Under the pieces are notes generated by a model. It saw only the letters and a list, made by a program, of their open reading frames with translations. It did no database searches and was not told the DNA's origin. A stretch of 64,000 nucleotides of DNA from the NCBI RefSeq assembly GCF_018555685.1, contig NZ_JAFLWW010000001.1:186001-250000 (forward strand), written 5' to 3'. The DNA comes from Aminobacter anthyllidis (GTDB taxonomy: Bacteria > Pseudomonadota > Alphaproteobacteria > Rhizobiales > Rhizobiaceae). This document shows positions 1 to 64,000 of the stretch, in pieces. The position numbers and the translations under genes are program-made. Position 1 is the stretch's first letter; each line of letters starts with the position of its first letter.

Positions 1-1060
1 AGAGTTCGGCCAGCAGGAACGGCATGCCGCCGGTCACCATCTTGTGGGCGACGCGAATGCTGTGACGAAAATGCGTCGGGCACGAAACCCAGCCGCCACG
101 CACGCCGGCCGCCACCGATTTCGACAGGCCACCAACGACGAAGACGCGCTCCGGCGCGAACTCGGCCAGTTGAGGCGTGCGGTCGTCCGTCAACGCGCCA
201 TAGATGTCGTCTTCGACCAGCAGCACATTGTACCTGCGGGCAATCGCTGCAATCGCCGCGCGCCGTTCGCCCGGCATGATCACGCCCGTGGGGTTCTGCG
301 CGGTCGGCATCAGGAACGCCAGCTTGGGGTGTTTTTGCGCGCAGACCGCCTCGAAATCGTCAGGATCGACGCCGTGCTCGTCCGAATTGACCAGCGCCAT
401 GCGCCGCCCGATCAGCCCGGCGCTGCGCGCGATCTGGGTGTAGGTCACATGCTCGAACAGGATGTGGTCGCCCGGCTGTGTCACTGCAGCGATGATGGCC
501 ATCACCGCCGCATGTGCGCCGAGCGTCGGCACGATCGTATCGGGGGCGAGGCGAAAGCCGTTGCGTGAAAGCCAGACGCTGCCTGCCTCGAACCAATGTT
601 CGGGAAAGGTCCTGGTGTAGCTCGTCACATCGTCGGGATTGTCCCGGCTGATCACGGCCAGGATTGACTCGATTGTCTTGGCCTGGCCGACATTGGGTGC
701 CGCGGTGCTGTCGAAATGCAGCTTTCCCGGTGGGGCTTCGACGGCGCGCGAACCTTCGAAGGGCAGGGTGGTAACAGGGCTGGGAGCCACCTGCTCGGTG
801 TGGCGCGCCAAGGTGTGGCGCGCCAGAATGTAAGTGCCGCGCCCGACTTCGCCGCTGACCAGCCCGCGTTCGCGCAGCAAGGCGTAGGCGCGGCCCACCG
901 TGCCGATGGTCACGCCGATGTCGTAGGCAAGGTTGCGCTGCGGCGGCAGCTTGGTTCCGGAGGCCAGCACCCCGCTGTCGATGTCGCTTTCGATGCGTTC
1001 CGCCAGCCGCAGATAAAGCGGCCCGGCGCCGGATGAGAGATCGGGAAGCCAAATTGTCAT
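1..1060 (-). CDS. MocR-type regulator, GntR HTH plus class I aminotransferase fold (3' end outside window)
   Basis: The first ~75 residues form a GntR winged helix (LYLRLAERIESDIDSG, then PPQRNLAYDIGVTIGTVGRAY). A PLP-dependent aminotransferase domain follows (FEHVTYTQI, TAQNPTGVI, VEDDIYG) with the Schiff-base lysine in GGLSKSVAAGVRGG near residue 325. This is the PdxR/MocR architecture; members usually respond to a PLP-linked or amino compound and bind their own promoter. The gene runs off the left edge after about 353 codons, so roughly the last 100 residues are missing. An in-frame duplication LARHTLARHT sits in the linker between the domains. It is divergent from a DUF1127 gene. The ATG lies inside a perfect inverted repeat, which suggests self-regulation. 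The ligand cannot be told from the sequence. Confidence 0.9.
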   Translation of the reverse strand, partial: MTIWLPDLSSGAGPLYLRLAERIESDIDSGVLASGTKLPPQRNLAYDIGVTIGTVGRAYALLRERGLVSGEVGRGTYILARHTLARHTEQVAPSPVTTLPFEGSRAVEAPPGKLHFDSTAAPNVGQAKTIESILAVISRDNPDDVTSYTRTFPEHWFEAGSVWLSRNGFRLAPDTIVPTLGAHAAVMAIIAAVTQPGDHILFEHVTYTQIARSAGLIGRRMALVNSDEHGVDPDDFEAVCAQKHPKLAFLMPTAQNPTGVIMPGERRAAIAAIARRYNVLLVEDDIYGALTDDRTPQLAEFAPERVFVVGGLSKSVAAGVRGGWVSCPTHFRHSIRVAHKMVTGGMPFLLAEL

Positions 1061-1070
1061 GGTGACAATT
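1052..1070. promoter_or_regulatory. Perfect inverted repeat over the mocR-like start codon
   Basis: AATTGTCA-TGG-TGACAATT is a perfect 8-bp inverted repeat with a 3-bp centre. It covers the start codon of the MocR-type gene in the divergent spacer. A weaker ATTGT...ACAAT pair lies about 40 bp further into the spacer. An autoregulatory operator is inferred from position and symmetry. MocR operators are often direct repeats, so another protein could bind here. Confidence 0.5.
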
Positions 1071-1143
1071 CCTACATTGCGATCATCGTTGAGTCAATTC
1101 ATAGCATTCATTGTCGAAAATAGATACAATTTGGATCATCGCT

Positions 1144-1380
1144 ATGAGTACAATGGATGCAATTGGCGGGGGCGTCACAGGTGCATCTTCACAGATGGAG
1201 CGTGGCTCGCCCCGCAAAAGGGCAAATGCGCTTTCCCGGCTGATGCGCTGGCTTGCGCACTGCGTTGAGCGCCGCCGCACCCGGATGTCCCTGCTGGAAC
1301 TCACGGATGATCAGCTGTCGGATATCGGCATCTCGCGTTGCGATGCCTATCGCGAAGGGCTTCGCCCTTTCTACGACTGA
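1144..1380 (+). CDS. DUF1127 (YjiS-like) small protein
   Basis: This is a 78-residue basic protein. Its C-terminal half has the DUF1127 pattern: RMSLLELTDDQLSDIGISR followed by a short charged tail. The ATG was chosen because it opens MSTMDAIGGG. A TTG 33 bp upstream is possible, but neither has a strong ribosome site. DUF1127 proteins are abundant in Rhizobiales. Some bind RNA or affect phosphate and C1 metabolism, but the role of this one is unknown. It is transcribed away from the MocR gene and followed by a hairpin terminator, so it is probably monocistronic. Confidence 0.8.
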   Translation: MSTMDAIGGGVTGASSQMERGSPRKRANALSRLMRWLAHCVERRRTRMSLLELTDDQLSDIGISRCDAYREGLRPFYD

Positions 1381-1428
1381 TTGGTCACGGCTTTTCGGAT
1401 TGTCCCGACCCACGGGCAGTTCGACATT

Positions 1429-1461
1429 GGTGGAGGCGCTCCCCGGTGCCTCCACCTCTTT
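1429..1461 (+). terminator. Rho-independent terminator after the DUF1127 gene
   Basis: A 9-bp stem GGTGGAGGC/GCCTCCACC with a 10-base loop is followed by TCTTTT, about 50 bp after the DUF1127 stop codon. Confidence 0.7.
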
Positions 1462-1496
1462 TCTTCGGCGCGCATCGATGCGCGCCGTTGGCTCCG

Positions 1497-1904
1497 TCAG
1501 GCGGTGCCGGTGCAGGATGGGTTGCCGGAGCGCCAACGGTTGACGTCCGAGCTGATGCGTGCGCCCAGCGCCTGATCCATCAGGGGACCGAACACCTGGA
1601 CCTGGCTGGAATTGCCTTGTGCTTGCACCACCAGCAGCGGCCTTGCGCCATATTGCTTCGCCGGCACCACCAGGAAGCGCGGCGTGCCACCGAAATTGTT
1701 GAGCTCGTTGGCCATCTGGTACTTCGCGAAGGCCGGATCCTTGCTGGCGAACCAGCATTTGTGCGCGGCGATCGCCACCTGTTCCATGGAGCGAAGCGAG
1801 GCACTCTTTCCCGACACCGACGGTGCCGGCGTCTTTGGGCTTGAATTGCAGGCTGCCAAACCGATGACCGCGGCCGTTGCCGCCAGAATCCGCAGTGATT
1901 TCAT
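1497..1904 (-). CDS. Small predicted lipoprotein, unknown function
   Basis: The start at MKSLRILAA gives a 135-residue protein with a lipoprotein signal peptide and the lipobox LAAC (Cys about residue 18), so it should be lipid-anchored after export. The mature part has a Pro/Ser-rich spacer, then a compact globular region with two further cysteines (HKCWFA and NPSCTG) that could form a disulfide. It lies 56 bp downstream of purQ on the same strand and may share its transcript, but nothing links it to purines. I do not recognise the family. Confidence 0.75.
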   Translation of the reverse strand: MKSLRILAATAAVIGLAACNSSPKTPAPSVSGKSASLRSMEQVAIAAHKCWFASKDPAFAKYQMANELNNFGGTPRFLVVPAKQYGARPLLVVQAQGNSSQVQVFGPLMDQALGARISSDVNRWRSGNPSCTGTA

Positions 1905-1960
1905 GCGCCGACGCCTGCCTTTTCCATGTCGATGAACTGAAGGGAATTCCCGGACGCCAC

Positions 1961-2635
1961 TCAAGCTGCCTTGGGCAGCCCGAGCGCGCTTTCGAACAGG
2001 GCACGGCCATCATTGCCGCCATGCGCTGTCTCGATCAGGTTCTCCGGATGCGGCATCAGGCCGAGCACGTTGCCCTTCTCGTTGATGATGCCGGCGATGT
2101 CGTTGATCGAGCCGTTCGGATTGGTGCCTTCGGCATAGCGGAACACCACCTGGCCTTCGCCTTCGATACGCGCAAGCGTCTCTGGATCGGTGAAATAGTT
2201 GCCGTCATGGTGCGCCACCGGGCAGCGGATGACCTGGCCGGCTGCGTAGTTGCGGGTGAAGGCCGTGTTGGCGTTGGCGATCTCGAGCTTCACTTCGCGG
2301 CAGACGAACTTGAGCGAAGTGTTGCGCATCAAGGCGCCGGGCAGGAGGCCGGCCTCGACCAGGATCTGGAAGCCGTTGCAGACGCCGACGACCTGCACGC
2401 CCTTGGCGGCCTTTTCGGCCACTGCGCGCATCACCGGCATCCGGGCGGCGATCGCACCGCAGCGCAGATAGTCGCCGAAGGAGAAGCCGCCGGGGATGGC
2501 GATCAGGTCGACATCGGGGATTTCCGTGTCGGTCTGCCATACGGTGACGGGCGCCTTGCCCGAAATCTTGGTCAGCGCCGCGATCATGTCGCGGTCACGG
2601 TTCAGGCCGGGGAGGAGGACGACTGCTGATTTCAT
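1961..2635 (-). CDS. purQ: Phosphoribosylformylglycinamidine synthase subunit PurQ (glutaminase)
   Basis: PurQ supplies ammonia from glutamine to PurL in the fourth step of purine synthesis (FGAR to FGAM) as part of the PurLQS complex. The 224 residues match the family length. The class I glutamine amidotransferase nucleophile is Cys86 in VVGVCNGFQ, and the His196/Glu198 pair is in [24 protein letters not shown] is a family signature. The start overlaps the stop of the upstream coiled-coil gene by ATGA, implying translational coupling. purS and purC lie further upstream on the same strand. purL is not in the window. Confidence 0.97.
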
Positions 2636-2886
2636 TTCGGTTCGTAAGGCCTCTGAGGTTCGGCGAGTTCACGCAGTTCCAGACGACGCTCGATGCGCTC
2701 TAGCCGTTCGTCGTGGCGCGCAAGAACACCGTAGATATTATGAATGTCACTCTGTATCCCGACCATGTGGCCGCGAATGACATTAAGTTCCCTTTTGACC
2801 TCGGACACATCCTGGCGAAGTTCGGACAGGTCGTGATTCATCCGCTTCAGCAGTTCGTACATCAGGTCATTGGTGACTTCTGCCAC
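2632..2886 (-). CDS. Small coiled-coil protein between purS and purQ
   Basis: This is an 84-residue, strongly charged, helix-forming protein ([20 protein letters not shown], then [20 protein letters not shown]). Heptad spacing of Leu/Ile/Val predicts a two-part coiled coil. It has no signal peptide or enzyme motif. It sits between purS (19 bp away) and purQ (ATGA overlap), so it is clearly co-translated with the FGAM synthase subunits. A structural or unrelated passenger role are both possible; no function can be assigned from sequence. Confidence 0.8.
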
Positions 2887-2905
2887 TACACCCTCCGGTG
2901 CAACC

Positions 2906-3154
2906 TCAGATAAGCGTCACACTATAATTCTCAATCACCGTGTTCGCCAGAAGCTTCTCGCACATGGCGTTGAGGTCGGCTTCCGCCTTTGCCTTGTCGG
3001 CGCCTTCGATTTCAACGTCAAAGACCTTGCCCTGGCGCACGGAGCCTATGCCGCCGAAGCCGAGGCCATCAAGCGCATGCTCGATCGCCTTGCCTTGCGG
3101 GTCCAGGACGCCGTTTTTGAGGGTGACGGTGACGCGGGCCTTGATCACGGGCAT
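2906..3154 (-). CDS. purS: Phosphoribosylformylglycinamidine synthase subunit PurS
   Basis: PurS is the small bridging subunit of the three-part FGAM synthase, joining PurL and PurQ. The 82 residues are the usual length and show the family pattern ARVTVTLKNGVLDPQGKAI, a short RQGKVFDVEI strand, and CEKLLANTVIENY at the C-terminus. It lies between purC and the purQ pair on the same strand. The 67-bp purC-purS spacer contains a stable hairpin. Confidence 0.95.
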   Translation of the reverse strand: MPVIKARVTVTLKNGVLDPQGKAIEHALDGLGFGGIGSVRQGKVFDVEIEGADKAKAEADLNAMCEKLLANTVIENYSVTLI

Positions 3155-3185
3155 TTCACTCCGAAAGTGTCGACTGGAAATGTTT

Positions 3186-3209
3186 CGGGCGCGAAGTTAC
3201 TCGCGCCCG
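3186..3209 (-). other. Intercistronic hairpin between purC and purS
   Basis: A perfect 9-bp stem CGGGCGCGA/TCGCGCCCG with a 6-base loop lies 12 bp after the purC stop. The minus-strand transcript has no U-run after it, so it is not a typical terminator. It could stabilise or set the processing of the purC-purS message. Confidence 0.5.
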
Positions 3210-3221
3210 TGCTTGGAATTG

Positions 3222-3989
3222 TCAGTGCTTGACGAGAACCGGCCCGGTCGGGCGAGGGGTCTCGTTTTCGTTCATGATGCCGAGGCGGCGCGCCACTTCC
3301 TGGTAGGCCTCGACAAGTCCGCCCATGTCGCGGCGGAAACGGTCCTTGTCGAGCTTGTCCTGGGTGGCGACGTCCCACAGGCGGCAGCTGTCAGGCGAAA
3401 TCTCGTCGGCTACCACGATGCGCATCATGTCGCCCTCGAACAGGCGGCCGCATTCGATCTTGAAGTCGACGAGCTGGATGCCGACGCCCATGAACAGGCC
3501 GGAGAGGAAGTCGTTGACTCGGATGGCCAGCGCCATGATGTCGTCGATTTCCTGCGGGCTTGCCCAGCCGAAGGCGGTGACGTGCTCTTCCGAGACCATC
3601 GGGTCGTCGAGCGCGTCGGCCTTGTAGTAGAACTCGATGATCGAGCGCGGCAGAACCGTGCCTTCCTCGATGCCAAGGCGCTTGGCCAGCGAACCGGCGG
3701 CGACGTTGCGCACGACGACCTCGAGCGGGATGATCTCGACTTCCTTGATCAGCTGCTCGCGCATGTTGAGCCGGCGGATGAAGTGGGTCGGAATGCCCAT
3801 GCGGTTCAGGTGGTTGAAGATGTGCTCGGAAATGCGGTTGTTGAGCACGCCCTTGCCGTCGACGACCTCATGCTTCTTCTTGTTGAAGGCCGTGGCGTCG
3901 TCCTTGAAAAACTGGATCAGGGTGCCCGGCTCGGGGCCTTCATAAAGGATCTTGGCCTTGCCTTCGTAGATGCGGCGGCGATTCTTCAT
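3222..3989 (-). CDS. purC: SAICAR synthase PurC
   Basis: PurC ligates CAIR and aspartate with ATP to make SAICAR in de novo purine synthesis (cytosol). Seen are the N-terminal [14 protein letters not shown] nucleotide-binding region, [18 protein letters not shown] in the middle, and [16 protein letters not shown], a core signature. The 255 residues fit the bacterial family. It is the first of the purC-purS-(coiled coil)-purQ series and diverges from the ATPase-inhibitor gene. The 286-bp upstream spacer has no convincing riboswitch. Confidence 0.97.
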
Positions 3990-4275
3990 TTGAATGATTC
4001 TCTGGTTGGAAGGGTGGACGGCAAGTTACCGGTCCCTTTCTCACGCCGCAAAGCCGCGGCGGCAGTGGGTTTCAAGGCCGGTCTCTATCTTAATCGGGCC
4101 CATTGCTCAATCATCATTTCCCGCCAATCAACTCCTTTTGGTACGGAAATGCCGCACCGCACACCCAAATGGCGCAAAAGAGAGATATTGACCGGGCGCC
4201 GGGCTTTTGGTTTGAGGAAGTCGATATCATATGCACCGGACGTCGAATCGATTTCCTACTCCTTGGAGGATTGCC

Positions 4276-4596
4276 ATGAGCAACATGAAAGACCGCGAAG
4301 AAGGTTTTGAACGCAAGTTCGTCTTCGACGAAGAGCTGCGTTTCAAGGCGAACGCGCGGCGCAACAAGGCGCTCGGCCTCTGGGCTGCCGAAAAGCTGGG
4401 CAAGTCGGGCGCCGACGCCGACGCTTACGCCAAGGAAGTCGTGGTTTCCGATATCGAGGAAGCCGGCGATCATGACGTTTTCCGCAAGATCCGCGGCGAT
4501 TTCGACAAAGCCGGCGTCGACCAGTCCGACCATCAGATCCGCCGCACCATGGACGAGCTGATGGCGCAGGCGATCGACCAGATCAAGAACACCTGA
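4276..4596 (+). CDS. DUF1476 protein, F1Fo-ATPase inhibitor zeta subunit
   Basis: This is a 106-residue cytosolic protein of the alphaproteobacterial DUF1476 family, which includes the Paracoccus zeta subunit that blocks ATP hydrolysis by the F1 motor. The sequence has the charged inhibitory N-terminus (DREEGFERKFVFDEELRFKA), the conserved NKALGLWAAEKLG helix, then a helical bundle ending near DELMAQAIDQI. The ATG follows a GGAGGA ribosome site, which excludes an upstream in-frame ATG. A strong terminator follows, so it is probably its own transcript. Confidence 0.92.
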   Translation: MSNMKDREEGFERKFVFDEELRFKANARRNKALGLWAAEKLGKSGADADAYAKEVVVSDIEEAGDHDVFRKIRGDFDKAGVDQSDHQIRRTMDELMAQAIDQIKNT

Positions 4597-4638
4597 TCCA
4601 GCCAGCATAGCTGGGCTCCAGTTTTCTGGACCAACGAG

Positions 4639-4662
4639 CCGCCCGGATTCCGGGCGGTTTTT
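4639..4662 (+). terminator. Rho-independent terminator after the zeta inhibitor gene
   Basis: CCGCCCGG-ATT-CCGGGCGG forms an 8-bp stem with a 3-base loop followed by TTTTTG. Confidence 0.85.
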
Positions 4663-4719
4663 GTTTGCGCCGATGCCGGCTTCCGGTTGAAATAGCTGCG
4701 GACTTAGGGAGAGAGAAAA

Positions 4720-5490
4720 ATGTCGCTTGCCGAGAGACTGCATGCCAACGAGACGATCATCACCGCCTGGTCAGGCGTGCCGGATGCACTGACGGTCGAG
4801 ATCCTTGCCGGGCAGGGCTTTGATGCCGTCACCCTCGACATGCAGCATGGCGGCCACAATGAAGACAGCGTGCTGCGTTCGATCGCCCCCGTGCTGCGGG
4901 CAGGCAAGCACTCGCTCGTGCGCGTTCCGGTTGGCCGATTCGACATGGCGAGCCGGGCGCTCGATTTCGGCGCCGAGGCGGTCATCGCGCCGATGGTCAA
5001 TTCAGTCGAGGACGCCAGGCGCTTTGCCGCCGCGATAAAGTATCCACCACTGGGCGAGCGCTCATGGGGGCCGACCTTCGCTTCGCCACGTCATGGCAGC
5101 AAGGATTCGGTCAAATGGCTGAAGGAAAGCAATGCCCGCACCGTCTCCTTCGCCATGGTCGAGACTCATGCCGCCGTCGCCGTGCTCGACGGCATCCTGG
5201 AAACGCCCGGCATTGACGGCATTTTCCTTGGGCCGGGCGATTTCTCCATTGCCTGGACGAAGGGCGAGACGATCAATTCGACGCTCGAGGACATGATGGG
5301 AACAGTCGCCGACGTCGGCAGGCGGACCCGCGCCGCCGGCAAGCATGCCGGGATCTATGTCACCGATCCTGCCATCGCAGGGCGTTTCGTCGACATGGGC
5401 TACCAGTTGCTGGCGACGGGCTCCGAGCACCAGCTGATTTCAAGCGGTGCGGCAAGCTTGCTTGCCGATCTCAAGAAGTCGCTCGGCTAA
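4720..5490 (+). CDS. HpcH/HpaI aldolase family protein
   Basis: This is a 256-residue class II pyruvate aldolase of the HpaI/RhmA/GarL type, which cleaves or forms 2-keto-3-deoxy or 4-hydroxy-2-oxo acids using a divalent metal. Seen are the early catalytic histidine region (LDMQHGGHNED), AEAVIAPMVNSVEDA, the metal-binding glutamate in FAMVETHAAV and the aspartate in GIFLGPGDFS. A ribosome site (GGGAGAGAG) precedes the ATG. It stands alone between a terminator and a convergent gene, so the true substrate is not indicated. Confidence 0.9.
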   Translation: MSLAERLHANETIITAWSGVPDALTVEILAGQGFDAVTLDMQHGGHNEDSVLRSIAPVLRAGKHSLVRVPVGRFDMASRALDFGAEAVIAPMVNSVEDARRFAAAIKYPPLGERSWGPTFASPRHGSKDSVKWLKESNARTVSFAMVETHAAVAVLDGILETPGIDGIFLGPGDFSIAWTKGETINSTLEDMMGTVADVGRRTRAAGKHAGIYVTDPAIAGRFVDMGYQLLATGSEHQLISSGAASLLADLKKSLG

Positions 5491-5531
5491 GGCGCCAAGC
5501 GCCGTCTTTGGCGGCACCCACGATTTCCGGG

Positions 5532-6086
5532 TTAGCCTTGCAGGCGCGACAGGAACTGCGCGAACACCATCGACCCCTCCGGCCAGGGCCCGTGGCCGGA
5601 ATCGGCATTGATGTGGCCTGAATCGCCTGCTTCGACGAACATGGAGCCCCAAGCGGCGGCGATGTCTTCGGCGACGTCGAGCTTGCAATAGGGGTCGTTG
5701 CTGCTGGCGACCACGACCGACGGGAACGGCAGCGGATCGCGCGGGTAGGGCCCGAACGTCATCAGGTGCTTTGGCCGGATCGCCGGATTGGAAACATCAG
5801 GCGGGGCCACGAAGAAGCCGCCCGCGACGTATTTCTTGAAGCCGGGAATGGCGTGGATCGCCGTCGGGATGCCGAGCGAGTGCGCAACCAGCACCACCGG
5901 CCGTTCCGCCGCGTTGACGGCAGCGATGACCTTGGCAGTCCAGTCTTCGCGCACCGGCTTCGTCCACTCGTCCTGCTCGACGCGGCGCGCGGTCGACAGC
6001 TTTTCCTCCCAGCGGCTCTGCCAGTGGGATGGCCCCGAATTGGTGTATCCGGGCACGATGATGATATCGGCGTCTTTTACCTTCAT
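5532..6086 (-). CDS. RBBP9/YdeN family serine hydrolase
   Basis: This is a 184-residue compact alpha/beta hydrolase. It starts MKVKDADIIIVPGY and has the YdeN-like NSGPSHWQSRWE segment, the nucleophile elbow VLVAHSLG, the acid in SSNDPYC and the base in GDSGHINADSG. The length fits the YdeN group, smaller than ordinary lipases. Members are putative serine esterases with few known substrates. It lies 46 bp downstream of a GNAT gene on the same strand and may be co-transcribed. Confidence 0.9.
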   Translation of the reverse strand: MKVKDADIIIVPGYTNSGPSHWQSRWEEKLSTARRVEQDEWTKPVREDWTAKVIAAVNAAERPVVLVAHSLGIPTAIHAIPGFKKYVAGGFFVAPPDVSNPAIRPKHLMTFGPYPRDPLPFPSVVVASSNDPYCKLDVAEDIAAAWGSMFVEAGDSGHINADSGHGPWPEGSMVFAQFLSRLQG

Positions 6087-6132
6087 GTCGGGGATGTAGC
6101 GATCCGATCTCGCCGGTGCAAGCCGGGGCAAC

Positions 6133-6606
6133 TCACAGTTCCATGTGCACGATCTCGATCGGTTCGCCGCCGACGCCATGCGAGAAATAGCCTCGCTCGA
6201 CCGTGCGAAAACCGTGGCGGCGATAAAAGCCCTCGGCATTGATAGTCGATTCGACCTTGATTGGTCCGTCATGGTCCCGCCGCGCATTCTGGATGCCGAT
6301 TTCGAGCAGCACTTTGCCGAGACCTGAGCCTGCCGCGCCGGCAAGAAGGAACAGCCGCGTCACCTCGCCCGGCTCGGAATCGACGAAGCCGACGACCCTG
6401 TCGTCTTGCTCGGCAACAACCATCAGCCCTTTGGCAATGAGGGCTTCGTAAGTGTCCGGCGTTCGGTTGCCCATCCATCCGGCAATCTGTTCGGCGGAAT
6501 AGTGGCCCTGCGCAAGCTCGCGCACGGAATGCCGCGTCACATCGAACACCGCTTGTCCGTCCCCGCTCCGTGCCGGCCTGAGCGTTGTATGTGCATTGTC
6601 ATTCAT
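6133..6606 (-). CDS. GNAT family N-acetyltransferase
   Basis: This is a 157-residue protein with the GNAT fold: a substrate-side N-terminal half, then EVTRLFLLAGAAGSGLGKVL, in which the AGSGLG stretch is the acetyl-CoA pyrophosphate loop. The late motif EGFYRRHGFRTVERGYF follows. The ATG was placed by a GGGTGAA ribosome site. Much longer upstream reading is antisense to the divergent VOC gene and was not used. The acceptor substrate is unknown. Confidence 0.9.
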   Translation of the reverse strand: MNDNAHTTLRPARSGDGQAVFDVTRHSVRELAQGHYSAEQIAGWMGNRTPDTYEALIAKGLMVVAEQDDRVVGFVDSEPGEVTRLFLLAGAAGSGLGKVLLEIGIQNARRDHDGPIKVESTINAEGFYRRHGFRTVERGYFSHGVGGEPIEIVHMEL

Positions 6607-6846
6607 GACGTTCACCCGGATCGCATTGATGAGCCGGACAGGTAGCTGGCCGGAGATAGGATTGTCTCCGGTGATTGCCGCCTGGCACAACGAACTTTTG
6701 CCAACGATCCTCGGCTCGGTTGCGCGATTTTCCGATTGATATCGAATCGTTGAACGCGGTGTTCGGTCTTTGCTGACTTGTGTGAACGATGCGCCCAGCC
6801 GATCTATGGCTGGAGACAAACAGCCGTGTTGGCCGGAGAGTGGATT

Positions 6847-7749
6847 TTGGAACTGACACGACGCAAACTGGTTGGCAGCGCGGCACTCCTCGCATTCGGT
6901 GCCGGAGTGCGGACCGGCCATACGGAGCCCACGATGAGCAACATTCCCTTTGCAGCGACGACCCCGATCAGCGTTGCCCGCGTTGGCCTCAAGGCGCGGG
7001 ATGCCGACGCATTGGCAGGTTTCTATCGCGATGTCGTCGGTCTGCAGGAACTGAGCCGCGACGGCGAAACCATCACCTTGGGTGCTGGCAGCCGAGCCTT
7101 GCTCGACATCGAGGCCGACAAGGCAGCCAAGCCCGACGATCCGCGCAGTGCGGGCCTGTTTCACACCGCCTTCCTGTTGCCCAGCCGTGCCGATCTCGGC
7201 CGCTGGATCAAGCACGCCATCGACAGGCGCATTCCTGTCGACGGCGCATCCGATCATCTGGTCAGCGAGGCGCTCTACCTGACCGATCCCGAGGGCAACG
7301 GCATCGAGATCTACCGCGACCGGCCGCATGACAGCTGGAAATGGAACGGTTCGCAGGTCGCCATGGCCACCGATCAACTGGATATCCCCTCGATCGTCGC
7401 CGAGGTGTCGGCTGGCGATGCCGGCTGGCGGGGCATGCCGGAAAACAGCATCGTCGGCCACGTCCATCTGCGCGTCGGCGATCCGGCGGCAGCTGCCGAT
7501 TGGTGGAAGACGCAATTTGGCTTCGACACGGTGGCGAAATACGGCAACAGCGCCGTGTTCCTGTCCTCAGGCGGCTACCACCACCACATCGGCGCCAATT
7601 CCTGGCAGAGCCCCGGTGCCGGAAAGCGTGACCTCTCGCGCACCGGCCTTGCCTGGGTCGAGATGCGCTCGGCCGACGCCAAGGCTGCTTCGAGCTACGA
7701 AGATCCGTGGGGTACCGTCATCCGGGCGCTGCCGGGCCAGCCGGGCTGA
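6847..7749 (+). CDS. VOC (glyoxalase/dioxygenase-fold) protein, possibly Tat-exported
   Basis: Two vicinal-oxygen-chelate modules are present, near residues 35-140 and 170-275 (ARVGLKARDADALAGFYRD and GHVHLRVGDPAAAADWWKT). They resemble CatE-like ring-cleavage dioxygenases and glyoxalases. Candidate metal ligands are the histidines in FHTAF and GHVHL and the glutamate in GNGIEIYRD. Two starts are possible. An ATG (MSNIPFAATT, position 6934) has a GGAG site. A TTG at 6847 has GGAGAG seven bases upstream and adds LELTRRKLVGSAALLAFGAG, a twin-arginine signal. I prefer the TTG because the Tat-like segment is hard to explain otherwise. The reaction is unknown. Confidence 0.8.
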   Translation: MELTRRKLVGSAALLAFGAGVRTGHTEPTMSNIPFAATTPISVARVGLKARDADALAGFYRDVVGLQELSRDGETITLGAGSRALLDIEADKAAKPDDPRSAGLFHTAFLLPSRADLGRWIKHAIDRRIPVDGASDHLVSEALYLTDPEGNGIEIYRDRPHDSWKWNGSQVAMATDQLDIPSIVAEVSAGDAGWRGMPENSIVGHVHLRVGDPAAAADWWKTQFGFDTVAKYGNSAVFLSSGGYHHHIGANSWQSPGAGKRDLSRTGLAWVEMRSADAKAASSYEDPWGTVIRALPGQPG

Positions 7750-7792
7750 GCGTTGCTCCTGACATCGTCTGGCCGCGGCATGTGCTAGGCGG

Positions 7793-7824
7793 AAACGAAC
7801 CTGCCGATCCGGCAGGTTCGTTTT
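7793..7824 (+). terminator. Strong terminator between the VOC gene and the monooxygenase-fold gene
   Basis: A 14-bp perfect stem (AAACGAACCTGCCG and its complement) with loop ATC ends in TTTT, so the two genes are transcriptionally separate. Confidence 0.85.
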
Positions 7825-7851
7825 GTTGCCGTGCATCATCGAGGGTCGTTC

Positions 7852-8142
7852 ATGTTGAAGGTCATCGCTCAGGATTTCATCAAGCCTGAGTTCATCGAAA
7901 TCGTGCTGCCGCTCTATGCCGAGCTTGTCGAGAAGACCAAGCTCGAACCGCTGTGCATTGCCTATGATCTGTATGTCGATCAGAAGGATCCCGGCCATTT
8001 CGTCTTCATCGAGGAATGGCCTGATCGCGCGGCTCTGGATTTCCATTGCCAGACCGAGCATTTCACGCGGCTGGTGCCGCTGATCAACGGATATCAGCGA
8101 CAGGATGCGACCTTCATCCTGATGGACGCGTTTGCGGCCTGA
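7852..8142 (+). CDS. ABM-domain protein, putative quinol monooxygenase (YgiN-like)
   Basis: This is a 96-residue ferredoxin-like alpha/beta dimer of the antibiotic-biosynthesis monooxygenase superfamily. It starts MLKVIAQDFI and shows the typical YDLYVDQKDPGHFVFIEEW strand pair, then DFHCQTEHFTRLV. Single-domain members include the quinol monooxygenase YgiN and many of unknown substrate. A GAGG site precedes the ATG. Terminators flank it on both sides, so it is a single-gene unit. Confidence 0.87.
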   Translation: MLKVIAQDFIKPEFIEIVLPLYAELVEKTKLEPLCIAYDLYVDQKDPGHFVFIEEWPDRAALDFHCQTEHFTRLVPLINGYQRQDATFILMDAFAA

Positions 8143-8162
8143 CGATCGTCAGGTGTCTAGAA

Positions 8163-8199
8163 ACAAAAAGGCCCTCGCGGCAGATCGCCGTGAAGGCCT
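8163..8199 (-). terminator. Terminator for purB
   Basis: Read on the minus strand, AGGCC-TT-CACGGC pairs with GCCGCGAGGGCCT around a short loop (one mismatch) and is followed by UUUUUGUUU, about 40 bp after the purB stop. It may also stop the converging plus-strand gene. Confidence 0.75.
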
Positions 8200-8241
8200 C
8201 TTCATTCATGCGGGCCTTACGACCGGCCCTGCATTTCCATC

Positions 8242-9543
<1,302 letters not shown>

Positions 9544-9603
9544 GGCGGGGCTCGTCCTGCTGAAGTTTCGTTGCGGCTCCCCTAACAGAGGTGGGCGCAA
9601 TGC

Positions 9604-10143
9604 TCAACGCGAACGGCAGGCAAACCACAGTGCTGCGGCGAAAAGGGCGACGAATCCGCCGGGAAAGTAGAGCCGCAGGCCCAGGACGGCGAATTGATAG
9701 AGCGCGACAAGCCCGGTGAAGACGAACTGGAATGCCCAGGTGATGGTGAAGGCCGGCGCGTGCCACTCGGCATAGTAGGTTCTGTATTGCAGCGCGTAGA
9801 ACAGTCCGGTCAGGCCGATCGTCAGCACACCAAGCGACACGAACGCGGATGCGAATGCCGTCTCGCGCCCCCGGCCGTGTGACAGCAGTCGCGCCAGCGT
9901 CCAGCCGATGGGGAAGGCGATAGCCCCGCCCAGCGCGAACAGAAGCACCACCGAACGGACCCGTACCGGCGTTTCCCAATGGTCCACCAAAAGCGTCAGG
10001 AACGCGCTGGCGCCCATGGCAAAGCCCCATACGGCAGCACCAAGGACCGCCAGCCGTAGTGACGGCAGGGCCTGGCCTAGCTTGTGGCGTATGCGCATCT
10101 GTCTCGTGGTCCGGGCCGCGCCGGCAGCAATGCTGTCGCTCAC
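9604..10143 (-). CDS. Four-helix membrane protein, unknown
   Basis: This 179-residue protein starts MSDSIAAGAA and has about four hydrophobic helices: LAVLGAAVWGFAMGASAFLT, VVLLFALGGAIAFPIGW, FVSLGVLTIGLTGLFYAL, and a paired segment to the C-terminus ending ALWFACRSR. The N-terminus is basic and cytosolic. The start overlaps the stop of the upstream secreted DUF2259 gene by 4 bp, so the two are probably coupled. No family or function is recognised. Confidence 0.75.
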   Translation of the reverse strand: MSDSIAAGAARTTRQMRIRHKLGQALPSLRLAVLGAAVWGFAMGASAFLTLLVDHWETPVRVRSVVLLFALGGAIAFPIGWTLARLLSHGRGRETAFASAFVSLGVLTIGLTGLFYALQYRTYYAEWHAPAFTITWAFQFVFTGLVALYQFAVLGLRLYFPGGFVALFAAALWFACRSR

Positions 10144-10856
10144 ATCCGCCCCGTCACCGCGATCCAGCGGTGGTCCGGTCCCTCGAAGCCATGGCGGATG
10201 ACGGTGACCAGCACCGCATAGGCAGGCGTGCCGCCATCGCCGAAGAAGGTCTGCACGCCGCCGATGCGGTAGCCGGTCGGGCAGCCGCGGCTCAGCGGCA
10301 CGTCCTTGTCCTCCTGCAGCACTTCGGTCTTGCCGCCATCGCCGACACGCACCAGCTTGAAGCCCTTTACCGGTCCGATGCCGGGGCAGCGCTCGATCTC
10401 GCCGAGCGAAATCTCCTCGAGCTTGAACTCGAGCTGCGGATCGATCGGCGGAAACACCGGGCGCGGATTGACCGTCATCCTGTGCGGGTCGGCACTTGTC
10501 TCGGTCACCGCGTTGAAGCCGGCGAGGCGGCCGCGATTGGCGGCGAGCTCATCCTCCTTGACGATCTTGTCGCCGCGCTTGCGCGCTTCCGCGCGCGCCG
10601 CGTCGAGGCCGACGTTCTCGTCCTCCATCTGCACGCGCACCGGCGTGCCGGGCAGGAACTTGTCCGACGTGGTGTCGATGTAGAAGCGGTTGGCATAGGC
10701 AAAGCCCGAGCCGTCCTGGATGCCGTATTCCTCGAAGGCGAATACCTTGCCGTCGGCGCTGAAGCCAAGCACGTTGAGTTCGGCTGCGTCGCCCGCCTGA
10801 GCCGCAGGCGAGGCAGCGCACATGGCTGCGAGGCAAAGAAGCTTCATCACTTTCAT
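10140..10856 (-). CDS. DUF2259 secreted protein
   Basis: This 238-residue protein opens with a signal peptide (MKVMKLLCLAAMCAASPAAQA, cleavage after AQA). The mature part matches the DUF2259 'predicted secreted protein' pattern: ELNVLGFSADGKVFAFEEYG, then YANRFYIDTTSDKFLPGTPV and NPRPVFPPIDPQLEFKLEE. These are periplasmic, beta-rich proteins of unknown role. The ATG was chosen over an upstream one because it opens the signal peptide and follows AGAGGGG. It is coupled to the downstream four-helix membrane protein. Confidence 0.88.
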   Translation of the reverse strand: MKVMKLLCLAAMCAASPAAQAGDAAELNVLGFSADGKVFAFEEYGIQDGSGFAYANRFYIDTTSDKFLPGTPVRVQMEDENVGLDAARAEARKRGDKIVKEDELAANRGRLAGFNAVTETSADPHRMTVNPRPVFPPIDPQLEFKLEEISLGEIERCPGIGPVKGFKLVRVGDGGKTEVLQEDKDVPLSRGCPTGYRIGGVQTFFGDGGTPAYAVLVTVIRHGFEGPDHRWIAVTGRM

Positions 10857-10931
10857 GGCGGTGGCCCCTCTTTCCAGCTGAATCGATTTTTCAAACGAAG
10901 GCGCTAACATACCGTCAACAAAGGGCTTTGT

Positions 10932-11942
10932 TCAGCCTTTGCGCGCCGACCACACAGGCATGATGTCGCCTGGTACGGCGGTCGCCGCATGCACGCCGCG
11001 TGCGATCGCGCGCGCCATTGTCGACGCCGCGGCGGCGAAGAAGTCGACGACGTCAGCCTGCCCGATCTCAATTCCGCTTGCGCCTGTTGCCAGAGCGAAC
11101 ACCAGGTCGCCGTCGAACGGCGTGTGCACTGGCCAGATGGCGCGGGTGAAACCGTCATGCGCCGATATCGCCAGCCGCTTGGCCGCGGCCTTGGTCAGCA
11201 CCGCGTCGGTGGCAATCACCGCTATCGTGGTGTTGGCGACGGCATTGTCCAGTTCCTCGTATTTCTTGAAGACACGAGCGGCATCGCCAGGCAGCGGCGA
11301 GGGATAACCGAGGTTGCCAAACTCGCCGTCCAGCTCGAACGGCGCTGCCCAGAAGTGCCTGGAGCGCCCGACAGTCACAGATCCCGTCGCGTTGACTGCG
11401 ACCAGTGCACCGACAGTCACGCCGTTCGGCATGACAGTCGAAGCCGAGCCCAGCCCGCCCTTGAGCCCGGCGGTCAGCGCGCCGGTGCCGGCGCCCGCCG
11501 TGCCGAGCGCGAATTCGCGCGTGGCCGCCTGTACCGCGTCGTAGCCAAGCTCGCGATAGGGCGGATAACGCCCCCAGTCCTTGTTGCCGCCGTTCAGCAT
11601 GTCGAACAGGATCGCCGCCGGCACGATCGGGATCACCTGGTCGCGTATGGCAAAGCCGATGCCCTTTTCGCGCAATGCCGCCTGCACGCCAGACGCGGCA
11701 TCGAGGCCGAAGGCCGAGCCGCCCGAAAGGGTGATCGCATTGATGGTCTCGACAGTGTTGTGCGCTTCGAGCAGGTCGGTCTCGCGCGTTCCCGGCGCGC
11801 CGCCCAGCACCTGCACGGCGGCGACGGCAGGTGTGTCGCAGACCACCACCGTTACGCCCGACTTCACCTTTTCATCAGTGGCGTTGCCGACGCGCAGGCC
11901 AGCGACGTCGGTGATCAGGTTCAGCGGTCCGGCTTTCAGCAT
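10932..11942 (-). CDS. P1 family peptidase (DmpA/NylC-like, self-processing)
   Basis: This is a 336-residue N-terminal-nucleophile hydrolase of the P1 (DmpA, L-aminopeptidase / 6-aminohexanoate oligomer hydrolase) family. Key marks are TLSGGSAFGLDAASGV, FALGTAGAGTGAL, KGGLGSAS, and the likely self-cleavage site Asn237-Thr238 in ANTTIAVIATDA; cleavage would free Thr as the nucleophile of the small chain. There is no signal peptide. The start overlaps the stop of the upstream binding-protein gene (TAATG), which suggests that the peptidase acts on something the binding protein delivers. That link is an inference. Confidence 0.9.
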   Translation of the reverse strand: MLKAGPLNLITDVAGLRVGNATDEKVKSGVTVVVCDTPAVAAVQVLGGAPGTRETDLLEAHNTVETINAITLSGGSAFGLDAASGVQAALREKGIGFAIRDQVIPIVPAAILFDMLNGGNKDWGRYPPYRELGYDAVQAATREFALGTAGAGTGALTAGLKGGLGSASTVMPNGVTVGALVAVNATGSVTVGRSRHFWAAPFELDGEFGNLGYPSPLPGDAARVFKKYEELDNAVANTTIAVIATDAVLTKAAAKRLAISAHDGFTRAIWPVHTPFDGDLVFALATGASGIEIGQADVVDFFAAAASTMARAIARGVHAATAVPGDIMPVWSARKG

Positions 11943-13015
11943 TATTGGGTCTCTACAGGCAGGTAGTTGGTTCCGTCGAAACGAAACAGCCGAAACGGGC
12001 TCTCGCTGAGGTCGCCCTTGGCGTCGAAGCGGATCTTGCCGATGGCAGTGTCGAAATCCTGGCCGGTCAGCACGTCCGCGACAGGCTTTCCGCCCGCAGA
12101 GGCGAGCCTCGCCGCGGCGTCGGCGATTTCCACGGCAGCGTAACCGGGCAAGGTGTAGCCGTCGGTCATGGTGTTGGCGGCCTCGAACGCCGCGCGCATC
12201 TCGGGATTTGCGATAGTGGACCATTCAGGCGGCGCGACCATCAGCGTGCCTTTGGCCGGGGGCACCGCGCGGTCGGCGATGCGCAGTGTCTCGCCGCCGG
12301 CAAAGACGATGTCGATACCGAGCGAGGCGGCGTCGCGCCCCATCACGGCGATGTCTTCGCCGTCGCCGCCGACGAACACGTGCGTCGCGCCAGCCTTGCG
12401 CAGCCGGCCGATCAGCGCGACCTGGTTGTCGAGCTGGGGCCTGTAGGTGTCGAAGAACACCGGCTTCAATCCGGCCTGCTCGGCGCTGGCGCGCAAACTC
12501 TCGGCCAGCTCGCGGCCATAGATCGTGCCGTCGTCGACGATGGCGAAGAGCTCGTCGTTCCACAGTCGGGTCAGGATCGCGGCTGCCGCGTTGCGCTCGC
12601 CGTCGCCGCGCGGCCCAAGCCGAAACACGAGCCAGCCGGTCTTGTCGTGCAGTTCGGTCAGGCTGTCGGTGCGGACGCCGACGGTGATGACCGGGATGCT
12701 GGCGGCCTTGAGCACGGGCAGGGCGGCCTCGATGGCTTCGGTGCAGAGAAAGCCTGTGGCAACCGACACCTTGGCGTCGACGAAGCCCTGCGCTGCTTTC
12801 GCGCCGCCTTCCGCGGTACAGCGGTCGTCGGCGACGACGAGCGACGCCCCCACCTTCGCGGCCGCAAGCTGCGCACCGGCCTTGACCTGTTCGCCAAGGA
12901 TCGCCGACGGGCCCGACAGGGGAGCCGCCACGCCAATCCTCACCGGCTCGGCATGGGCGGTCAGCGCCAGGAGCGATGCGGTAAGGAGCGTGGTGAAGGC
13001 CGTCGCGGCTCGCAT
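11942..13015 (-). CDS. ABC transporter substrate-binding protein, LivK-like
   Basis: This 357-residue periplasmic binding protein has a signal peptide (MRAATAFTTLLTASLLALTAHA) and the type I fold of the branched-chain amino acid family: PVRIGVAAPLSGPSAILGEQ, VVADDRCTAEGGAKAAQGF, VDDGTIYGRELAESLR and GYTLPGYAAVEIADAAAR. No permease or ATPase gene is nearby, so it may serve a remote transporter or act as a sensor. It is translationally coupled to the P1 peptidase. The substrate may be an amide or peptide-like compound, but this is a guess from that pairing. Confidence 0.9.
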   Translation of the reverse strand: MRAATAFTTLLTASLLALTAHAEPVRIGVAAPLSGPSAILGEQVKAGAQLAAAKVGASLVVADDRCTAEGGAKAAQGFVDAKVSVATGFLCTEAIEAALPVLKAASIPVITVGVRTDSLTELHDKTGWLVFRLGPRGDGERNAAAAILTRLWNDELFAIVDDGTIYGRELAESLRASAEQAGLKPVFFDTYRPQLDNQVALIGRLRKAGATHVFVGGDGEDIAVMGRDAASLGIDIVFAGGETLRIADRAVPPAKGTLMVAPPEWSTIANPEMRAAFEAANTMTDGYTLPGYAAVEIADAAARLASAGGKPVADVLTGQDFDTAIGKIRFDAKGDLSESPFRLFRFDGTNYLPVETQ

Positions 13016-13167
13016 TCGGTCCGAAAAATCCTCTGCACGCCCAAGTTTGCGCGATTTACCTGACCTACTGCCTGGCCCGGCCAAGCGCAACGTGCTTGTG
13101 GCATACTCGCTTGTGAGCCGGGCGACGCGGCCATATATAGCGGTATGGTTGGTTGCAGGAAAATCCG

Positions 13168-13662
13168 GTGTTGAAGAAGTTTGAAGTCGGGCCGCAGGCC
13201 TACCGGGATGCGATGAGCCATTTTGCCGGCGCGGTGCATCTGGTGACCACCGACGGTCCGGCCGGCAAGCGCGGCACCACCGTCATTGCCGCCTGCTCGG
13301 TCTCAGACAGCCCGCCCACTGTTCTCGTCTGCGTCAATCGCGAGAACCCCAACAACGATTTGTTTGTCAAAAACGGCAACTTCGCGCTCAACACGCTCGC
13401 CGCCAGGCACGAGCCGCTGGCCGTGGCGTTTTCGGGCGTCACCGGCATGTCGCCCGAAAAGCGATTCGCGCTTGCCGAATGGCAGGTGCTCGCCTCCGGC
13501 GCGCCCGTACTGCTCGATGCCGTCGCGGTGTTCGACTGTGAGCTGATCGACGCCAAGGAGATGGCCACGCACCGTATCATGTTCGGCAAGGTGACAGGCC
13601 TTCGTATCGGCGATAACCTTCGTCCGCTGATCTATCACGGTCGCAGCTACCACGTGCTGTAG
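13168..13662 (+). CDS. Flavin reductase (RutF/HpaC-like)
   Basis: This 164-residue FMN-binding split-barrel protein resembles NAD(P)H:flavin oxidoreductases: YRDAMSHFAGAVHLVTTDGP, RGTTVIAACSVSDSPPTVLV, NLAARHEPLAV-type helix, and a C-terminal PLIYHGRSYHVL. The start is a GTG placed by AGGA seven bases upstream; a TTG 15 bp earlier is less well spaced. It lies 20 bp before the CoxD-like ATPase gene on the same strand, so it may belong to the following molybdenum-enzyme maturation cluster or supply reduced flavin to a partner elsewhere. Confidence 0.9.
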   Translation: MLKKFEVGPQAYRDAMSHFAGAVHLVTTDGPAGKRGTTVIAACSVSDSPPTVLVCVNRENPNNDLFVKNGNFALNTLAARHEPLAVAFSGVTGMSPEKRFALAEWQVLASGAPVLLDAVAVFDCELIDAKEMATHRIMFGKVTGLRIGDNLRPLIYHGRSYHVL

Positions 13663-13682
13663 CCCGCTTTTCCGGAAACGCC

Positions 13683-14612
13683 ATGACCGACCGCACGCCT
13701 CGTCCCATCCCGCAAACGATCGACGAGACGCTGGCTATGCTGACCAGTGCGGACTACATCGCCGACCGGGCGTTGGCGACGGTGCTGTTTCTGTCCTTGC
13801 GCATGAACCGGCCGCTGTTCCTCGAAGGCGAGGCCGGCGTCGGCAAGACCGAGATCGCCAAGGTGCTGGCGAGTGCGCTCGGGCGCCGGCTGATCCGGCT
13901 GCAATGTTACGAAGGCCTCGACGTTTCCTCCGCCGTCTACGAGTGGAACTATGCGGCGCAGATGATCGAGATCCGCATGGAGGAGGCTGTCGGCAAGGTC
14001 GACCGCTCGGATATGGAAAAGAACGTCTTTTCCGAGAAATACCTGATCCGCCGACCGGTGCTGGACGCGCTGACCGGCAAGGCCGGGGCCGCTCCGGTCT
14101 TCCTGATCGACGAACTCGACCGCACCGACGAGGCTTTCGAAGCCTTCCTGCTCGAAATCCTCTCCGACTACCAGGTGACGGTGCCCGAGCTTGGCACGAT
14201 CAAGGCCGAGGAGCCGCCGATCGTCATCATCACCACCAACCGCACCCGCGAAATCCACGACGCCTTGAAGCGCCGCTGCCTTTATCATTGGGTCGACTAC
14301 CCCAACGCCGAGCGCGAGCTGGAGATCGTCAGCCGCAAGGTGCCACAAGCCAACAAGCGGCTTTCGGCGGAGGTCGTAAGCTTCATCCAGAGGCTGCGCG
14401 AGATCGAGCTGTTCAAGGTGCCGGGTGTCGCCGAAACCATCGACTGGGCCTCGGCGCTGACTGAACTCGACAAGATTGCGCTCGATCCCGAGACGATTTC
14501 GGACACGATCGGCGTGCTGCTAAAATACCAGGACGACATCGCACGCATCGAACAGGGCGAAGGCCGCCGCATCCTCAACGAGGTGAAGGCGGAGCTTGCG
14601 GCGGCGGAGTAG
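13683..14612 (+). CDS. MoxR-type AAA ATPase, CoxD-like
   Basis: This is a 309-residue AAA+ ATPase. Walker A is GEAGVGKT (49-56) and Walker B is VFLIDELDR (139-147), with sensor 1 at VIITTNRTREIHDALKRRC. This form resembles CoxD, which works with the vWA protein CoxE to build the copper-sulfur-molybdenum centre of aerobic CO dehydrogenase and related enzymes. The next gene is the CoxE-like partner, which supports the assignment. A repeat-filled 372-bp spacer separates them, unusual for such a tight pair. Confidence 0.92.
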   Translation: MTDRTPRPIPQTIDETLAMLTSADYIADRALATVLFLSLRMNRPLFLEGEAGVGKTEIAKVLASALGRRLIRLQCYEGLDVSSAVYEWNYAAQMIEIRMEEAVGKVDRSDMEKNVFSEKYLIRRPVLDALTGKAGAAPVFLIDELDRTDEAFEAFLLEILSDYQVTVPELGTIKAEEPPIVIITTNRTREIHDALKRRCLYHWVDYPNAERELEIVSRKVPQANKRLSAEVVSFIQRLREIELFKVPGVAETIDWASALTELDKIALDPETISDTIGVLLKYQDDIARIEQGEGRRILNEVKAELAAAE

Positions 14613-14727
14613 CTGATATGGCGTTCCATTCGCCTACGTCATCCCATCTGGTAGAACCTGCGGGCGTGGGCTCGACGGTCGCTTCGATTTGGCAGAACCC
14701 GGCCATGTGTCCGCTCTCGATTGCTTT

Positions 14728-14949
14728 GATGTCACGGCATGGATTCCCGACACTCTCCGCTCGTTTCACTCGCTCACGAGGTCGGGAATGACGACCTTCA
14801 TGACCGTCGCCGCCAATCGCAAACGCATGCCGCTCGCAGCCAATCGCAGAGGTCTGGGATTTGAGGAGGCGCCTCCTCACATTCGTCATTCCCGACCTCG
14901 TGAGCGAGCAAAGCGAGCGGAGAGTGTCGGGAATCCATGCCGTAACATC
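14728..14949. repeat. Paired inverted intergenic repeat, 67-bp arms
   Basis: Two 67-bp arms (14728-14794 and 14883-14949) are inverted copies differing at about four bases. Each contains GGCATGGATTCCCGACAC and GAGGTCGGGAATGACGA. The 88-bp centre includes a separate 18-bp palindrome. The layout resembles rhizobial intergenic mosaic elements. It fills most of the coxD-coxE spacer; no gene is supported there. Confidence 0.85.
14862..14879. repeat. 18-bp perfect palindrome inside the repeat element
   Basis: TGAGGAGGCGCCTCCTCA is fully self-complementary and sits between the two long arms of the inverted repeat. Confidence 0.6.
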
Positions 14950-14984
14950 ACTGAAGCCGGTAACGGCGCAGGGGGCATGGCGAC

Positions 14985-16220
14985 ATGACCCCGAACAGCG
15001 CAACGCCCGACGGCCGCATCGCCGACAACATCGTTTATTTCGCCCGCGCGCTGCGCAAGGCAGGCATGCGCGTCGGCCCGGCCTCGGTCATGGACGCCAT
15101 CGAAGCCGTGCTGGCCTCGGGCATCGGCTCGCGTGACGACTTCTACTGGACCCTGCACGCCGTGCTGGTCAGCCGGCACGAGGATCACGCCACCTTCGAC
15201 GAGGCCTTCCGGCTGTTCTGGAAGTCACGCGAGCTGATCGAAAAGATGCTGGCGATGTTTTCGCCTGTCGCACCCGATCGGCGCGAGAAGCAGAAGCCCC
15301 GCGCTGCCGAAAACCGCGTCAGCCAGGCGATGTTCGAGGGCCACCATAACAGCCAGCCCCCGCGCGAGATCCCCGAGATCGAGGTCGACGCCCGTTTCAC
15401 CGTGTCAGGCAACGAGATGCTGCGCGGCAAGGATTTTGCGCAGATGACGGCCAGCGAGATATCGGACGCGCGCCGCGAGATCGCAGCGCTCAGGCTGCCG
15501 TTCGACACGGTGCGGACGCGCCGCTTCAAGCCCGATCCGCATGGCGCCAAGATCGACCCGCGCGCCATGATGCGTGCGGCCGCCCGTACCGGCGGTCAGT
15601 TGATCCTGCCGAAGTTCCGCTCCGTCCGCGAGGTGCATCCGCCGCTCGTGGTGCTCGCCGATATCTCCGGCTCGATGAGCCAGTACACGCGCATCTTCCT
15701 GCATTTCCTGCATGCGCTGACCGAAAAGCGAAGGCGGGTCCATACCTTCGTCTTTGGTACCCGGCTGACCAACCTGACCCGTCAGATGCGGCATCGCGAT
15801 CCCGATGCCGCCCTTGCCGACTGTTCTGCCGCGGTCAAGGACTGGTCGGGCGGCACCCGCATCGGCGACACGCTCGGCGAGTTCAACCGGCTGTGGTCGC
15901 GCCGCGTGCTCGGGCAGGGCGCGGTGGTCCTGCTGATCACCGACGGGCTCGAGCGCGACGATGTCGCTGGGCTTTCCGAGGAGATGGAGCGGCTCAAGAA
16001 ATCATGCCGGCGGCTGATCTGGCTCAACCCGCTTTTGCGCTTCGACGGTTTCGAGGCGCGCGCCCGCGGCGTTCGCGCCATGCTGCCTTATGTTGACGAG
16101 TTCCGTCCGGTGCACAATCTCAACGCGCTCGGCGATCTTTGTGCCTCGCTCGGCGCGCCCGCATCGCGCCAAAGCGACCCCAGATTGTGGATGATCGACG
16201 GCCAGCGCCGGGCGGCGTAA
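14985..16220 (+). CDS. vWA domain protein, CoxE-like
   Basis: This 411-residue cytosolic protein has an N-terminal helical region (IADNIVYFARALRKAGMRVG) and a C-terminal von Willebrand A domain. The metal-ion site DISGSMS lies at 226-232, with GTRIGDTLGEFN and LLITDGLERDD supplying the other loops. This is the CoxE architecture: it partners the MoxR ATPase CoxD in maturing molybdenum hydroxylases. XdhC-type genes follow at short spacing on the same strand. The metal-centre role is inferred from the family and neighbours. Confidence 0.92.
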   Translation: MTPNSATPDGRIADNIVYFARALRKAGMRVGPASVMDAIEAVLASGIGSRDDFYWTLHAVLVSRHEDHATFDEAFRLFWKSRELIEKMLAMFSPVAPDRREKQKPRAAENRVSQAMFEGHHNSQPPREIPEIEVDARFTVSGNEMLRGKDFAQMTASEISDARREIAALRLPFDTVRTRRFKPDPHGAKIDPRAMMRAAARTGGQLILPKFRSVREVHPPLVVLADISGSMSQYTRIFLHFLHALTEKRRRVHTFVFGTRLTNLTRQMRHRDPDAALADCSAAVKDWSGGTRIGDTLGEFNRLWSRRVLGQGAVVLLITDGLERDDVAGLSEEMERLKKSCRRLIWLNPLLRFDGFEARARGVRAMLPYVDEFRPVHNLNALGDLCASLGAPASRQSDPRLWMIDGQRRAA

Positions 16221-16238
16221 GGTCGCGAAGGAGGTTCC

Positions 16239-16574
16239 ATGCCAAGCAAGTTTCTCGATGAGGCCCGCGACCCGCTGATCATCGCCGAAGGCTGGATGAA
16301 GGACGGCAAGGATGTCGCCATTGCCACCGTGGTCGAGACCTGGGGTTCGGCGCCACGCCCCGTCGGCAGCCATCTTGTCATCGACGCCGAGGGCACCTTC
16401 CACGGCTCGGTCTCGGGCGGTTGCGTCGAGGGTGCAGTGATTTCCGAAGCGCTCGATGTGATTGAGAGCGGCAAACCGAAGATGCTTGAGTTCGGCGTCG
16501 CCGACGAAACGGCATGGCAGGTCGGCCTGTCCTGCGGTGGCCGCATCCGGGTCTATGTCGAGCGATTGGGTTGA
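16239..16574 (+). CDS. XdhC/CoxI N-terminal-domain protein
   Basis: This 111-residue protein consists only of the XdhC_CoxI N-terminal module: VAIATVVETWGSAPRPVGSH, then GSVSGGCVEGAVISEA with its conserved cysteine, and GLSCGGRIRVYVE with a second. XdhC proteins bind the molybdenum cofactor, help add its terminal sulfur and insert it into xanthine-oxidase-family enzymes. The Rossmann module is in the next gene, only 4 bp away, so the two proteins probably act as halves of one chaperone. An AAGGAGG ribosome site precedes the ATG. Confidence 0.92.
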   Translation: MPSKFLDEARDPLIIAEGWMKDGKDVAIATVVETWGSAPRPVGSHLVIDAEGTFHGSVSGGCVEGAVISEALDVIESGKPKMLEFGVADETAWQVGLSCGGRIRVYVERLG

Positions 16575-16578
16575 GGCG

Positions 16579-17289
16579 ATGGATCCGTTTGCACTGAAGA
16601 CCCTGAATGCCGAGCGCCGTGCGCGCCGCGCCGCCATTCTCGTCACCGACATCGGTGATGGCCGCGATCGCGTCGTCAAGGAGGGCGATGCGGTTGCCGG
16701 CGATCTCGGCATTGCCATCGTCAAGGCGTTCCGCACCGGCCTGTCCGGGGCCGTCGATGCCGAAGGCCGCCAGTTTTTCCTCAACGTGCATCTGCCGCAA
16801 CCGCGTCTGGTGGTGATTGGCGCCGTCCATATCAGCCAGGCGCTTGCGCCGATGGCCAAGATCGCTGGCTTTCCGCTCGAGATCATCGACCCGCGCACGG
16901 CGTTTGCCAGCGACGATCGTTTTCCTGATGTCACCCTCCATGCCGAATGGCCCGAGGACGTTCTGAAACACTGCCCGCTCGACCGTTACGCAGCGCTTGC
17001 TGCGGTGACCCATGATCCCAAGATCGACGACTTCGCGCTCAAGGCAGCGCTTGATGCCGAGTGCTTTTATGTCGGCGCTCTAGGCAGCCGAAAGACGCAT
17101 GCCAAGCGGGTCGAGAGGCTTCTCGGCATGGGCGCCACGCCTGATCAGATCGAGCGCATCAACGCGCCAATCGGCCTCGACATTGGTGCTGCCAATCCGG
17201 CCGAGATCGCCGTTGCGGTGCTGGCTCAGGTCATTGCGGCTTTCCGTTCGCGCGGTCTGGGCGCCAAGGCAAAAAGCGAGGCGGCGTGA
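16579..17289 (+). CDS. XdhC Rossmann-domain protein
   Basis: This 236-residue protein carries the XdhC C-terminal Rossmann domain: RLVVIGAVHISQALAPMAK (nucleotide-binding turn), DPRTAFASDDRFPD, AAVTHDPKIDDFALKAAL, and FYVGALGSRKTHAKRVERL. Its first 70 residues resemble a degenerate second XdhC N-module. It should work with the preceding 111-residue protein in loading sulfurated molybdenum cofactor. An ATG 24 bp upstream is an alternative start. The stop overlaps the GTG of the next gene (GTGA). Confidence 0.9.
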   Translation: MDPFALKTLNAERRARRAAILVTDIGDGRDRVVKEGDAVAGDLGIAIVKAFRTGLSGAVDAEGRQFFLNVHLPQPRLVVIGAVHISQALAPMAKIAGFPLEIIDPRTAFASDDRFPDVTLHAEWPEDVLKHCPLDRYAALAAVTHDPKIDDFALKAALDAECFYVGALGSRKTHAKRVERLLGMGATPDQIERINAPIGLDIGAANPAEIAVAVLAQVIAAFRSRGLGAKAKSEAA

Positions 17290-18896
17290 AATTCGGCACG
17301 ATAGCTGTCGGACAGGCAACGGGCGCGGTGCTCGCACATTCCACCAGCGCCGGCGACCACCGCTATCGAAAGGGGCATGTGCTCGCCGCCGAAGACATCG
17401 CCATCCTTGAGGCCGCGGGGCTGACGGAAATCGTCGTTGCGGTGTTGGAGCCGGGCGACCTCGGCGAGGACAGGGCTGCCGAAGCGATAGCGGCAAGCAT
17501 GCAGCACCGCCATGTCGAGGTGAGGCAGGCGGCGACGGGCCGGGTCAATCTGCATGCGCAAGAGGCCGGTGTCTTCACTGTCGATGCCGGCCTGATAGAC
17601 GCGCTCAACGCCATCGACCCGTCGATCACCGTCGCCACGCTCGCCCGCTATGCGACCGTCGAGAAGGGCCAGATGGTCGCGACGGTGAAGATCATTCCCT
17701 TCGCTGTCGGCGGCCACCTCGTGCGGCAGGCGACCGAACTGTGCGCCGCCGGCGAGGTCTTTGCCGTCAATGCGTTCGTGCCTAAGCGCGTCGGCGTCAT
17801 CCAGACCGTGCTGCCGAGCGTGAAGGCAAGCGTGCTCGACAAGACGAGCCGCCTGACAGAGCACCGGCTGGCACGCTCGGGCAGCCGGTTGACCGCCGAG
17901 CGGCGCACCCCCCACGAAGCCGGGGCGGTAGCCGAGGCGGCGAGGGCGCTGGCCCGCGACCACGACATGGTCGTGATCTTCGGGGCTTCGGCGCTCAGTG
18001 ATTTCGACGACGTCATTCCCGCTGCCATCCGTGCCGCCGGCGGTATCGTTGTTCGCTCGGGCATGCCGGTCGACCCCGGCAATCTTTTGGTGCTTGGCCA
18101 TATCGGAACGACGGCGGTAATTGGCGCGCCCGGCTGCGCCCGCAGCCCCAAGGAAAACGGTTTCGACTGGGTGCTCGACCGGCTGATGTCAGGGCTCGAG
18201 GTGACCGCGGCCGACATTGCCGGCATGGGCGTCGGCGGTTTGCTGATGGAAATCCCGACCCGGCCGCAGCCGCGCGACCTGTCCGCCATTCCACCGGTTC
18301 CGAAGGTGCATGCCGTGCTGCTCGCCGCCGGCCGCTCCAGCCGCATGGGCGGGCCCAACAAACTGATGGCGCTGTTTGGGGCCAAGCCGCTCGTGCGCCG
18401 CACCGCCGAGCGGGTCCTTGCCTCGAAAGCCGAAAGCACCGTCGTCGTGTCAGGCCATCAGGCCAGCCGCATCCGCGAAGCCCTCGCCGGGCTCGACATC
18501 CCTGTCGTCTACAATGCCGACTTCGCTAGCGGCCTCGCCAGTTCGCTCAAGGTGGGTGTTTCAGCACTTCCCGAGGATGCCGCCGGCGCGCTGATCGTTC
18601 TCGGCGACATGCCCGAGGTGTTGCCGGCCGACCTCGACCGGCTGATCGAATCTTTCGAACGCGCCGAAGCCCGCGCCATCGTCCGCGCCACCCATGACGG
18701 CAAGCGCGGCAACCCTGTCATCCTGCCGCGCTCGCTGTTTGCCGCCGTAGCCCATCTCGAAGGTGACACCGGCGCCAGGCATCTGATCGAAAGCGAAGGC
18801 GTCGATGTCATCGACGTCGAGATCGGCAAGGGTGCTGGCGTCGATGTCGATACGCCCGAAGCGCTCGAAGGGGCGGGCGGGGTACTGCAGGATTGA
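17286..18896 (+). CDS. MoeA-like / MobA-like fusion for molybdenum cofactor
   Basis: This is a 536-residue fusion. Residues ~1-330 are a molybdopterin-binding MoeA/MogA-like region (GASALSDFDDVIPAAIRAAG, then GMPVDPGNLL and IGAPGCARSPKENGFDWVL). Residues ~340-530 are a MobA/MocA nucleotidyltransferase (LLAAGRSSRMGGPNKL at 345-360, VLGDMPEV, GKRGNPVILP, GDTGARHLI). MocA-type enzymes attach CMP to molybdopterin for xanthine-oxidase-family proteins. The GTG start overlaps the preceding XdhC stop. It completes a maturation cluster, but no large, medium or small hydroxylase subunit is present nearby. Confidence 0.9.
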   Translation: MKFGTIAVGQATGAVLAHSTSAGDHRYRKGHVLAAEDIAILEAAGLTEIVVAVLEPGDLGEDRAAEAIAASMQHRHVEVRQAATGRVNLHAQEAGVFTVDAGLIDALNAIDPSITVATLARYATVEKGQMVATVKIIPFAVGGHLVRQATELCAAGEVFAVNAFVPKRVGVIQTVLPSVKASVLDKTSRLTEHRLARSGSRLTAERRTPHEAGAVAEAARALARDHDMVVIFGASALSDFDDVIPAAIRAAGGIVVRSGMPVDPGNLLVLGHIGTTAVIGAPGCARSPKENGFDWVLDRLMSGLEVTAADIAGMGVGGLLMEIPTRPQPRDLSAIPPVPKVHAVLLAAGRSSRMGGPNKLMALFGAKPLVRRTAERVLASKAESTVVVSGHQASRIREALAGLDIPVVYNADFASGLASSLKVGVSALPEDAAGALIVLGDMPEVLPADLDRLIESFERAEARAIVRATHDGKRGNPVILPRSLFAAVAHLEGDTGARHLIESEGVDVIDVEIGKGAGVDVDTPEALEGAGGVLQD

Positions 18897-18977
18897 ATGC
18901 AGTTGACAAATAGCATGGCTAGCACGCAAGCCTTGGCAATGTCTCTCAAGGCTTTCAGATCGAAGTCTCATTCCCTC

Positions 18978-19129
18978 GCGCCCCCCTCTGGCCTGCCGGC
19001 CATCTCCCCCACAAGGGGGGAGATCAGCAGCTGCGCTGGCCTCGTGTGGCTGCAAGTTGGCGAACGCATCGATGACAGCCAATCTCCCCCCTTGTGGGGG
19101 AGATGTCCGGCAGGACAGAGGGGGGCAGC
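18978..19129. repeat. Paired RIME-like inverted repeat, 48-bp arms
   Basis: Arms at 18978-19025 and 19082-19129 are near-identical inverted copies containing CCCCCCTCTG, CCTGCCGG and CATCTCCCCCACAAGGGGGG. Each arm is also internally palindromic (CTCCCC...GGGGAG). The element lies immediately before the hydrolase signal peptide, and its right arm may encode the first codons of that gene. Confidence 0.88.
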
Positions 19130-20018
19130 GTCGAGCGCTTGGCTTCAAGCCCGCTTACGCCGCCTGATTCTGCCAGTCCTTGCCGCATTCATTTCATTTC
19201 CCGCACTGGCCCAAACTCTCGCCCCCTACAAGGACGACCTCTTCGCCTATCCGGCGATTCTCTCCTCCGAGGGCGAGGCCTACCGCGTCGTCGACTATCG
19301 CGAGATGCGCGACATCAACGAGCGCGACCAGGTGCCGGAGCGCCGGGTGCAGGGCAAATACGTCTCGACGGGCGTCCGCAAGGTGCAGCAGGACCTGGTG
19401 CTCAAGACCGACGCCGGCGACATCAGGCACGTGGCGGTCGGCAAGACCGAGGGTGCTTCGGTCATCGTGCTTTATCTTCACGGCCAGGGCGGCAGCCGCA
19501 AGCAGGGCGTCGACGACTTCACTTTCGGCGGCAACTTCAACCGCATCAAGAACCTGATGGCCGCCAATGGCGGGCTCTATTTGTCGCCTGACTTCTCCGA
19601 TTTCGGCGACAAGGGTGTTTCAGAGGTATCCGCTCTCATCGATCACTACGCGGCGCAATCGCCTGCCGCCAGGATCGTCGTCGCCTGCGGCTCGATGGGC
19701 GGCCAGCTATGCTGGGGCCTGGCGCGTGATGCCAAGGCAGCCAGGCAATTGAGCGGACTGATGCTGCTTGGTTCGCTGTGGGACGACGGCTTTCTCAAGT
19801 CCCCGGCCTTCGCGGCCAAGGTGCCGGTGTTCTTCGGCCAGGGCAGCAAGGACCCGGTTTTTCCGATCGACAAGCAGGAGGCATTCTTCCGCTCGATCCT
19901 GGCCAAGAAAGCAGGCTACCCCGCGCGTTTCGTCCGCTTCGAGACCGGCACGCACGGCACGCCGATCCGCATGATCGACTGGCGCGAGACGCTCAACTGG
20001 ATGCTGGCCGCGAGGTAG
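19092..20018 (+). CDS. Secreted alpha/beta hydrolase (start uncertain)
   Basis: A signal peptide (LRRLILPVLAAFISFPALAQ) leads into a hydrolase of about 285 residues. The oxyanion region is LYLHGQGGSRKQG, the nucleophile is VVACGSMGGQLCW, the acid is GQGSKDPVFP and the base is ETGTHGTPIRM. It should act in the periplasm; the substrate is unknown. No ATG lies just before the signal peptide. The first in-frame candidate is a TTG inside the repeat arm (used here). An ATG touching the stop of the previous gene would read through the whole repeat. The native start may have been lost when the repeat arrived. Confidence 0.75.
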   Translation: MWGRCPAGQRGAASSAWLQARLRRLILPVLAAFISFPALAQTLAPYKDDLFAYPAILSSEGEAYRVVDYREMRDINERDQVPERRVQGKYVSTGVRKVQQDLVLKTDAGDIRHVAVGKTEGASVIVLYLHGQGGSRKQGVDDFTFGGNFNRIKNLMAANGGLYLSPDFSDFGDKGVSEVSALIDHYAAQSPAARIVVACGSMGGQLCWGLARDAKAARQLSGLMLLGSLWDDGFLKSPAFAAKVPVFFGQGSKDPVFPIDKQEAFFRSILAKKAGYPARFVRFETGTHGTPIRMIDWRETLNWMLAAR

Positions 20019-20023
20019 TAGCC

Positions 20024-21064
20024 TCAAGGCCCCGAATTGTAGTCGAGCACGGTCTCGGGATTGATCTCGCCGTCATAGGACGCATCGACGTCGTAGCGGA
20101 CCAGCGCAAACGCGCCGTCGCGGAAAATCCAGGTGCCGTCCGATGAGGCGTCGCCAACGCCGCGCCACTTCGAGTGCGACAGCAGCGTCATTGTCTTTTC
20201 GTCAAAGGACGAGTTGACCAGCGTGTTTTCGGAGCGATAGCCAATGACGTTGACGCTCTCGAGCTTGCCGTCGGGATTGTCGCCTTCGTAGTGGACGTCG
20301 AGTTCGGGCGTGGCGAAATGCTGCTCGTTGAGGCCGTCGGCTTCGTTCCACAGATAATAGACATGGGTCTCGTTGTAGGCGCCCATCTGGCAGAAGAAGC
20401 GGAACAGCCGGGCTTCGCTGGCTGGGGCGTCGGCGGCGTCGGTCTTGTTGTGATACGAAATCTTGTAGCTCAGCGCAGCGTCGTCGCCTTCTCTGGCGGT
20501 GTCGCATTGCGCCTTGTGGCTGGCCGCGAACGTCTTTTTGGCGAGTTCAAGCACTGCGTCGGTTTCAACATGCGGAGCGTCGCCGCATTGCTTGGGCAGC
20601 GCGTCCGTCAGTTCGCCTTCCGCAGGCTTGAGTGTCCCCTTGTCGAGCTGGATCGGGGTGAATGGCGGCTCCTGGATAGAGCCGTTGACCTGCCGGGCGG
20701 TGTAGCAGCCGGCGAAAACCTTCTCGCTGCCGTCCTTGTCGACGGCACGGATGGCGACCGGGATGTTGTAGAAGATCGAGCCGGCGGCACCTTCCGAGCC
20801 GACGGCGCCGGTTTCGACATCGACGCGCTCGGTCGCCTCGTACCCCTTGGCGAATTCGGCAAAATCCTTCGCCGGCTTGGTCTCGCCGAAATAGTCCCAG
20901 GCGCGGGCATATTCCTTGCGGCTGACCGCATTGTAGAGCGAGCGCACGACGGCGGCCGCGTCGGATCGATCATCGAGGTAAGGCAGATCGGCGGCCAGTG
21001 CCTGGAATGACCACAGGGTGGTCAAGGCGACGGTGGCTGCTGCCCGTTTCGAAAAAGTCCTCAT
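20024..21064 (-). CDS. Secreted protein with DUF1176-like C-terminus
   Basis: This 346-residue protein has a signal peptide (MRTFSKRAAATVALTTLWSF, cleavage near QALA). An N-terminal region SLYNAVSRKEYARAWDYFGE resembles an NTF2-like fold. The C-terminal half (FRFFCQMGAYNETHVYYLW, KWRGVGDASSDGTWIFRDGA) matches the end of DUF1176 proteins. Several cysteines suggest periplasmic disulfides. It converges on the hydrolase gene with a 5-bp gap. No activity is known. Confidence 0.8.
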   Translation of the reverse strand: MRTFSKRAAATVALTTLWSFQALAADLPYLDDRSDAAAVVRSLYNAVSRKEYARAWDYFGETKPAKDFAEFAKGYEATERVDVETGAVGSEGAAGSIFYNIPVAIRAVDKDGSEKVFAGCYTARQVNGSIQEPPFTPIQLDKGTLKPAEGELTDALPKQCGDAPHVETDAVLELAKKTFAASHKAQCDTAREGDDAALSYKISYHNKTDAADAPASEARLFRFFCQMGAYNETHVYYLWNEADGLNEQHFATPELDVHYEGDNPDGKLESVNVIGYRSENTLVNSSFDEKTMTLLSHSKWRGVGDASSDGTWIFRDGAFALVRYDVDASYDGEINPETVLDYNSGP

Positions 21065-21130
21065 TGCGAATCTCCTGCCTGCCGCAATGATGCATCATCG
21101 ATTGCGGCAGCGCAGTGACGCGCGGGACCA

Positions 21131-21301
21131 TCACGCCTGGCGCGTCGACATTTCGCGGGCGATGCGGGGAAAGTCGGCAGGCTTGATGCCGATGTCGGCG
21201 CGGTCGGCCGAGTTCATCGCGTTCAGCAAGGCAAGTGCCGCACGGTAGCGGACCTGTTCCTTGGGGCGAGGGCGGGCGAACAATTCGGTGTAGAAACCCA
21301 T
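21131..21301 (-). CDS. DUF1127-like small protein, 56 residues
   Basis: MGFYTELFARPRPKEQVRYR opens a short basic protein whose C-terminal half, MNSADRADIGIKPADFPRIA, matches the DUF1127 core, with the usual DIGI motif. It ends at TGA after 56 residues. A GGAG-type site lies upstream of the ATG. The upstream leader contains TTGCACTGCACAAT, a motif I associate from memory with DUF1127 leaders in Rhizobiales. It lies 66 bp upstream of the DUF1176-like gene and may share its transcript. Confidence 0.72.
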   Translation of the reverse strand: MGFYTELFARPRPKEQVRYRAALALLNAMNSADRADIGIKPADFPRIAREMSTRQA

Positions 21302-21444
21302 CACTCAGGCTCCGGTTGGTCCTCCCAGCGAGAGATATAGGTGATTCCAATGCGATTGTGCAGTGCAACATAGGCATGGCTGCCATGCAGGCCACCTCGG
21401 CAGAGCTTTTTTCGCGAAGGGCGTAACAATCTCGCCCCTGGTTA

Positions 21445-21530
21445 CGTATCTCAGATGCCGGCATTGCCGGCTTTCCTCGCCGCAAGGCGACTTCGGGCCG
21501 CATATTACCCCCCATGCGGCCCGATTTTTT
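21445..21530 (+). ncRNA. Candidate structured small RNA ending in a terminator
   Basis: Three consecutive perfect hairpins are seen: GCCGGC-ATT-GCCGGC; TCGCC-GCAA-GGCGA with a GNRA tetraloop; and GGGCCGCAT/ATGCGGCCC with a C-rich loop, followed by GATTTTTT. The last is a typical plus-strand terminator, yet no plus-strand gene precedes it: all genes for 1.5 kb upstream are on the other strand. A small trans-acting RNA is the simplest reading. The 5' end is a guess from a TACGTAT-like -10. The CCCCCC loop could pair with ribosome sites, as in known C-rich-loop rhizobial RNAs. Confidence 0.5.
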
Positions 21531-21641
21531 CCCGCGACATTTTTAAGATACGGCCGAAGCTTCGAAACGATTTTTAACCGAGCCTGATTATGGTTCCGGC
21601 AAATAATGCCGTATCATGCGGCTTCGTGCGGAGGGCCTTGC

Positions 21642-22148
21642 ATGGGCACCGAGATCAATCGCGACTTTGCCTCGTTGCTCGACGACCTTTTTGTCGTTTC
21701 GGAGCCTGCCGAGATTGCGCCCGCGCCGACGATCCCCTTCGACTATCTGGCCGTTGCCGAGGAGCTGCACTCCGGCCGCATCCGCGTTGCCGGCGAGACT
21801 GCCGCCGCCGGGTACCGCGAGGCGGGCGAAGAACTCGCAGATGAGTTTGTCTCCCTGCTCGACATGGTCAGGGCCAAGGCCGTGGCCGACGCCGTTGAAG
21901 CGGCCACCGGCCCTGCCGAACCCGAGGCGCCCGAACCGCCATCGATAGATCCCGAGGCGATCGCCGCCGAGCTCGGCCTGGGCGAGGCCAAGCCCGCCGA
22001 TCTCGCAAAGCTGCGCCGCATCTTTGCGCTGGCCAACCATCCCGACCGGGTGGCGCCGCATCTGCGTCAGCGCGCCATGGTGCGCATGCAGCTCGCCAAC
22101 ATGATGATCGACGACGCCAAGCGCCGCGCCGCCAAGAAAAAGAGCTGA
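21642..22148 (+). CDS. Protein with a partial J-domain (HPD) C-terminus
   Basis: This 168-residue acidic protein starts MGTEINRDFA after GGAGGG. The middle is Ala/Glu/Pro-rich and likely disordered. The C-terminus (LAKLRRIFALANHPDRVAPH, then MVRMQLANMMIDDAKRRAAK) has helix II, the HPD motif and helix III of a DnaJ J-domain, but little of helices I and IV. A DnaK-contact role is therefore possible but unproved. It lies 98 bp before a small ParB-like gene on the same strand. Confidence 0.75.
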   Translation: MGTEINRDFASLLDDLFVVSEPAEIAPAPTIPFDYLAVAEELHSGRIRVAGETAAAGYREAGEELADEFVSLLDMVRAKAVADAVEAATGPAEPEAPEPPSIDPEAIAAELGLGEAKPADLAKLRRIFALANHPDRVAPHLRQRAMVRMQLANMMIDDAKRRAAKKKS

Positions 22149-22246
22149 TCCCGCTTTCGGCCTGAGTCCCGGCCTGGCGCCCGCTTGGCCGATGCAGCAA
22201 GACGTCCTATCTACCAGATGCTGCATCTCCACAGCCGGGAGGCCTT

Positions 22247-22495
22247 ATGCTCAGAGTCCAGAAGATACCGCTCGACGACATCTATGTGCCGACGGCGCGC
22301 AAGAAGACGCTGCATCCCGAAACCGTTCGCCATCTTGCCGAGGACATCGTTGAAAACGGCATGAAGACGCCAATCCAGGTGCGCCACGACGGCAAGCGCT
22401 ACGTGCTGGTCGAGGGGCTGCATCGGCTCGAGGCGGCGCGATGGTTGGGCGAGTCCGATATCGATTCCTATCTCGTGCAGGCGCGGAAACACTAG
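22247..22495 (+). CDS. Stand-alone ParB/sulfiredoxin-fold domain protein
   Basis: This 82-residue protein is only a ParB N-terminal-like domain: KIPLDDIYVPTARKKTLHPE, AEDIVENGMKTPIQVRHDGK, and the family signature VLVEGLHRLEAARWLGE, in place of the usual GERR box. It has no helix-turn-helix, so it is not a chromosome-partition ParB. Such mini-proteins can have CTPase, nuclease or kinase activity. The neighbouring J-domain-like gene gives no clear clue. Confidence 0.88.
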   Translation: MLRVQKIPLDDIYVPTARKKTLHPETVRHLAEDIVENGMKTPIQVRHDGKRYVLVEGLHRLEAARWLGESDIDSYLVQARKH

Positions 22496-22581
22496 CCCGC
22501 TTTTTTTCGTGCCGGCTTGTCGGAAGTGCTCGGTGTGGCTCGTCCTTGGTCCGAAAGCCGATTTCAACGAGGAGAACACCA

Positions 22582-23049
22582 ATGACTGCTGCCAACGACC
22601 GCGAACTGGTTCTGACCCGCATCATCGACGCACCGCGTGAAAAACTCTATCGCTGCTGGACCGACGCTGAACTTTTGCCGAAATGGTTCGCGCCGCTGCC
22701 GTGGACGACGGCCAGCGCCAAGCTCGACGTCCGCGCCGGCGGCACAAGCGCTGTCACCATGCGCAGCCCCGAGGGCGTCGACTATCCGAGTTCGGGCGTC
22801 TATCTCGAAGTCGTGCCGAACGAGAAGCTGGTCTTCACCGACGCCTTCACCGAAGCCTGGACGCCGTCCGAAAAGCCCTTCATGGCGGCGACCGTGACCT
22901 TCGAGGACATCGGCGGCGGCAAGACCAGATACACCGCCATTGCCCGGCACTGGAGCGTCGAGGACCGCGAAGCGCACGAAAAGATGGGCTTCCACGAAGG
23001 CTGGGGCCAGTGCGCCGACCAGCTCGAGGCGCTGGCGAAGACGCTCTGA
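22582..23049 (+). CDS. SRPBCC/AHSA1 family protein
   Basis: This 155-residue START/AHSA1-fold protein has LTRIIDAPREKLYRCWTD at the N-terminus, FAPLPWTTASAKLDVRAGG in the middle and HEGWGQCADQLEALAK at the C-terminus. The fold binds hydrophobic ligands in a deep pocket. Members include Hsp90 activator-like and toxin-resistance proteins, mostly without a known ligand. GGAGAA precedes the ATG, and a strong terminator follows 20 bp after the stop. Confidence 0.92.
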   Translation: MTAANDRELVLTRIIDAPREKLYRCWTDAELLPKWFAPLPWTTASAKLDVRAGGTSAVTMRSPEGVDYPSSGVYLEVVPNEKLVFTDAFTEAWTPSEKPFMAATVTFEDIGGGKTRYTAIARHWSVEDREAHEKMGFHEGWGQCADQLEALAKTL

Positions 23050-23070
23050 GGGTTTTGCCTGATTGCGAAG

Positions 23071-23101
23071 AGGCCAGGTTCGGCGGACCTGGCCTTTTTT
23101 G
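23071..23101 (+). terminator. Rho-independent terminator after the SRPBCC gene
   Basis: AGGCCAGGT/ACCTGGCCT forms a 9-bp stem with a 7-base loop followed by six T. Confidence 0.88.
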
Positions 23102-23136
23102 ATTCTGGGGGCGTCGAGCGCGCAGGCCCGAACAGG

Positions 23137-23294
23137 CCGTCATCCCGGGCGAGCGAAGCGAGACCAACCTATTGATGAGCGCGGCCGGGGGCTGGGTTCG
23201 CGGTTGCATTGGTCGCCGGGATGAGGACCCGGCCGTGCTCGACGATGGTCCAGTCAATGGATCCCGGCGCTCGCTTCGCTCGGCCGGGATGACG
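23137..23294. repeat. Paired inverted repeat of the CGTCATCCCGG type
   Basis: The left arm (23137-23162) and right arm (23268-23294) share CGTCATCCCGG and GCGAGCGAAGCGAG in opposite orientation, with about 105 bp between. This is a common rhizobial intergenic repeat form. Confidence 0.75.
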
Positions 23295-23871
23295 GCGTTG
23301 GCGTTGGCCTCCATCGCGGCCGAGTTCGTCTTCCCATCCTTCGACAGGCTCAGGATGAGGGGGAGCCAAGTTTCTTCACTGCCACGCCCCGTTTCCGGTC
23401 TGGCCATTGTCAAAGAACACTCCCTTGTCGGGAGAAAGGTTCGGGAAGCGGGGCGCGAGGCCGGGCCTGCCGATTAGTGATATGTGGCGCGGACCTCGCG
23501 CTCCGCCGGCGATTTCTGTTTCCGCCCGTTCCGCTTCCGCAGGCTGCCTTGAAGCATTTGCGCTTTTCGGCAGCCGCACTAGCGCATCGTCCAGCGCACC
23601 CCGGGCATAGTCCCGGGAGGGGAACCTTTGGGCGGAACCTCCCCGGGCGACGAGCTACGTTGGCTCGTCGCCGGAGGCGCCGGTCCCTCCCCACTGATCA
23701 CCGTCGCGACCGGCGTTCCCGCGGGAGGAACTGGCATGGATTGTACGGGAGGTTTTTAGGGCGTGGAAAAGAGGGGCGGGTCTATCCACGGTGGATGGTG
23801 ACAGATGGTGACAAGCGAGCTTTGAGGGCAGTGCTTGACGAAGCCAACCTTTGGCGTCGCGATCCTGCGCA

Positions 23872-24099
23872 CCCCCCTCTGGCCTGCTGGCGTTCGACGC
23901 TCGAAAAGCCAAGCAATTGGCTTTTCGTCCGCTACGCGGACCGCATCTCACCCCCCACAAGGACGGAGATCACGCCTTCATCGGCGCCTCGCCCAACCAC
24001 TGACATTGCAATCCGACCCCGTTGCAGGACGGGCGCGGCAGGCGACGAGACTAATCTCCCCCCTTGTGGGGGAGATGCCCGGCAGGGCTGAGGGGGGCG
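23872..24099. repeat. RIME-like paired repeat with an interrupted left arm
   Basis: The right arm (24053-24099) is intact, with CTCCCCCCTTGTGGGGGAG and GCCCGGCAGGGCTGAGGGGG. The left arm begins CCCCCCTCTGGCCTGCTGG and resumes with CATCTCACCCCCCACAAGG. Between these parts lie about 53 extra bases carrying GAAAAGCCAA-GCAA-TTGGCTTTTC, a perfect 10-bp hairpin. One repeat has apparently been split by a smaller insertion. Confidence 0.75.
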
Positions 24100-24271
24100 A
24101 ATGATCTCGACGCTGAAGGTCCGCCGACTGCCATCTCCCGAAGTCGCCGCCTGCCGGTCCCATGCAGAAAATCTTCCACCCGTGGAAAAATTCTCCCACA
24201 GTGTCGGCATGCGATAATCCCGTTCGTCCTAGAGGCAAGAGCCACGAGGCTCGGACAAAGAGGACGAGGAC

Positions 24272-25204
24272 ATGAACAAGCGCAGTTTCATCACCATGCT
24301 GGCGGCGGCGGCATTTGCAGTTGTGACCGGAGGAGCGGCGATGGCCGAGACGACCAAGACCACGGAAGCCGGCGTCAAGGCTGGCCATGCCGAGATCAAC
24401 GGCGTGAACTACTATTACGAGATCCGTGGCGAAGGCGAGCCGTTGCTGCTGCTGCATGGCGGCCTGGGCTCGATCGACATGTTCGGCCCGGTGCTGCCGG
24501 GGCTATCGAAGAACCGGCAGGTCATCGCCGTCGACCTTTATGGACATGGCCGGACTGCCTTGACCGACCGCAAGATGAGCATGATCGACATGGGCGACGA
24601 CATGGCCGGGCTGGTCAAGAAGCTCGGCTACGCCAAGGTCGACGCGCTCGGCTATTCCTTCGGCTCGGGCGTCGCCTTCCGCCTTGCCGTGCAGCACCCC
24701 GAGATGGTGCGCCGGCTGACGCTGGTTTCCGCCGCCTATGCCCAGGACGGTTTCTATCCCGAAATGCTGCCGATGCAGGCGCAGGTCGGCGCCGGCATGG
24801 CCGAGATGATGAAGCAGACGCCGATGTACCAGGCCTATGCGGCGGTAGCGCCCAAGGTCGAGGATTTCCCGAAACTGCTCGACAAGATGGGCGAGTTCAT
24901 GCGCCAGCCCTATGACTGGGCCGAAGACGTCAAGACGCTGAAGATGCCGGTCATGCTGGTCTATGGCGACAGCGACATGTACCGGCCCGAGCATATCGTG
25001 AAGTTCTACCAGCTGCTTGGCGGCGGGCTGAAGGATGCCGGCTGGATGCGCGAGAACATGTCGCAGAACCGCCTCGCGATCATTCCCAACCGCACCCATT
25101 ATGACGTCTTCTTCGCACCGGAACTGGCAACGACCGTGCTGCCGTTCCTCAATGGCGAGACCAAGGTCAAGACCTGGGACGAGCAGGTCAAGGAATCGCA
25201 GTAA
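24272..25204 (+). CDS. Secreted alpha/beta hydrolase
   Basis: This 310-residue protein has a signal peptide (MNKRSFITMLAAAAFAVVTG, cleavage near AMA). In the hydrolase domain the oxyanion loop is LLLLHGGLGS, followed by VIAVDLYGHGRT. The nucleophile is ALGYSFGSG, the acid YGDSDMYRPEH and the base NRTHYD. It should act in the periplasm, and resembles the secreted hydrolase at 56.4-57.2 kb in layout and in the HGGLG loop. AGGACGAGGAC precedes the ATG. The substrate is unknown. Confidence 0.9.
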   Translation: MNKRSFITMLAAAAFAVVTGGAAMAETTKTTEAGVKAGHAEINGVNYYYEIRGEGEPLLLLHGGLGSIDMFGPVLPGLSKNRQVIAVDLYGHGRTALTDRKMSMIDMGDDMAGLVKKLGYAKVDALGYSFGSGVAFRLAVQHPEMVRRLTLVSAAYAQDGFYPEMLPMQAQVGAGMAEMMKQTPMYQAYAAVAPKVEDFPKLLDKMGEFMRQPYDWAEDVKTLKMPVMLVYGDSDMYRPEHIVKFYQLLGGGLKDAGWMRENMSQNRLAIIPNRTHYDVFFAPELATTVLPFLNGETKVKTWDEQVKESQ

Positions 25205-25210
25205 CCCCAT

Positions 25211-25245
25211 GGCCGGGCACCGTCGGAAATCGGCGGTGCCCGGCC
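25211..25245 (+). terminator. Hairpin after the secreted hydrolase, probable terminator
   Basis: A 12-bp stem (GGCCGGGCACCG and its complement) sits 7 bp after the stop. The following AATTTCC gives only a weak U-tract. Confidence 0.5.
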
Positions 25246-25444
25246 AATTTCCTTGCCGGACCACGGCTTCGGATGGTATCGTCCACCCACGCTGAGAATG
25301 CCCCTTGCAGGGTGTCTGAGATGCGGCCAGCAACTGATTGAAAATGAGCTGGCGATGATGCGGCCCAATTTGCCGCGCGGCAGTTGATACCGCCTTCTAC
25401 ATGCAGGCCGCAGTGACGCGATGATGCCACGAAAGGAAGTGGTC

Positions 25445-25909
25445 ATGGCTATCTCATTGACGATGCAGGAATATCTCGAAGACAACCACATTCGCTACGA
25501 TGCCGCCAAGCATTCCCGCACTGGCTGCTCGATGATGACGGCGCAAGCGAGCCACGTGCCCGGCAGTGCACTTGCCAAGGGCGTGGTGCTGAAATGGGAT
25601 GACGGCTATGTGCTGGCCGTGCTGCCGGCGACGCGCCATGTCGATCTTGCCAGGATGCGGGAGATCATCGGTGACAAGGTGCGGCTGGCGACCGAAGACG
25701 AGGCGAGCTCGCTGTTTCCCGACTGCGACGAAGGTGCCGTGCCGATTCTTGGCGTGCCCTACAGGGTGGCCTGCGTGATCGACGAGCAACTGCGCCGCGG
25801 CAGCGACGTCTATTTCGAAGGTGGCGATCACCGCACGCTCGTGCATGTGTCAGGCGATGAGTTTTCGCGGCTGATGTATGGCATGCCGCAGGCCCGCATC
25901 AGCTGGTGA
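25445..25909 (+). CDS. YbaK/EbsC-type aminoacyl-tRNA deacylase domain protein
   Basis: This 154-residue protein has the YbaK/ProRS-editing fold: LEDNHIRYDAAKHSRTGCSM, ASHVPGSALAKGVVLKWDDG with the conserved lysine, and DCDEGAVPILGVPYRVACVI with the GxxxP-like loop. Free-standing members hydrolyse mischarged tRNA (for example Cys- or Ala-tRNA-Pro). The precise tRNA substrate cannot be read here. AAGGAAG precedes the ATG, which was preferred to an ATG 24 bp upstream. Neighbours are unrelated. Confidence 0.88.
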   Translation: MAISLTMQEYLEDNHIRYDAAKHSRTGCSMMTAQASHVPGSALAKGVVLKWDDGYVLAVLPATRHVDLARMREIIGDKVRLATEDEASSLFPDCDEGAVPILGVPYRVACVIDEQLRRGSDVYFEGGDHRTLVHVSGDEFSRLMYGMPQARISW

Positions 25910-26160
25910 TTGCGATGCGACGGGCGTGAAGGGCGGGGCGCGCCCTTTGACGCAAGCCATTGGATGACAATGCCTATTGCCACTTGAGCCGTTGGGCTGG
26001 AGTGGCGGACCGAACGCCCTGAAGGGGCCATCCGATCGAGAGCGAGAGATTTTTTCGCCACTCGGGAAAATACCTGCTTCGTGTCACGGATCCGCCATTA
26101 GGCGGTCATGGTTCGGGGCTATGTTGAGCAATGTCGAAATGGTCACGGATGGAGGCGACT

Positions 26161-26388
26161 ATGGACGACCAGCATGAACTGACACTCGAAGACCTGCTGC
26201 AGGATCCGATCATCCTGAAGGTCATGGAACGCGACGGCTATTGCCCCGACGACATTCGTCTTCTGGCACGCCACGCGACCTCGGGCGCCCAGGTATGGGA
26301 AAGCGTATCTTCGCGGGCCAGCGCCCGCCGGCAGAACCGCCTGGCTTTCCGCACGGCCACCGCGTCGTGCACGTCGCTTTGCGCGTAA
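26161..26388 (+). CDS. Small conserved-looking protein, unknown
   Basis: This 75-residue protein has an acidic front half (LTLEDLLQDPIILKVMERDG, then YCPDDIRLLARHA) and a basic Ser/Arg tail. The LEDLLxDPxIxxVMxxDG pattern resembles short rhizobial proteins of unknown role and may be a short helix-turn-helix-like segment. GGAGG lies five bases before the ATG. A terminator follows closely, supporting a separate transcript. Confidence 0.7.
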   Translation: MDDQHELTLEDLLQDPIILKVMERDGYCPDDIRLLARHATSGAQVWESVSSRASARRQNRLAFRTATASCTSLCA

Positions 26389-26405
26389 TGCCGCAACCTG
26401 CGATG

Positions 26406-26436
26406 TGACTGCCGCCTGAGGCAGTCACCCTACCTT
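26406..26436 (+). terminator. Rho-independent terminator after the 75-residue protein
   Basis: TGACTGCC/GGCAGTCA forms an 8-bp stem with loop GCCTGA, then CCCTACCTTTTT. Confidence 0.7.
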
Positions 26437-26512
26437 TTTCATCGACAATCGATAGCGCCGCACCTTATGCCTGATGCCAGTAACAGCGGTATCTGGGGTG
26501 AGGGGCTTTGCC

Positions 26513-26911
26513 ATGGTTCAACGGTATGAAGGCGGCTGCATGTGTGGGGCCGTGCGTTACGTCGTGGACGCCGCGCCGCTGAACGAACGCATCTGCCATT
26601 GCCGCAGCTGCCAGAAGGCGGTGGGCGCCGCGTTCAACGCGCGGCTGATGTTCCGTGCCGAGCAGGTGGCGATGACAGGGCCGGTGAAAACGGCGTTTTC
26701 GTCGCCGGATGTGAAGCGCGGCTTCTGTGCCGAATGCGGCACGACCGTGCTGTCGGGGCGCGAGTCGGCCGGCGTGCTGGCGGTGACGTCGGGCTCGCTC
26801 GACGATCCCGCCCTGTTTCGCCCGGCAATGCATATCTGGATGTCGTCGAAGCAGCCCTGGCTCAAGCTCGATGACGGCCTGCCGCAATTTGCCGAGGCAG
26901 CGCCGACCTAG
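26513..26911 (+). CDS. GFA family zinc protein (glutathione-dependent formaldehyde-activating fold)
   Basis: This 132-residue protein starts MVQRYEGGCMCGAVRY. Zinc-binding cysteines are CMCG, CHCRSCQ and CAECG, the complete CENP-V/GFA pattern. The family is named after an enzyme that speeds the reaction of formaldehyde with glutathione, but most members have unknown substrates. GAGGGG precedes the ATG. The gene converges on the DeoR gene with a 4-bp overlap. Confidence 0.92.
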   Translation: MVQRYEGGCMCGAVRYVVDAAPLNERICHCRSCQKAVGAAFNARLMFRAEQVAMTGPVKTAFSSPDVKRGFCAECGTTVLSGRESAGVLAVTSGSLDDPALFRPAMHIWMSSKQPWLKLDDGLPQFAEAAPT

Positions 26912-27699
26912 ACACAAATCTCGACGCCGCTGTCGCGTAGCCTGGCGAGCAGGCGCTCTTCCGGCAGCGTATCGGTGACGAGCGTGTGGATGTCGCAGAG
27001 CGAGCCGAGGCGCACCAGTGCGCGGCGGCCGAATTTCGAGCTGTCGACGGCCATGATGGTGCGCGCGGACTGCCCCATGGCGGCGGAGACGGCCGCGACC
27101 TCGGCATGGTCGTCGTCGCCGATGTCGCCGTCATGGTCGACGCCGCTGACCGAGATGATGGCGACGTCGAACTTGAAGCGCCTGATGTATTCGGATGTTT
27201 CCTCGCGGAACACGCCGCCGTCGACCTGGCGGACGAAGCCGCCGGGCACGGCGATGGCGAAATTGGTGCTTTCGCTCAAGGTCGTTGCGACGCGCAGCGA
27301 ATACGTGACGACGCGCAGGTCTCGCCGCTTGACCAGCGCGCGCGCCACCGCCTCGCAGGTGGTGCCGGTGTCGATGAAGACGGCAGCACCATCTGGCACC
27401 AGTTCGGCGGTCAGGCTGCCGATGCGTTCCTTGGCGGCGGCGTTTTCGACGCGACGCTGGCGCAGCACCGCCGGATCGACCGGCGCCGAGATCGTCGCCC
27501 CGCCATGCAGGCGCCGCACCTTGCCGCCCTGTTCGAGCGCCATGATGTCGCGACGCGCGGTCTGCGTCGTCACCCCGTAGAGCGTGGTGATCTCCTCGAT
27601 CGAGACGTAGTGGTTCTTCTCGAGATAGCCGAGCAGCTGGGCCTGACGGGCCGACTTCTTGTTGTCCGTGTCCATGCCAGGTCCGTCGGTTTTGGGCAT
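26908..27699 (-). CDS. DeoR/GlpR family transcriptional regulator
   Basis: This 263-residue repressor-type protein has an N-terminal DeoR helix-turn-helix (YVSIEEITTLYGVTTQTARR, then GKVRRLHGGA) and a C-terminal sugar-phosphate sensor domain with FIDTGTTCEAVARAL and MAVDSSKFGRRAL. Members usually respond to a phosphorylated sugar or polyol. The start was placed at MPKTDG by an AGGA site; MDTDN, 24 bp downstream, is an alternative. It is divergent from the nuclease/phosphatase autotransporter across a 240-bp spacer, a possible target. Confidence 0.92.
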   Translation of the reverse strand: MPKTDGPGMDTDNKKSARQAQLLGYLEKNHYVSIEEITTLYGVTTQTARRDIMALEQGGKVRRLHGGATISAPVDPAVLRQRRVENAAAKERIGSLTAELVPDGAAVFIDTGTTCEAVARALVKRRDLRVVTYSLRVATTLSESTNFAIAVPGGFVRQVDGGVFREETSEYIRRFKFDVAIISVSGVDHDGDIGDDDHAEVAAVSAAMGQSARTIMAVDSSKFGRRALVRLGSLCDIHTLVTDTLPEERLLARLRDSGVEICV

Positions 27700-27939
27700 C
27701 TGCGATCCTGTCTCAACGATTCCAGCTAGCAAGATAGTCGGGCAGTTTCATCCGCCATGCCATTCGCCGCGCGGTCCATTCCGGAAATCGTATCCATTTC
27801 CGAAAATGTTGTAAAAGTGACATCTACCATCATTAATGTCCGTTTTCGTACTTTTCAGTGACCGCAACATGTCATTCGCACGCTGGCCCTGGCGGTTTTG
27901 TGACAATGCGCGGTCGCATCGCAAAAACGGAGTTACGCG

Positions 27940-30900
27940 ATGAGCACTATCCACAACGGCATGGCCGAGCAGCCGGCCGCCACCCACGGCCAGCACCAGA
28001 GACGGTTGCGCGCGCTTGCTGCAGCACTTTTGTGCGGCACGACACTGGCCGTGTCGGCGATGGCTGCACAGGCGGCGGAGGATTCGATCAGGATCCTGAC
28101 GCTGAACACCTGGCTCGACCGCTTCAAGCCCAATCCCGCCGTTGCGGCGGACTTCTTCATCAAGGGCAATTACGACGTCCTGACCTTCCAGGAATTCCGC
28201 GCCAACAGCACCTATGCTCGCGATCTGCCTGGCCTGATGCAGGCTGCCGGCCTCGGCACCTACGGTACGCGCCAGGACAATGACGTCGGCGTGTTTTCGC
28301 GCCTGCCGGGCACGTTTGGCGCGGTAACCCAAGGGGTCATCGCCACCTACACCAAGCTCGATGCGACGGTGAGCAAGCCGCAGACAATCGTTGCCACCAC
28401 CCATCTCAACTACTTCGATCCCTCGACCAACCGCATCGGCCAGGCCAAGGCGCTGAACAACTGGGCAAAGGGGCAGGGCCCCGTGATCCTGACCGGCGAC
28501 TTCAACGCCGGCGACGTCTCCGAACGCGGGCTGCATTCGGTGAGCCAGCAGCATCTGCTGCTCAGGACCTATCTCAAGAGCCCGAGCAACGCATTCTATC
28601 TCGATCTCCTGAAGCAGTACGCGAAGAACCAGACGCAGCTCGATGCCTTCATCGCCCAATGGAAGGGCAAGACGGCGGCCGAGATCAACGCGGCCCAGAT
28701 CCCGGCGGACCTGTTCGCCGACGAGATGTATCCTGTCACCGGCAACCTGCCGCAGACGATGAACATCCTCAAGAAGCAGTACCAGCTGCTGCAGCTGCCC
28801 AACGAGCGCGAGCAGTTTTCGCCGCACGCGCTGAATGACGGCTCGGTGACCTGGCCGTCGCACGGCGAGGACGCGACCAACGTCTGGGCGAGCTGGCACC
28901 GGGTCAAGATCGACCATTTCCTGGCCTCGCGACCGTTCGGTAAATGGTGGGTGATCAATGACGATCCGGCGGACAAGTATCTGGGTGTCATCCGCGATGT
29001 CTCCTACGTGACCAATCCGGATGGTTCCAAGACGCCAATGTCCGACCACGAGCCGGTGGCGCATACGTTGCGCTGGGTCGGGCCGCAGTTGCAGAGCTAC
29101 GACGACAATGGCACGGCCAAGACGCGTCTGGTCTGGGGCAAGGATGCCTCGACCTTCGGCGAGAAGGGCAAGGAATTCTTCCTCTCGCGCAACAACATGC
29201 GCGACGACGTCTATCTCGGCCAGATCTCCGACGCCAACGGCATGCCGACCCTGGCCGGGCTGACGGATGCCGAGAAGAAGACGCTCCTCGACTGCAAGAG
29301 CACCGATGCGCGCTTCCAGCAGGCGATCCGCGACTATTGCATCGACGACCACAGCTTCATCGGCGAGACGAGGGTCGCCGATGGCGGCACCGTCATCGTC
29401 GAGGAGGACGCGGCCCTCGGCGGCGAACAGGCCAAGCTCAGGCTCGACGGCGGCAGCCTCAGGATCGCAGGCACCGACATGCATGTGCTGGGCCGCAACG
29501 TCGTGCTGGAGGCGGGCGGCGGCTCGCTCGACATCGCTGACGCCAGCAATGCCGTTGGCATCAACAAGGAGATTTCCGGCGCCGGCAATTTGACCAAGCT
29601 CGGCCTTGGCACGCTGCTGCTCGACGGCACGCACGGCTACACCGGCGAGACCATCGTCAAGGCCGGCGCGCTTTCGCTGCAGGGCTCGATCGCTGCGTCG
29701 AAGCTGGTAACGATCGGTGCCGGCGGCATGCTGGGCGGCATCGGCACGCTCGGCAACACGGTGGTCGCCTCGGGCGGCACCCTGGCACCCGGCAATTCGA
29801 TCGGCACGATCAAGGTTGCCGGCGACATCACCTTCGAGGCGGGATCGAAATTCGAGGTCGAGGCCAACGACAAGGGCGAGAGCGACAAGGTTGCAGCCAC
29901 TGGCAAGGCGATCCTGAAGGGCGGCTCGGTGCTGACCCTGGCGAGCGGCAACAACTATGCGCCGCAGACCCTCTACAAGATCGTCACCGCCGACGGCGGC
30001 GTGACCGGTTCGTTTGCCGATGTCAGCTCGAACCTTTCCTTCCTCGATCCGTCGCTGGCCTATGGCGCCAACGACGTGACGCTGACGCTCAACCGCAACG
30101 ACATCACCTTTGTTGATGTCGGCACGACGCCAAACCAGAAGGCAGCAGCCGCGGCACTCGAAAGCACCGGTTTTGGCAATGCGGCTTACGCCGCTGTCGT
30201 CAATCTCGACGAGGCCGGCGCGCAGCAGGCGTTTGGCCAGCTTTCGGGCGAGGTGCATGCATCGGCGCAAGGGCTTATGATGCAGGACGGCGGCGTCCTG
30301 GTCGATGCCGCCACCAGCCGTATCGGCCAGGCGTTTGGCGATGCGACCGCAGCCAGCATGCCGGTCATGGCCTATGGCGATGATGGCCTGGAACTGGCGC
30401 CCGCCGATACCGACCGCTTCGCCTTGTGGACCCGCGCCTTCGGTTCGTGGGGCAGCAGCGATGGCGACGGCAACGCCATGGGCTTCGACCGCAGCAGCGG
30501 CGGCCTGGTCGGCGGTGCCGACGCGATGGTCGGCGACAGCTGGCGAGTCGGCGTGCTGGCCGGCTACAGCCGCTCGGCCTTCGACGCGGCGAACGGCTCG
30601 TCGAACGGCAGCAGCGACAACTACCATGTCGGCATCAATGCCGGCACGCGGGTTGGCGCCTTCGGCCTGACGGCCGGTGCGACCTACAGCTGGCACCGCT
30701 TCGACACCGCGCGCTCGGTTGCGTTTACGGGCTTCGCGGATGCTTTGACCGCCAGGTATGACGGCGGCACGGCGCAGCTGTTAGGCGAGGCGAGCTACAA
30801 GGTCGATGCCGGGCGCTTCGCCATCGAAGGCTTCTCCAACCTGTCCTACGTCAACCTGCGCACCGACGCCTTCACCGAAACGGGCGGGGCAGCGGCGCTG

Positions 30901-31236
30901 TCGAGCCAGGCAACGAGCAACGACGTCACCTTCACGACGTTTGGCGTGCGCGGCTCGACCGATGTCGCGCTTGGCGCTGTCGATGCGACCATTCGCGGCA
31001 CGATCGGCTGGCGCCATGCCTTCGGCGACGTCACGCCGGTCTCGTCGGTGGCCTTCGCCGGCTCCGACGGCTTCGAGGTGGCGGGCACGCCGATCGCCAG
31101 GAACGCGGCGGTCCTCGGCGCCGGCATCGACTTCGACATCGTGCCGAAGGCCAAGCTCGGCATCAGCTATTCCGGCCAGCTGAGCAATGGTGCGTCCGAC
31201 CACGGCATCGACGCCAAGCTGGCGGTCAGCTTCTAG
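27940..31236 (+). CDS. Autotransporter with an endonuclease/exonuclease/phosphatase passenger
   Basis: A 1098-residue surface or secreted enzyme. Residues 1-46 are a long signal peptide (cleavage near MAAQA). Residues ~50-395 are an EEP metallo-hydrolase domain: LTLNTWLDR (~52), LTFQEFRA (metal-binding Glu), VATTHLNYFD, ILTGDFNAGD (~185) and MSDHEPVAH (~367), so the catalytic set looks intact. Residues ~470-700 are beta-helix passenger repeats (GTLAPGNSIGTIKVAGDITF). From ~820 to the end is the outer-membrane autotransporter barrel, ending KLAVSF. It should cut DNA/RNA or phosphodiesters or release phosphate outside the cell. The substrate could also be a phospholipid or inositol phosphate. 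Confidence 0.92.
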   Translation: MSTIHNGMAEQPAATHGQHQRRLRALAAALLCGTTLAVSAMAAQAAEDSIRILTLNTWLDRFKPNPAVAADFFIKGNYDVLTFQEFRANSTYARDLPGLMQAAGLGTYGTRQDNDVGVFSRLPGTFGAVTQGVIATYTKLDATVSKPQTIVATTHLNYFDPSTNRIGQAKALNNWAKGQGPVILTGDFNAGDVSERGLHSVSQQHLLLRTYLKSPSNAFYLDLLKQYAKNQTQLDAFIAQWKGKTAAEINAAQIPADLFADEMYPVTGNLPQTMNILKKQYQLLQLPNEREQFSPHALNDGSVTWPSHGEDATNVWASWHRVKIDHFLASRPFGKWWVINDDPADKYLGVIRDVSYVTNPDGSKTPMSDHEPVAHTLRWVGPQLQSYDDNGTAKTRLVWGKDASTFGEKGKEFFLSRNNMRDDVYLGQISDANGMPTLAGLTDAEKKTLLDCKSTDARFQQAIRDYCIDDHSFIGETRVADGGTVIVEEDAALGGEQAKLRLDGGSLRIAGTDMHVLGRNVVLEAGGGSLDIADASNAVGINKEISGAGNLTKLGLGTLLLDGTHGYTGETIVKAGALSLQGSIAASKLVTIGAGGMLGGIGTLGNTVVASGGTLAPGNSIGTIKVAGDITFEAGSKFEVEANDKGESDKVAATGKAILKGGSVLTLASGNNYAPQTLYKIVTADGGVTGSFADVSSNLSFLDPSLAYGANDVTLTLNRNDITFVDVGTTPNQKAAAAALESTGFGNAAYAAVVNLDEAGAQQAFGQLSGEVHASAQGLMMQDGGVLVDAATSRIGQAFGDATAASMPVMAYGDDGLELAPADTDRFALWTRAFGSWGSSDGDGNAMGFDRSSGGLVGGADAMVGDSWRVGVLAGYSRSAFDAANGSSNGSSDNYHVGINAGTRVGAFGLTAGATYSWHRFDTARSVAFTGFADALTARYDGGTAQLLGEASYKVDAGRFAIEGFSNLSYVNLRTDAFTETGGAAALSSQATSNDVTFTTFGVRGSTDVALGAVDATIRGTIGWRHAFGDVTPVSSVAFAGSDGFEVAGTPIARNAAVLGAGIDFDIVPKAKLGISYSGQLSNGASDHGIDAKLAVSF

Positions 31237-31263
31237 GCGCTGTCGCCAGCTTCGCTTTGCTGA

Positions 31264-31290
31264 ACCGGAAGTGGTTTTTCCGCTTCCGGT
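31264..31290 (+). terminator. Hairpin after the autotransporter gene
   Basis: ACCGGAAGTGG pairs with CCGCTTCCGGT (one G-T pair) around a TTTTT loop, 28 bp after the stop. No U-run follows, so termination is only probable. Confidence 0.45.
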
Positions 31291-31304
31291 GCTCGCGGAC
31301 CAAG

Positions 31305-31331
31305 ATCGACGCCAAGCTCGCTGTCAGCTTC
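31305..31331 (+). repeat. Second copy of the autotransporter C-terminal codons
   Basis: These 27 bases match the last codons before the autotransporter stop (31207-31233) at 25 positions and again encode IDAKLAVSF, but lie 72 bp after the stop codon, in a stretch with no start. This is a trace of a duplication, or of a second autotransporter deleted by recombination. Confidence 0.7.
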
Positions 31332-31444
31332 CAGGAACTGCGACCTCCGCCCTGCCGGTACCTGTGCAGACAGGGCGAGGAAAAAGGTCTCTGGCGTCGA
31401 AAAAGGCATCCGCGGCCATGGGGCCGTGGTCGCGGATGCCTGAC

Positions 31445-31885
31445 TTACCTGACCTTGTGGCCCTGCAGGATGCGCTCGACGGGCGCCCAGCCGATGTAGC
31501 GCGGCTGGGTCCAGCCTTCGGCGGGCTCCAGTGCCTCGATGGCACGGATGTCGTCGATGCGGACCTCGTCCCAGGCATGGATGACACGCCCATCGCCGAG
31601 GCAAAGCCCGACATGGCCGTAGTTGGCCGTGACGTCGAACAACTCGCCGGTCATGTCGAAGAAGACGAAAGCGCCGCGCGGTGGCTCGCCCTCCGGGCTG
31701 CCGGTAACGCCGTATTCGTCCGCCGATTCCTTGGCGCAGTCGCCGCCGAAGATTTCGATGGCGTTGCTCTCTTCATAGGCGTCCTCGACAAAGGAGAGGC
31801 AGCGAAAGCAGTAGTCCTCGTTGCCGAGCTGGGAGATAGCCCAGATGATGGCGCTATCTATGTAGTTTTCTGTGCGTGTATTCAC
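31445..31885 (-). CDS. NlpC/P60-like cysteine hydrolase, cytosolic form
   Basis: This 146-residue protein has the NlpC/P60 or related papain-like arrangement: a cysteine in EDYCFRCLSFVEDAYEES, the first histidine in NYGHVGLCLGDGRV and a second in VIHAWDEV, then RYIGWAPVERIL. No signal peptide is seen, although most P60 peptidases act on cell wall. It may therefore be an effector, an internal amidase or a structural homologue. It converges on the autotransporter and follows an AT-rich spacer. Confidence 0.72.
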   Translation of the reverse strand: MNTRTENYIDSAIIWAISQLGNEDYCFRCLSFVEDAYEESNAIEIFGGDCAKESADEYGVTGSPEGEPPRGAFVFFDMTGELFDVTANYGHVGLCLGDGRVIHAWDEVRIDDIRAIEALEPAEGWTQPRYIGWAPVERILQGHKVR

Positions 31886-31984
31886 GGAGCAGATATCCTG
31901 TTGAGATGGTGGGTATGTCGATCTCGATCATGATTGTTGCGATGCGCGCCATTCGACCCTCCATTCCAGGATAATACATTAGTG

Positions 31985-32007
31985 ATATCAGGATATATGC
32001 CTGATAT
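31985..32007. promoter_or_regulatory. Perfect 8-bp inverted repeat, possible operator
   Basis: ATATCAGG-atatatg-CCTGATAT has 8-bp arms and a 7-bp centre, lying about 100 bp before the P60-like gene start in the AT-rich spacer. A dimeric repressor could bind; the binder is unknown. Confidence 0.45.
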
Positions 32008-32106
32008 GTTGCTGCGGTTTCCGAAGCAATTTGCTCTCGCTTCGGGGCGAGGCTCATACTGTTGTTTACATGTCGGGCGCAATACATAAATTGCACTGTG
32101 TGTTGC

Positions 32107-32135
32107 TTGACGTGCCTGAAATCCGAATTTATGTG
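32107..32135 (+). promoter_or_regulatory. Sigma-70-type promoter for the GNAT gene
   Basis: TTGACG and TATGTG are separated by 17 bp and lie about 90 bp before the acetyltransferase ATG. Confidence 0.5.
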
Positions 32136-32224
32136 CGGTCTGGGCAACAGCCCGACCCGTTGGCGGACGACACGAACCGCGCCGGCATTCGCCGGGTCAA
32201 ATATCCAAACTCCTGGAAACTGCC

Positions 32225-32710
32225 ATGACCGAACAGATAACTTCGGCCTCCGAGGTCTCGTTGCGCCGCATCTCCTCGCAGACCGTCTACGAAGTCTGCG
32301 AGCTCAGCGAGACACTGACCGAAGCCCAGCGCAACAAGGTGGCCGACAACGGCACCTCGATCGCCGAGGCGCATTTTTCCGATAACGCCTGGTTTCGTGC
32401 CGTCTATGCCGACGACACGCCGATAGGCTTCGTCATGCTGCATATCGGTTCCGACCACGACGTCATCGATTGCCCCGGCGCCTTCCTGTGGCGCTTCATG
32501 ATCGCCGGCCCGTACCAGGGCATGGGCTTCGGCCAGAAAGCGATCGCGCTCGTCGTGCGCGAGATGAAGGCGCGGGGTTTTGCCGAGCTCTTCACCAGCT
32601 ATGGTCTGGGCGAGGCGAGCCCGGAAGGCTTCTACAAGCGCCTTGGTTTTTCAACGACCGGCGAGACCTATGACGACGAAGTCGAAGCCGTGCTGAGCTT
32701 CGCGAACTGA
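32225..32710 (+). CDS. GNAT N-acetyltransferase, diamine/spermidine type
   Basis: This 161-residue protein has a GNAT core: GFVMLHIGSDHD, FLWRFMIAGPYQGMGFGQKA (acetyl-CoA loop QGMGFG) and EASPEGFYKRLGFSTTGE. The layout, with a negatively charged front and an FLWRF strand before the loop, resembles polyamine acetyltransferases of the SpeG/BltD group, but the acceptor is not proved. It is transcribed out of the AT-rich spacer and converges on a LysR gene. Confidence 0.9.
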   Translation: MTEQITSASEVSLRRISSQTVYEVCELSETLTEAQRNKVADNGTSIAEAHFSDNAWFRAVYADDTPIGFVMLHIGSDHDVIDCPGAFLWRFMIAGPYQGMGFGQKAIALVVREMKARGFAELFTSYGLGEASPEGFYKRLGFSTTGETYDDEVEAVLSFAN

Positions 32711-32727
32711 ATGATCCCTTGTCCTCG

Positions 32728-33621
32728 TCAGGTGCGGCCATCGTCGCTCCTGACGAGTGCGAGGAATTCGCGCGCGGCGCGGGTGGCATAACGCTCCTTG
32801 TGGCGCAGCACGAAGAAGCTGCGCTTGGGGAGCGTGAAATCGATGGCGACAAGCGTGCCGGCCCTGAGCGAGGCGTGGGTGACAAGCCGCGACATGATGG
32901 CGACGCCGGCACCTGCTTCCACCGCCGCGCGCACGGATTCGTTCGACGGCAGTTCGAGCGCGATGTCGAGGCTGCCGGTTTCGACGCCGCGCAACGCCCT
33001 GATAGCTTCGAAATGGGCACGCGTGCCCGAACCCTGCTCGCGCACGATCCAGCGCTGCGACTTGAGGTCGCCCGAGGTGGATGGCGGCGTGTGGGTCCAC
33101 GGATGGCCGGGGGCGGCGACCAGCACCAGCTCGTCTTCGGCGACCGCTTCGATGGCGAGCGCGGGGTCGTCGACTTCGCCCTCGACAAAACCGAGATCGG
33201 CAGAGCCGTCATGGATCTGTGCCGCCACGGTTTCGGTGTTGCCGATGGTGATGGCGAGCGCGATGCCGGGAAAGCGCGACTGGAAACGATGGGCGATGCT
33301 GGGCAGCCAGTAGTTGGCGACCGTCTGGCTGCCGGCGAGCTTGAGCGAGCCACGCTTCAGCCCGGCAAGATCGGCAAGCACCACTTCGGCCGAGCCGGCG
33401 CGCGCCAGTACGGCGCGTGCCTCGGACAGGAAGATGCGGCCGGCGTCGGTGAGCACGATGCGGCGGCCGACGCGGTCGAACAGTTTTGTCTGGTAGCGCG
33501 CCTCGAGCGCCGACACCGCGGCGCTCGTTGCCGATTGCGTCAGGTTCAGCGCCTGGGCGGCCTGGGTGACATGTTCGCGTTCGGCGACGGCAACGAAGAT
33601 CCTAAGCTGTTCGAGGGTCAC
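32728..33621 (-). CDS. LysR family regulator (CysB/YeiE-like)
   Basis: This 297-residue LysR protein has an N-terminal HTH (FVAVAEREHVTQAAQALNLT, then ATSAAVSALEARYQTKLFDR) and a C-terminal effector domain (LPSIAHRFQSRFPGIALAIT). It lies 17 bp downstream of the YeiH-type transporter on the same strand, so the pair is co-transcribed. The well-known YeiE/YeiH pair is divergent. The ligand may be a sulfur compound, by analogy. Confidence 0.92.
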   Translation of the reverse strand: MTLEQLRIFVAVAEREHVTQAAQALNLTQSATSAAVSALEARYQTKLFDRVGRRIVLTDAGRIFLSEARAVLARAGSAEVVLADLAGLKRGSLKLAGSQTVANYWLPSIAHRFQSRFPGIALAITIGNTETVAAQIHDGSADLGFVEGEVDDPALAIEAVAEDELVLVAAPGHPWTHTPPSTSGDLKSQRWIVREQGSGTRAHFEAIRALRGVETGSLDIALELPSNESVRAAVEAGAGVAIMSRLVTHASLRAGTLVAIDFTLPKRSFFVLRHKERYATRAAREFLALVRSDDGRT

Positions 33622-33637
33622 GGCTTTCCTTTCGGTC

Positions 33638-34708
33638 TCAGCCCAGAAGCTTGACCAGCATTAGAGAGAAAGTCGCGATGAAAAGGAACGCGGCAAGTCC
33701 AAGAAGGAGTGGACGAAGCCCCTTGGCCCGGAGCTTGCGGATGTCGGTTTCAAGGCCCATGGCGGCGAGTGCCATGGCGAGCAGGAAGGTGGTTGATGTA
33801 ACGACCCACGCCTTTGCCTCGGTGGGAATGTCGACGAGGCTGTTGATGCCGACCATGGCGACGAAGCCGAGCACGAACCAGGGCATAGGCGCCGCCGTGC
33901 TGCTGCGGGTGGCTCGTGATGCGCTCGCGCGCTGGCGGGCGGCCAGGCCGAGCGCGATCACAACAGGTGCCAGCATCATGACGCGGGTGAGCTTGGCCAC
34001 CGTGCCGAACTCGCCCGCCTGCTGGCCGTCCTGGAAGCTTGCGGCGACGACCTGGGCGATCTCGTGGATCGAGCTGCCTGCCCACAGGCCATAGGCGTGG
34101 GGACCAAGCTGAAGCAGCCCGGGCAGCAGCGGATAGGCAAACATCGCGATGGAGCCAAAGACGGTGACGCAGGCGACCGCATAGGCGACGTCCTCGTCGG
34201 GCGCCTTGGTGACCGTATTGGTGGCGATGACGGCAGACGCGCCGCAGATCGAGGTGCCGGCGGCAATCAGCTCGGCAAGCTTGGCATCGACGCCGATCAG
34301 CCGGCCCAGCCACACGGTGAAGGCGAAGGTTGCGACAAGCGTGGCGGCGATGATGGCGATACCAGCGGCGCCGACCTCGGCGACCTGGCTCGCGGTCAGT
34401 TGCAGGCCAAGCAGGATGATGGCGAAACGCAGCACCTTGCGCATCGAAAACGCCACGCCGGGCCTGGCTGTAGCAGGGGTGCCGACAAGATTGTGAAAGG
34501 CGATACCCAGGACGATGGCAATGATCATCGGGCTGAAGGAGGAGAGGCCCGGCAGGTGGCGCAGCACAAAGGCGAGGGCGGCGATGCCTGCAGCGAGCAT
34601 CAGTCCGGGCAGCAGCCTGGCGCTGTTGCGATCACCGCGCACCGCCTGGCGCCCCGCCCGGTTGGAGCTGGCAGGGATTGCGGTTTCGGTGCGGGCAAGA
34701 GCGTTCAT
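33638..34708 (-). CDS. YeiH-type putative sulfate/anion exporter family transporter
   Basis: This 356-residue inner-membrane protein has about 10 helices of the UPF0324/YeiH family: [53 protein letters not shown] (the signature) and [18 protein letters not shown]. Family members have been proposed to move sulfate, sulfite or related anions. It is the first gene of a two-gene unit with its LysR regulator downstream. The upstream 139 bp has no clear operator. Confidence 0.92.
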
Positions 34709-34847
34709 GGGCTTGGACCTGTCAATTTCAGGTGCAAGCTATGCGCCGGCTTCTGATCAATCCAACGCGTAATATCGCTTGAATCGTTCGGTACAGACGA
34801 TTGGTTAGACCGCAGGGAACTGACGCGTTGGTCTGCTACAGCGGTGC

Positions 34848-35570
34848 CTAGGTTACAGTAGCGCGTTGCTTGAACACGATTGCCTTGAAACGGGCCCGGA
34901 CCGCTCGGCGAAACCGCTTCCAAGGTGACTGATATGGACCTTCGGCCAACGGGTGGGGCGGCCAGGGCGGTTCGCGAAAACTGAAATCACCAGGCAACGC
35001 AGCATGCAAGGCGGCCAGCACCGGCTCGGAGTGGCGCGCGTCGATGTGCACGTTGTCATCGGAGAACGCTGGGGCGATCGAGCCGTCAGGCAAGGTGTAG
35101 CCTGCCCGGAAGTCGATGAACGGAACGCCCATGGCCGCCATGCGGGCGTTCATCCGGTCGCGTATATCCTTCACGTCGACGCGGCATTGTTCGTCGCTGC
35201 CGTACCATTGCGGTTCCAGAAACGCCGGATTGAATGGCACGATGCATGACAAGGCGACGATTGCCGGGCAACTGGCGCGAAAGTGCAACAGCGCCTGTTC
35301 GAAGCGATCGAGCAAGAGGTCGGCTTCTTCCGACGTCGGACGGCCGTTGGAGCGGGCAAGGCGCGGAATGTGCGTCCTGCTGTCGATCTCTCCGAACGAC
35401 AGGATGAGCACGTCACCTACTTCGGGGCGGCAGTTCTTGGGAACCAAAGAGGCTATACCATCCCTGGCCGCCCTGTGCATGGTAACCGGCCCACGCCAGA
35501 AAATCCTGGCGTTGGAAACTCCTGCAAAACTGAATAGCGAGTGGCTGTCGCCTAGGGTCATCAAGGTCAT
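34848..35570 (-). CDS. SGNH/GDSL hydrolase-like protein
   Basis: This 240-residue protein shows the SGNH blocks: LGDSHSLFSF (serine block), FGEIDSRTHI, and DDNVHIDARHSEPV (Asp-x-x-His block). It has no signal peptide. Members are esterases or O-acetyl transferases/hydrolases on polysaccharides. The neighbouring broken glycosyltransferase-like gene hints at a decayed surface-sugar locus. The tail after about 215 residues is basic and may be disordered. Confidence 0.85.
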   Translation of the reverse strand: MTLMTLGDSHSLFSFAGVSNARIFWRGPVTMHRAARDGIASLVPKNCRPEVGDVLILSFGEIDSRTHIPRLARSNGRPTSEEADLLLDRFEQALLHFRASCPAIVALSCIVPFNPAFLEPQWYGSDEQCRVDVKDIRDRMNARMAAMGVPFIDFRAGYTLPDGSIAPAFSDDNVHIDARHSEPVLAALHAALPGDFSFREPPWPPHPLAEGPYQSPWKRFRRAVRARFKAIVFKQRATVT

Positions 35571-35689
35571 TCGCTTCCAATACCTCTGAAAACTGGAAAA
35601 CGAAACGAAGGGCCACTTCCGAAGTGGAGTTTTGTCGTTGCTCTACTTGCAATCCGCGTTGATTGCTCGTGGCGCCAAGCCGATCCGCT

Positions 35690-36175
35690 TCAGGCAGAGG
35701 CCTGGCCTTCGACGTCCTGGTGAATCCGGTATCCCAGCAGTTTTGTCGATGCCTTGGCCGGCAGCCCCGCCATATGGGCAAGGACGGTCAGAAGCGCCTG
35801 GTCCTGGCGGTGATTGCTCCGGTCGGAACCCCGGGGGCGATGCAATCTTCGATCAGGGAAAGGTTCGCCCATCGCTCGAGCAGATCGACGGCCGCGGGGT
35901 TGCGGCTGTCGAAGGCGATGCAGGCCCCGTTCAAGTTGGTCGCGTCAGCTTTCCAGCCAGCCGGCAGGCCGAGATATCTGAGCATGCCCGGATGCGTCCA
36001 CGCGCCAAGCGTCCCAGCGGAACTGGCACTGTAGTAGCCGAAGCGGACGGTTTCCCGGCACAGCCGGAGCAACGGTTCGGCTATGATGTTGCCGGCATCC
36101 ATCCAGCAGACAATGCCGGACCTTTCGCCGGCGACAGCGCGGATGATCTGCGGTTTCCACGCGGCGCGGGTTTTA
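35690..36175 (-). pseudogene. N-truncated, frameshifted glycosyltransferase-like gene (DUF1647-like)
   Basis: One frame reads AAWKPQIIRAVAGERSGIVC, then WMDAGNIIAEPLLRL, TLGAWTHPGMLRYLGLP and ATNLNGACIAFDSRNPAAV, a good match in style to sugar-transferase C-termini. After LIEDCIAP the frame goes wrong, but the next frame continues sensibly as RGSDRSNHRQDQALLTVLAH and ends at a stop codon. Adding one C in the CCCCC run near 35840 would restore it. No start or N-terminal half exists: the EamA gene begins just beyond. So it is a fragment and frameshifted, or a single-base sequence error inside a fragment. Confidence 0.65.
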
Positions 36176-36291
36176 CCACAATTGTCCGGAGAGGGCTGGC
36201 GCTTGCCCGGTGTGCGAGCAAGGCGGATTTCATGCCATCTTCGCCTCTGGTATCTCTCGGCCCTTCGTTCCTCTTGCCAGCCGAGTCGCCA

Positions 36292-37185
36292 ATGCCTGTT
36301 TACGAGCTTGCAGCACTGGGTGCGGCGACATGCTGGGCCATCACCGGGTTGATTTCGGCGGGGCCGGCCGGCCATCTTGGCGCGCCGGCGTTCAACCGGC
36401 TGCGCCAGCTCTTCGTGACCGGGCTGCTGGCACTCTATGTGCTGGCGACCGGCACATGGCGCGAACTCGACGCCAGCGTTGCCGGGCCGTTGCTGCTGTC
36501 GGGCCTGATCGGCATCTTCGCCGGCGACACGCTGCTGTTTGCGGCTTTGAACCGGCTCGGCCCGCGCCGTTCAGGCATCCTGTTTGCGCTGAACGCACCG
36601 ATTGCCGCCGTGCTCGGCTGGCTCATGCTCGGCGAGGATCTTTCCGCCAAGGCCGCCGCCGGCATCGGGTTGACGGTCGCCGGCGTGCTGCTGGCGATCC
36701 TTTTTGGCAAGCGCCGCGACCAGCTGCATGCCTGGGAGACGGTGAAGGGGCCGTTGTGGATCGGCGTGGCGCTTGGGCTCGGGGCCGCGACCGGTCAGGC
36801 GATCGGCTCGATCATCGCCAGGCCGGTGATGGCGACGGGCATCGACCCGTTCCTGGCTTCGATGCTGCGCGTTGGCATCGCCGCCTTCTGCCTGACGGTG
36901 CTGCTGCAACTGCCCATCCCTGCAGTGAAGCCGAAGGGGCCACTGACCTGGAAGGTGGCATTGCTGACGGCGCTGACCGGCTTCATCGCGCTCGCCGTTG
37001 GCATGACGCTGCTGCTGTTTGCGCTGTCGGGCGGCAAGGTCGGCATCGTCTCGACGCTGTCGGCGACCTCGCCTGTCATCATCCTGCCGATGCTGTGGGC
37101 GAGGACCGGCGAGCGCCCGGCCGGCGGCGCTTGGGCGGGCGCGGCACTGGTGGTCGCCGGCATGGCGCTGCTGTTCATGAAATGA
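36292..37185 (+). CDS. EamA/DMT family transporter
   Basis: This 297-residue inner-membrane protein has two EamA repeats, each of about five helices: LAALGAATCWAITGLISAG starts the first and GVALGLGAATGQAIGSIIAR the second; PVIILPMLWARTGERPAGGA is the typical late segment. DMT proteins move small metabolites such as amino acids or nucleobases; the cargo is unknown. The start at MPVYELAAL was chosen because earlier in-frame sequence overlaps the antisense broken gene. No clear ribosome site is seen. Confidence 0.9.
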   Translation: MPVYELAALGAATCWAITGLISAGPAGHLGAPAFNRLRQLFVTGLLALYVLATGTWRELDASVAGPLLLSGLIGIFAGDTLLFAALNRLGPRRSGILFALNAPIAAVLGWLMLGEDLSAKAAAGIGLTVAGVLLAILFGKRRDQLHAWETVKGPLWIGVALGLGAATGQAIGSIIARPVMATGIDPFLASMLRVGIAAFCLTVLLQLPIPAVKPKGPLTWKVALLTALTGFIALAVGMTLLLFALSGGKVGIVSTLSATSPVIILPMLWARTGERPAGGAWAGAALVVAGMALLFMK

Positions 37186-37272
37186 GGATGGCAGGCGGCG
37201 CCAAAGTTTGAATTCAGCAGGATTTGTCAATTCGGGTAATGCAATCATGCAAGGCGGAGCAGGAAGCACGCG

Positions 37273-37743
37273 ATGATGCACCGGGCCGACATGATGGATC
37301 GCCTTCACGCTGACATGGGCAGCTTGGCTGCGCATGAAACGGCGATGCCCGACGCGGTGGCAGCGGCTTTCGCCGCGTTTCCTGTGCCGGTGCGTGCGCG
37401 GTTGCTTGAGGTGCGCGCGCTGATTTTGGCCACAGCGGCCGAGACATCAGGCGTCGGTCCGCTGACCGAAACGCTGAAATGGGGCGAGCCGGCCTACCTG
37501 ACCGAAGCCAGCGGCAGCGGGACCACCATACGGCTGGGTTGTTCTAAGACGGGCGGCGGCACATGCGCGGTGTTCGTCAACTGCCGCACGACGCTGGTGG
37601 ACAGTTTTCGCGCGCATTTTGGCGATGTCTTTGCCTACGAGGGCAACAGGGCGATCCTGCTCGACGCCTCCCGCCCGCTGCCGGCGGCACCGCTGGCGAT
37701 CTGCCTGGCGATGGCGCTGACCTATCACCGGCGATCGCGCTGA
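37273..37743 (+). CDS. DUF1801 domain protein
   Basis: This 156-residue protein has the DUF1801/YdhG-like fold: VRARLLEVRALILATAAET, TLKWGEPAYLTEASGSGTTI, and a late NCRTTLVDSFRAHFGDVFAY segment. The family is small, soluble and of unknown function, often iron-chaperone-like in fold (frataxin-like). AGGAAG precedes a pair of ATGs. It converges on the aldehyde dehydrogenase gene. Confidence 0.85.
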   Translation: MMHRADMMDRLHADMGSLAAHETAMPDAVAAAFAAFPVPVRARLLEVRALILATAAETSGVGPLTETLKWGEPAYLTEASGSGTTIRLGCSKTGGGTCAVFVNCRTTLVDSFRAHFGDVFAYEGNRAILLDASRPLPAAPLAICLAMALTYHRRSR

Positions 37744-37754
37744 CGCCGCAGTTG

Positions 37755-39179
37755 TCAGTGCAGTTTCGTCACCAGCCGAACAAGCCAGTCGGTCAGGCCC
37801 TTGTAGGGCGGGCGGATCAGGTCGCTTGCCGAGGGCTCGTATTTGCGCAACACCGGCATCGCCTTGGAGAAGGTGAGAAAACCCTCGCGGCCATGGTAGT
37901 GGCCCATGCCAGACGCGCCGACGCCGCCGAAAGGCAGGTCGGCGCAGGCGAACTGGTAGAGCGTGTCGTTGACGCAGACGCCGCCGGCGACGATGCGCTG
38001 CAACATCGCCTCGATCTCGGCCTTGTCGTCGCCGAAGCAGTAGAGCGCCAGCGGCCGGTCGCGTTCCACGACATAGGCGACGGCCTCGTCGAGCGAACCG
38101 TAGCTCACGATGGGCAGGATCGGCCCGAAAATCTCGTCGCGCATGACGGCGCTGTCTGGGGCGGGGTCGAGCACGGCGGTCGGGGCCAGCAGGCGCTGGC
38201 GGCCTGCGGGCAGTGAGGCTGCGTCGAGCAGCGCAACCTGTTCGTGGCCACGCGTTGCTGCATCGTCGAGCAGGCCGTTCAGGCGGGCGAACTGGCCGTC
38301 ATTGACGATGGAGGTGTAGTCGTCAAAACCCTGCTTGCCGTTGTAGCGGGCACTGACCTCCTGCTTGAGCAGGCGAACGAGCTCGTCGCGCTTGTCCCTC
38401 GGCACCAGCACATAGTCGGGCGCGATGCAGGTCTGGCCGGCATTGAAGAATTTGCCGGTGGCGATGCGCCGGGCCGCGCGTTCGAGATTGGCACTCGGGG
38501 CGACGATCGCCGGCGACTTGCCGCCGAGTTCGAGGGTTACAGGCGTCAGGTTGCGGGCGGCCGCCGCCATGACCTTGCGGCCGACGGCGGTCGAGCCGGT
38601 GAAGAACAGGTGGTCGAAGGGCAGTTCGGAGAAGGTGGCCGACAGCTCGGCGCCACCCTGCGCTACCGCCACGCGCGACGGCGGAAAGACGTCAGCCAGC
38701 AGCGACTGCAGGAAGGTAGCGGTGCGCGGCGTGTGTTCGGAGGGCTTGAGGAAGACGTGGTTGCCGGCGGCGATGGCAGCGACCAGCGGCGCCAGCGCCA
38801 GGTTCACCGGATAGTTCCATGGCGCGATGATGCCGACGACGCCGAGCGGCACGTGGCGGATCTCGGCGCTGGCGGGTAGCAGCTTCCAGCCCGCCGAGCG
38901 GCGCTCGGGTTTCATCCAGGACTTCAGCTTGCGCAGCGTATGCTTGATCTCGGACAGCACAACGCTGCCTTCGCCGAGCAGGCTCTCGTGGCGGGAGCGG
39001 TGGCCGAAATCGGCGCTGATGGCCTCGACCATCTCGTCCAGGCGTCCGGTGAAGGCGCGCTGCAGCCGCTTGAGGTCGTCGACGCGCTGGGCATAGGCCG
39101 GCCGTGTTTCGAGCCAGGCTGCGCGCAGCGTCTCGAAGGTGGTCCCGATATCGGGCTGGCTGTCGTTAGGCTTCAGCAT
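37755..39179 (-). CDS. Aldehyde dehydrogenase, coniferyl-aldehyde type
   Basis: This 474-residue NAD(P)-dependent aldehyde dehydrogenase has the catalytic Cys in FFNAGQTCIAPDYVLVP, the Glu in TLELGGKSPAIV and the GSTAVG cofactor turn in FTGSTAVGRKVM. IIAPWNYPVNLALAPLV and PFGGVGASGMGHYHGREGF are typical of the class 3-like/coniferyl aldehyde dehydrogenase group. The start overlaps the upstream YhhN gene by 14 bp, so they are one unit. Substrates are probably aromatic or long-chain aldehydes. Confidence 0.93.
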   Translation of the reverse strand: MLKPNDSQPDIGTTFETLRAAWLETRPAYAQRVDDLKRLQRAFTGRLDEMVEAISADFGHRSRHESLLGEGSVVLSEIKHTLRKLKSWMKPERRSAGWKLLPASAEIRHVPLGVVGIIAPWNYPVNLALAPLVAAIAAGNHVFLKPSEHTPRTATFLQSLLADVFPPSRVAVAQGGAELSATFSELPFDHLFFTGSTAVGRKVMAAAARNLTPVTLELGGKSPAIVAPSANLERAARRIATGKFFNAGQTCIAPDYVLVPRDKRDELVRLLKQEVSARYNGKQGFDDYTSIVNDGQFARLNGLLDDAATRGHEQVALLDAASLPAGRQRLLAPTAVLDPAPDSAVMRDEIFGPILPIVSYGSLDEAVAYVVERDRPLALYCFGDDKAEIEAMLQRIVAGGVCVNDTLYQFACADLPFGGVGASGMGHYHGREGFLTFSKAMPVLRKYEPSASDLIRPPYKGLTDWLVRLVTKLH

Positions 39180-39864
39180 CGTTTTCCGTCGAGCGAGCGA
39201 AGAGATACTGCGCGGCATAATAGGTGCCGAGCACCCAGATGGCATTGTAGGGAATGTTCCAGCGGAAGCGGCCATAAGCAAGCACCGTGTCGCTGACCAT
39301 GAAGAACAGGCCGCCGAGCGCGGCAAGACGCGCCGCTTTCTGCCCCGGCGTGCCGGCAAGCTGGCGGTCGCGCGACAGCGCCTGGGCGGCCATCGCCGCA
39401 AGCACCAGCGCGTAGATCGCCACGGGGATGCGCATCGGGTCGGGCAGGTGCGCCCAGAGACCGGCGAAGACAGCCGCCGCGATGACTGCGAAGAGGGCGA
39501 AGATGCCGACGTGGCCGCCGAACCTGGAATCGCGGGTCAGCGCCCAGATATAGGCGCAGTGGGTGAGCAGGAAGCAGACGAGCCCGGCAAGGAAATAGTC
39601 GCCCGGCAGCATCAGGAAGAAATCGCCCGCCGCGGCAAAGGCAAGGCCCAACGCGATCGGCACGCCATAGGCGCGCGATCCCATGCCGCGCAGCACCGCG
39701 ACGAGCAGCAGAAGTGTCGCCGTCGGTTTGGTCAGGTAATGCAGCCAGCGCCAGGGCGATGTGTTGTCGGGCGCAATCAGGCTGCCCAGGATGGCCAGCA
39801 CCGCGCACATGGCGAACAGCCAATAGAGCGCCGTGTTCCGTGATGTCGAATGCATCGTGCCCAT
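39166..39864 (-). CDS. YhhN family membrane protein, lysoplasmalogenase-like
   Basis: This 232-residue protein has about 7-8 membrane helices and carries the YhhN/TMEM86 motifs AAAGDFFLMLPGDYF and FFMVSDTVLAYGRF, whose aspartates form the active site. The eukaryotic homologue cleaves lysoplasmalogen to a fatty aldehyde. The overlapping aldehyde dehydrogenase gene downstream would fit oxidation of such an aldehyde. That pathway link is an inference. Confidence 0.9.
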   Translation of the reverse strand: MGTMHSTSRNTALYWLFAMCAVLAILGSLIAPDNTSPWRWLHYLTKPTATLLLLVAVLRGMGSRAYGVPIALGLAFAAAGDFFLMLPGDYFLAGLVCFLLTHCAYIWALTRDSRFGGHVGIFALFAVIAAAVFAGLWAHLPDPMRIPVAIYALVLAAMAAQALSRDRQLAGTPGQKAARLAALGGLFFMVSDTVLAYGRFRWNIPYNAIWVLGTYYAAQYLFARSTENDAEA

Positions 39865-40156
39865 GCCGCGCGCTCCCCCTCGTGCTGCCGATTTCAGGAT
39901 AAGCCAATGTTTTCGGCGGTTTGTCCAGTTACCGGAACGTAAGGTGCGGGAAGGGGCGGTTGCGGATCAGGCGCCGGATGAGGTGCCGGTCGGCGGCGGA
40001 ACTGACAGTATCGCCGAGGCCGAAGGCGCAATGCCGTCGCGCAAAAGAAACACATCAGGCGTATTGCAGGCTGTAAGGCGAATTGCAGTTTACGTTTCGT
40101 TCACCATCGCCTACACCGCGACCTCCCTGAAGCCCCGCCGGTGATTTGCGCCCCAG

Positions 40157-40861
40157 ATGCAGAACAAATCCATCCGTTTTCGCGCCCGTTCGTTCGTCGC
40201 CTTCGCGCTCGTGCCGGAGGCGCCGCTGGAGCAGTGGCTGCAGGATCTCGACCGCTGGATCGAGAATTCTCCCGGATTTTTCAAGGGGCGGCCGGTGGTG
40301 CTCGACCTCAATGTGCTGAAGCCGCAGGCCGCCGAAATCGGCGCCCTGGTGGCGCTGATCGCCGAGCGCGGCATCAGGACCTACGCGATCGAGGCCGACC
40401 ATATCGATTCGCTCGGCAATGATCTGCCGCCGAAGCTTGCCGGCGCCAGGAAGACGATGATCGAGGAAGAACAGGTCGACGCCGAAGCGCAGGCACAGGC
40501 CGAGCAGCAAGCCAAGGCCGCTCAGTCGCCGTCGAACACGCTGATCGTCGATCAGCCGGTGCGCTCGGGACAGTCGATCGTCCATCCCCATGGCGACGTG
40601 ATCGTCATGGGCTCGGCCAGTTTCGGCTCCGAAATCCTCGCCGGCGGCTCCATCCACGTCTACGGCACGCTGCGCGGCCGCGCCTTTGCCGGCGCCTGGG
40701 GTGACCGCAGCGCGCGTATCTTCTGCCGCCGCAACGAGGCCGAGCTTCTGGCGGTGGACGGCTGGTACCGCACCGCCGAGGACATGGAGCCGTCGATGCA
40801 TGGCAAGGCGATCCAGGTCCACCTGGAAGACAACGCCATCCAGGTCGCGCCCCTCAATTGA
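40157..40861 (+). CDS. minC: Septum-site inhibitor MinC
   Basis: MinC blocks FtsZ assembly away from midcell. This 234-residue protein has an N-terminal FtsZ-inhibiting domain (IRFRARSFVAFALVPEAPLE), a Gln/Ala-rich linker (~100-125), and a C-terminal beta-helix that binds MinD (HPHGDVIVMGSASFGSEILA, then GGSIHVYGTLRGRAFAG). It is the first of minC-minD-minE on the same strand. The 292-bp spacer before it has no gene. Confidence 0.95.
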   Translation: MQNKSIRFRARSFVAFALVPEAPLEQWLQDLDRWIENSPGFFKGRPVVLDLNVLKPQAAEIGALVALIAERGIRTYAIEADHIDSLGNDLPPKLAGARKTMIEEEQVDAEAQAQAEQQAKAAQSPSNTLIVDQPVRSGQSIVHPHGDVIVMGSASFGSEILAGGSIHVYGTLRGRAFAGAWGDRSARIFCRRNEAELLAVDGWYRTAEDMEPSMHGKAIQVHLEDNAIQVAPLN

Positions 40862-40878
40862 CAAACGGAGACAGCATC

Positions 40879-41694
40879 ATGGGCAAGGTAGTGGTCGTCA
40901 CATCTGGCAAGGGCGGCGTCGGCAAGACGACCTCGACGGCCGCGCTCGGCGCCGTGCTGGCCCAGTCCGGCAAGAAGGTGGTGCTGATCGATTTCGACGT
41001 CGGCCTGCGCAACCTCGACCTGGTGATGGGCGCCGAGCGCCGCGTGGTCTTCGACCTCGTCAACGTCACCCAAGGCCAGGCCAAGCTGTCCCAGGCGCTG
41101 ATCCGCGACAAGCGCGTCGAATCGCTGTTTTTGCTGCCGGCCTCGCAGACCCGCGACAAGGATGCGCTGACCGAAGAGGGCGTCGCCAGCGTCATCAACA
41201 CGCTGCGCGAAAAGTTCGACTACGTGCTGTGCGACAGCCCGGCCGGCATCGAGCGCGGCGCCCAGCTGGCGATGCGTTTCGCCGACGAGGCGGTCATCGT
41301 CACCAATCCGGAGGTGAGCTCGGTCCGCGATTCCGACCGCATCATCGGCCTGCTCGATTCCAAGACCTTGAAGGCCGAGCAGGGCGAAACCGTCACCAAG
41401 CACGTCCTTGTCACCCGCTATGACGCTGGCCGCGCCGCGCGTGGCGAGATGCTCAGCATCGCCGACGTGCTGGAAATCCTGTCGGTGCCGCTGCTCGGCA
41501 TCATCCCCGAGAACCAGGGCGTGTTGCGCGCTTCCAATGTCGGCTCGCCCGTGACGCTCGACGAGCCGACAAACGCTGCTGCCCGCGCCTATGCCGACGC
41601 CGCCAGGCGCCTGCAGGGCGACGACGTGCCGATGGTGACGCCAGTCGAGAAGAAAGGTCTCCTTAACCGTCTTCTGGGAAGGAGGGTCGCATGA
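40879..41694 (+). CDS. minD: Septum-site ATPase MinD
   Basis: MinD is a membrane-binding ATPase that recruits MinC. This 271-residue protein has the deviant Walker [11 protein letters not shown] at the N-terminus, [14 protein letters not shown], and a C-terminal amphipathic helix ([14 protein letters not shown]). The ATG follows ACGGAG after a short gap from minC. It ends overlapping the minE start by ATGA. Confidence 0.97.
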
Positions 41695-41960
41695 AGCTAC
41701 TCGATTTTTTCAAGCGCGGCGGCAGCGCACCGGTGGCGCGTGAGCGCCTGCAGGTGCTGCTCGCCTATGAGCGCAACAACCGCAACCAGCCCGACCTCGT
41801 GGCCGTGCTGCGCGAGGAGATCATCGCGGTGATCGCCAAGCACGTCCAGATCAACCAGGACGACGTCAAGATCACCATGGATCGCGGTGCCACCACCTCG
41901 ACGCTGGAAATCGACATCCACATCCCCAACGCCGGCATCAAGGCGTCGGCGGCGATCTGA
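41691..41960 (+). CDS. minE: Topological specificity factor MinE
   Basis: MinE stimulates MinD ATPase to drive pole-to-pole oscillation. This 89-residue protein has the anti-MinCD start ([20 protein letters not shown], helical) and the dimer domain ([20 protein letters not shown]). Its ATG overlaps the minD stop, so the two are coupled. Confidence 0.95.
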
Positions 41961-42188
41961 CAGGACATGGGTGCGGCTGCGCTGCATCCTTCCCGCCGTG
42001 CATTCCACGCAAGCCGCGGAGATGGTGCCAGCATGGAGGGCAGCTATTGCGGCTGCCCTGCGTTGGCCAAGTGCGTTCTCAAGCCATGTGTCGTTGATGC
42101 ATCGATGATGCGGTTGGTGTTTCGGCCGCATATTGGATAGCGTCACACGACGTGGAAATGCGGCGACATCGTCAGGGGAAGGGCACGA

Positions 42189-42680
42189 GTGGAAGACAGG
42201 GACACGCGCCGGCTCGAAATGGTCGTGCTGATGACGCCTGAAATGGCGAATTTCAGCGGCAAGGTACATGGCGGAGCCTTGCTCAACCTGCTCGATCGCG
42301 TCGCGTTTTCTTGCGCGTCGCGCTATTCCAACAAATATGCGGTCACGCTCTCGGTGGACCAGGTGGTGTTTCGGGAGCCGATCGATGTCGGCGACCTGGT
42401 CACTTTCCGGGCGTCGGTCAATTTCGCCGGCCGCACCTCGATGGAAATCGGCATCCACGTCGAGGCCGAAAACATTCGCTCCGGCCAGCGGCGCCACACC
42501 AATTCCTGCTATTTCACGATGGTGGCAGTGGACGAAGATGGCCGCCCGACCGAGATTCCGGCCTTCGTACCGTCGACCGACATCGACCGCAGGCGCCATC
42601 GCGCAGCCGAGCTACGCCGCGAACTGAGGCGGGAGTTCGAGGCGCGCTTCCGGGCCGCTGCCAATGCGGTCGAGACGTAG
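42189..42680 (+). CDS. Hot-dog-fold acyl-CoA thioesterase (YciA-like)
   Basis: This 163-residue thioesterase has the core NFSGKVHGGALLNLLDRVAF, with its early Asn and catalytic Asp-type helix, then FREPIDVGDLVTFRASVNFA. It hydrolyses acyl-CoAs in the cytosol, with chain-length preference unknown. A GTG start is used because GGGGAAGGG lies just upstream; an internal ATG 30 bp on is the alternative. The C-terminus is an Arg-rich helix beyond the family core. Confidence 0.9.
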   Translation: MEDRDTRRLEMVVLMTPEMANFSGKVHGGALLNLLDRVAFSCASRYSNKYAVTLSVDQVVFREPIDVGDLVTFRASVNFAGRTSMEIGIHVEAENIRSGQRRHTNSCYFTMVAVDEDGRPTEIPAFVPSTDIDRRRHRAAELRRELRREFEARFRAAANAVET

Positions 42681-42930
42681 CGAGACAGACCCTATCCACT
42701 GGGGAGCTGTCACCTTGGCGGCAACGGACTGATCGCTGCGGACAACCGATATGGGCCGTCGCTCGCTTTGGCGCTTTCCTGTCGACCAGTCGCTCCTTTG
42801 TTCCTTTCGCGCATAGGTCGTGCCGTTGCGTCCAAGACGAGGCCTTCCATCCGACATAGAGGTGAGGGCTGGCGGCTGATCGGCCTGCCAGACCGCCGAC
42901 ATCTGTCGGCTCTCGCGGGGAGGTTGGCGA

Positions 42931-43380
42931 ATGGCAGGCAACGCAAGGCATCCAATGCAGGCTCGGTCGATCTGCATGGTGGCGCAGGCTGTCGCGCTGT
43001 CGCTCACATTGATGGCCTGCACAACGGCCACGGAGTCGAGTTTCGAAGGCCCCGATTATTCCGACGACACCCGCAAGCTGGAAAAGCAGATGATGGCGGA
43101 GGCGGCGGCCCTGGGCACCGCGCAAGGGGTGGCGGGTGCCGCGGCCTCGATGGTTCCGCTCGGCGCGGGCAGCCTTGTCACCACAACCGCGGGCAGGGCC
43201 GCGCGCGACGCGATGATCATCCGCCACGACAAGCTGATGCGCGAGCAGGTCGAGCGCGACAATGCGGAATTCTTCAAGCGCTACGGCATATCAGATGCGG
43301 ACGCGGGGCCTGCGGTGGCGGACCAGAGCGCGGGTGGCCCGCAGCGCTGCGCGCGGCGGGGAATGACAAGGCGTTGTTGA
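42931..43380 (+). CDS. Predicted lipoprotein with glycine-rich helical segment
   Basis: This protein of up to 149 residues has a signal peptide ending at the lipobox LMAC, so the mature protein is lipid-anchored. The mature part has DDTRKLEKQMMAEAAALGTA and a Gly/Ala-rich stretch (GVAGAAASMVPLGAGSL), possibly membrane-active, then a charged helix. The ATG with GGGGAGG was chosen; MQARSIC 24 bp on would give a more normal signal length. The function is unknown. Confidence 0.7.
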   Translation: MAGNARHPMQARSICMVAQAVALSLTLMACTTATESSFEGPDYSDDTRKLEKQMMAEAAALGTAQGVAGAAASMVPLGAGSLVTTTAGRAARDAMIIRHDKLMREQVERDNAEFFKRYGISDADAGPAVADQSAGGPQRCARRGMTRRC

Positions 43381-43998
43381 GGAGGGGGCTCTTGGACCGT
43401 GGAGCTCTGCCGCAATGTCATGGCATGGAGCCCATGTCTTCACGACGGAGCTTTGCTCCTGCCTGGCCCCAGGATGGCGAAGGGAGGAACTGCGCTCAAC
43501 TATCTAATCAGCCTTATGGTGACGGCGAGCGCTCGCAAGAGCGGCCCGCTTGGACTTAGCCAAGTCGGGCCGTCTGCATTGCGCGGTGGGCTTTGGGGTG
43601 GGGCAGCCGACGCAATACTCACACCTAGGATTTAAGGAATCGCGCCGGCGCACTACCCCACCTTCCCAAGCTCGAATCTACGCCCGTCGGAGGTACAGAG
43701 ACAATTAGCTCATTGGATGGGTGGCGGTAGCTTGTTCGTCTGATGGAGCGGGGGAGCGAGCTCGATCTGGGGTAGGCGCCAGCCGCAGACGCCACTGCGC
43801 CGCGTGCTGGGGCGGGGGGGCGAGAGGCGCTTTCGGGCCGCAGCGAACGCGGGCGAAGAGTAGCGGCGCCAGCGCTGCGTGGGGCAGCCACTCACCACCG
43901 AGCAACGTCTCTTGCTCTCGGGCGACCTATCAAACATAGGCTGTCGTCAGCTGGACTGCTCAAAGCAGTGCGGCGGAGTCGCGACAGAGGATGATCCG
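43381..43998. other. 618-bp spacer, no supported gene
   Basis: Short frames are present on both strands, but none has family character or a good start. Around 43540 the sequence GGCCCG-CTTGG-acttag-CCAAG-T-CGGGCC forms a long hairpin with one bulge and no U-run. The region from about 43770 to 43880 is unusually G-rich. Nothing else is recognised. Confidence 0.6.
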
Positions 43999-44346
43999 AT
44001 GCTTGAAAGAATAAATCCCGATGCCCGGTGGAGTGACGCGGTTGTCGTTGGCAATTTGATATTCGTCGCGGGCCACACCGCCGAGAAGACGCGAGGCCAG
44101 TCGGTGCGCGAACAGACGGAGGAGGTCCTCCAGTTGCTCGACGAGACGCTGGCGCAGGCCGGGGTGACGAAGAGGAATCTCGCCATGGTGCAGATCTATC
44201 TGGCTGACATGTCGAACTTCGACCAGATGAACGAAGCCTGGGACCGCTGGGTGATTCCCGGGGAGGCACCAGCGAGGGCGACGGTCGAATCCAGGCTCGC
44301 TTATCCTGATCTCGGCGTTGAAATCACTGCGGTCGCCTCCCGATAG
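43999..44346 (+). CDS. RidA family protein
   Basis: This 115-residue trimeric RidA/YjgF-type protein has VGNLIFVAGHTAEKTRGQSV, EQTEEVLQLLDETLAQAGVT and ARATVESRLAYPDLGVEITA, with the usual arginine in a PARATVE motif. RidA enzymes hydrolyse reactive enamine/imine intermediates, though many relatives have other roles. AGAGGAT precedes the ATG. It converges on nrdJ. Confidence 0.92.
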   Translation: MLERINPDARWSDAVVVGNLIFVAGHTAEKTRGQSVREQTEEVLQLLDETLAQAGVTKRNLAMVQIYLADMSNFDQMNEAWDRWVIPGEAPARATVESRLAYPDLGVEITAVASR

Positions 44347-44542
44347 AGGAGGACGTGCCAGGAACGCTGTGGCTGTGAAGGCGTGAAGCCACCGACCGAC
44401 GAGTTCGCAGGAAAGCTGGCGGGTCGTGTACGAGCGCTTTTGATGGTGAATTCTGCGCAGCGGATGAACGGGGATTGCCATTTCGGCCCGATCCTAAGAC
44501 CGGGCCGAAGTTGTCGTCTAACTAACCAACAACCTTAACCGC

Positions 44543-47500
44543 TCAGCTGCACCCGCTCGTCGAGCCGCAGGTGTCGCACTTTTCGCAGGTGCCGTTGCGG
44601 ACCATGGTGAAGTTCTGGCACTCCGAGCAGGAATTGCCGGTGTAGCCCTGCAGCATCGACTTGGCGCGGCGGTCGGCGGCGAGTTTCTTGGCCTCGGCCG
44701 CTTCGTGGGCGGCGGCGTCGGTGAACAGGGCCGATGCGCCTGAAGCCTCGTCTGCGGCTTCCTCGAAGGCGACGTCCTCGACCAGTTCCTTGGCCCGCTC
44801 CTCATAGTCGCGCTTGTAGGCGGTCGATTCTTCCACCGAGATCGCGGCCTTGGGGGCCAGCGCCAGCACGTTGGAACCGGAGAAGGCGGTGACCGGCGTG
44901 ATACGCGCCTGAATTGGCGCTGCCGCCGAACCCTTGGGGTCGTTGCCGGCGACGCCGGAGACGACCTTGAGCGGAGAGGCACCGCGGGTCAGGCCCTTGG
45001 AAAAGGGCAGGGCCTTGCCTTCGTTGATGCCCTTGCCGAGTGCCGTCTTGTCGAAATCCGACTGGTCGACATGGGCCAGGTCGTGGCGGCTGAGATAGCT
45101 GACGGCGAGCTCGCGGAAGACATAGTCGAGGATCGAGGTGGCGTTCTTGATGGCATCGTTGCCGATGACCATGCCTGCCGGCTCGAACTTGGTGAAGGTG
45201 AAGGCCTCGACATATTCGTCGAGCGGCACGCCGTACTGCAGGCCGAGCGAGATCGAGATGGCGAAATTGTTCATCATCGCGCGGAAGGCGGCACCTTCCT
45301 TGTGCATGTCGATGAAGATCTCGCCGAGGCGGCCGTCGTCGAACTCGCCGGTGCGCAGATAGACCTTGTGGCCGCCGACGACGGCCTTCTGGGTGTAGCC
45401 CTTGCGGCGGTTCGGCAGCTTTTCGCGCTCGCGGTAGAGCCGCTCGATGACGCGCTCGACGATCTTTTCGGTGACCTGCACCGCCTTGGCGGCGGCGGGG
45501 GCTGCGATCAGGGCCTCGACGGCATCGTCTTCGTCCTCGTCCTCGTCAGCGATCAGCGAGGCGTTGAGCGGCTGCGACAGCTTGGAGCCGTCGCGGTAGA
45601 GCGCGTTGGCCTTGAGCGCCAGCTTCCACGACAGCATGTAGGCGCTCTTGCAATCCTCGACCGTCGCCTCGTTGGGCATGTTGATGGTCTTGGAGATGGC
45701 GCCCGAGATGAAGGGTTGGGCTGCCGCCATCATGCGGATGTGGCTCTCGACGCTGAGGTAGCGCTTGCCGATCTTGCCGCAAGGGTTGGCGCAATCGAAG
45801 ACGGGCAGGTGCTCGTCCTTGAGGAAGGGCGCGCCTTCCAGCGTCATCGCACCGCAGACATGGATGTTGGCGGCTTCGATGTCCTTTTTCGAAAAACCGA
45901 GGGCCGGCAGGATTTCGAACGAGAAGTCGTTGAGTTGCGCGTCGGTGAAGCCAAACGTCTCCTTCACCCAGTCGGCGCCCAGCGTCCACTGGTTGAACAC
46001 GAACTTGATGTCGAAGGCGCTCTTGAGCGCTGCGTTCAGCGCTTCGATCTTGTCGTCGGTGAAGCCCTTGGCCTTCAGCGAACCGGGGTTGATGCCCGGT
46101 GCCTGGTTGAGATTGCCATGGCCGACGGCGTAGGCCTCGATCTCGGCGATCTGGGCCTCGGTGTAGCCGAGCGTGCGCAGCGCTTCTGGCACCGCACGGT
46201 TGATGATCTTGAAGTAGCCGCCGCCGGCGAGCTTCTTGAACTTGACCAGCGCGAAGTCGGGCTCGATGCCGGTGGTGTCGCAATCCATGACCAGGCCGAT
46301 CGTGCCGGTCGGCGCGATGACCGTTGCCTGGGCGTTGCGGTAGCCGTGCTTCTCGCCGAGCTCGATGGCAAGATCCCAGGCGGCGCGGGCGTGCGTCACC
46401 AGTTCGGGCTGCTTGAGGTCGGAAGCGACCAGCGGCACCGGGTGGACCGAGAGCTTTTCGTAGCCGCCCTTGTCGCCATAGGCGGCACGGCGGTGGTTGC
46501 GCATGACGCGCAGCATGTTGTCGGCATTGCGGTCGTAATCGGCGAAGGCGCCGAGCTCCGAAGCCATCTCGGCCGAGGTGGCATAAGCCACGCCCGTCAT
46601 GATCGCCGTCAGCGCGCCGCCGATGGCGCGGCCTTCGTCGGAGTCATAAGGAATGCCCGATGTCATCAGCAGGCCGCCGATATTGGCGTAGCCGAGGCCG
46701 AGCGTGCGGTACTCGTAGGAGAGCTTGGCGATCTCCTTGGACGGGAACTGCGCCATCATGACCGAGATCTCGAGCACGACGGTCCACAGGCGCACTGTGT
46801 GCTCGTAGGCCGCGATGTCGATGGTGCCGTCGGTGTTGCGGTAAGGCAGGAGGTTGATCGACGCCAGATTGCAGGCCGTGTCGTCGAGGAACATGTATTC
46901 CGAGCACGGGTTCGAGGCACGGATGGCGCCCGCCGAGGCGCAGGTGTGCCAGTCGTTCATCGTGGTGTTGAAGTGCAGGCCCGGATCAGCCGAGGCCCAG
47001 GCGGCGTAGCCGATCTTTTCCCACAGGTCGCGGGCCTTGAGCGTCTTCATGACCTTGCCGTCCTTGCGGGCGGTCAGGTGCCAGTCGCTGTCCTGCTCGA
47101 CGGCGCGCAGGAAATCGTCCTTGAGCGAGACCGAATTGTTGGAGTTCTGGCCCGAAACGGTGAGGTAGGCCTCCGAATCCCAGTCGGTGTCGTAGGTCTT
47201 GAAATCGATCGAGGTGTAGCCCTGCTTGGCGAACTGGATGACGCGGTAGATGTAGTTCTCCGGCACCGAGTTCTTCTTGGCGGCCTTGATCTCGCGCTTG
47301 AGCGCGGTGTTGATCAGCGGATCGAAGCAATCGTCGTCCTGGCCTTCGCAGTTGACGCAAGCGGCCATGATCTTGGCGAGGTGCTGCTTGACGATCTTGG
47401 AGCCGGTGACCAGCGCCGCGACCTTCTGCTCTTCCTTCACCTTCCAGTCGATATAGGCCTCGATATCGGGATGGTCGGCGTCGACAACGACCATCTTGGC

Positions 47501-48331
47501 AGCACGACGGGTGGTGCCGCCCGACTTGATGGCGCCGGCCGCGCGATCGCCGATCTTGAGGAAGCTCATCAGGCCCGACGAACGGCCGCCGCCCGAAAGC
47601 TTTTCGCCTTCGCCGCGCAGATGCGAGAAATTGGAGCCGGTGCCCGAACCATACTTGAACAGGCGCGCTTCGCGCACCCACAAATCCATGATGCCGCCCT
47701 CGTTGACGAGGTCGTCGGCGACCGACTGGATGAAGCAGGCGTGCGGCTGCGGGTGTTCGTAGGACGACTTCGACTTGGTCAGCTTGCCGGTGAACGGGTC
47801 GACGTAGAAATGGCCCTGGCCGGGGCCGTCGATGCCATAGGCCCAATGCAGGCCGGTGTTGAACCACTGCGGCGAGTTCGGCGCGACGCGCTGGGTGGCC
47901 AGCATGTAGGACAGCTCGTCCTTGAAGGCACGCGCGTCGTCCTCGGACTTGAAGTAGCCGCCCTTCCAGCCCCAGTAGGTCCAGGTGCCGGCGAGACGGT
48001 CAAAGACCTGGCGGGCGTCGATCTCGGAGCCGTAGCGCTCTTTTTCGGGCAGCTTGGCGAGTTCGACTTCGTCGGCGACAGAGCGCCACAGGAAGGACGG
48101 GACGTCGTTCTCTTCAACCTTCTTCAGCTTCGCGGGCACGCCGGCCTTGCGGAAATACTTCTGCGCCAAGATGTCGGCCGCGACCTGGGAGAACTGCGCC
48201 GGCACATCGATGTTGTCGAGGCGGAAGACCACCGAGCCATCCGGATTCTTGATCTCGGAAAGAGCCTTGCGGAACTCGATCTCCGCGTAGGCCGATTGTC
48301 CATCCTTGGTGAAACGCCGCTCGATGCGCAT
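44543..48331 (-). CDS. nrdJ: Adenosylcobalamin-dependent (class II) ribonucleotide reductase
   Basis: This 1262-residue enzyme makes deoxyribonucleotides using a radical from adenosylcobalamin, so it needs no oxygen and no NrdB. Seen are [20 protein letters not shown] at the front, [20 protein letters not shown], the substrate-site block [38 protein letters not shown], and a C-terminal zinc-ribbon-like tail ([26 protein letters not shown]). This extended form is typical of Alphaproteobacteria. An AAGGAAA site precedes the ATG, and an NrdR box lies about 265 bp upstream. Confidence 0.97.
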
Positions 48332-48594
48332 CGGTCGATTTCCTTTTGTCTATATATAGCGTCTTTCGCGGGAAATTTCCCGTTGCTGGTGCGAAAGGCG
48401 CAAACCCACTTGACCCAGCCGCGCAAACGGCCGGTTGCCCTATCCCGCGTATCCCGCCGCCTGACCTGGAAAACTCCGTTCGGAGCCTGTTCCCATCAAC
48501 TGGCGGACCGTCGCGGGTCCTTGGAACTGAAACTTTTGTTGCGATTCCCTCATGGAGGGCTACTCACACTATCTAGCGGTCAGGTTGGCTGCAA

Positions 48595-48610
48595 ACACTA
48601 AATATAGTGT
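48595..48610. promoter_or_regulatory. NrdR box upstream of nrdJ
   Basis: ACACTAAATATAGTGT is nearly a perfect 16-bp palindrome and fits the NrdR consensus (ACACWATATATWGTGT type). A degenerate half-site starting ACACTATCTAG lies 29 bp closer to the gene, giving the usual tandem arrangement. NrdR would repress nrdJ when dATP is high. Confidence 0.75.
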
Positions 48611-48611
48611 T

Positions 48612-48973
48612 AACAGAAGATTTCCGCCAGTCCCACATTTTTATCATCCAACCCCTTGGACATCCAGAAACCGCACGCTTCGGCGCCCCGCAGGGCGGGG
48701 GTCAAATGCGAGCAGCTACGCACAAAATCTGGGAAAAAGACCGGGCTCTTAACAATCCGGCCGCACACTCAACAAGCGCGCTTGAGTCATAAAAGGCGAC
48801 TCGGCAGCCAACGTCAAGGAGTCGTTCTTGTAGATTTTGTGACCCCAACATCTTGTGTGTCACTAATGTGGATAACGGGGAGAACCTGCGACGCGGACGA
48901 AGCCGGCGCAACAACGGCGAAGGCCTAAAAAATGCCTGCTGCGAGCCGCCCGATAGTGAGCATTGGCGTTGCC
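48612..48973. other. 362-bp spacer between nrdJ promoter and Nudix gene, no gene
   Basis: No reading frame with family character is present. There is a short A-rich stretch near 48720-48740 and no clear hairpin terminator for the Nudix gene. It may hold the nrdJ promoter core on its left side. Confidence 0.55.
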
Positions 48974-49465
48974 TCAGGCGGCGAATTTTGCGTGCGCGGC
49001 ACCAAAGGATGAGATCAGCCGGCAAAGGTCGGGCTCGTTGACCATGCGCGCGGCCTCGCTGGGAGAGACCCACTTGCGCGTGCGCTGGCGCCGCTCCTTC
49101 CACTTTTCGGCGACCTTGCGCACTTCGAGCGGATAGACGAGCACCTCGCAGGCGACCTGTTCGCCGCTCGAAAGTTCCTTGAGGTAGAAATAGCGGCCGG
49201 CTTCATGGGTGTCGACCGAGCCGCTGAGGCCGGCTTCTTCGCTCGCCTCGCGCGCCGCGGTCTCGCACAGCCGTTCGGCTGTTTCCGGCCAGCCCTTGGG
49301 CAGGACCCAGCGCCCGGTGTCGCGGCTGGTGATAAGCATGATCTCGATGCCGGTGGCGGTGCGGTGCCAGGGCAAGGCGGCGACCTGGAGCCTGCAGGCG
49401 GGGGCGCCGAACAGGCGGCGTATCCGCTCGACCAGATGGTTGTGATAGACAGGCTTCATCAGCAT
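48974..49465 (-). CDS. Nudix hydrolase
   Basis: This 163-residue protein has a perfect Nudix box at residues 58-80 (GWPETAERLCETAAREASEE followed by AGL). Preceding ITSRDTGRWVLPKG and a downstream AGRYFYLKEL complete the fold. Nudix enzymes cleave nucleoside diphosphates linked to another group. The form resembles diphosphoinositol-polyphosphate/Ap4A-type members of Rhizobiales, but the substrate is not proved. The second Met (MKPVYHN) is an equally good start. Confidence 0.93.
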   Translation of the reverse strand: MLMKPVYHNHLVERIRRLFGAPACRLQVAALPWHRTATGIEIMLITSRDTGRWVLPKGWPETAERLCETAAREASEEAGLSGSVDTHEAGRYFYLKELSSGEQVACEVLVYPLEVRKVAEKWKERRQRTRKWVSPSEAARMVNEPDLCRLISSFGAAHAKFAA

Positions 49466-49555
49466 CGGCAGCCCCTACTCGACCTGTAGAATCATGCGCC
49501 GCGTCACGAATTGTAGGGTTAATCCTCCGTAACAAAAGTAAATAGATTGATAACG

Positions 49556-49580
49556 AAAACGCCCGGCGAAGAAGCCGGGC
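49556..49580 (-). terminator. Terminator for gpt
   Basis: GCCCGGC-6 bases-GCCGGGC, followed on the minus strand by GTTTTCG, lies about 40 bp after the gpt stop. Confidence 0.65.
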
Positions 49581-49617
49581 GCGGATATGGTTCGCAAAAG
49601 CCTTTTGAGGCTGTGGC

Positions 49618-50115
49618 TCAGCCCATGTGGTCTTCGGCGATCGGCTTCTGGTAGGTGAATCCGAGATCCCAGGGGAAGTAGATCCAGGTATCCTGCGATA
49701 CCTCGGTGACGAAGGTGTCGACAAGCGGCCGGCCCTTGGGCTTGGCGTAGACGGTAGCGAAATGCGCCTTGGGCATCATCGCCCTGACGATCGCGGCGGT
49801 CTTGCCGGTGTCGGTCAGGTCGTCGACGATCAGGACGTTTTCGCCTTCGCCTTCGAGGAGCGTGGGCGTGATCTCCTTGAGCACCTGCAACTGCCCCTGC
49901 GAGGTGTAGTCGTGGTAGGAGGCGATGCAGATAGTCTCGATCAGCCGGATGCCAAGTTCACGCGAGATGATCGCCGCCGGCACGAGGCCGCCACGGGTGA
50001 TGCAAACGATCGCCTTCCACTGCGGGTTGACGCCGGCGAGACGCCAGGCGAGCGCGCGCGCATCGCGGTGGAACTGATCCCAGGATACGGGAAAGGCTTT
50101 TTCGGGAAGGGACAT
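49618..50115 (-). CDS. gpt: Xanthine-guanine phosphoribosyltransferase
   Basis: This 165-residue purine salvage enzyme converts xanthine and guanine with PRPP to nucleotides. Seen are [20 protein letters not shown], the PRPP-binding motif [20 protein letters not shown] and a C-terminal [15 protein letters not shown], close to the Gpt family. The start is [20 protein letters not shown]. It follows the universal stress gene on the same strand, but a hairpin separates them. Confidence 0.94.
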
Positions 50116-50181
50116 GTGACGCGCACTCCGGCTCGGCGCGCCACCTGGCGCGGAATAAGGGAATGCAGGCGGAATTAGCCG

Positions 50182-50210
50182 GAAAGCCCCGTCCTTGGCA
50201 AGGGCGGGGC
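50182..50210 (-). terminator. Hairpin after the universal stress gene, probable terminator
   Basis: GCCCCG-CCCTT / AAGG-CGGGGC pairs (one internal mismatch) are followed on the minus strand by TTTCC, 30 bp after the stop. Confidence 0.5.
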
Positions 50211-50242
50211 GGCAGGAGCAGTCAGTAAATCGGGCGGTAATC

Positions 50243-51082
50243 TTACCGCGACAGCAGGATCGCGGTGTCGCCAGCCTGCAGGACGTTGCGGGTGACGCCG
50301 CCAAACAGGAACTCGCGGATCCACGAATGGCTGTAGGCGCCCATCACCAGAAGGTCGGCGCCGGTCTCCACCATCTTGTTATGGATGACGGCATCGACGG
50401 TGTGGCCGCGCGAGGCCTCGACGCTGACAGTTACCTTGGCGCCATGGCGGGCAAAGGCGGAGGCGATCTCGGCGCCCGCCGCGTCCATGCTCTGGGCTGC
50501 TGTCTCGACGGGGTCGATGACCAGGATTTCGGTGGCGTCTGCTTCGATGATGAAGGGCAGGGCGTCAAAGGCCGCGCGGGTGGCTTCGCGGCTGCCGTTC
50601 CAGGCAACCAGGACACGGCGGAAGGTCGAGATCAGCGGCGCCGAATGCGGCACCACCAGCACCGGGCGGCCGGCCTCGTAGATCAGCGAGTCAATGTCGG
50701 CGGCAACGGAATCCCGGGCCTCGGGGGCCGCCTGGGCGACGATGACGATGTCGGCGCAGCGCGCGCTTTCGACGCCCGACAGCGCGCTGTCACCGGAAAA
50801 GCTCTCGAAGCTGCGCCATTCGAATGACAGGCCTGACGTCTCGATGCGGGCCAGGAACGCTTTCTGCACCTTCTCGGCGCGCTCCTTGCAAAGATCGGCA
50901 TTGGCCTGGATGAACTCGGTGTCGGGAAAACCGACGGCGGTCGTGTATGGCATGGCCAGCGCCTCGGCATGAACGCCGATCAGGTGGCTTTCGTGCCGGT
51001 CGGCAAACGGGATCGCCACGTCGAGAACGCGGGCCGCGTCGCGTTCGCTCTGAATGATGGCAACGATTGTCTTGAACGGCAT
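50243..51082 (-). CDS. Universal stress protein, tandem UspA domains
   Basis: This 279-residue protein has an N-terminal UspA-like half ([20 protein letters not shown]) and a second half ([20 protein letters not shown]). The latter ends in the ATP-binding-type motif [20 protein letters not shown]. Two-domain Usp proteins are typical of low-oxygen and energy-stress responses. AAAGGAGG precedes the ATG. A FixK-like box lies 70 bp upstream. Confidence 0.93.
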
Positions 51083-51151
51083 GACACCCTCCTTTGCGCG
51101 AGCTGAAACCTGCCTGCAAAGAAACACTAACATGCCCGTACTTGTTCCAAT

Positions 51152-51165
51152 GTGACCTGGATCAA
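51152..51165 (-). promoter_or_regulatory. FixK/FNR-like box before the universal stress gene
   Basis: Read toward the stress gene, TTGATCCAGGTCAC matches the rhizobial FixK/FnrN consensus TTGAT-N4-GTCAA in all but the final base. Low-oxygen control of this gene is a fair inference, because usp genes are common members of such regulons. It joins the tandem repeat, whose units each contain a TTGAT half. Confidence 0.6.
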
Positions 51166-51230
51166 GTGTTCGGGATCAAGTGTTCGGGATCAAGTGTTTG
51201 GGATCAACTGTTTGGGATCAACTGTTTGCG
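51161..51230. repeat. Tandem repeat, five 14-bp units
   Basis: Five consecutive units of ATCAAGTGTTCGGG and close variants (units 4 and 5 read ATCAACTGTTTGGG/GCG) fill the space up to the stop of the next gene. Each unit starts with ATCAA, the half-site of FNR-type boxes, and the first overlaps the FixK-like box. The array appears to have grown by duplication from that box. Confidence 0.85.
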
Positions 51231-51235
51231 GCCGC

Positions 51236-51976
51236 TCAGGCGGCCTTTGCTATGTCGGCAAGCATCGTCTCGATGGCGATGCGTGCGGCATCCATGGCTT
51301 CCTGCGAGCGCGAGCGCACGACGAGCTCGGTCCAGAACGTGCCGTCGAGATATTTCGGGTAGGAGCCGATGATGGTGTCGGGGTGCGCCTTCTGGATCTC
51401 GCCGAGCGGACCGCCAATGGTGCCTTCGCCATAAGGGCACTGCACGGTTGTCGACAACAGCTTGGCGCCTGTCCTGAGCGTCGGCATGACATTGTCGAGC
51501 ATCGCCTGGAAGATCGACGGCACGCCGGCCATGACATGGACGTTGCCGATGCGGAAGCCGGGCGCCACCGACACCGGGTTCACGATCAGGTCGGCACCAC
51601 GTGGCATGCGCGCCATGCGCTTGCGTGCCTCGGAGAACTCGATGCCGCGCGAGGCGTAGTTGGCCTCGAGCATGGCATAGGCGCGCGGCTCGTATTCGCA
51701 CGGCACGCCGAATGCCTTGGAGATCGAGTCGGCGGTGATGTCGTCATGGGTCGGACCGATGCCGCCTGTGGTGAAGACGTAGTCGTAACGGGCGCGCACG
51801 GCATTGACCGCGGCGACGATCTCGTCCTCGTCGTCGGCCACGATACGCACCTCCCTGAGGTCGATGCCCACGGCCGTCATCATGTCGGCGAGGTGGCCGA
51901 TGTTCTTGTCCTTGGTACGGCCGGACAGGATTTCGTCGCCGATGACGACCATTGCTGCGGTGACGATGTCGGCCAT
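51236..51976 (-). CDS. Molybdopterin-binding MoCF domain protein (CinA N-terminal-like)
   Basis: This 246-residue protein is related to the CinA N-terminal domain: VVIGDEILSGRTKDKNIGHL, FTTGGIGPTHDDITADSISK and VHVMAGVPSIFQAMLDNV are the family marks. The domain binds molybdopterin or acts as an NMN/ADP-ribose phosphatase-type enzyme in CinA. There is no C-terminal deamidase half. It lies upstream of the universal stress gene but ends at the tandem repeat, so co-transcription is unclear. Confidence 0.9.
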   Translation of the reverse strand: MADIVTAAMVVIGDEILSGRTKDKNIGHLADMMTAVGIDLREVRIVADDEDEIVAAVNAVRARYDYVFTTGGIGPTHDDITADSISKAFGVPCEYEPRAYAMLEANYASRGIEFSEARKRMARMPRGADLIVNPVSVAPGFRIGNVHVMAGVPSIFQAMLDNVMPTLRTGAKLLSTTVQCPYGEGTIGGPLGEIQKAHPDTIIGSYPKYLDGTFWTELVVRSRSQEAMDAARIAIETMLADIAKAA

Positions 51977-52166
51977 ATCAAAAGCTCCGTTGTCGGTTCA
52001 GTGAGATACAGCCGCATGGGCAACCGGGCAATGGTCGCCATTTGGTGAACGATGCGTCACGCATTGGGGCGCTTTCATTGAACAGGCTTTGCCTTACATC
52101 TCTCCCCAGACGCCAACCCAAGATGGTGTCGCGAGATTTCCCGAGTTTTTCCGTTGGAGCGATGAA

Positions 52167-52796
52167 ATGGCTAAGATTCTTGTTCTCTACTATTCGAGCT
52201 GGGGCCACATGGAGCAGATGGCCAAGGCCGCTGCCGAAGGCGCACGCGCCGGTGGCGCCGAGGTGACCCTCAAGCGCGTCCCCGAACTGGTGCCCGAGGG
52301 TGTCGCCAAGGCTGCCTATTACAAGCTCGACCAGGAAGCGCCGATCGCCGATCCGCTCGAACTGGCCGACTATGACGGCATAATCATCGGCACCGCTACC
52401 CGTTATGGCACCATGGCCTCGCAGATGAAGAACTTCCTCGACCAGACCGGCCCGCTCTGGGCCAAGGGCGCTTTGCTCGACAAGGTCGGCTCGGTGATGG
52501 TTTCGACCGCGACCCAGCATGGCGGCGCGGAACTGGCGCTGATCAACGCCCAGATCCACTTGCAGCACCACGGCATGGTCATCGTGCCGCTGTCCTACGC
52601 CTACCAAGGCCAGATGGGCAACGACGTGGTCCGGGGCGGCGCGCCTTACGGCATGACCACGACTTCGGATGGCGACGGTTCGCGCCAGCCTTCGGCTCAG
52701 GAACTCGAAGGCGCCCACTTCCAGGGCAAGCGCGTCGCCGAGATCGCCATCCGCCTGCATGGCAAGGGCACGAACGCCGTCAAGGAAGTTGCGTAA
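52167..52796 (+). CDS. wrbA: NAD(P)H:quinone oxidoreductase WrbA
   Basis: This 209-residue flavodoxin-like protein reduces quinones with two electrons, protecting against redox cycling. Seen are [20 protein letters not shown] (FMN phosphate loop), [20 protein letters not shown] and [20 protein letters not shown] precedes the ATG. Family length is normal. A strong terminator follows. Confidence 0.95.
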
Positions 52797-52823
52797 CAGC
52801 TTCGAATTGTTATGATTGTTGTG

Positions 52824-52851
52824 AACGGGTGGCCGCAAGGCCGCCCGTTTT
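52824..52851 (+). terminator. Rho-independent terminator after wrbA
   Basis: AACGGGTGGCC-GCAA-GGCCGCCCGTT forms an 11-bp stem (one G-T pair) ending in TTTT. Confidence 0.8.
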
Positions 52852-52916
52852 GCGTGAGACGGGTTTGAGCCGACGCCCGGGACGGCTAAGCTGCGGCAAG
52901 GCTAGGCGGAGGTTCG

Positions 52917-53903
52917 ATGGCAACGGCGGTGACGATTCTCGGCTGGATAGCCAGCATAGCTTTCCTGGCCGTGGCGCTGGTCGGCGGTTACTTCGTGCTG
53001 GCGACGCGCAGGATTTCGGCCCAGGCCGAGCGCGCGGTGCCGGCAAGCGGCAAGTTCGTGACGCTTGGCTCTCACCGCATCCACTATGTCGACCAGGGCG
53101 AGGGCCGTCCGATCCTGTTCATCCATGGCCTTGGCGCCCAACTGCATCATTTCCGCCATCCGCTGTTTCCGGAGCTCACGGATTTTCGCCTCGTCGCGCT
53201 CGACCGCCCGGGTTCGGGCTATTCCGGGCGACCATTTGGCTTTTCGGGTAGCCTCGTCGAGCAGGCCGAGCTGATCGCGCGCTTCATTGCCGAACTCGGG
53301 CTGGAGCGGCCGCTTGTCGTCGGCCATTCGCTCGGCGGTGCCGTGGCGCTGGCACTGGCGGAAAACCATCCGGAGGCGGTTTCCGGGCTGGTGCTGCTGT
53401 CGCCGCTGACGCATCTGGAGGATGAGCTGCGGCCCGAATTCCGCTCGCTTTACATCAAGTCGCCGCTGAAGCGGCGGCTGGTTGCCGAGACGGTGGCCAT
53501 ACCGACGAGCCTGAAATACGCACCGCAGACATTGGCTTTCCTGTTTTCGCCGCAGGCAGCGCCGACGGACTATGGTACGTCAGGCGGCGGTTTTGCCGGG
53601 CTGCGGCCGAGCCATTTCTACGCGAGTTCGGCTGACATGGTGGCGATCGAGCGGGACCTTGGGGCGATCGAGGCGCGCTATGGCGAGCTGGACCTGCCGG
53701 TCGCCGTGATGTTTGGCACAGCGGACCGCGTGCTCGACTACAGACTGCATGGGGCGCCGCTGGCGGGCCGGATCAAGGATTTGGAACTCGACCTGGTCGA
53801 AGGTCTTGGCCATATGCCGCAGTTCGTCGAGCCGAAGCGGGTTGCGGCCTTGATCAGGCGCATCGCGGCCAGGGCCTTCGCGGCTGCCAGGCTGGCCGGT
53901 TAG
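52917..53903 (+). CDS. Membrane-anchored alpha/beta hydrolase
   Basis: This 328-residue protein has one N-terminal membrane helix (ILGWIASIAFLAVALVGGYF), not cleaved by an obvious site. The hydrolase domain follows: ILFIHGLGAQLHHFRHP, nucleophile VVGHSLGGAVALALA, acid GTADRVLD and base GLGHMPQFVEP. It probably faces the periplasm. GGAGG lies seven bases before the ATG. It converges on an SH3-domain gene with a 4-bp overlap. The substrate is unknown. Confidence 0.92.
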   Translation: MATAVTILGWIASIAFLAVALVGGYFVLATRRISAQAERAVPASGKFVTLGSHRIHYVDQGEGRPILFIHGLGAQLHHFRHPLFPELTDFRLVALDRPGSGYSGRPFGFSGSLVEQAELIARFIAELGLERPLVVGHSLGGAVALALAENHPEAVSGLVLLSPLTHLEDELRPEFRSLYIKSPLKRRLVAETVAIPTSLKYAPQTLAFLFSPQAAPTDYGTSGGGFAGLRPSHFYASSADMVAIERDLGAIEARYGELDLPVAVMFGTADRVLDYRLHGAPLAGRIKDLELDLVEGLGHMPQFVEPKRVAALIRRIAARAFAAARLAG

Positions 53904-54253
53904 CCGCAGGAATTGCTCATCCAGTTGCGGTGGGCCCAGCCTTCGAAGCCGTCGCCACCGACGAAGTACCAGCTGCCGCGCCGATCGGTGATCTCGACGG
54001 TGTCGCCATTGAACAACTGGCGGACCATGGGCGATGAGGCGCTCGGACGGGCCTTGACCGCGAGGAAGCCCGTGCCCCGGGCCAGATCGTAGGTTCGCGA
54101 CAGCCCGTGCACCGTGCCTTCGCAATATTGCGCCTGCACCGGGGTCGCGGCGCCGATCGCCAGCGTTGCAGCGATGGTGGCGATCGCCGCAGCCGAAAGC
54201 GCGGCCTTGCCTGGAAATGCTGATTTGCCCGCAAATAGTGATTTGAGCGACAT
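53900..54253 (-). CDS. Secreted bacterial SH3-domain protein
   Basis: This 117-residue protein has a signal peptide (MSLKSLFAGKSAFPGKAALS onward, cleavage near VQA). The mature part is a single SH3b domain: GFLAVKARPSASSPMVRQLF, GDTVEITDRRGSWYFVGGDG, FEGWAHRNWM. Two cysteines (YCEGT and NSCG) could form a disulfide. SH3b domains bind peptidoglycan or other ligands. No catalytic domain is attached. Confidence 0.9.
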   Translation of the reverse strand: MSLKSLFAGKSAFPGKAALSAAAIATIAATLAIGAATPVQAQYCEGTVHGLSRTYDLARGTGFLAVKARPSASSPMVRQLFNGDTVEITDRRGSWYFVGGDGFEGWAHRNWMSNSCG

Positions 54254-54358
54254 CGTTCGGCCTCCGCTGAGCTGTCCGGCGTTTGGCCGGGTTGCCGATG
54301 AGTGTCGCCGGCACGGCAAAGGGTTCACGCGTGCGGCCTGTTTTCTCGCTACGAACGG

Positions 54359-54598
54359 CTAGTCGGAAACCTCGGTGTCGGGCCTGTCGTCGCCCTTGGC
54401 GAGTTCGTCGTGCCAGCGGCCATCCGCGTCTTCATACTGGATGCCGTCGGTCGAACCGGCGACGCGCTGTTCGGCCGCCGCGGTTTCGGCGGCGCGAAGG
54501 GCGTCCTCGTGGTTGGGAAATGTCTCGGAGAACGTGCCGCCGACCTTGTAGGCCCAGCCACCATCGTGCTGGACGACTTCATAGACGAGCTTGGCCAT
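54359..54598 (-). CDS. DUF2188 domain protein
   Basis: This 79-residue protein has the DUF2188 pattern YEVVQHDGGWAYKVGGTFSE, then FPNHEDALRAAETAAAEQRV. The family is small and beta-rich with a helix, of unknown role. It overlaps the upstream DUF982 gene by one base (TAATG), so the two are coupled. Confidence 0.88.
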   Translation of the reverse strand: MAKLVYEVVQHDGGWAYKVGGTFSETFPNHEDALRAAETAAAEQRVAGSTDGIQYEDADGRWHDELAKGDDRPDTEVSD

Positions 54599-54879
54599 TA
54601 TTTTCCCTCGCTGGATGATGCTGCGATGTCGTTGGCCACCAACACCTCGGATTCCATCGCTGCCGCAACGAATGCCCGGCGTGCGTCCTCGCTGGAATGA
54701 TGACCCTCAAGGACCCTCAGGCATGTTTGCACGGCGTGGCGATGACGCGGACCGCGGTTAAGCGGCCAAGAGGTTGCCAGGCACGCGGCTGCGTCGCCGA
54801 CACTGATGATGCGACGGTAGTTTCCAGGGCGGCCAAGTTCGACAACGACCGGGCGCGCAAAAGGCTTTGAGGCGACCAT
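54598..54879 (-). CDS. DUF982 domain protein
   Basis: This 93-residue protein matches DUF982, a family largely restricted to Rhizobiales: FARPVVVELGRPGNYRRIIS, AAACLATSWPLNRGPRHRHA, VLEGHHSSEDARRAFVAAAM. Function is unknown. It is the first gene of a pair with the DUF2188 gene. Confidence 0.9.
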   Translation of the reverse strand: MVASKPFARPVVVELGRPGNYRRIISVGDAAACLATSWPLNRGPRHRHAVQTCLRVLEGHHSSEDARRAFVAAAMESEVLVANDIAASSSEGK

Positions 54880-54942
54880 GCCCGCTCAAACGTTGCCGGG
54901 CGCAAATGGTTGCATGCCGCGTGGCGGCGCTACCTGGTCGGT

Positions 54943-55059
54943 TCAGAGAGGGACGATGGAAAAGACGACCCAGGCGCCGCAAACGGCAGCAGCAAGTCCG
55001 AGGCAGGCGCTACGGTGTTTTTCCCAGAAATATGGCGCACGTTCCCAATTGTAGTGCAT
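54943..55059 (-). CDS. 38-residue single-helix membrane protein
   Basis: MHYNWERAPYFWEKHRS is an aromatic, charged head followed by CLGLAAAVCGAWVVFSIVPL, one membrane helix reaching the C-terminus. A GGGGAG ribosome site lies eight bases before the ATG. It is shorter than most gene finders accept. It sits between DUF982 and tRNA-Leu. Function is unknown. Confidence 0.6.
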   Translation of the reverse strand: MHYNWERAPYFWEKHRSACLGLAAAVCGAWVVFSIVPL

Positions 55060-55251
55060 GTACTCAACTCCCCACTCACTCCCCACGCGGTGAAGTTGTA
55101 TTTCACCCTGAAACAATCCGCAATTTTCCGGTGTGGTTGTGCAATGACGAAAGAGCGCGAGCGTGGCAATTATGTCACGCCAATATGCAGTCAGATATGC
55201 TTGTGAGCGGGGCTCGATTCGTTGGCGCAAAGTTACGGAAAATTCTTTGCC

Positions 55252-55336
55252 TGGTGCGGACGGCGGGGCTCGAACCCGCATAGCCGAGGCTGAGAGATTT
55301 TAAGTCTCTTGCGTCTACCAGTTTCGCCACGTCCGC
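55252..55336 (-). tRNA. tRNA-Leu(UAA)
   Basis: An 85-nt cloverleaf with acceptor stem GCGGACG/CGTCCGC, a D-arm AAACTGGTAGA, anticodon loop CTTAAAA on an AGAGA/TCTCT stem, a long class II variable arm, the T-arm GGGTTCGAGCCCC and an encoded CCA. Anticodon UAA reads UUA/UUG leucine codons. Confidence 0.95.
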
Positions 55337-55517
55337 TTGGCTCGCATTTCAACTGCGCAGGCGATTCCGTCAACTGGCCTTGTGCTGCCACAGGAATGCA
55401 ATTGGTGTCTTGAATGGGACTATTGCGTATAGCAGCACGTGCCCAGGCAGCGCAGGTTCGGCCCGCGCACCGTGCGGCCGCCGGATTGGCACGACAGCGC
55501 AAGTGACTGGAGCAGAG

Positions 55518-55868
55518 ATGTCGAAAGAAACGACCGAGGATATGGCTTGTCCGGTGCCGACACCGGAAGAGGCGACACTGCATGCGATCCTCGACGAAGC
55601 CAGGGAGACGATGTTCGCCAAGGTCCAGGAGGCTGCCGTCCAGGCGAGCAGGTCCGTGGCGTTGCAGATGAAGGAAGCGTTGGGCACGGACCAGGATGCG
55701 CCGCCTGCAGAGTTTTTCCTGGCCGTCGCGCACCAGTACATCTTCTGCCAACTGTGTGAGGCGGATCACCAGACATTGTCGGGCGGGAACCCTGACGTGG
55801 CCGAAGCGATCATCCGCAGTTGCACAGGGATAGCGTCGACCTGGGGAAAGACCGAACAGGCAAGCTGA
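55518..55868 (+). CDS. Unknown small protein, 116 residues
   Basis: MSKETTEDMACPVPTPEEAT opens a mostly helical, mildly acidic protein with cysteines in IFCQLCEADH and IRSCTGIAS. It has no signal peptide or known motif. GGAG lies seven bases before the ATG. It is next to tRNA-Leu, a frequent insertion site, but no mobile genes are seen. Confidence 0.65.
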   Translation: MSKETTEDMACPVPTPEEATLHAILDEARETMFAKVQEAAVQASRSVALQMKEALGTDQDAPPAEFFLAVAHQYIFCQLCEADHQTLSGGNPDVAEAIIRSCTGIASTWGKTEQAS

Positions 55869-55994
55869 AGATCGCCGGCCAGCGCGGCGTCCGGCGAGCA
55901 GCCTGGGCCAACCAGCTTGTGCGCTCGCTGCCAGGTCACGTCCTGGGGCAGGGCAGCGTTGCTTCTGGTCGATTAGCCCGGCGAGCGCTTGCGG

Positions 55995-56204
55995 CTACTT
56001 CGTTTCGTTGAAATCAAGCAACGGGGATTCTGTTGCCACATCCGATTTCGGCGCCTTGCGGGCCGTTTTCTTGGCGGGCTTTTTCGCAGCGTCCTTCGTG
56101 GCGGCTGTCGCCACTTCCTGCGGGATTGCGGTCGGAGGGACTGCCTTGGCGGGTGCCGGTTTCGCTGCGACGGGTGCCGCCTTCTCAGTGAACTTGATTG
56201 CCAT
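55995..56204 (-). CDS. Small Lys/Ala/Pro-rich, histone-H1-like protein
   Basis: This 69-residue, likely disordered protein has an AAPVAAKPAPAKAVPPTAIP front, a KKPAKKTARKAPK core like eukaryotic H1 tails, and an acidic end (ESPLLDFNETK). DNA or RNA binding is an inference from composition. Its low complexity makes the call less certain. Confidence 0.6.
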   Translation of the reverse strand: MAIKFTEKAAPVAAKPAPAKAVPPTAIPQEVATAATKDAAKKPAKKTARKAPKSDVATESPLLDFNETK

Positions 56205-56391
56205 GCTTGATGTCCGCCATTTCTTCGCGCCGCGAGTCAGCGGCCTTGGCCCTCCATACACGATTTGTTCCGCCGAGGGGCAATGAAGGGCACGAGTAAT
56301 GAGGGAAGGCCGCACTATTGAGGTCTGGCCGCAGGGAGATCGCCTGTTCCAGTCGCTGACGACTACGGAACAGGCAAGGTGGCCGGAAATC

Positions 56392-57243
56392 CTACTTCCG
56401 GTCGATGAACTCCAGCACCGATTTGTTGTACTCGTCCGGTGCCTGCAGCATGGCGAAATGGCTGGCGTTGGGCAGGATGATCAGTTCGGCGCCTGGTATG
56501 ACGGAGGCCATGTATTCGGTGTGCTTGCGCGTCACGGCCTCGTCATGGTCGCCGAGCACGATCGCCGTCGGCACGGTGATGGTGGCCAGCTGTTCCTTGG
56601 TCCAGTTCGGCTGCGTCTTCCACATCTCGCTGATCTGGCCGACGAAGGCTTCGTACTGGTCCGGCGTCTTGGACATCTTTGCATAGTCCTGGCCGGAGCG
56701 CTCGATATAGGCGCCGAACGTCTTGTTGGTCTCGACGCCGGGGTCGACCCCGTCGGTGGTGACGTTGGCGGCTTGCGCGTAGAGCCTGGTGAGGCGTTCC
56801 GGGTGCTTCATGGCGATGTCTAGGCCGATAATGCCGCCGTCGCTCCAGCCGACGATCGCGGTCTTGTCGACCTTGAGATGATCGAGCAGCGCCAGATAGT
56901 CGGATGCCATTAATTCATAGCCGAAGGGATCGGTGGTGCGGCTCGAACGGCCATGGCCGCGGCTGTCGGCGACGATCACCTTGTGGGTCTTGGCGAATTC
57001 GGCGACCTGGGAGGCCCAGATGTCGGCATGGCCGAGGCCACCATGGATCAGCAGTACCGGGTCGCCGGAGCCGTAGACGGCATAATACATGTCGATGCCG
57101 TTGACCTTGGCGTAGCCGGTCTCGGCCGGCGCGGGCATTGCCGCAGGTTCGGGTAAGGTCTGCCAGCGTTCTTCGGCAGTAGCCGCGCCGACCGAAAGCA
57201 GTGACACGAACGCAAGAACTACAGCAGTCCAGAAAGCACGCAT
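56392..57243 (-). CDS. Secreted alpha/beta hydrolase
   Basis: This 283-residue protein has a signal peptide (MRAFWTAVVLAFVSLLSVGA, cleavage near ATA). Hydrolase marks are LLIHGGLGHADIW, ADSRGHGRSSR, nucleophile IVGWSDGGIIGLDIA, acid LGDHDEAVTR and base NASHFAM. It is similar in plan to the secreted hydrolase at 24.3-25.2 kb. GGAGGCGGGC precedes the ATG. It ends 392 bp after the end of the tctA series, across a short spacer. The substrate is unknown. Confidence 0.92.
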   Translation of the reverse strand: MRAFWTAVVLAFVSLLSVGAATAEERWQTLPEPAAMPAPAETGYAKVNGIDMYYAVYGSGDPVLLIHGGLGHADIWASQVAEFAKTHKVIVADSRGHGRSSRTTDPFGYELMASDYLALLDHLKVDKTAIVGWSDGGIIGLDIAMKHPERLTRLYAQAANVTTDGVDPGVETNKTFGAYIERSGQDYAKMSKTPDQYEAFVGQISEMWKTQPNWTKEQLATITVPTAIVLGDHDEAVTRKHTEYMASVIPGAELIILPNASHFAMLQAPDEYNKSVLEFIDRK

Positions 57244-57350
57244 GCCCGCCTCCGCTTGTTTTGAGCGGACCAAGTGACTGCCTTGGCGCTGGAAAAGTCA
57301 ACGGGCGGAAAATCCGCCCGCTGGTTTTGCCAGGAGTTGTTGGCTCAAGG

Positions 57351-58862
57351 TCAACCTTCTTCTTCGACGAAGACCTCGTCGCGCTTCTTGCGCACTGCGG
57401 GCAGCAGGACGACGATCAGCACGCCCGCGGCCAGTGCCAGGAGGATGGCGCTGATCGGGCGGGTGACGAAGGTGGTCGGGTCGCCGCGCGACAGGATCAT
57501 GGCGCGGCGCAGGTTTTCCTCGAGCAGCGGCCCGAGCACGAAGCCGAGCAGCAGCGGCGCCGGCTCGCAACGCAGCTTGACCAGCACGTAGCCGATGAAG
57601 CCGAAGAAGGCGACGGCATAGAGGTCGAAGACGTTGGTGTTGACGCTGTAAACGCCGATGGCGCAAAACGCCATGATGATCGGAAACAGCACGTAGTAGG
57701 GCACCGTCAGCAGCTTCACCCACAGGCCGATGAGCGGCAGGTTGAGGATGATCAGCATCAAATTGCCGATCCACATCGAGGCGATGATGCCCCAGAACAG
57801 CGCCGGCTGTTCGGTCGCGACGTTGGGGCCAGGCACGATGCCCTGGATGATCATCGCGCCGATCATCAGCGCCATCACAGGGTTGGCTGGGATGCCGAGC
57901 GTCAGCATCGGGATGAACGAGGTCTGGGCACCGGCATTGTTGGCCGATTCAGGGCCGGCGACACCGGCGACGGCACCCTTGCCGAATTCTTCCGGGTGCT
58001 TGGAGACGCGCTTCTCCACCGTATAGGAGGCAAACGCCGCGAGGATCGCGCCGCCGCCGGGCAGGATGCCGAGCGCCGAGCCGATCGCCGTGCCGCGCAG
58101 GATCGGCGCTGCCATCTCGCGGAAGTCCTGGCGTGTCGGCAACAGGCCCGAAACCTTGGCCATCAGCACCTCGCGGGTCTTTTCGCTTTCGAGGTTGCGC
58201 AGGATCTCGGCGATGCCGAAGACGCCGACGGCGACCGCGACGAAGTTGAGCCCGTCGGCATATTCGCGGATGCCAAGGGTGAAGCGCGGCGTGCCGGTGT
58301 AGATGTCGGTGCCGACGAGGCCGAGCAGCAGGCCGAGAACGACCATCGCCAGCGCCTTGACGATCGAGCCGTGGGCGAGTGCGATGGACGAGACAAGGCC
58401 GACGACCATCAGCGAGAAGTATTCGGCGGCACCGAACTGCAAGGCGATTGCCGTCAGCGGCGGGGCGAAGATCGCGACCAGGAAGGTCGAAACCGTGCCG
58501 GCGAAGAACGAGCCGATGGCAGCGATGGCGAGTGCCGCTCCGGCACGGCCCTTGCGGGCCATCTGGTAGCCGTCGATGGCGGTCACGGCGGACGAGGATT
58601 CGCCCGGCATGTTGATCAGGATGGCGGTGGTCGAGCCGCCATACTGGGCGCCGTAATAGATGCCGGCGAGCATGATCAGCGAGGACACCGGATCGCCGAT
58701 CTGGAAGGTGATCGGCAACAGCATGGCGATGGTGGCGGTGGCACCGATGCCGGGCAGCACGCCGATCAGCGTGCCGAGCAGCACGCCGATCAGGCAAAAG
58801 CCCAGATTGGCGAACGTCGTTGCGGTGGAAAAGCCGAGTGCGAGATTGTCGAAGAGTTCCAT
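57351..58862 (-). CDS. tctA: Tripartite tricarboxylate transporter large membrane subunit TctA
   Basis: TctA is the main pore of the TTT uptake system for citrate-like carboxylates. This 503-residue protein has about 12 helices: LGTLIGVLPGIGATATIAML, YYGAQYGGSTTAILINMPGE, SALGILPGGGAILAAFASY and IPANPVMALMIGAMIIQG. Signature glycines and prolines are intact. It is the last of the tctC-tctB-tctA series; a 10-bp gap separates it from tctB. Confidence 0.96.
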   Translation of the reverse strand: MELFDNLALGFSTATTFANLGFCLIGVLLGTLIGVLPGIGATATIAMLLPITFQIGDPVSSLIMLAGIYYGAQYGGSTTAILINMPGESSSAVTAIDGYQMARKGRAGAALAIAAIGSFFAGTVSTFLVAIFAPPLTAIALQFGAAEYFSLMVVGLVSSIALAHGSIVKALAMVVLGLLLGLVGTDIYTGTPRFTLGIREYADGLNFVAVAVGVFGIAEILRNLESEKTREVLMAKVSGLLPTRQDFREMAAPILRGTAIGSALGILPGGGAILAAFASYTVEKRVSKHPEEFGKGAVAGVAGPESANNAGAQTSFIPMLTLGIPANPVMALMIGAMIIQGIVPGPNVATEQPALFWGIIASMWIGNLMLIILNLPLIGLWVKLLTVPYYVLFPIIMAFCAIGVYSVNTNVFDLYAVAFFGFIGYVLVKLRCEPAPLLLGFVLGPLLEENLRRAMILSRGDPTTFVTRPISAILLALAAGVLIVVLLPAVRKKRDEVFVEEEG

Positions 58863-58872
58863 CTCATCCCCC

Positions 58873-59334
58873 TCAGAACGGCAGCCAGGGGCCGAAGCGC
58901 TGGAACGGCAGGCCCAGCGCATAGCTGAACACGATCACCGAAAACAGCGTCACGCCGGCGGCGAGGATGATTGCGGCCAGGGGCTTCATCCGGGTCGAGG
59001 CGAAGGCGGCGATCAGGCAGGTCAGGAAGATCGACGGCACAAAGCCGAGGCCGCGCACGGTGAGGCCGAAAAAGACCGGCGCCGGCAGGATGAACGCCAT
59101 GCCGCGCCAGGCGATCGGGCCGAGCGGCTCACCCGCCACCTTTGTCGCCTGGACGATGACGATGAGCCCGAGCAGGATCAGCACCAAAGCGAGGGCGAGT
59201 GGAAAATAGCCCGGTCCCATGCGGAAGGTGGTGCCGAGGTCAAGGCTGAGCGACTGGATGGCGAAGAAAGCGCCAGTGGCGGCGAAGATCGCTCCACAGG
59301 CACCGTTGGTGGGATCGATGGCGAGGTTTTTCAT
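58873..59334 (-). CDS. tctB: Tripartite tricarboxylate transporter small membrane subunit TctB
   Basis: This 153-residue protein has four helices (GAIFAATGAFFAIQSLSLD, GYFPLALALVLILLGLIVIV and two more), with RMGPGYFP as the TctB mark. It supports TctA in the membrane. A 245-bp spacer holding a repeat separates it from tctC, which may reduce its expression relative to the binding protein. Confidence 0.93.
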   Translation of the reverse strand: MKNLAIDPTNGACGAIFAATGAFFAIQSLSLDLGTTFRMGPGYFPLALALVLILLGLIVIVQATKVAGEPLGPIAWRGMAFILPAPVFFGLTVRGLGFVPSIFLTCLIAAFASTRMKPLAAIILAAGVTLFSVIVFSYALGLPFQRFGPWLPF

Positions 59335-59379
59335 GGGAAGGCCCTCTGCTGGTGCCTGATGTCGATGGCTGCGTTGCGC

Positions 59380-59541
59380 TGCCCCTCATCCTCTGCCTGC
59401 ACCTTGTCCCCGTATGGTGACGGGGACAAGGGAACTGCACCAACCGCCGCTTCCGCGACGGTGGCTATGGGCAAGAGGCTGCGGCAGTCTGCCTTCTCCC
59501 CGTTTGCGGGGAGAAGGTGCCGGCAGGCGGATGAGGGGCGG
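59380..59541. repeat. RIME-like paired inverted repeat inside the tct operon
   Basis: Inverted arms (59380-59432, 59489-59541) carry GCCCCTCATC, GCCTGC and a CTCCCC/GGGGAG-type stem (left arm GTCCCC...GGGGAC). The element fills the tctC-tctB spacer. It could cause partial termination or mRNA processing, a common way to favour the binding protein. Confidence 0.8.
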
Positions 59542-59579
59542 CACTTTGCACGACCGACTTCCGCTGCAGGCGAGGCGGC

Positions 59580-60557
59580 TTAGTCGGCGAACTGGCCGGC
59601 GGCCTCGATGATCGGCTTCCAGCGCGCGATCTCGCCTTCGAGCTTGGCCTTGAGCGCTGCCGGCGTGGCGTCGGCTTCCGGCGACGGGATGGTGCCGAGT
59701 TCAGCGAAGCGGGCAACGACGTTGGGGTCCTTGAGGGCGATCTGCAGCGACTTGGACAGGCGCTCGGTCACCTCGGCAGGGGTGCCCTTGGGCGCGTAGA
59801 CGCCGTGCCAGATGCCGACTTCCATGCCGTCAAGACCGCCTTCCTTGGTGGTCGGAACGTCGGGCAGCACGGGCAGGCGGGCCGGCGAGGTGACCGCGTA
59901 GGCCTTGATGGTGCCGCCCTGGATCTGCTTGGTGGTGTTGGTGGTCTGGTCGCACATGATGTCGACCTGGCCGCCGAGCAGGTCGGTCATGGCAGGGCCT
60001 GTGCCCTTGTAGGGAACGGTGACCAAAGGCGTGCCGATGGCGCTCATGAACAGCATGCCGCACAGATGCGAGGCGGCGCCAATGCCGGCATTGGCGACGG
60101 TGACGGTGTCCTTGTTGGCCTTGGCGTATTCGACCAGGCCCTTGAGGTCGGTCGGCGCAAGGTCCTTCTTGGCGACGATGGTCATCGGCACTTCGGTGAC
60201 CAGGCCGACATATTCAAAGGCGTTCAGCGTGTCATAGGCGAGCTTGCGGTACAGCGTGGCGCTGGTGGCCATGCCGATGTGGTGGAGAAGCAGCGTGTAG
60301 CCATCCGGATCGGCGGCAGCGACGCGGCCTGCACCGAGCGTGCCGCCGGCACCGCCGACGTTTTCGACGATGACCTGCTGGCCGAGGTCCTTGGACATCG
60401 ATTCAGCGACGAGACGGGTGACGGTGTCGGTCGGGCCGCCGGCGGCGAACGGCACGACGACCGTAATGGTCCGCTCGGGATAGGTCTGCGCGTTGGCGGC
60501 GAGCGGGAACACGGCAAGCGTTGCGGCAGCCGTCAGCGAGGCGAGCAGTCTCTTCAT
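59580..60557 (-). CDS. tctC: Tripartite tricarboxylate transporter binding protein TctC
   Basis: This 325-residue periplasmic binding protein captures a carboxylate and hands it to TctAB. It has a signal peptide (MKRLLASLTAAATLAVFPLA, cleavage after NAQ region). PERTITVVVPFAAGGPTDTV, GGAGGTLGAGRVAAADPDGY and VPYKGTGPAMTDLLGGQVDI are family motifs. GGGAGGATTTC precedes the ATG. The exact ligand cannot be told. It lies 212 bp downstream of dctD, with a DctD-like binding site in the spacer. Confidence 0.96.
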   Translation of the reverse strand: MKRLLASLTAAATLAVFPLAANAQTYPERTITVVVPFAAGGPTDTVTRLVAESMSKDLGQQVIVENVGGAGGTLGAGRVAAADPDGYTLLLHHIGMATSATLYRKLAYDTLNAFEYVGLVTEVPMTIVAKKDLAPTDLKGLVEYAKANKDTVTVANAGIGAASHLCGMLFMSAIGTPLVTVPYKGTGPAMTDLLGGQVDIMCDQTTNTTKQIQGGTIKAYAVTSPARLPVLPDVPTTKEGGLDGMEVGIWHGVYAPKGTPAEVTERLSKSLQIALKDPNVVARFAELGTIPSPEADATPAALKAKLEGEIARWKPIIEAAGQFAD

Positions 60558-60663
60558 GAAATCCTCCCAGATGTGTTTTGTCTTTCCACCCGCGCCTGGT
60601 GCCTCCCTGCGCCGGCGGTGGATGGACGAATAGGATCGGCGTGGCGCAGGTTGCGCAATGCAC

Positions 60664-60678
60664 GCAAAGCCGTGCCGG
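60664..60678 (-). promoter_or_regulatory. Near-consensus sigma-54 promoter before tctC
   Basis: Minus strand reads CCGGCACGGCTTTGC. The -24 GG and -12 GC are 9 bp apart where 10 is standard. This is one base short, so it is a weak candidate, but it is placed correctly between the DctD-like site and tctC. Confidence 0.35.
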
Positions 60679-60738
60679 CGGTTAATTTCGCCTAACGGTT
60701 TGGCGATGGGTGGAAAAGGTAACATTGCGGCACTGTGG

Positions 60739-60756
60739 TGTGTGCATTTCCACACA
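60739..60756. promoter_or_regulatory. DctD-like activator site upstream of tctC
   Basis: TGTGTGCATTTCCACACA is an 18-bp near-palindrome (TGTGTG...CACACA). Its reverse complement TGTGTGGAAATGCACACA is close to the TGTGCGGAAATCCGCACA-type sites I recall for DctD upstream of dctA in rhizobia. It lies 14 bp after the dctD stop and about 180 bp before tctC, a normal distance for a sigma-54 enhancer. Confidence 0.6.
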
Positions 60757-60769
60757 TCACGCTGGCTTG

Positions 60770-62131
60770 TCAGTCGTCGGCGGTCTCGGAAGCACCCAGG
60801 CGATTCTTGTCGAGGCCGTAGCGTTGCATCTTTTCGTAGAGCGTCTTGCGCGAGATTCCGAGCTGCTCGTAGACCGGCTTGAGGCTGCCGCCATGGGCGA
60901 GCAATGCTGCCGAGATCGCGTTCTTCTCGAAGTCCGCGACACGGTCGGCGAGGCGGTCGGCGCTGCCGTTGATCTCCGTCGAAGCGTCGGGCAACTGCAG
61001 TCCGAGGCCGAGCACGAAGCGGTCCGCGGCGTTGCGCAGTTCGCGCACATTGCCCGGCCAGTCGCGGCGGGCAACCTCGGCTATGGCCTGGGGCGGCACC
61101 TCGACGTCGTCGCGCCGATAGCGGGCCGCGGCCTCGCGTGCAAGCTGCAGGAAAAGCAGAGGCACGTCCTCGCGCCGCGCCGACAATGCCGGCATGCGCA
61201 GCGTCACCACATTGAGCCTGTAGAGCAGATCGGCGCGAAAGCGGCCGGCGGCTGCCTCGGCGTCGAGGTCGACCTTGCTGGTGGCGATGAAGCGAACGTC
61301 GAGCGCGATCGGCTCGTTGGAGCCGAGGCGGGTGATCACACGCTCCTGGATGACGCGCAGCAGCTTGGCCTGCAGGTCGGCCGGCATCGAGCCGATTTCG
61401 TCGAGCAGCACCGTGCCGCCGCGCGCATGCTCGAACTTGCCGAAGCGGGGCCTCAGCGCGCCGGCAAAGGCGCCGGCCTCATGGCCGAACAGCTCGCTCT
61501 CGATCAAGGTTTCGGGCAGGGCGGCGCAGTTGATGGCGACGAAGGGTTTCGTCGCGCGTCCGCTGATGTCGTGCAGGGCGCGCGCGATGACTTCCTTGCC
61601 GGTGCCGGTGTCGCCGATGATCAGCACGTCGGCATCGGTGGCGGCAACCGCCCGCAGCTTGTAGCGCAGGTCGACCATCGTCTGGCTGCGGCCGGGCAGT
61701 CGCGCCTCGATGTCGTCGCGCTTGCCGGCGACTGCGCGCAACTCGCGGTTTTCCAAAACCAGGTTGCGCCGATCGATGGCACGCGCCGCCATTTCGGTGA
61801 GATGCTGGGTGACGAAGGGCTTTTCCAGGAAGTCGTATGCGCCTTCGCGCATGGCGCGGACAGCGAGCTGGACGTCGCCATGCCCTGTCACCAGAATCAC
61901 GGGTATGTCGGCGTCGATCTCGCGTATGCGGCCCATCAGCGTCATGCCGTCCATGCCGGGCATGCGCACGTCGGTGATGACGACCCCGTTGAAGCCCTGG
62001 GTGATGAAGTCGAGCGCGCGCTCGGCCGAGGAGGCGTCCTCGACCGTGAAGCCGGCAAGGTCGAGCGACTGGGCGGTCGAGCGCCTGAGTTCGTCCTCGT
62101 CATCGACAAGAAGAACGATTGGCGGCTTCAT
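60770..62131 (-). CDS. dctD: DctD sigma-54-dependent response regulator, GAFAGA variant
   Basis: This 453-residue activator has a receiver domain with phosphoacceptor Asp54 (VVITDVRMPGMDG), an AAA+ domain with Walker A GDTGTGKE (173-180) and Walker B LLDEIGS (242-248), and a C-terminal Fis-type HTH (LKPVYEQLGISRKTLYEKMQ). The usual GAFTGA sigma-54 contact loop reads GAFAGA (220-225), replacing the contact threonine with alanine. The start overlaps the dctB stop by 4 bp (ATGA). Confidence 0.95.
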   Translation of the reverse strand: MKPPIVLLVDDEDELRRSTAQSLDLAGFTVEDASSAERALDFITQGFNGVVITDVRMPGMDGMTLMGRIREIDADIPVILVTGHGDVQLAVRAMREGAYDFLEKPFVTQHLTEMAARAIDRRNLVLENRELRAVAGKRDDIEARLPGRSQTMVDLRYKLRAVAATDADVLIIGDTGTGKEVIARALHDISGRATKPFVAINCAALPETLIESELFGHEAGAFAGALRPRFGKFEHARGGTVLLDEIGSMPADLQAKLLRVIQERVITRLGSNEPIALDVRFIATSKVDLDAEAAAGRFRADLLYRLNVVTLRMPALSARREDVPLLFLQLAREAAARYRRDDVEVPPQAIAEVARRDWPGNVRELRNAADRFVLGLGLQLPDASTEINGSADRLADRVADFEKNAISAALLAHGGSLKPVYEQLGISRKTLYEKMQRYGLDKNRLGASETADD

Positions 62132-63972
62132 TCCGCCGCCTCGCGCACCGTAGCACGTGCCGCATCGAGCTCGATGGTGAACAAGGCGCCGCCTTCCGGG
62201 TGATTCAAGATACCAAGACTTCCGCCGAAGTCCTTGACGATATTATAGGAAATGGAAAGCCCGAGGCCTAGCCCCTTGCCGACGCCCTTGGTCGAGAAGA
62301 ATGGATCGAAGATACGCTCGGCGATCGCCGCCGGTACGCCGGGGCCATGGTCGCGGACTGATATGGTGACCTTGGAGCCCTTGCGCCGCGCGGCAAGCTC
62401 GATGCGCCGGTCGGGCAGGCCTTCAACGGCGTCGGCGGCGTTGGTGATGATGTTGACCAGCACCTGCTGCAGCCGCACCGAGCCGGCCTTGACCGCAAGC
62501 GGGGCCGGGCCGAGGTCGACGACCAGCGCGGCGTCCGCCGCCTTGAGCCGCCAGGCGACGATTTCCTGGGTATCGTGCACCACCTCGGCAAGGTCGATCG
62601 CTCCGAGCTTCTCGTTTGGCTTGCGCGCGAAGTTCCTGAGGTGCCGGCTGATCGAGGCCATGCGGTCGGCGAGGCTGGAGATGCGCGAGACATTGTCGCG
62701 GGCCTCGGCGACGCGGTCGCGGTCGATCAGCGTCGCCGCGTTTTCGGCATAGGTCTTCACCGCGGCGAGCGGCTGGTTGAACTCGTGCGACAGTGCTGCC
62801 GACATCTGGCCAAGGGCGGCGAGCTTGCCGGCCTGGATCAGGTCGGCCTGGGTCTGGCGCAACTGCTGCTCGGCGGTGCGGCGCTCGGCGACCTCGGTTT
62901 CCAGCCGGCTGTTGACCAGAGCGAGGTCGGCGGTGCGCTCATCGACCCGGCGTTCGAGTTCGACTTGCGCGCTCTGCTGCATCTGCATGCGTTCGGCAAG
63001 GCGGGCGCGGCGCTGCAGGACGATGGCGCCGCCGAGCGCGGCGAGGCCGAGCGCCAGCAGCGCCGAGATGACCGCGGTCAGCGCCTGCGCATGGGCCGAT
63101 GCGGTGTCCGCCAGGACGCGTACTGTCCAGCGCGCCTCGGGCATCTCTTCGGCCAGTTCGAGGAACTCGCGCGACTTGCCGTCCTCGGTGATGCGCAGCA
63201 ACGGCTGGCCGTCCTCAGCGGCGCTTCGTGTCACCGGCAGTTCGCGCAGCATGGCATCGGCATAGCGGCGCGAGGTCTCGGTGCGGGCGCGCCGCTCATC
63301 GGTCAGCGGCGTGAGGCTGGCGTAGAGCCAGTCGGGACGGCCGCTCATGAAGATGATGCCTTCGGGGTCGGTGACGATGATTTCGAGGTCGCCGCCCTTC
63401 CACGATGCTTCGATGGCGTCGATGTCGACCTTGAAGACGACCACGCCGCGAATCTCCATGCCGACGCGGATCGGCGAGGAGAAATAGTAGCCACGCTTGA
63501 GCGAGGTCGTGCCGAGTGCGAAGAAGCGCCCGAGATTGCCGCGGATGGCATCCTGGTAGTAGGGCCGGTAGGAGAAGTTCTCGCCGACAAAGCTGATCGG
63601 CAGGTCATGGTTGGAGGCTGCGATCGTGTCGCCGCCGGGAATCAAAACGTAAATGTCGGAAGACTTCAGCAGCGCATTGATTTCCTTGAGGTAATCGTTG
63701 GCGCGCGCGCGCAGCACCGGATTGTCCGGATCGCTGACCAGTTCCTTGATGTCGTCGTGGTCGGCGATAAGTTCGGGCAAGGGCTCGAAGCGGTTCATCT
63801 GGCCGGCAAGCGCTGCCACGGCGAGCCTGAGCGTGGTCTGGCCGCGCGCCGCCGCCTCGTCGAGATAGACGCGATTGGCGAAGGCGCCACCGAAAAAGGC
63901 GATCGCCGCGGCCAGCACCGCGACCGCGATGCCGGGCCATAGCCAACGTCGTCCTTCGAAAAACTGCGGCAT
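62128..63972 (-). CDS. dctB: DctB-type C4-dicarboxylate/carboxylate sensor histidine kinase
   Basis: This 614-residue kinase has an N-terminal helix (IAVAVLAAAIAFFGGAFANR), a periplasmic double-PAS/CACHE sensor domain (~40-300, with RPYYQDAIRGNLGRFFALGT), a second helix near 315 (AVISALLALGLAALGGAIVL), a coiled coil, the H-box ALSHEFNQPLAAVKTYAEN (~residue 393) and an ATPase domain (NIITNAADAVEG, DHGPGVP, GKGLGLGLSIS). It should sense external carboxylate and phosphorylate DctD. Confidence 0.95.
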   Translation of the reverse strand: MPQFFEGRRWLWPGIAVAVLAAAIAFFGGAFANRVYLDEAAARGQTTLRLAVAALAGQMNRFEPLPELIADHDDIKELVSDPDNPVLRARANDYLKEINALLKSSDIYVLIPGGDTIAASNHDLPISFVGENFSYRPYYQDAIRGNLGRFFALGTTSLKRGYYFSSPIRVGMEIRGVVVFKVDIDAIEASWKGGDLEIIVTDPEGIIFMSGRPDWLYASLTPLTDERRARTETSRRYADAMLRELPVTRSAAEDGQPLLRITEDGKSREFLELAEEMPEARWTVRVLADTASAHAQALTAVISALLALGLAALGGAIVLQRRARLAERMQMQQSAQVELERRVDERTADLALVNSRLETEVAERRTAEQQLRQTQADLIQAGKLAALGQMSAALSHEFNQPLAAVKTYAENAATLIDRDRVAEARDNVSRISSLADRMASISRHLRNFARKPNEKLGAIDLAEVVHDTQEIVAWRLKAADAALVVDLGPAPLAVKAGSVRLQQVLVNIITNAADAVEGLPDRRIELAARRKGSKVTISVRDHGPGVPAAIAERIFDPFFSTKGVGKGLGLGLSISYNIVKDFGGSLGILNHPEGGALFTIELDAARATVREAAE

Positions 63973-64000
63973 CGATGCGCCCGAACCTGTTTGATGCCGC

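Follow-up and report, generated by a model that had tools for sequence, protein, structure and literature searches.

A predicted EEP phosphoesterase autotransporter with a linked DeoR-type regulator in Aminobacter anthyllidis and relatives

Organization of the locus

The locus lies in a 64,000-nucleotide stretch of Aminobacter anthyllidis contig NZ_JAFLWW010000001.1 (positions 186,001 to 250,000; here called the window, whose own numbering is used throughout). Its features, with the basis for each, are as follows.

26908..27732, minus strand: divergent DeoR-family regulator, GlpR-like (PF00455, PF08220, PRK10906, clade)
27805..27824: predicted operator AATGTTGTAAAAGTGACATC (pattern and matrix scans)
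27835..27854: weak, uncertain second operator-like site, 30 bp downstream of the first (one mismatch to AATGT-N10-ACATT)
27940..31236, plus strand: EEP autotransporter gene, a complete ORF of 1098 aa (translation, Pfam)
27940..28074, plus strand: probable signal peptide, residues 1-45 (by eye; the conserved part of the homologues starts at the same point)
28078..29049, plus strand: EEP catalytic domain, residues 47-370, with the SDH motif at its end (PF03372, conserved residues, fold)
29077..29440, plus strand: conserved extension (alignment, Cys count)
29563..30111, plus strand: beta-helix/autochaperone stem (matches to TIGR02601, PF12951 and 8e7f)
30424..31233, plus strand: outer-membrane barrel, with PF03797 at residues 829-1078 (Pfam; the last residue of the chain is F)

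Judged by its sequence, the gene product is a type Va autotransporter. The C-terminal PF03797 barrel (E 2.1e-63, 214.9 bits against a cut-off of 26) is preceded by a beta-helical stem/autochaperone, in which TIGR02601 scores over its cut-off and PF12951 under its own (21.9 vs. 27), one PATR-type repeat occupies about residues 551-580, and PDB entry 8e7f matches residues 542-724. At the other end of the protein PF03372 scores 36.6 bits against a cut-off of 24.5. An earlier note on this DNA had placed a signal peptide, an intact EEP catalytic set, a beta-helix linker and a barrel in this one gene, and had proposed running both domain models; its reading holds up under Pfam, TIGR02601 and the family alignment, with the signal peptide judged by eye. 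From this layout we infer that the EEP phosphoesterase is displayed on the outer surface.

In the same genome eight autotransporter barrels score over the cut-off and one more falls under it; two barrels (G000:C26:328340-329092 and 331575-332327) have equal scores and lie about 3 kb apart, perhaps as a tandem duplicate. An antisense open frame of 982 aa (window 27748-30696, minus strand) runs through the enzyme gene and looks like a GC-rich shadow frame. In many relatives the hydrophobic stretch of the signal peptide contains a recurrent Leu-Leu-Cys-Gly motif, though by eye no classic lipobox is present.

The catalytic domain

All seven aligned family members match PF03372 at E up to 1 (best 6.7e-12), and the N, E, H, D, N, D, D-H set is intact in their alignment, with none of the key metal ligands lost, a loss that the earlier note had named as telling against its reading. 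This is the catalytic residue set of the EEP superfamily, in which the roles of the residues are those assigned in APE1 and DNase I. Structure comparison also gives the EEP fold, common to TDP2, ExoIII, APE1 and nocturnin; among the matches listed, TDP2, Bacteroides EEPs, sphingomyelinase and nocturnin rank equally, and the family was therefore given no substrate class. At the level of sequence, the passenger profile has no match among PDB sequences up to E 1, and the weak matches at E 1.4-2 are nocturnin and an unrelated protein. Nor does the family score as ExeM/NucH extracellular nucleases, the model for which (NF033681) matches one member of seven, with a best E of 0.08.

Two features are the family's own: an insert, and the extension behind the catalytic domain, which contains both of the cysteines found in the mature protein, residues 452 and 467 (a Cys-X14-Cys spacing), and is modelled weakly, with pLDDT <50 in several stretches. 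A piece of this extension (39% over 57 aa) also turns up close to the end of a contig (G111:C451, L016), within a different autotransporter-like frame, so the extension may be common to other passengers.

The linked regulator

The divergent DeoR regulator of the earlier note is confirmed by its HTH_DeoR (PF08220) and DeoRC (PF00455) domains, which place it in the DeoR family. Its best NCBIfam score is to GlpR (PRK10906), at 193.4 bits; the model of E. coli DeoR reaches 84.7. The GlpR score is under the cut-off of 331 and leaves the regulator outside that equivalog. The available text of one paper describes the effectors of DeoR-family proteins as typically phosphorylated intermediates, that of E. 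coli DeoR being 2-deoxyribose-5-phosphate (PMC12632272).

The locus was compared across 19 lineages: Aminobacter (the window), AFS045263, Ensifer, Phyllobacterium (L030/L045), Martelella AD-3/lutilitoris (L043/L067), and those represented by L021-L026, L028, L029, L031, L041, L042, L044, G073 and G500. A DeoR homologue adjoins the enzyme gene in 16, lying divergently upstream in five (the window, AFS045263, Ensifer, Martelella AD-3/lutilitoris and Shinella) and directly downstream in 11; none was found in the stretches examined from Biostraticola, Phyllobacterium and M. mediterranea. In a tree, 17 linked regulators form one clade (100/99), separate from five DeoR paralogues of the A. anthyllidis genome, which are 27-35% identical to the window regulator and whose long branches leave their own placing unsure.

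The operator-like site

A 20-bp site of the form AATGT-N10-ACATT lies upstream of the enzyme gene in 18 of the 19 lineages with at most one mismatch, and in 11 of the 19 exactly, Biostraticola being the one lineage without it. In first-order resampled regions (300 rounds) the mean was 0.19 lineages and the maximum two, but the pattern was derived from these same sequences and the test is not independent of it, so the independent whole-plasmid checks, in which exact matches were counted against a backward control, carry more weight. The Ensifer plasmid (1.79 Mb) has two exact matches, each of them at the enzyme promoter, and none for the control. Both Martelella plasmids that carry the linked DeoR gene (315 and 246 kb) have the exact pattern once, again with none for the control; each of these exact sites starts 50 bp before the gene for an ABC-transporter binding protein, and a one-mismatch copy precedes the enzyme gene. 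The checks are less clean elsewhere: the single exact site on the M. mediterranea plasmid (593 kb) is at the enzyme gene, with one backward match, and Phyllobacterium has five exact sites, one of them at the enzyme gene, against one for the control. Qingshengfaniella has no exact site, only a one-mismatch copy upstream of the gene.

In the A. anthyllidis genome, a 24-letter pattern built on the operator finds the window site as its sole match with up to three mismatches allowed. In a search for a wider regulon across six genomes of the genus, a looser pattern gives 17 matches, against none backward, and includes the enzyme promoter in all six. The only other recurrent site, in four of the six, precedes an isocitrate-lyase-like gene (named by eye) and was judged unrelated; that gene's conserved operator-like sequence (L055, L056, L061, L062) is probably the site of another regulator.

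The window operator is weakly palindromic (4 of 10 pairs). At 20 bp, this near-palindromic site is as long as the GlpR site of E. coli, the consensus of which differs from it in the centre. The downstream second site has a matrix score of 11.6, as against 13.6 and 12.0 at two unrelated places in the window. The matrix does give a second match 30-31 bp away at three enzyme promoters (Ensifer, Phyllobacterium, M. lutilitoris) and at the transporter promoters of both Martelella plasmids, and the window's spacing of 30 bp is seen again in Ensifer and Phyllobacterium. A promoter scan gave one weak minus-strand match overlapping the operator, with 0.7 expected.

As for general phosphate-starvation control, three Pho-box matches in the window (at most three mismatches to the consensus) compare with 3.04 expected and none is at the enzyme promoter; with no excess over chance, such control is without support here.

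Distribution and a possible exchange of anchor

The family is patchy in its distribution. In one set of 41 genomes the passenger is present in six including that of A. anthyllidis, all within the ten genomes of its own genus. An even draw from the class gave three matches in 385 genomes (A. anthyllidis, G073 and G111, the last being the 57-residue extension piece only, E 2.7e-4), and a draw from the phylum gave two in 398 at E up to 1e-8 (A. anthyllidis and G500). A scan of genome contigs found at least 14 loci, in Aminobacter, two Ensifer, Aliirhizobium, Rhizobium, Neorhizobium, Aquibium, Phyllobacterium, Pleomorphomonas, Ancylobacter, two Xanthobacteraceae MAGs, a Rhizobiales isolate and the gammaproteobacterium Biostraticola tofi. 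Fifteen plasmid records also match, eight of them Ensifer, and the neighbourhoods of seven of the 15 were examined, for two of them over one additional stretch each. Its occurrence on plasmids and in Biostraticola suggests that the family has been transferred horizontally, but the family tree is weakly supported at its deep forks.

In the Aliirhizobium terrae homologue (L021:5794-9169) the stem and barrel part is split over three ORFs, and the gene may be broken or mis-sequenced. Two plasmids in the records NZ_CP066788.1 and CP070278.1, labelled 'Dysgonomonadaceae bacterium zrk40' (246,192 bp) and Martelella lutilitoris (246,197 bp), match equally and are both from cold-seep material; the first label probably reflects a mixed or misassigned sample.

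Qingshengfaniella alkalisoli departs from this layout: its protein shares the EEP part, the extension and the PATR-type repeat but has no barrel, and a DeoR gene lies directly downstream. The C-terminus of the protein gives a full-length C-terminal match to TIGR03370 (VPLPA-CTERM) at 21.5 bits, under the cut-off of 25.35, and the VPLPA motif is present by eye. If this anchor is real, this lineage, one of the 19, would have kept surface display by another route.

Neighbouring transporters

A clue to a pathway comes from Martelella AD-3 and M. lutilitoris, where the order is binding protein, ATPase, a permease of fused length (560 aa), HAD-family hydrolase (probably a phosphatase), divergent DeoR and EEP autotransporter. 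Searched against the PDB, the AD-3 binding protein finds first AfuA (4r72-75, E 3.4e-42), second 8x1a (E 2.9e-39), which carries the name of an iron(III)-compound binder, and third P5PA, described as binding pyridoxal phosphate; the ligands of AfuA, according to the available text of its description, are sugar phosphates (PMC4546632). The AD-3 binding protein, ATPase and permease are nearest the PhnS2/T2/U2 aminoethylphosphonate models of NCBIfam, each under the cut-off (339 of 392.75 bits for PhnS2). Of the residues with which AfuA contacts the sugar (His205, Asp206 and Glu229), inspection by eye with an inferred numbering offset suggests that His205 and Asp206 are replaced in the protein from Martelella.

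Other lineages have other neighbours. In Ensifer the genes convergent to the enzyme gene encode a histidine-phosphatase-like protein and a transporter that is different but broadly of the same class; with no operator-like site near it, this transporter was neither accepted as a regulon member nor used as evidence. UgpC-type ATPases are encoded near the enzyme genes of Pleomorphomonas, where the binding protein scores as a carbohydrate binder, and of Phyllobacterium, where the transporter was set aside as evidence, a GntR gene heading the operon and no exact site lying at it. Aminobacter genomes have AfuA-like genes, none of them at an enzyme-type operator in the site scan of the genus. A transporter is seen linked to the enzyme through a common site in Martelella only.

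Proposed function

Taken together, these gene neighbourhoods and the phosphorylated effectors of DeoR proteins favour a pathway in which a small phosphate ester is released, imported and dephosphorylated. Judging from its conservation and from the behaviour of the family, the dedicated GlpR-like repressor would bind the 20-bp sites before the gene and let go on sensing a phosphorylated metabolite. The autotransporter would show its metal-dependent EEP phosphoesterase on the outer surface, where it may cut an organophosphate from outside the cell, probably an ester or diester of a sugar phosphate or polyol phosphate; the released compound would be imported, in Martelella by the AfuA/PhnS2-like ABC transporter, whose operon includes the HAD-family hydrolase and has the same site ahead of it. 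We consider it somewhat probable that the whole locus is the surface arm of such an organophosphate-scavenging module.

The earlier note had listed phosphate scavenging, control of eDNA or biofilm and attack on host lipids as possible jobs. The co-conserved DeoR clade, the common operator-like site and the Martelella importer and hydrolase favour the first, as organophosphate scavenging, over the other two, without proving it. The strongest rival is a surface DNase or RNase that breaks down nucleic acid outside the cell, as a nutrient source or to control biofilm, its DeoR protein sensing a nucleotide-derived (deoxy)ribose phosphate. The company of nucleases in the fold, the effector of E. coli DeoR and a nucleosidase gene that comes after the DeoR gene in Qingshengfaniella would all suit it, but the ExeM/NucH result, the GlpR-like rather than DeoR-like score of the regulator and a Martelella binding protein nearest to binders of small phosphorylated compounds make it unlikely. 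Less probable still is an enzyme of the phospholipase C, glycerophosphodiesterase or sphingomyelinase-like kind, with lipids or lipid head groups as its substrates: structural comparison ranks such enzymes no higher than nucleases, ATPases of the UgpC subfamily work with many kinds of sugar transporter, and the Pleomorphomonas carbohydrate binder and the GntR-headed Phyllobacterium operon, which has no operator site, also count against it. That the enzyme acts on phosphopolymers or glycans of its own cell surface, remodelling them under the eye of the regulator, seems quite improbable; attachment through the barrel, or in one lineage through the VPLPA-like tail, would hold it to the cell, but the setting beside capsule and exopolysaccharide genes was seen in one lineage, Qingshengfaniella, among the minority of loci whose neighbours were annotated for this.

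Relation to known systems

The nearest described autotransporter is MapA of Moraxella catarrhalis, likewise of type Va, with a passenger that hydrolyses phosphate esters and a predicted N-terminal catalytic domain followed by a beta-helix; the available descriptions make it an acid phosphatase and include no EEP domain, DeoR regulator or operator (PMC9289746, PMC3419190). Among EEP enzymes, TDP2, the B. thetaiotaomicron mannosyl-6-phosphatase BT3783 (4c1r), neutral sphingomyelinase and nocturnin have the fold of the passenger, but none of the 50 matches listed is described as an autotransporter, and the insert and Cys-X14-Cys extension belong to the autotransporter family. The regulator resembles GlpR in its domains, as described above, and differs in being tied to a surface enzyme.

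The earlier note had called an EEP passenger unusual, which a review and searches of the literature support. In its available text a 2022 review describes most characterised autotransporters as adhesins, proteases and esterases being the larger groups among the enzymes, and names five type Va enzyme classes, the others being the sialidase NanB, the aminopeptidase AaaA and the acid phosphatase MapA; that text has no occurrence of nuclease, endonuclease or phosphodiesterase (PMC9289746). The text of a 2012 survey has neither 'endonuclease' nor 'PF03372' (PMC3419190), and a 2019 overview, in the part available, names nucleases for type Vb contact-dependent inhibition passengers only (PMC6555100). 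No published EEP passenger of an autotransporter was found in the open-licence literature; some databases already label relatives 'autotransporter domain-containing protein'. Each part is thus known in kind, while the combination and its regulation appear to be undescribed in the literature searched.

These observations allow a broader suggestion, which we offer tentatively: that EEP phosphoesterase, DeoR-type sensor and dedicated operator travel together as a mobile, self-regulated surface module, which would make a sixth enzyme class of type Va, with importer and phosphatase joined to it in some hosts, the barrel exchanged for a sorting-signal anchor in another, and surface display itself being what selection keeps.

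Much of the work on autotransporters concerns pathogens. If the reading proposed here is true, bacteria of soil and roots would have a regulated autotransporter of the phosphoesterase kind, which would link this secretion route to phosphorus and carbon feeding and represent a little-known way of using extracellular phosphorus-containing compounds. The linked regulator offers a direct handle, in that the compound that releases the repressor should point to the product of the enzyme and to its substrate.
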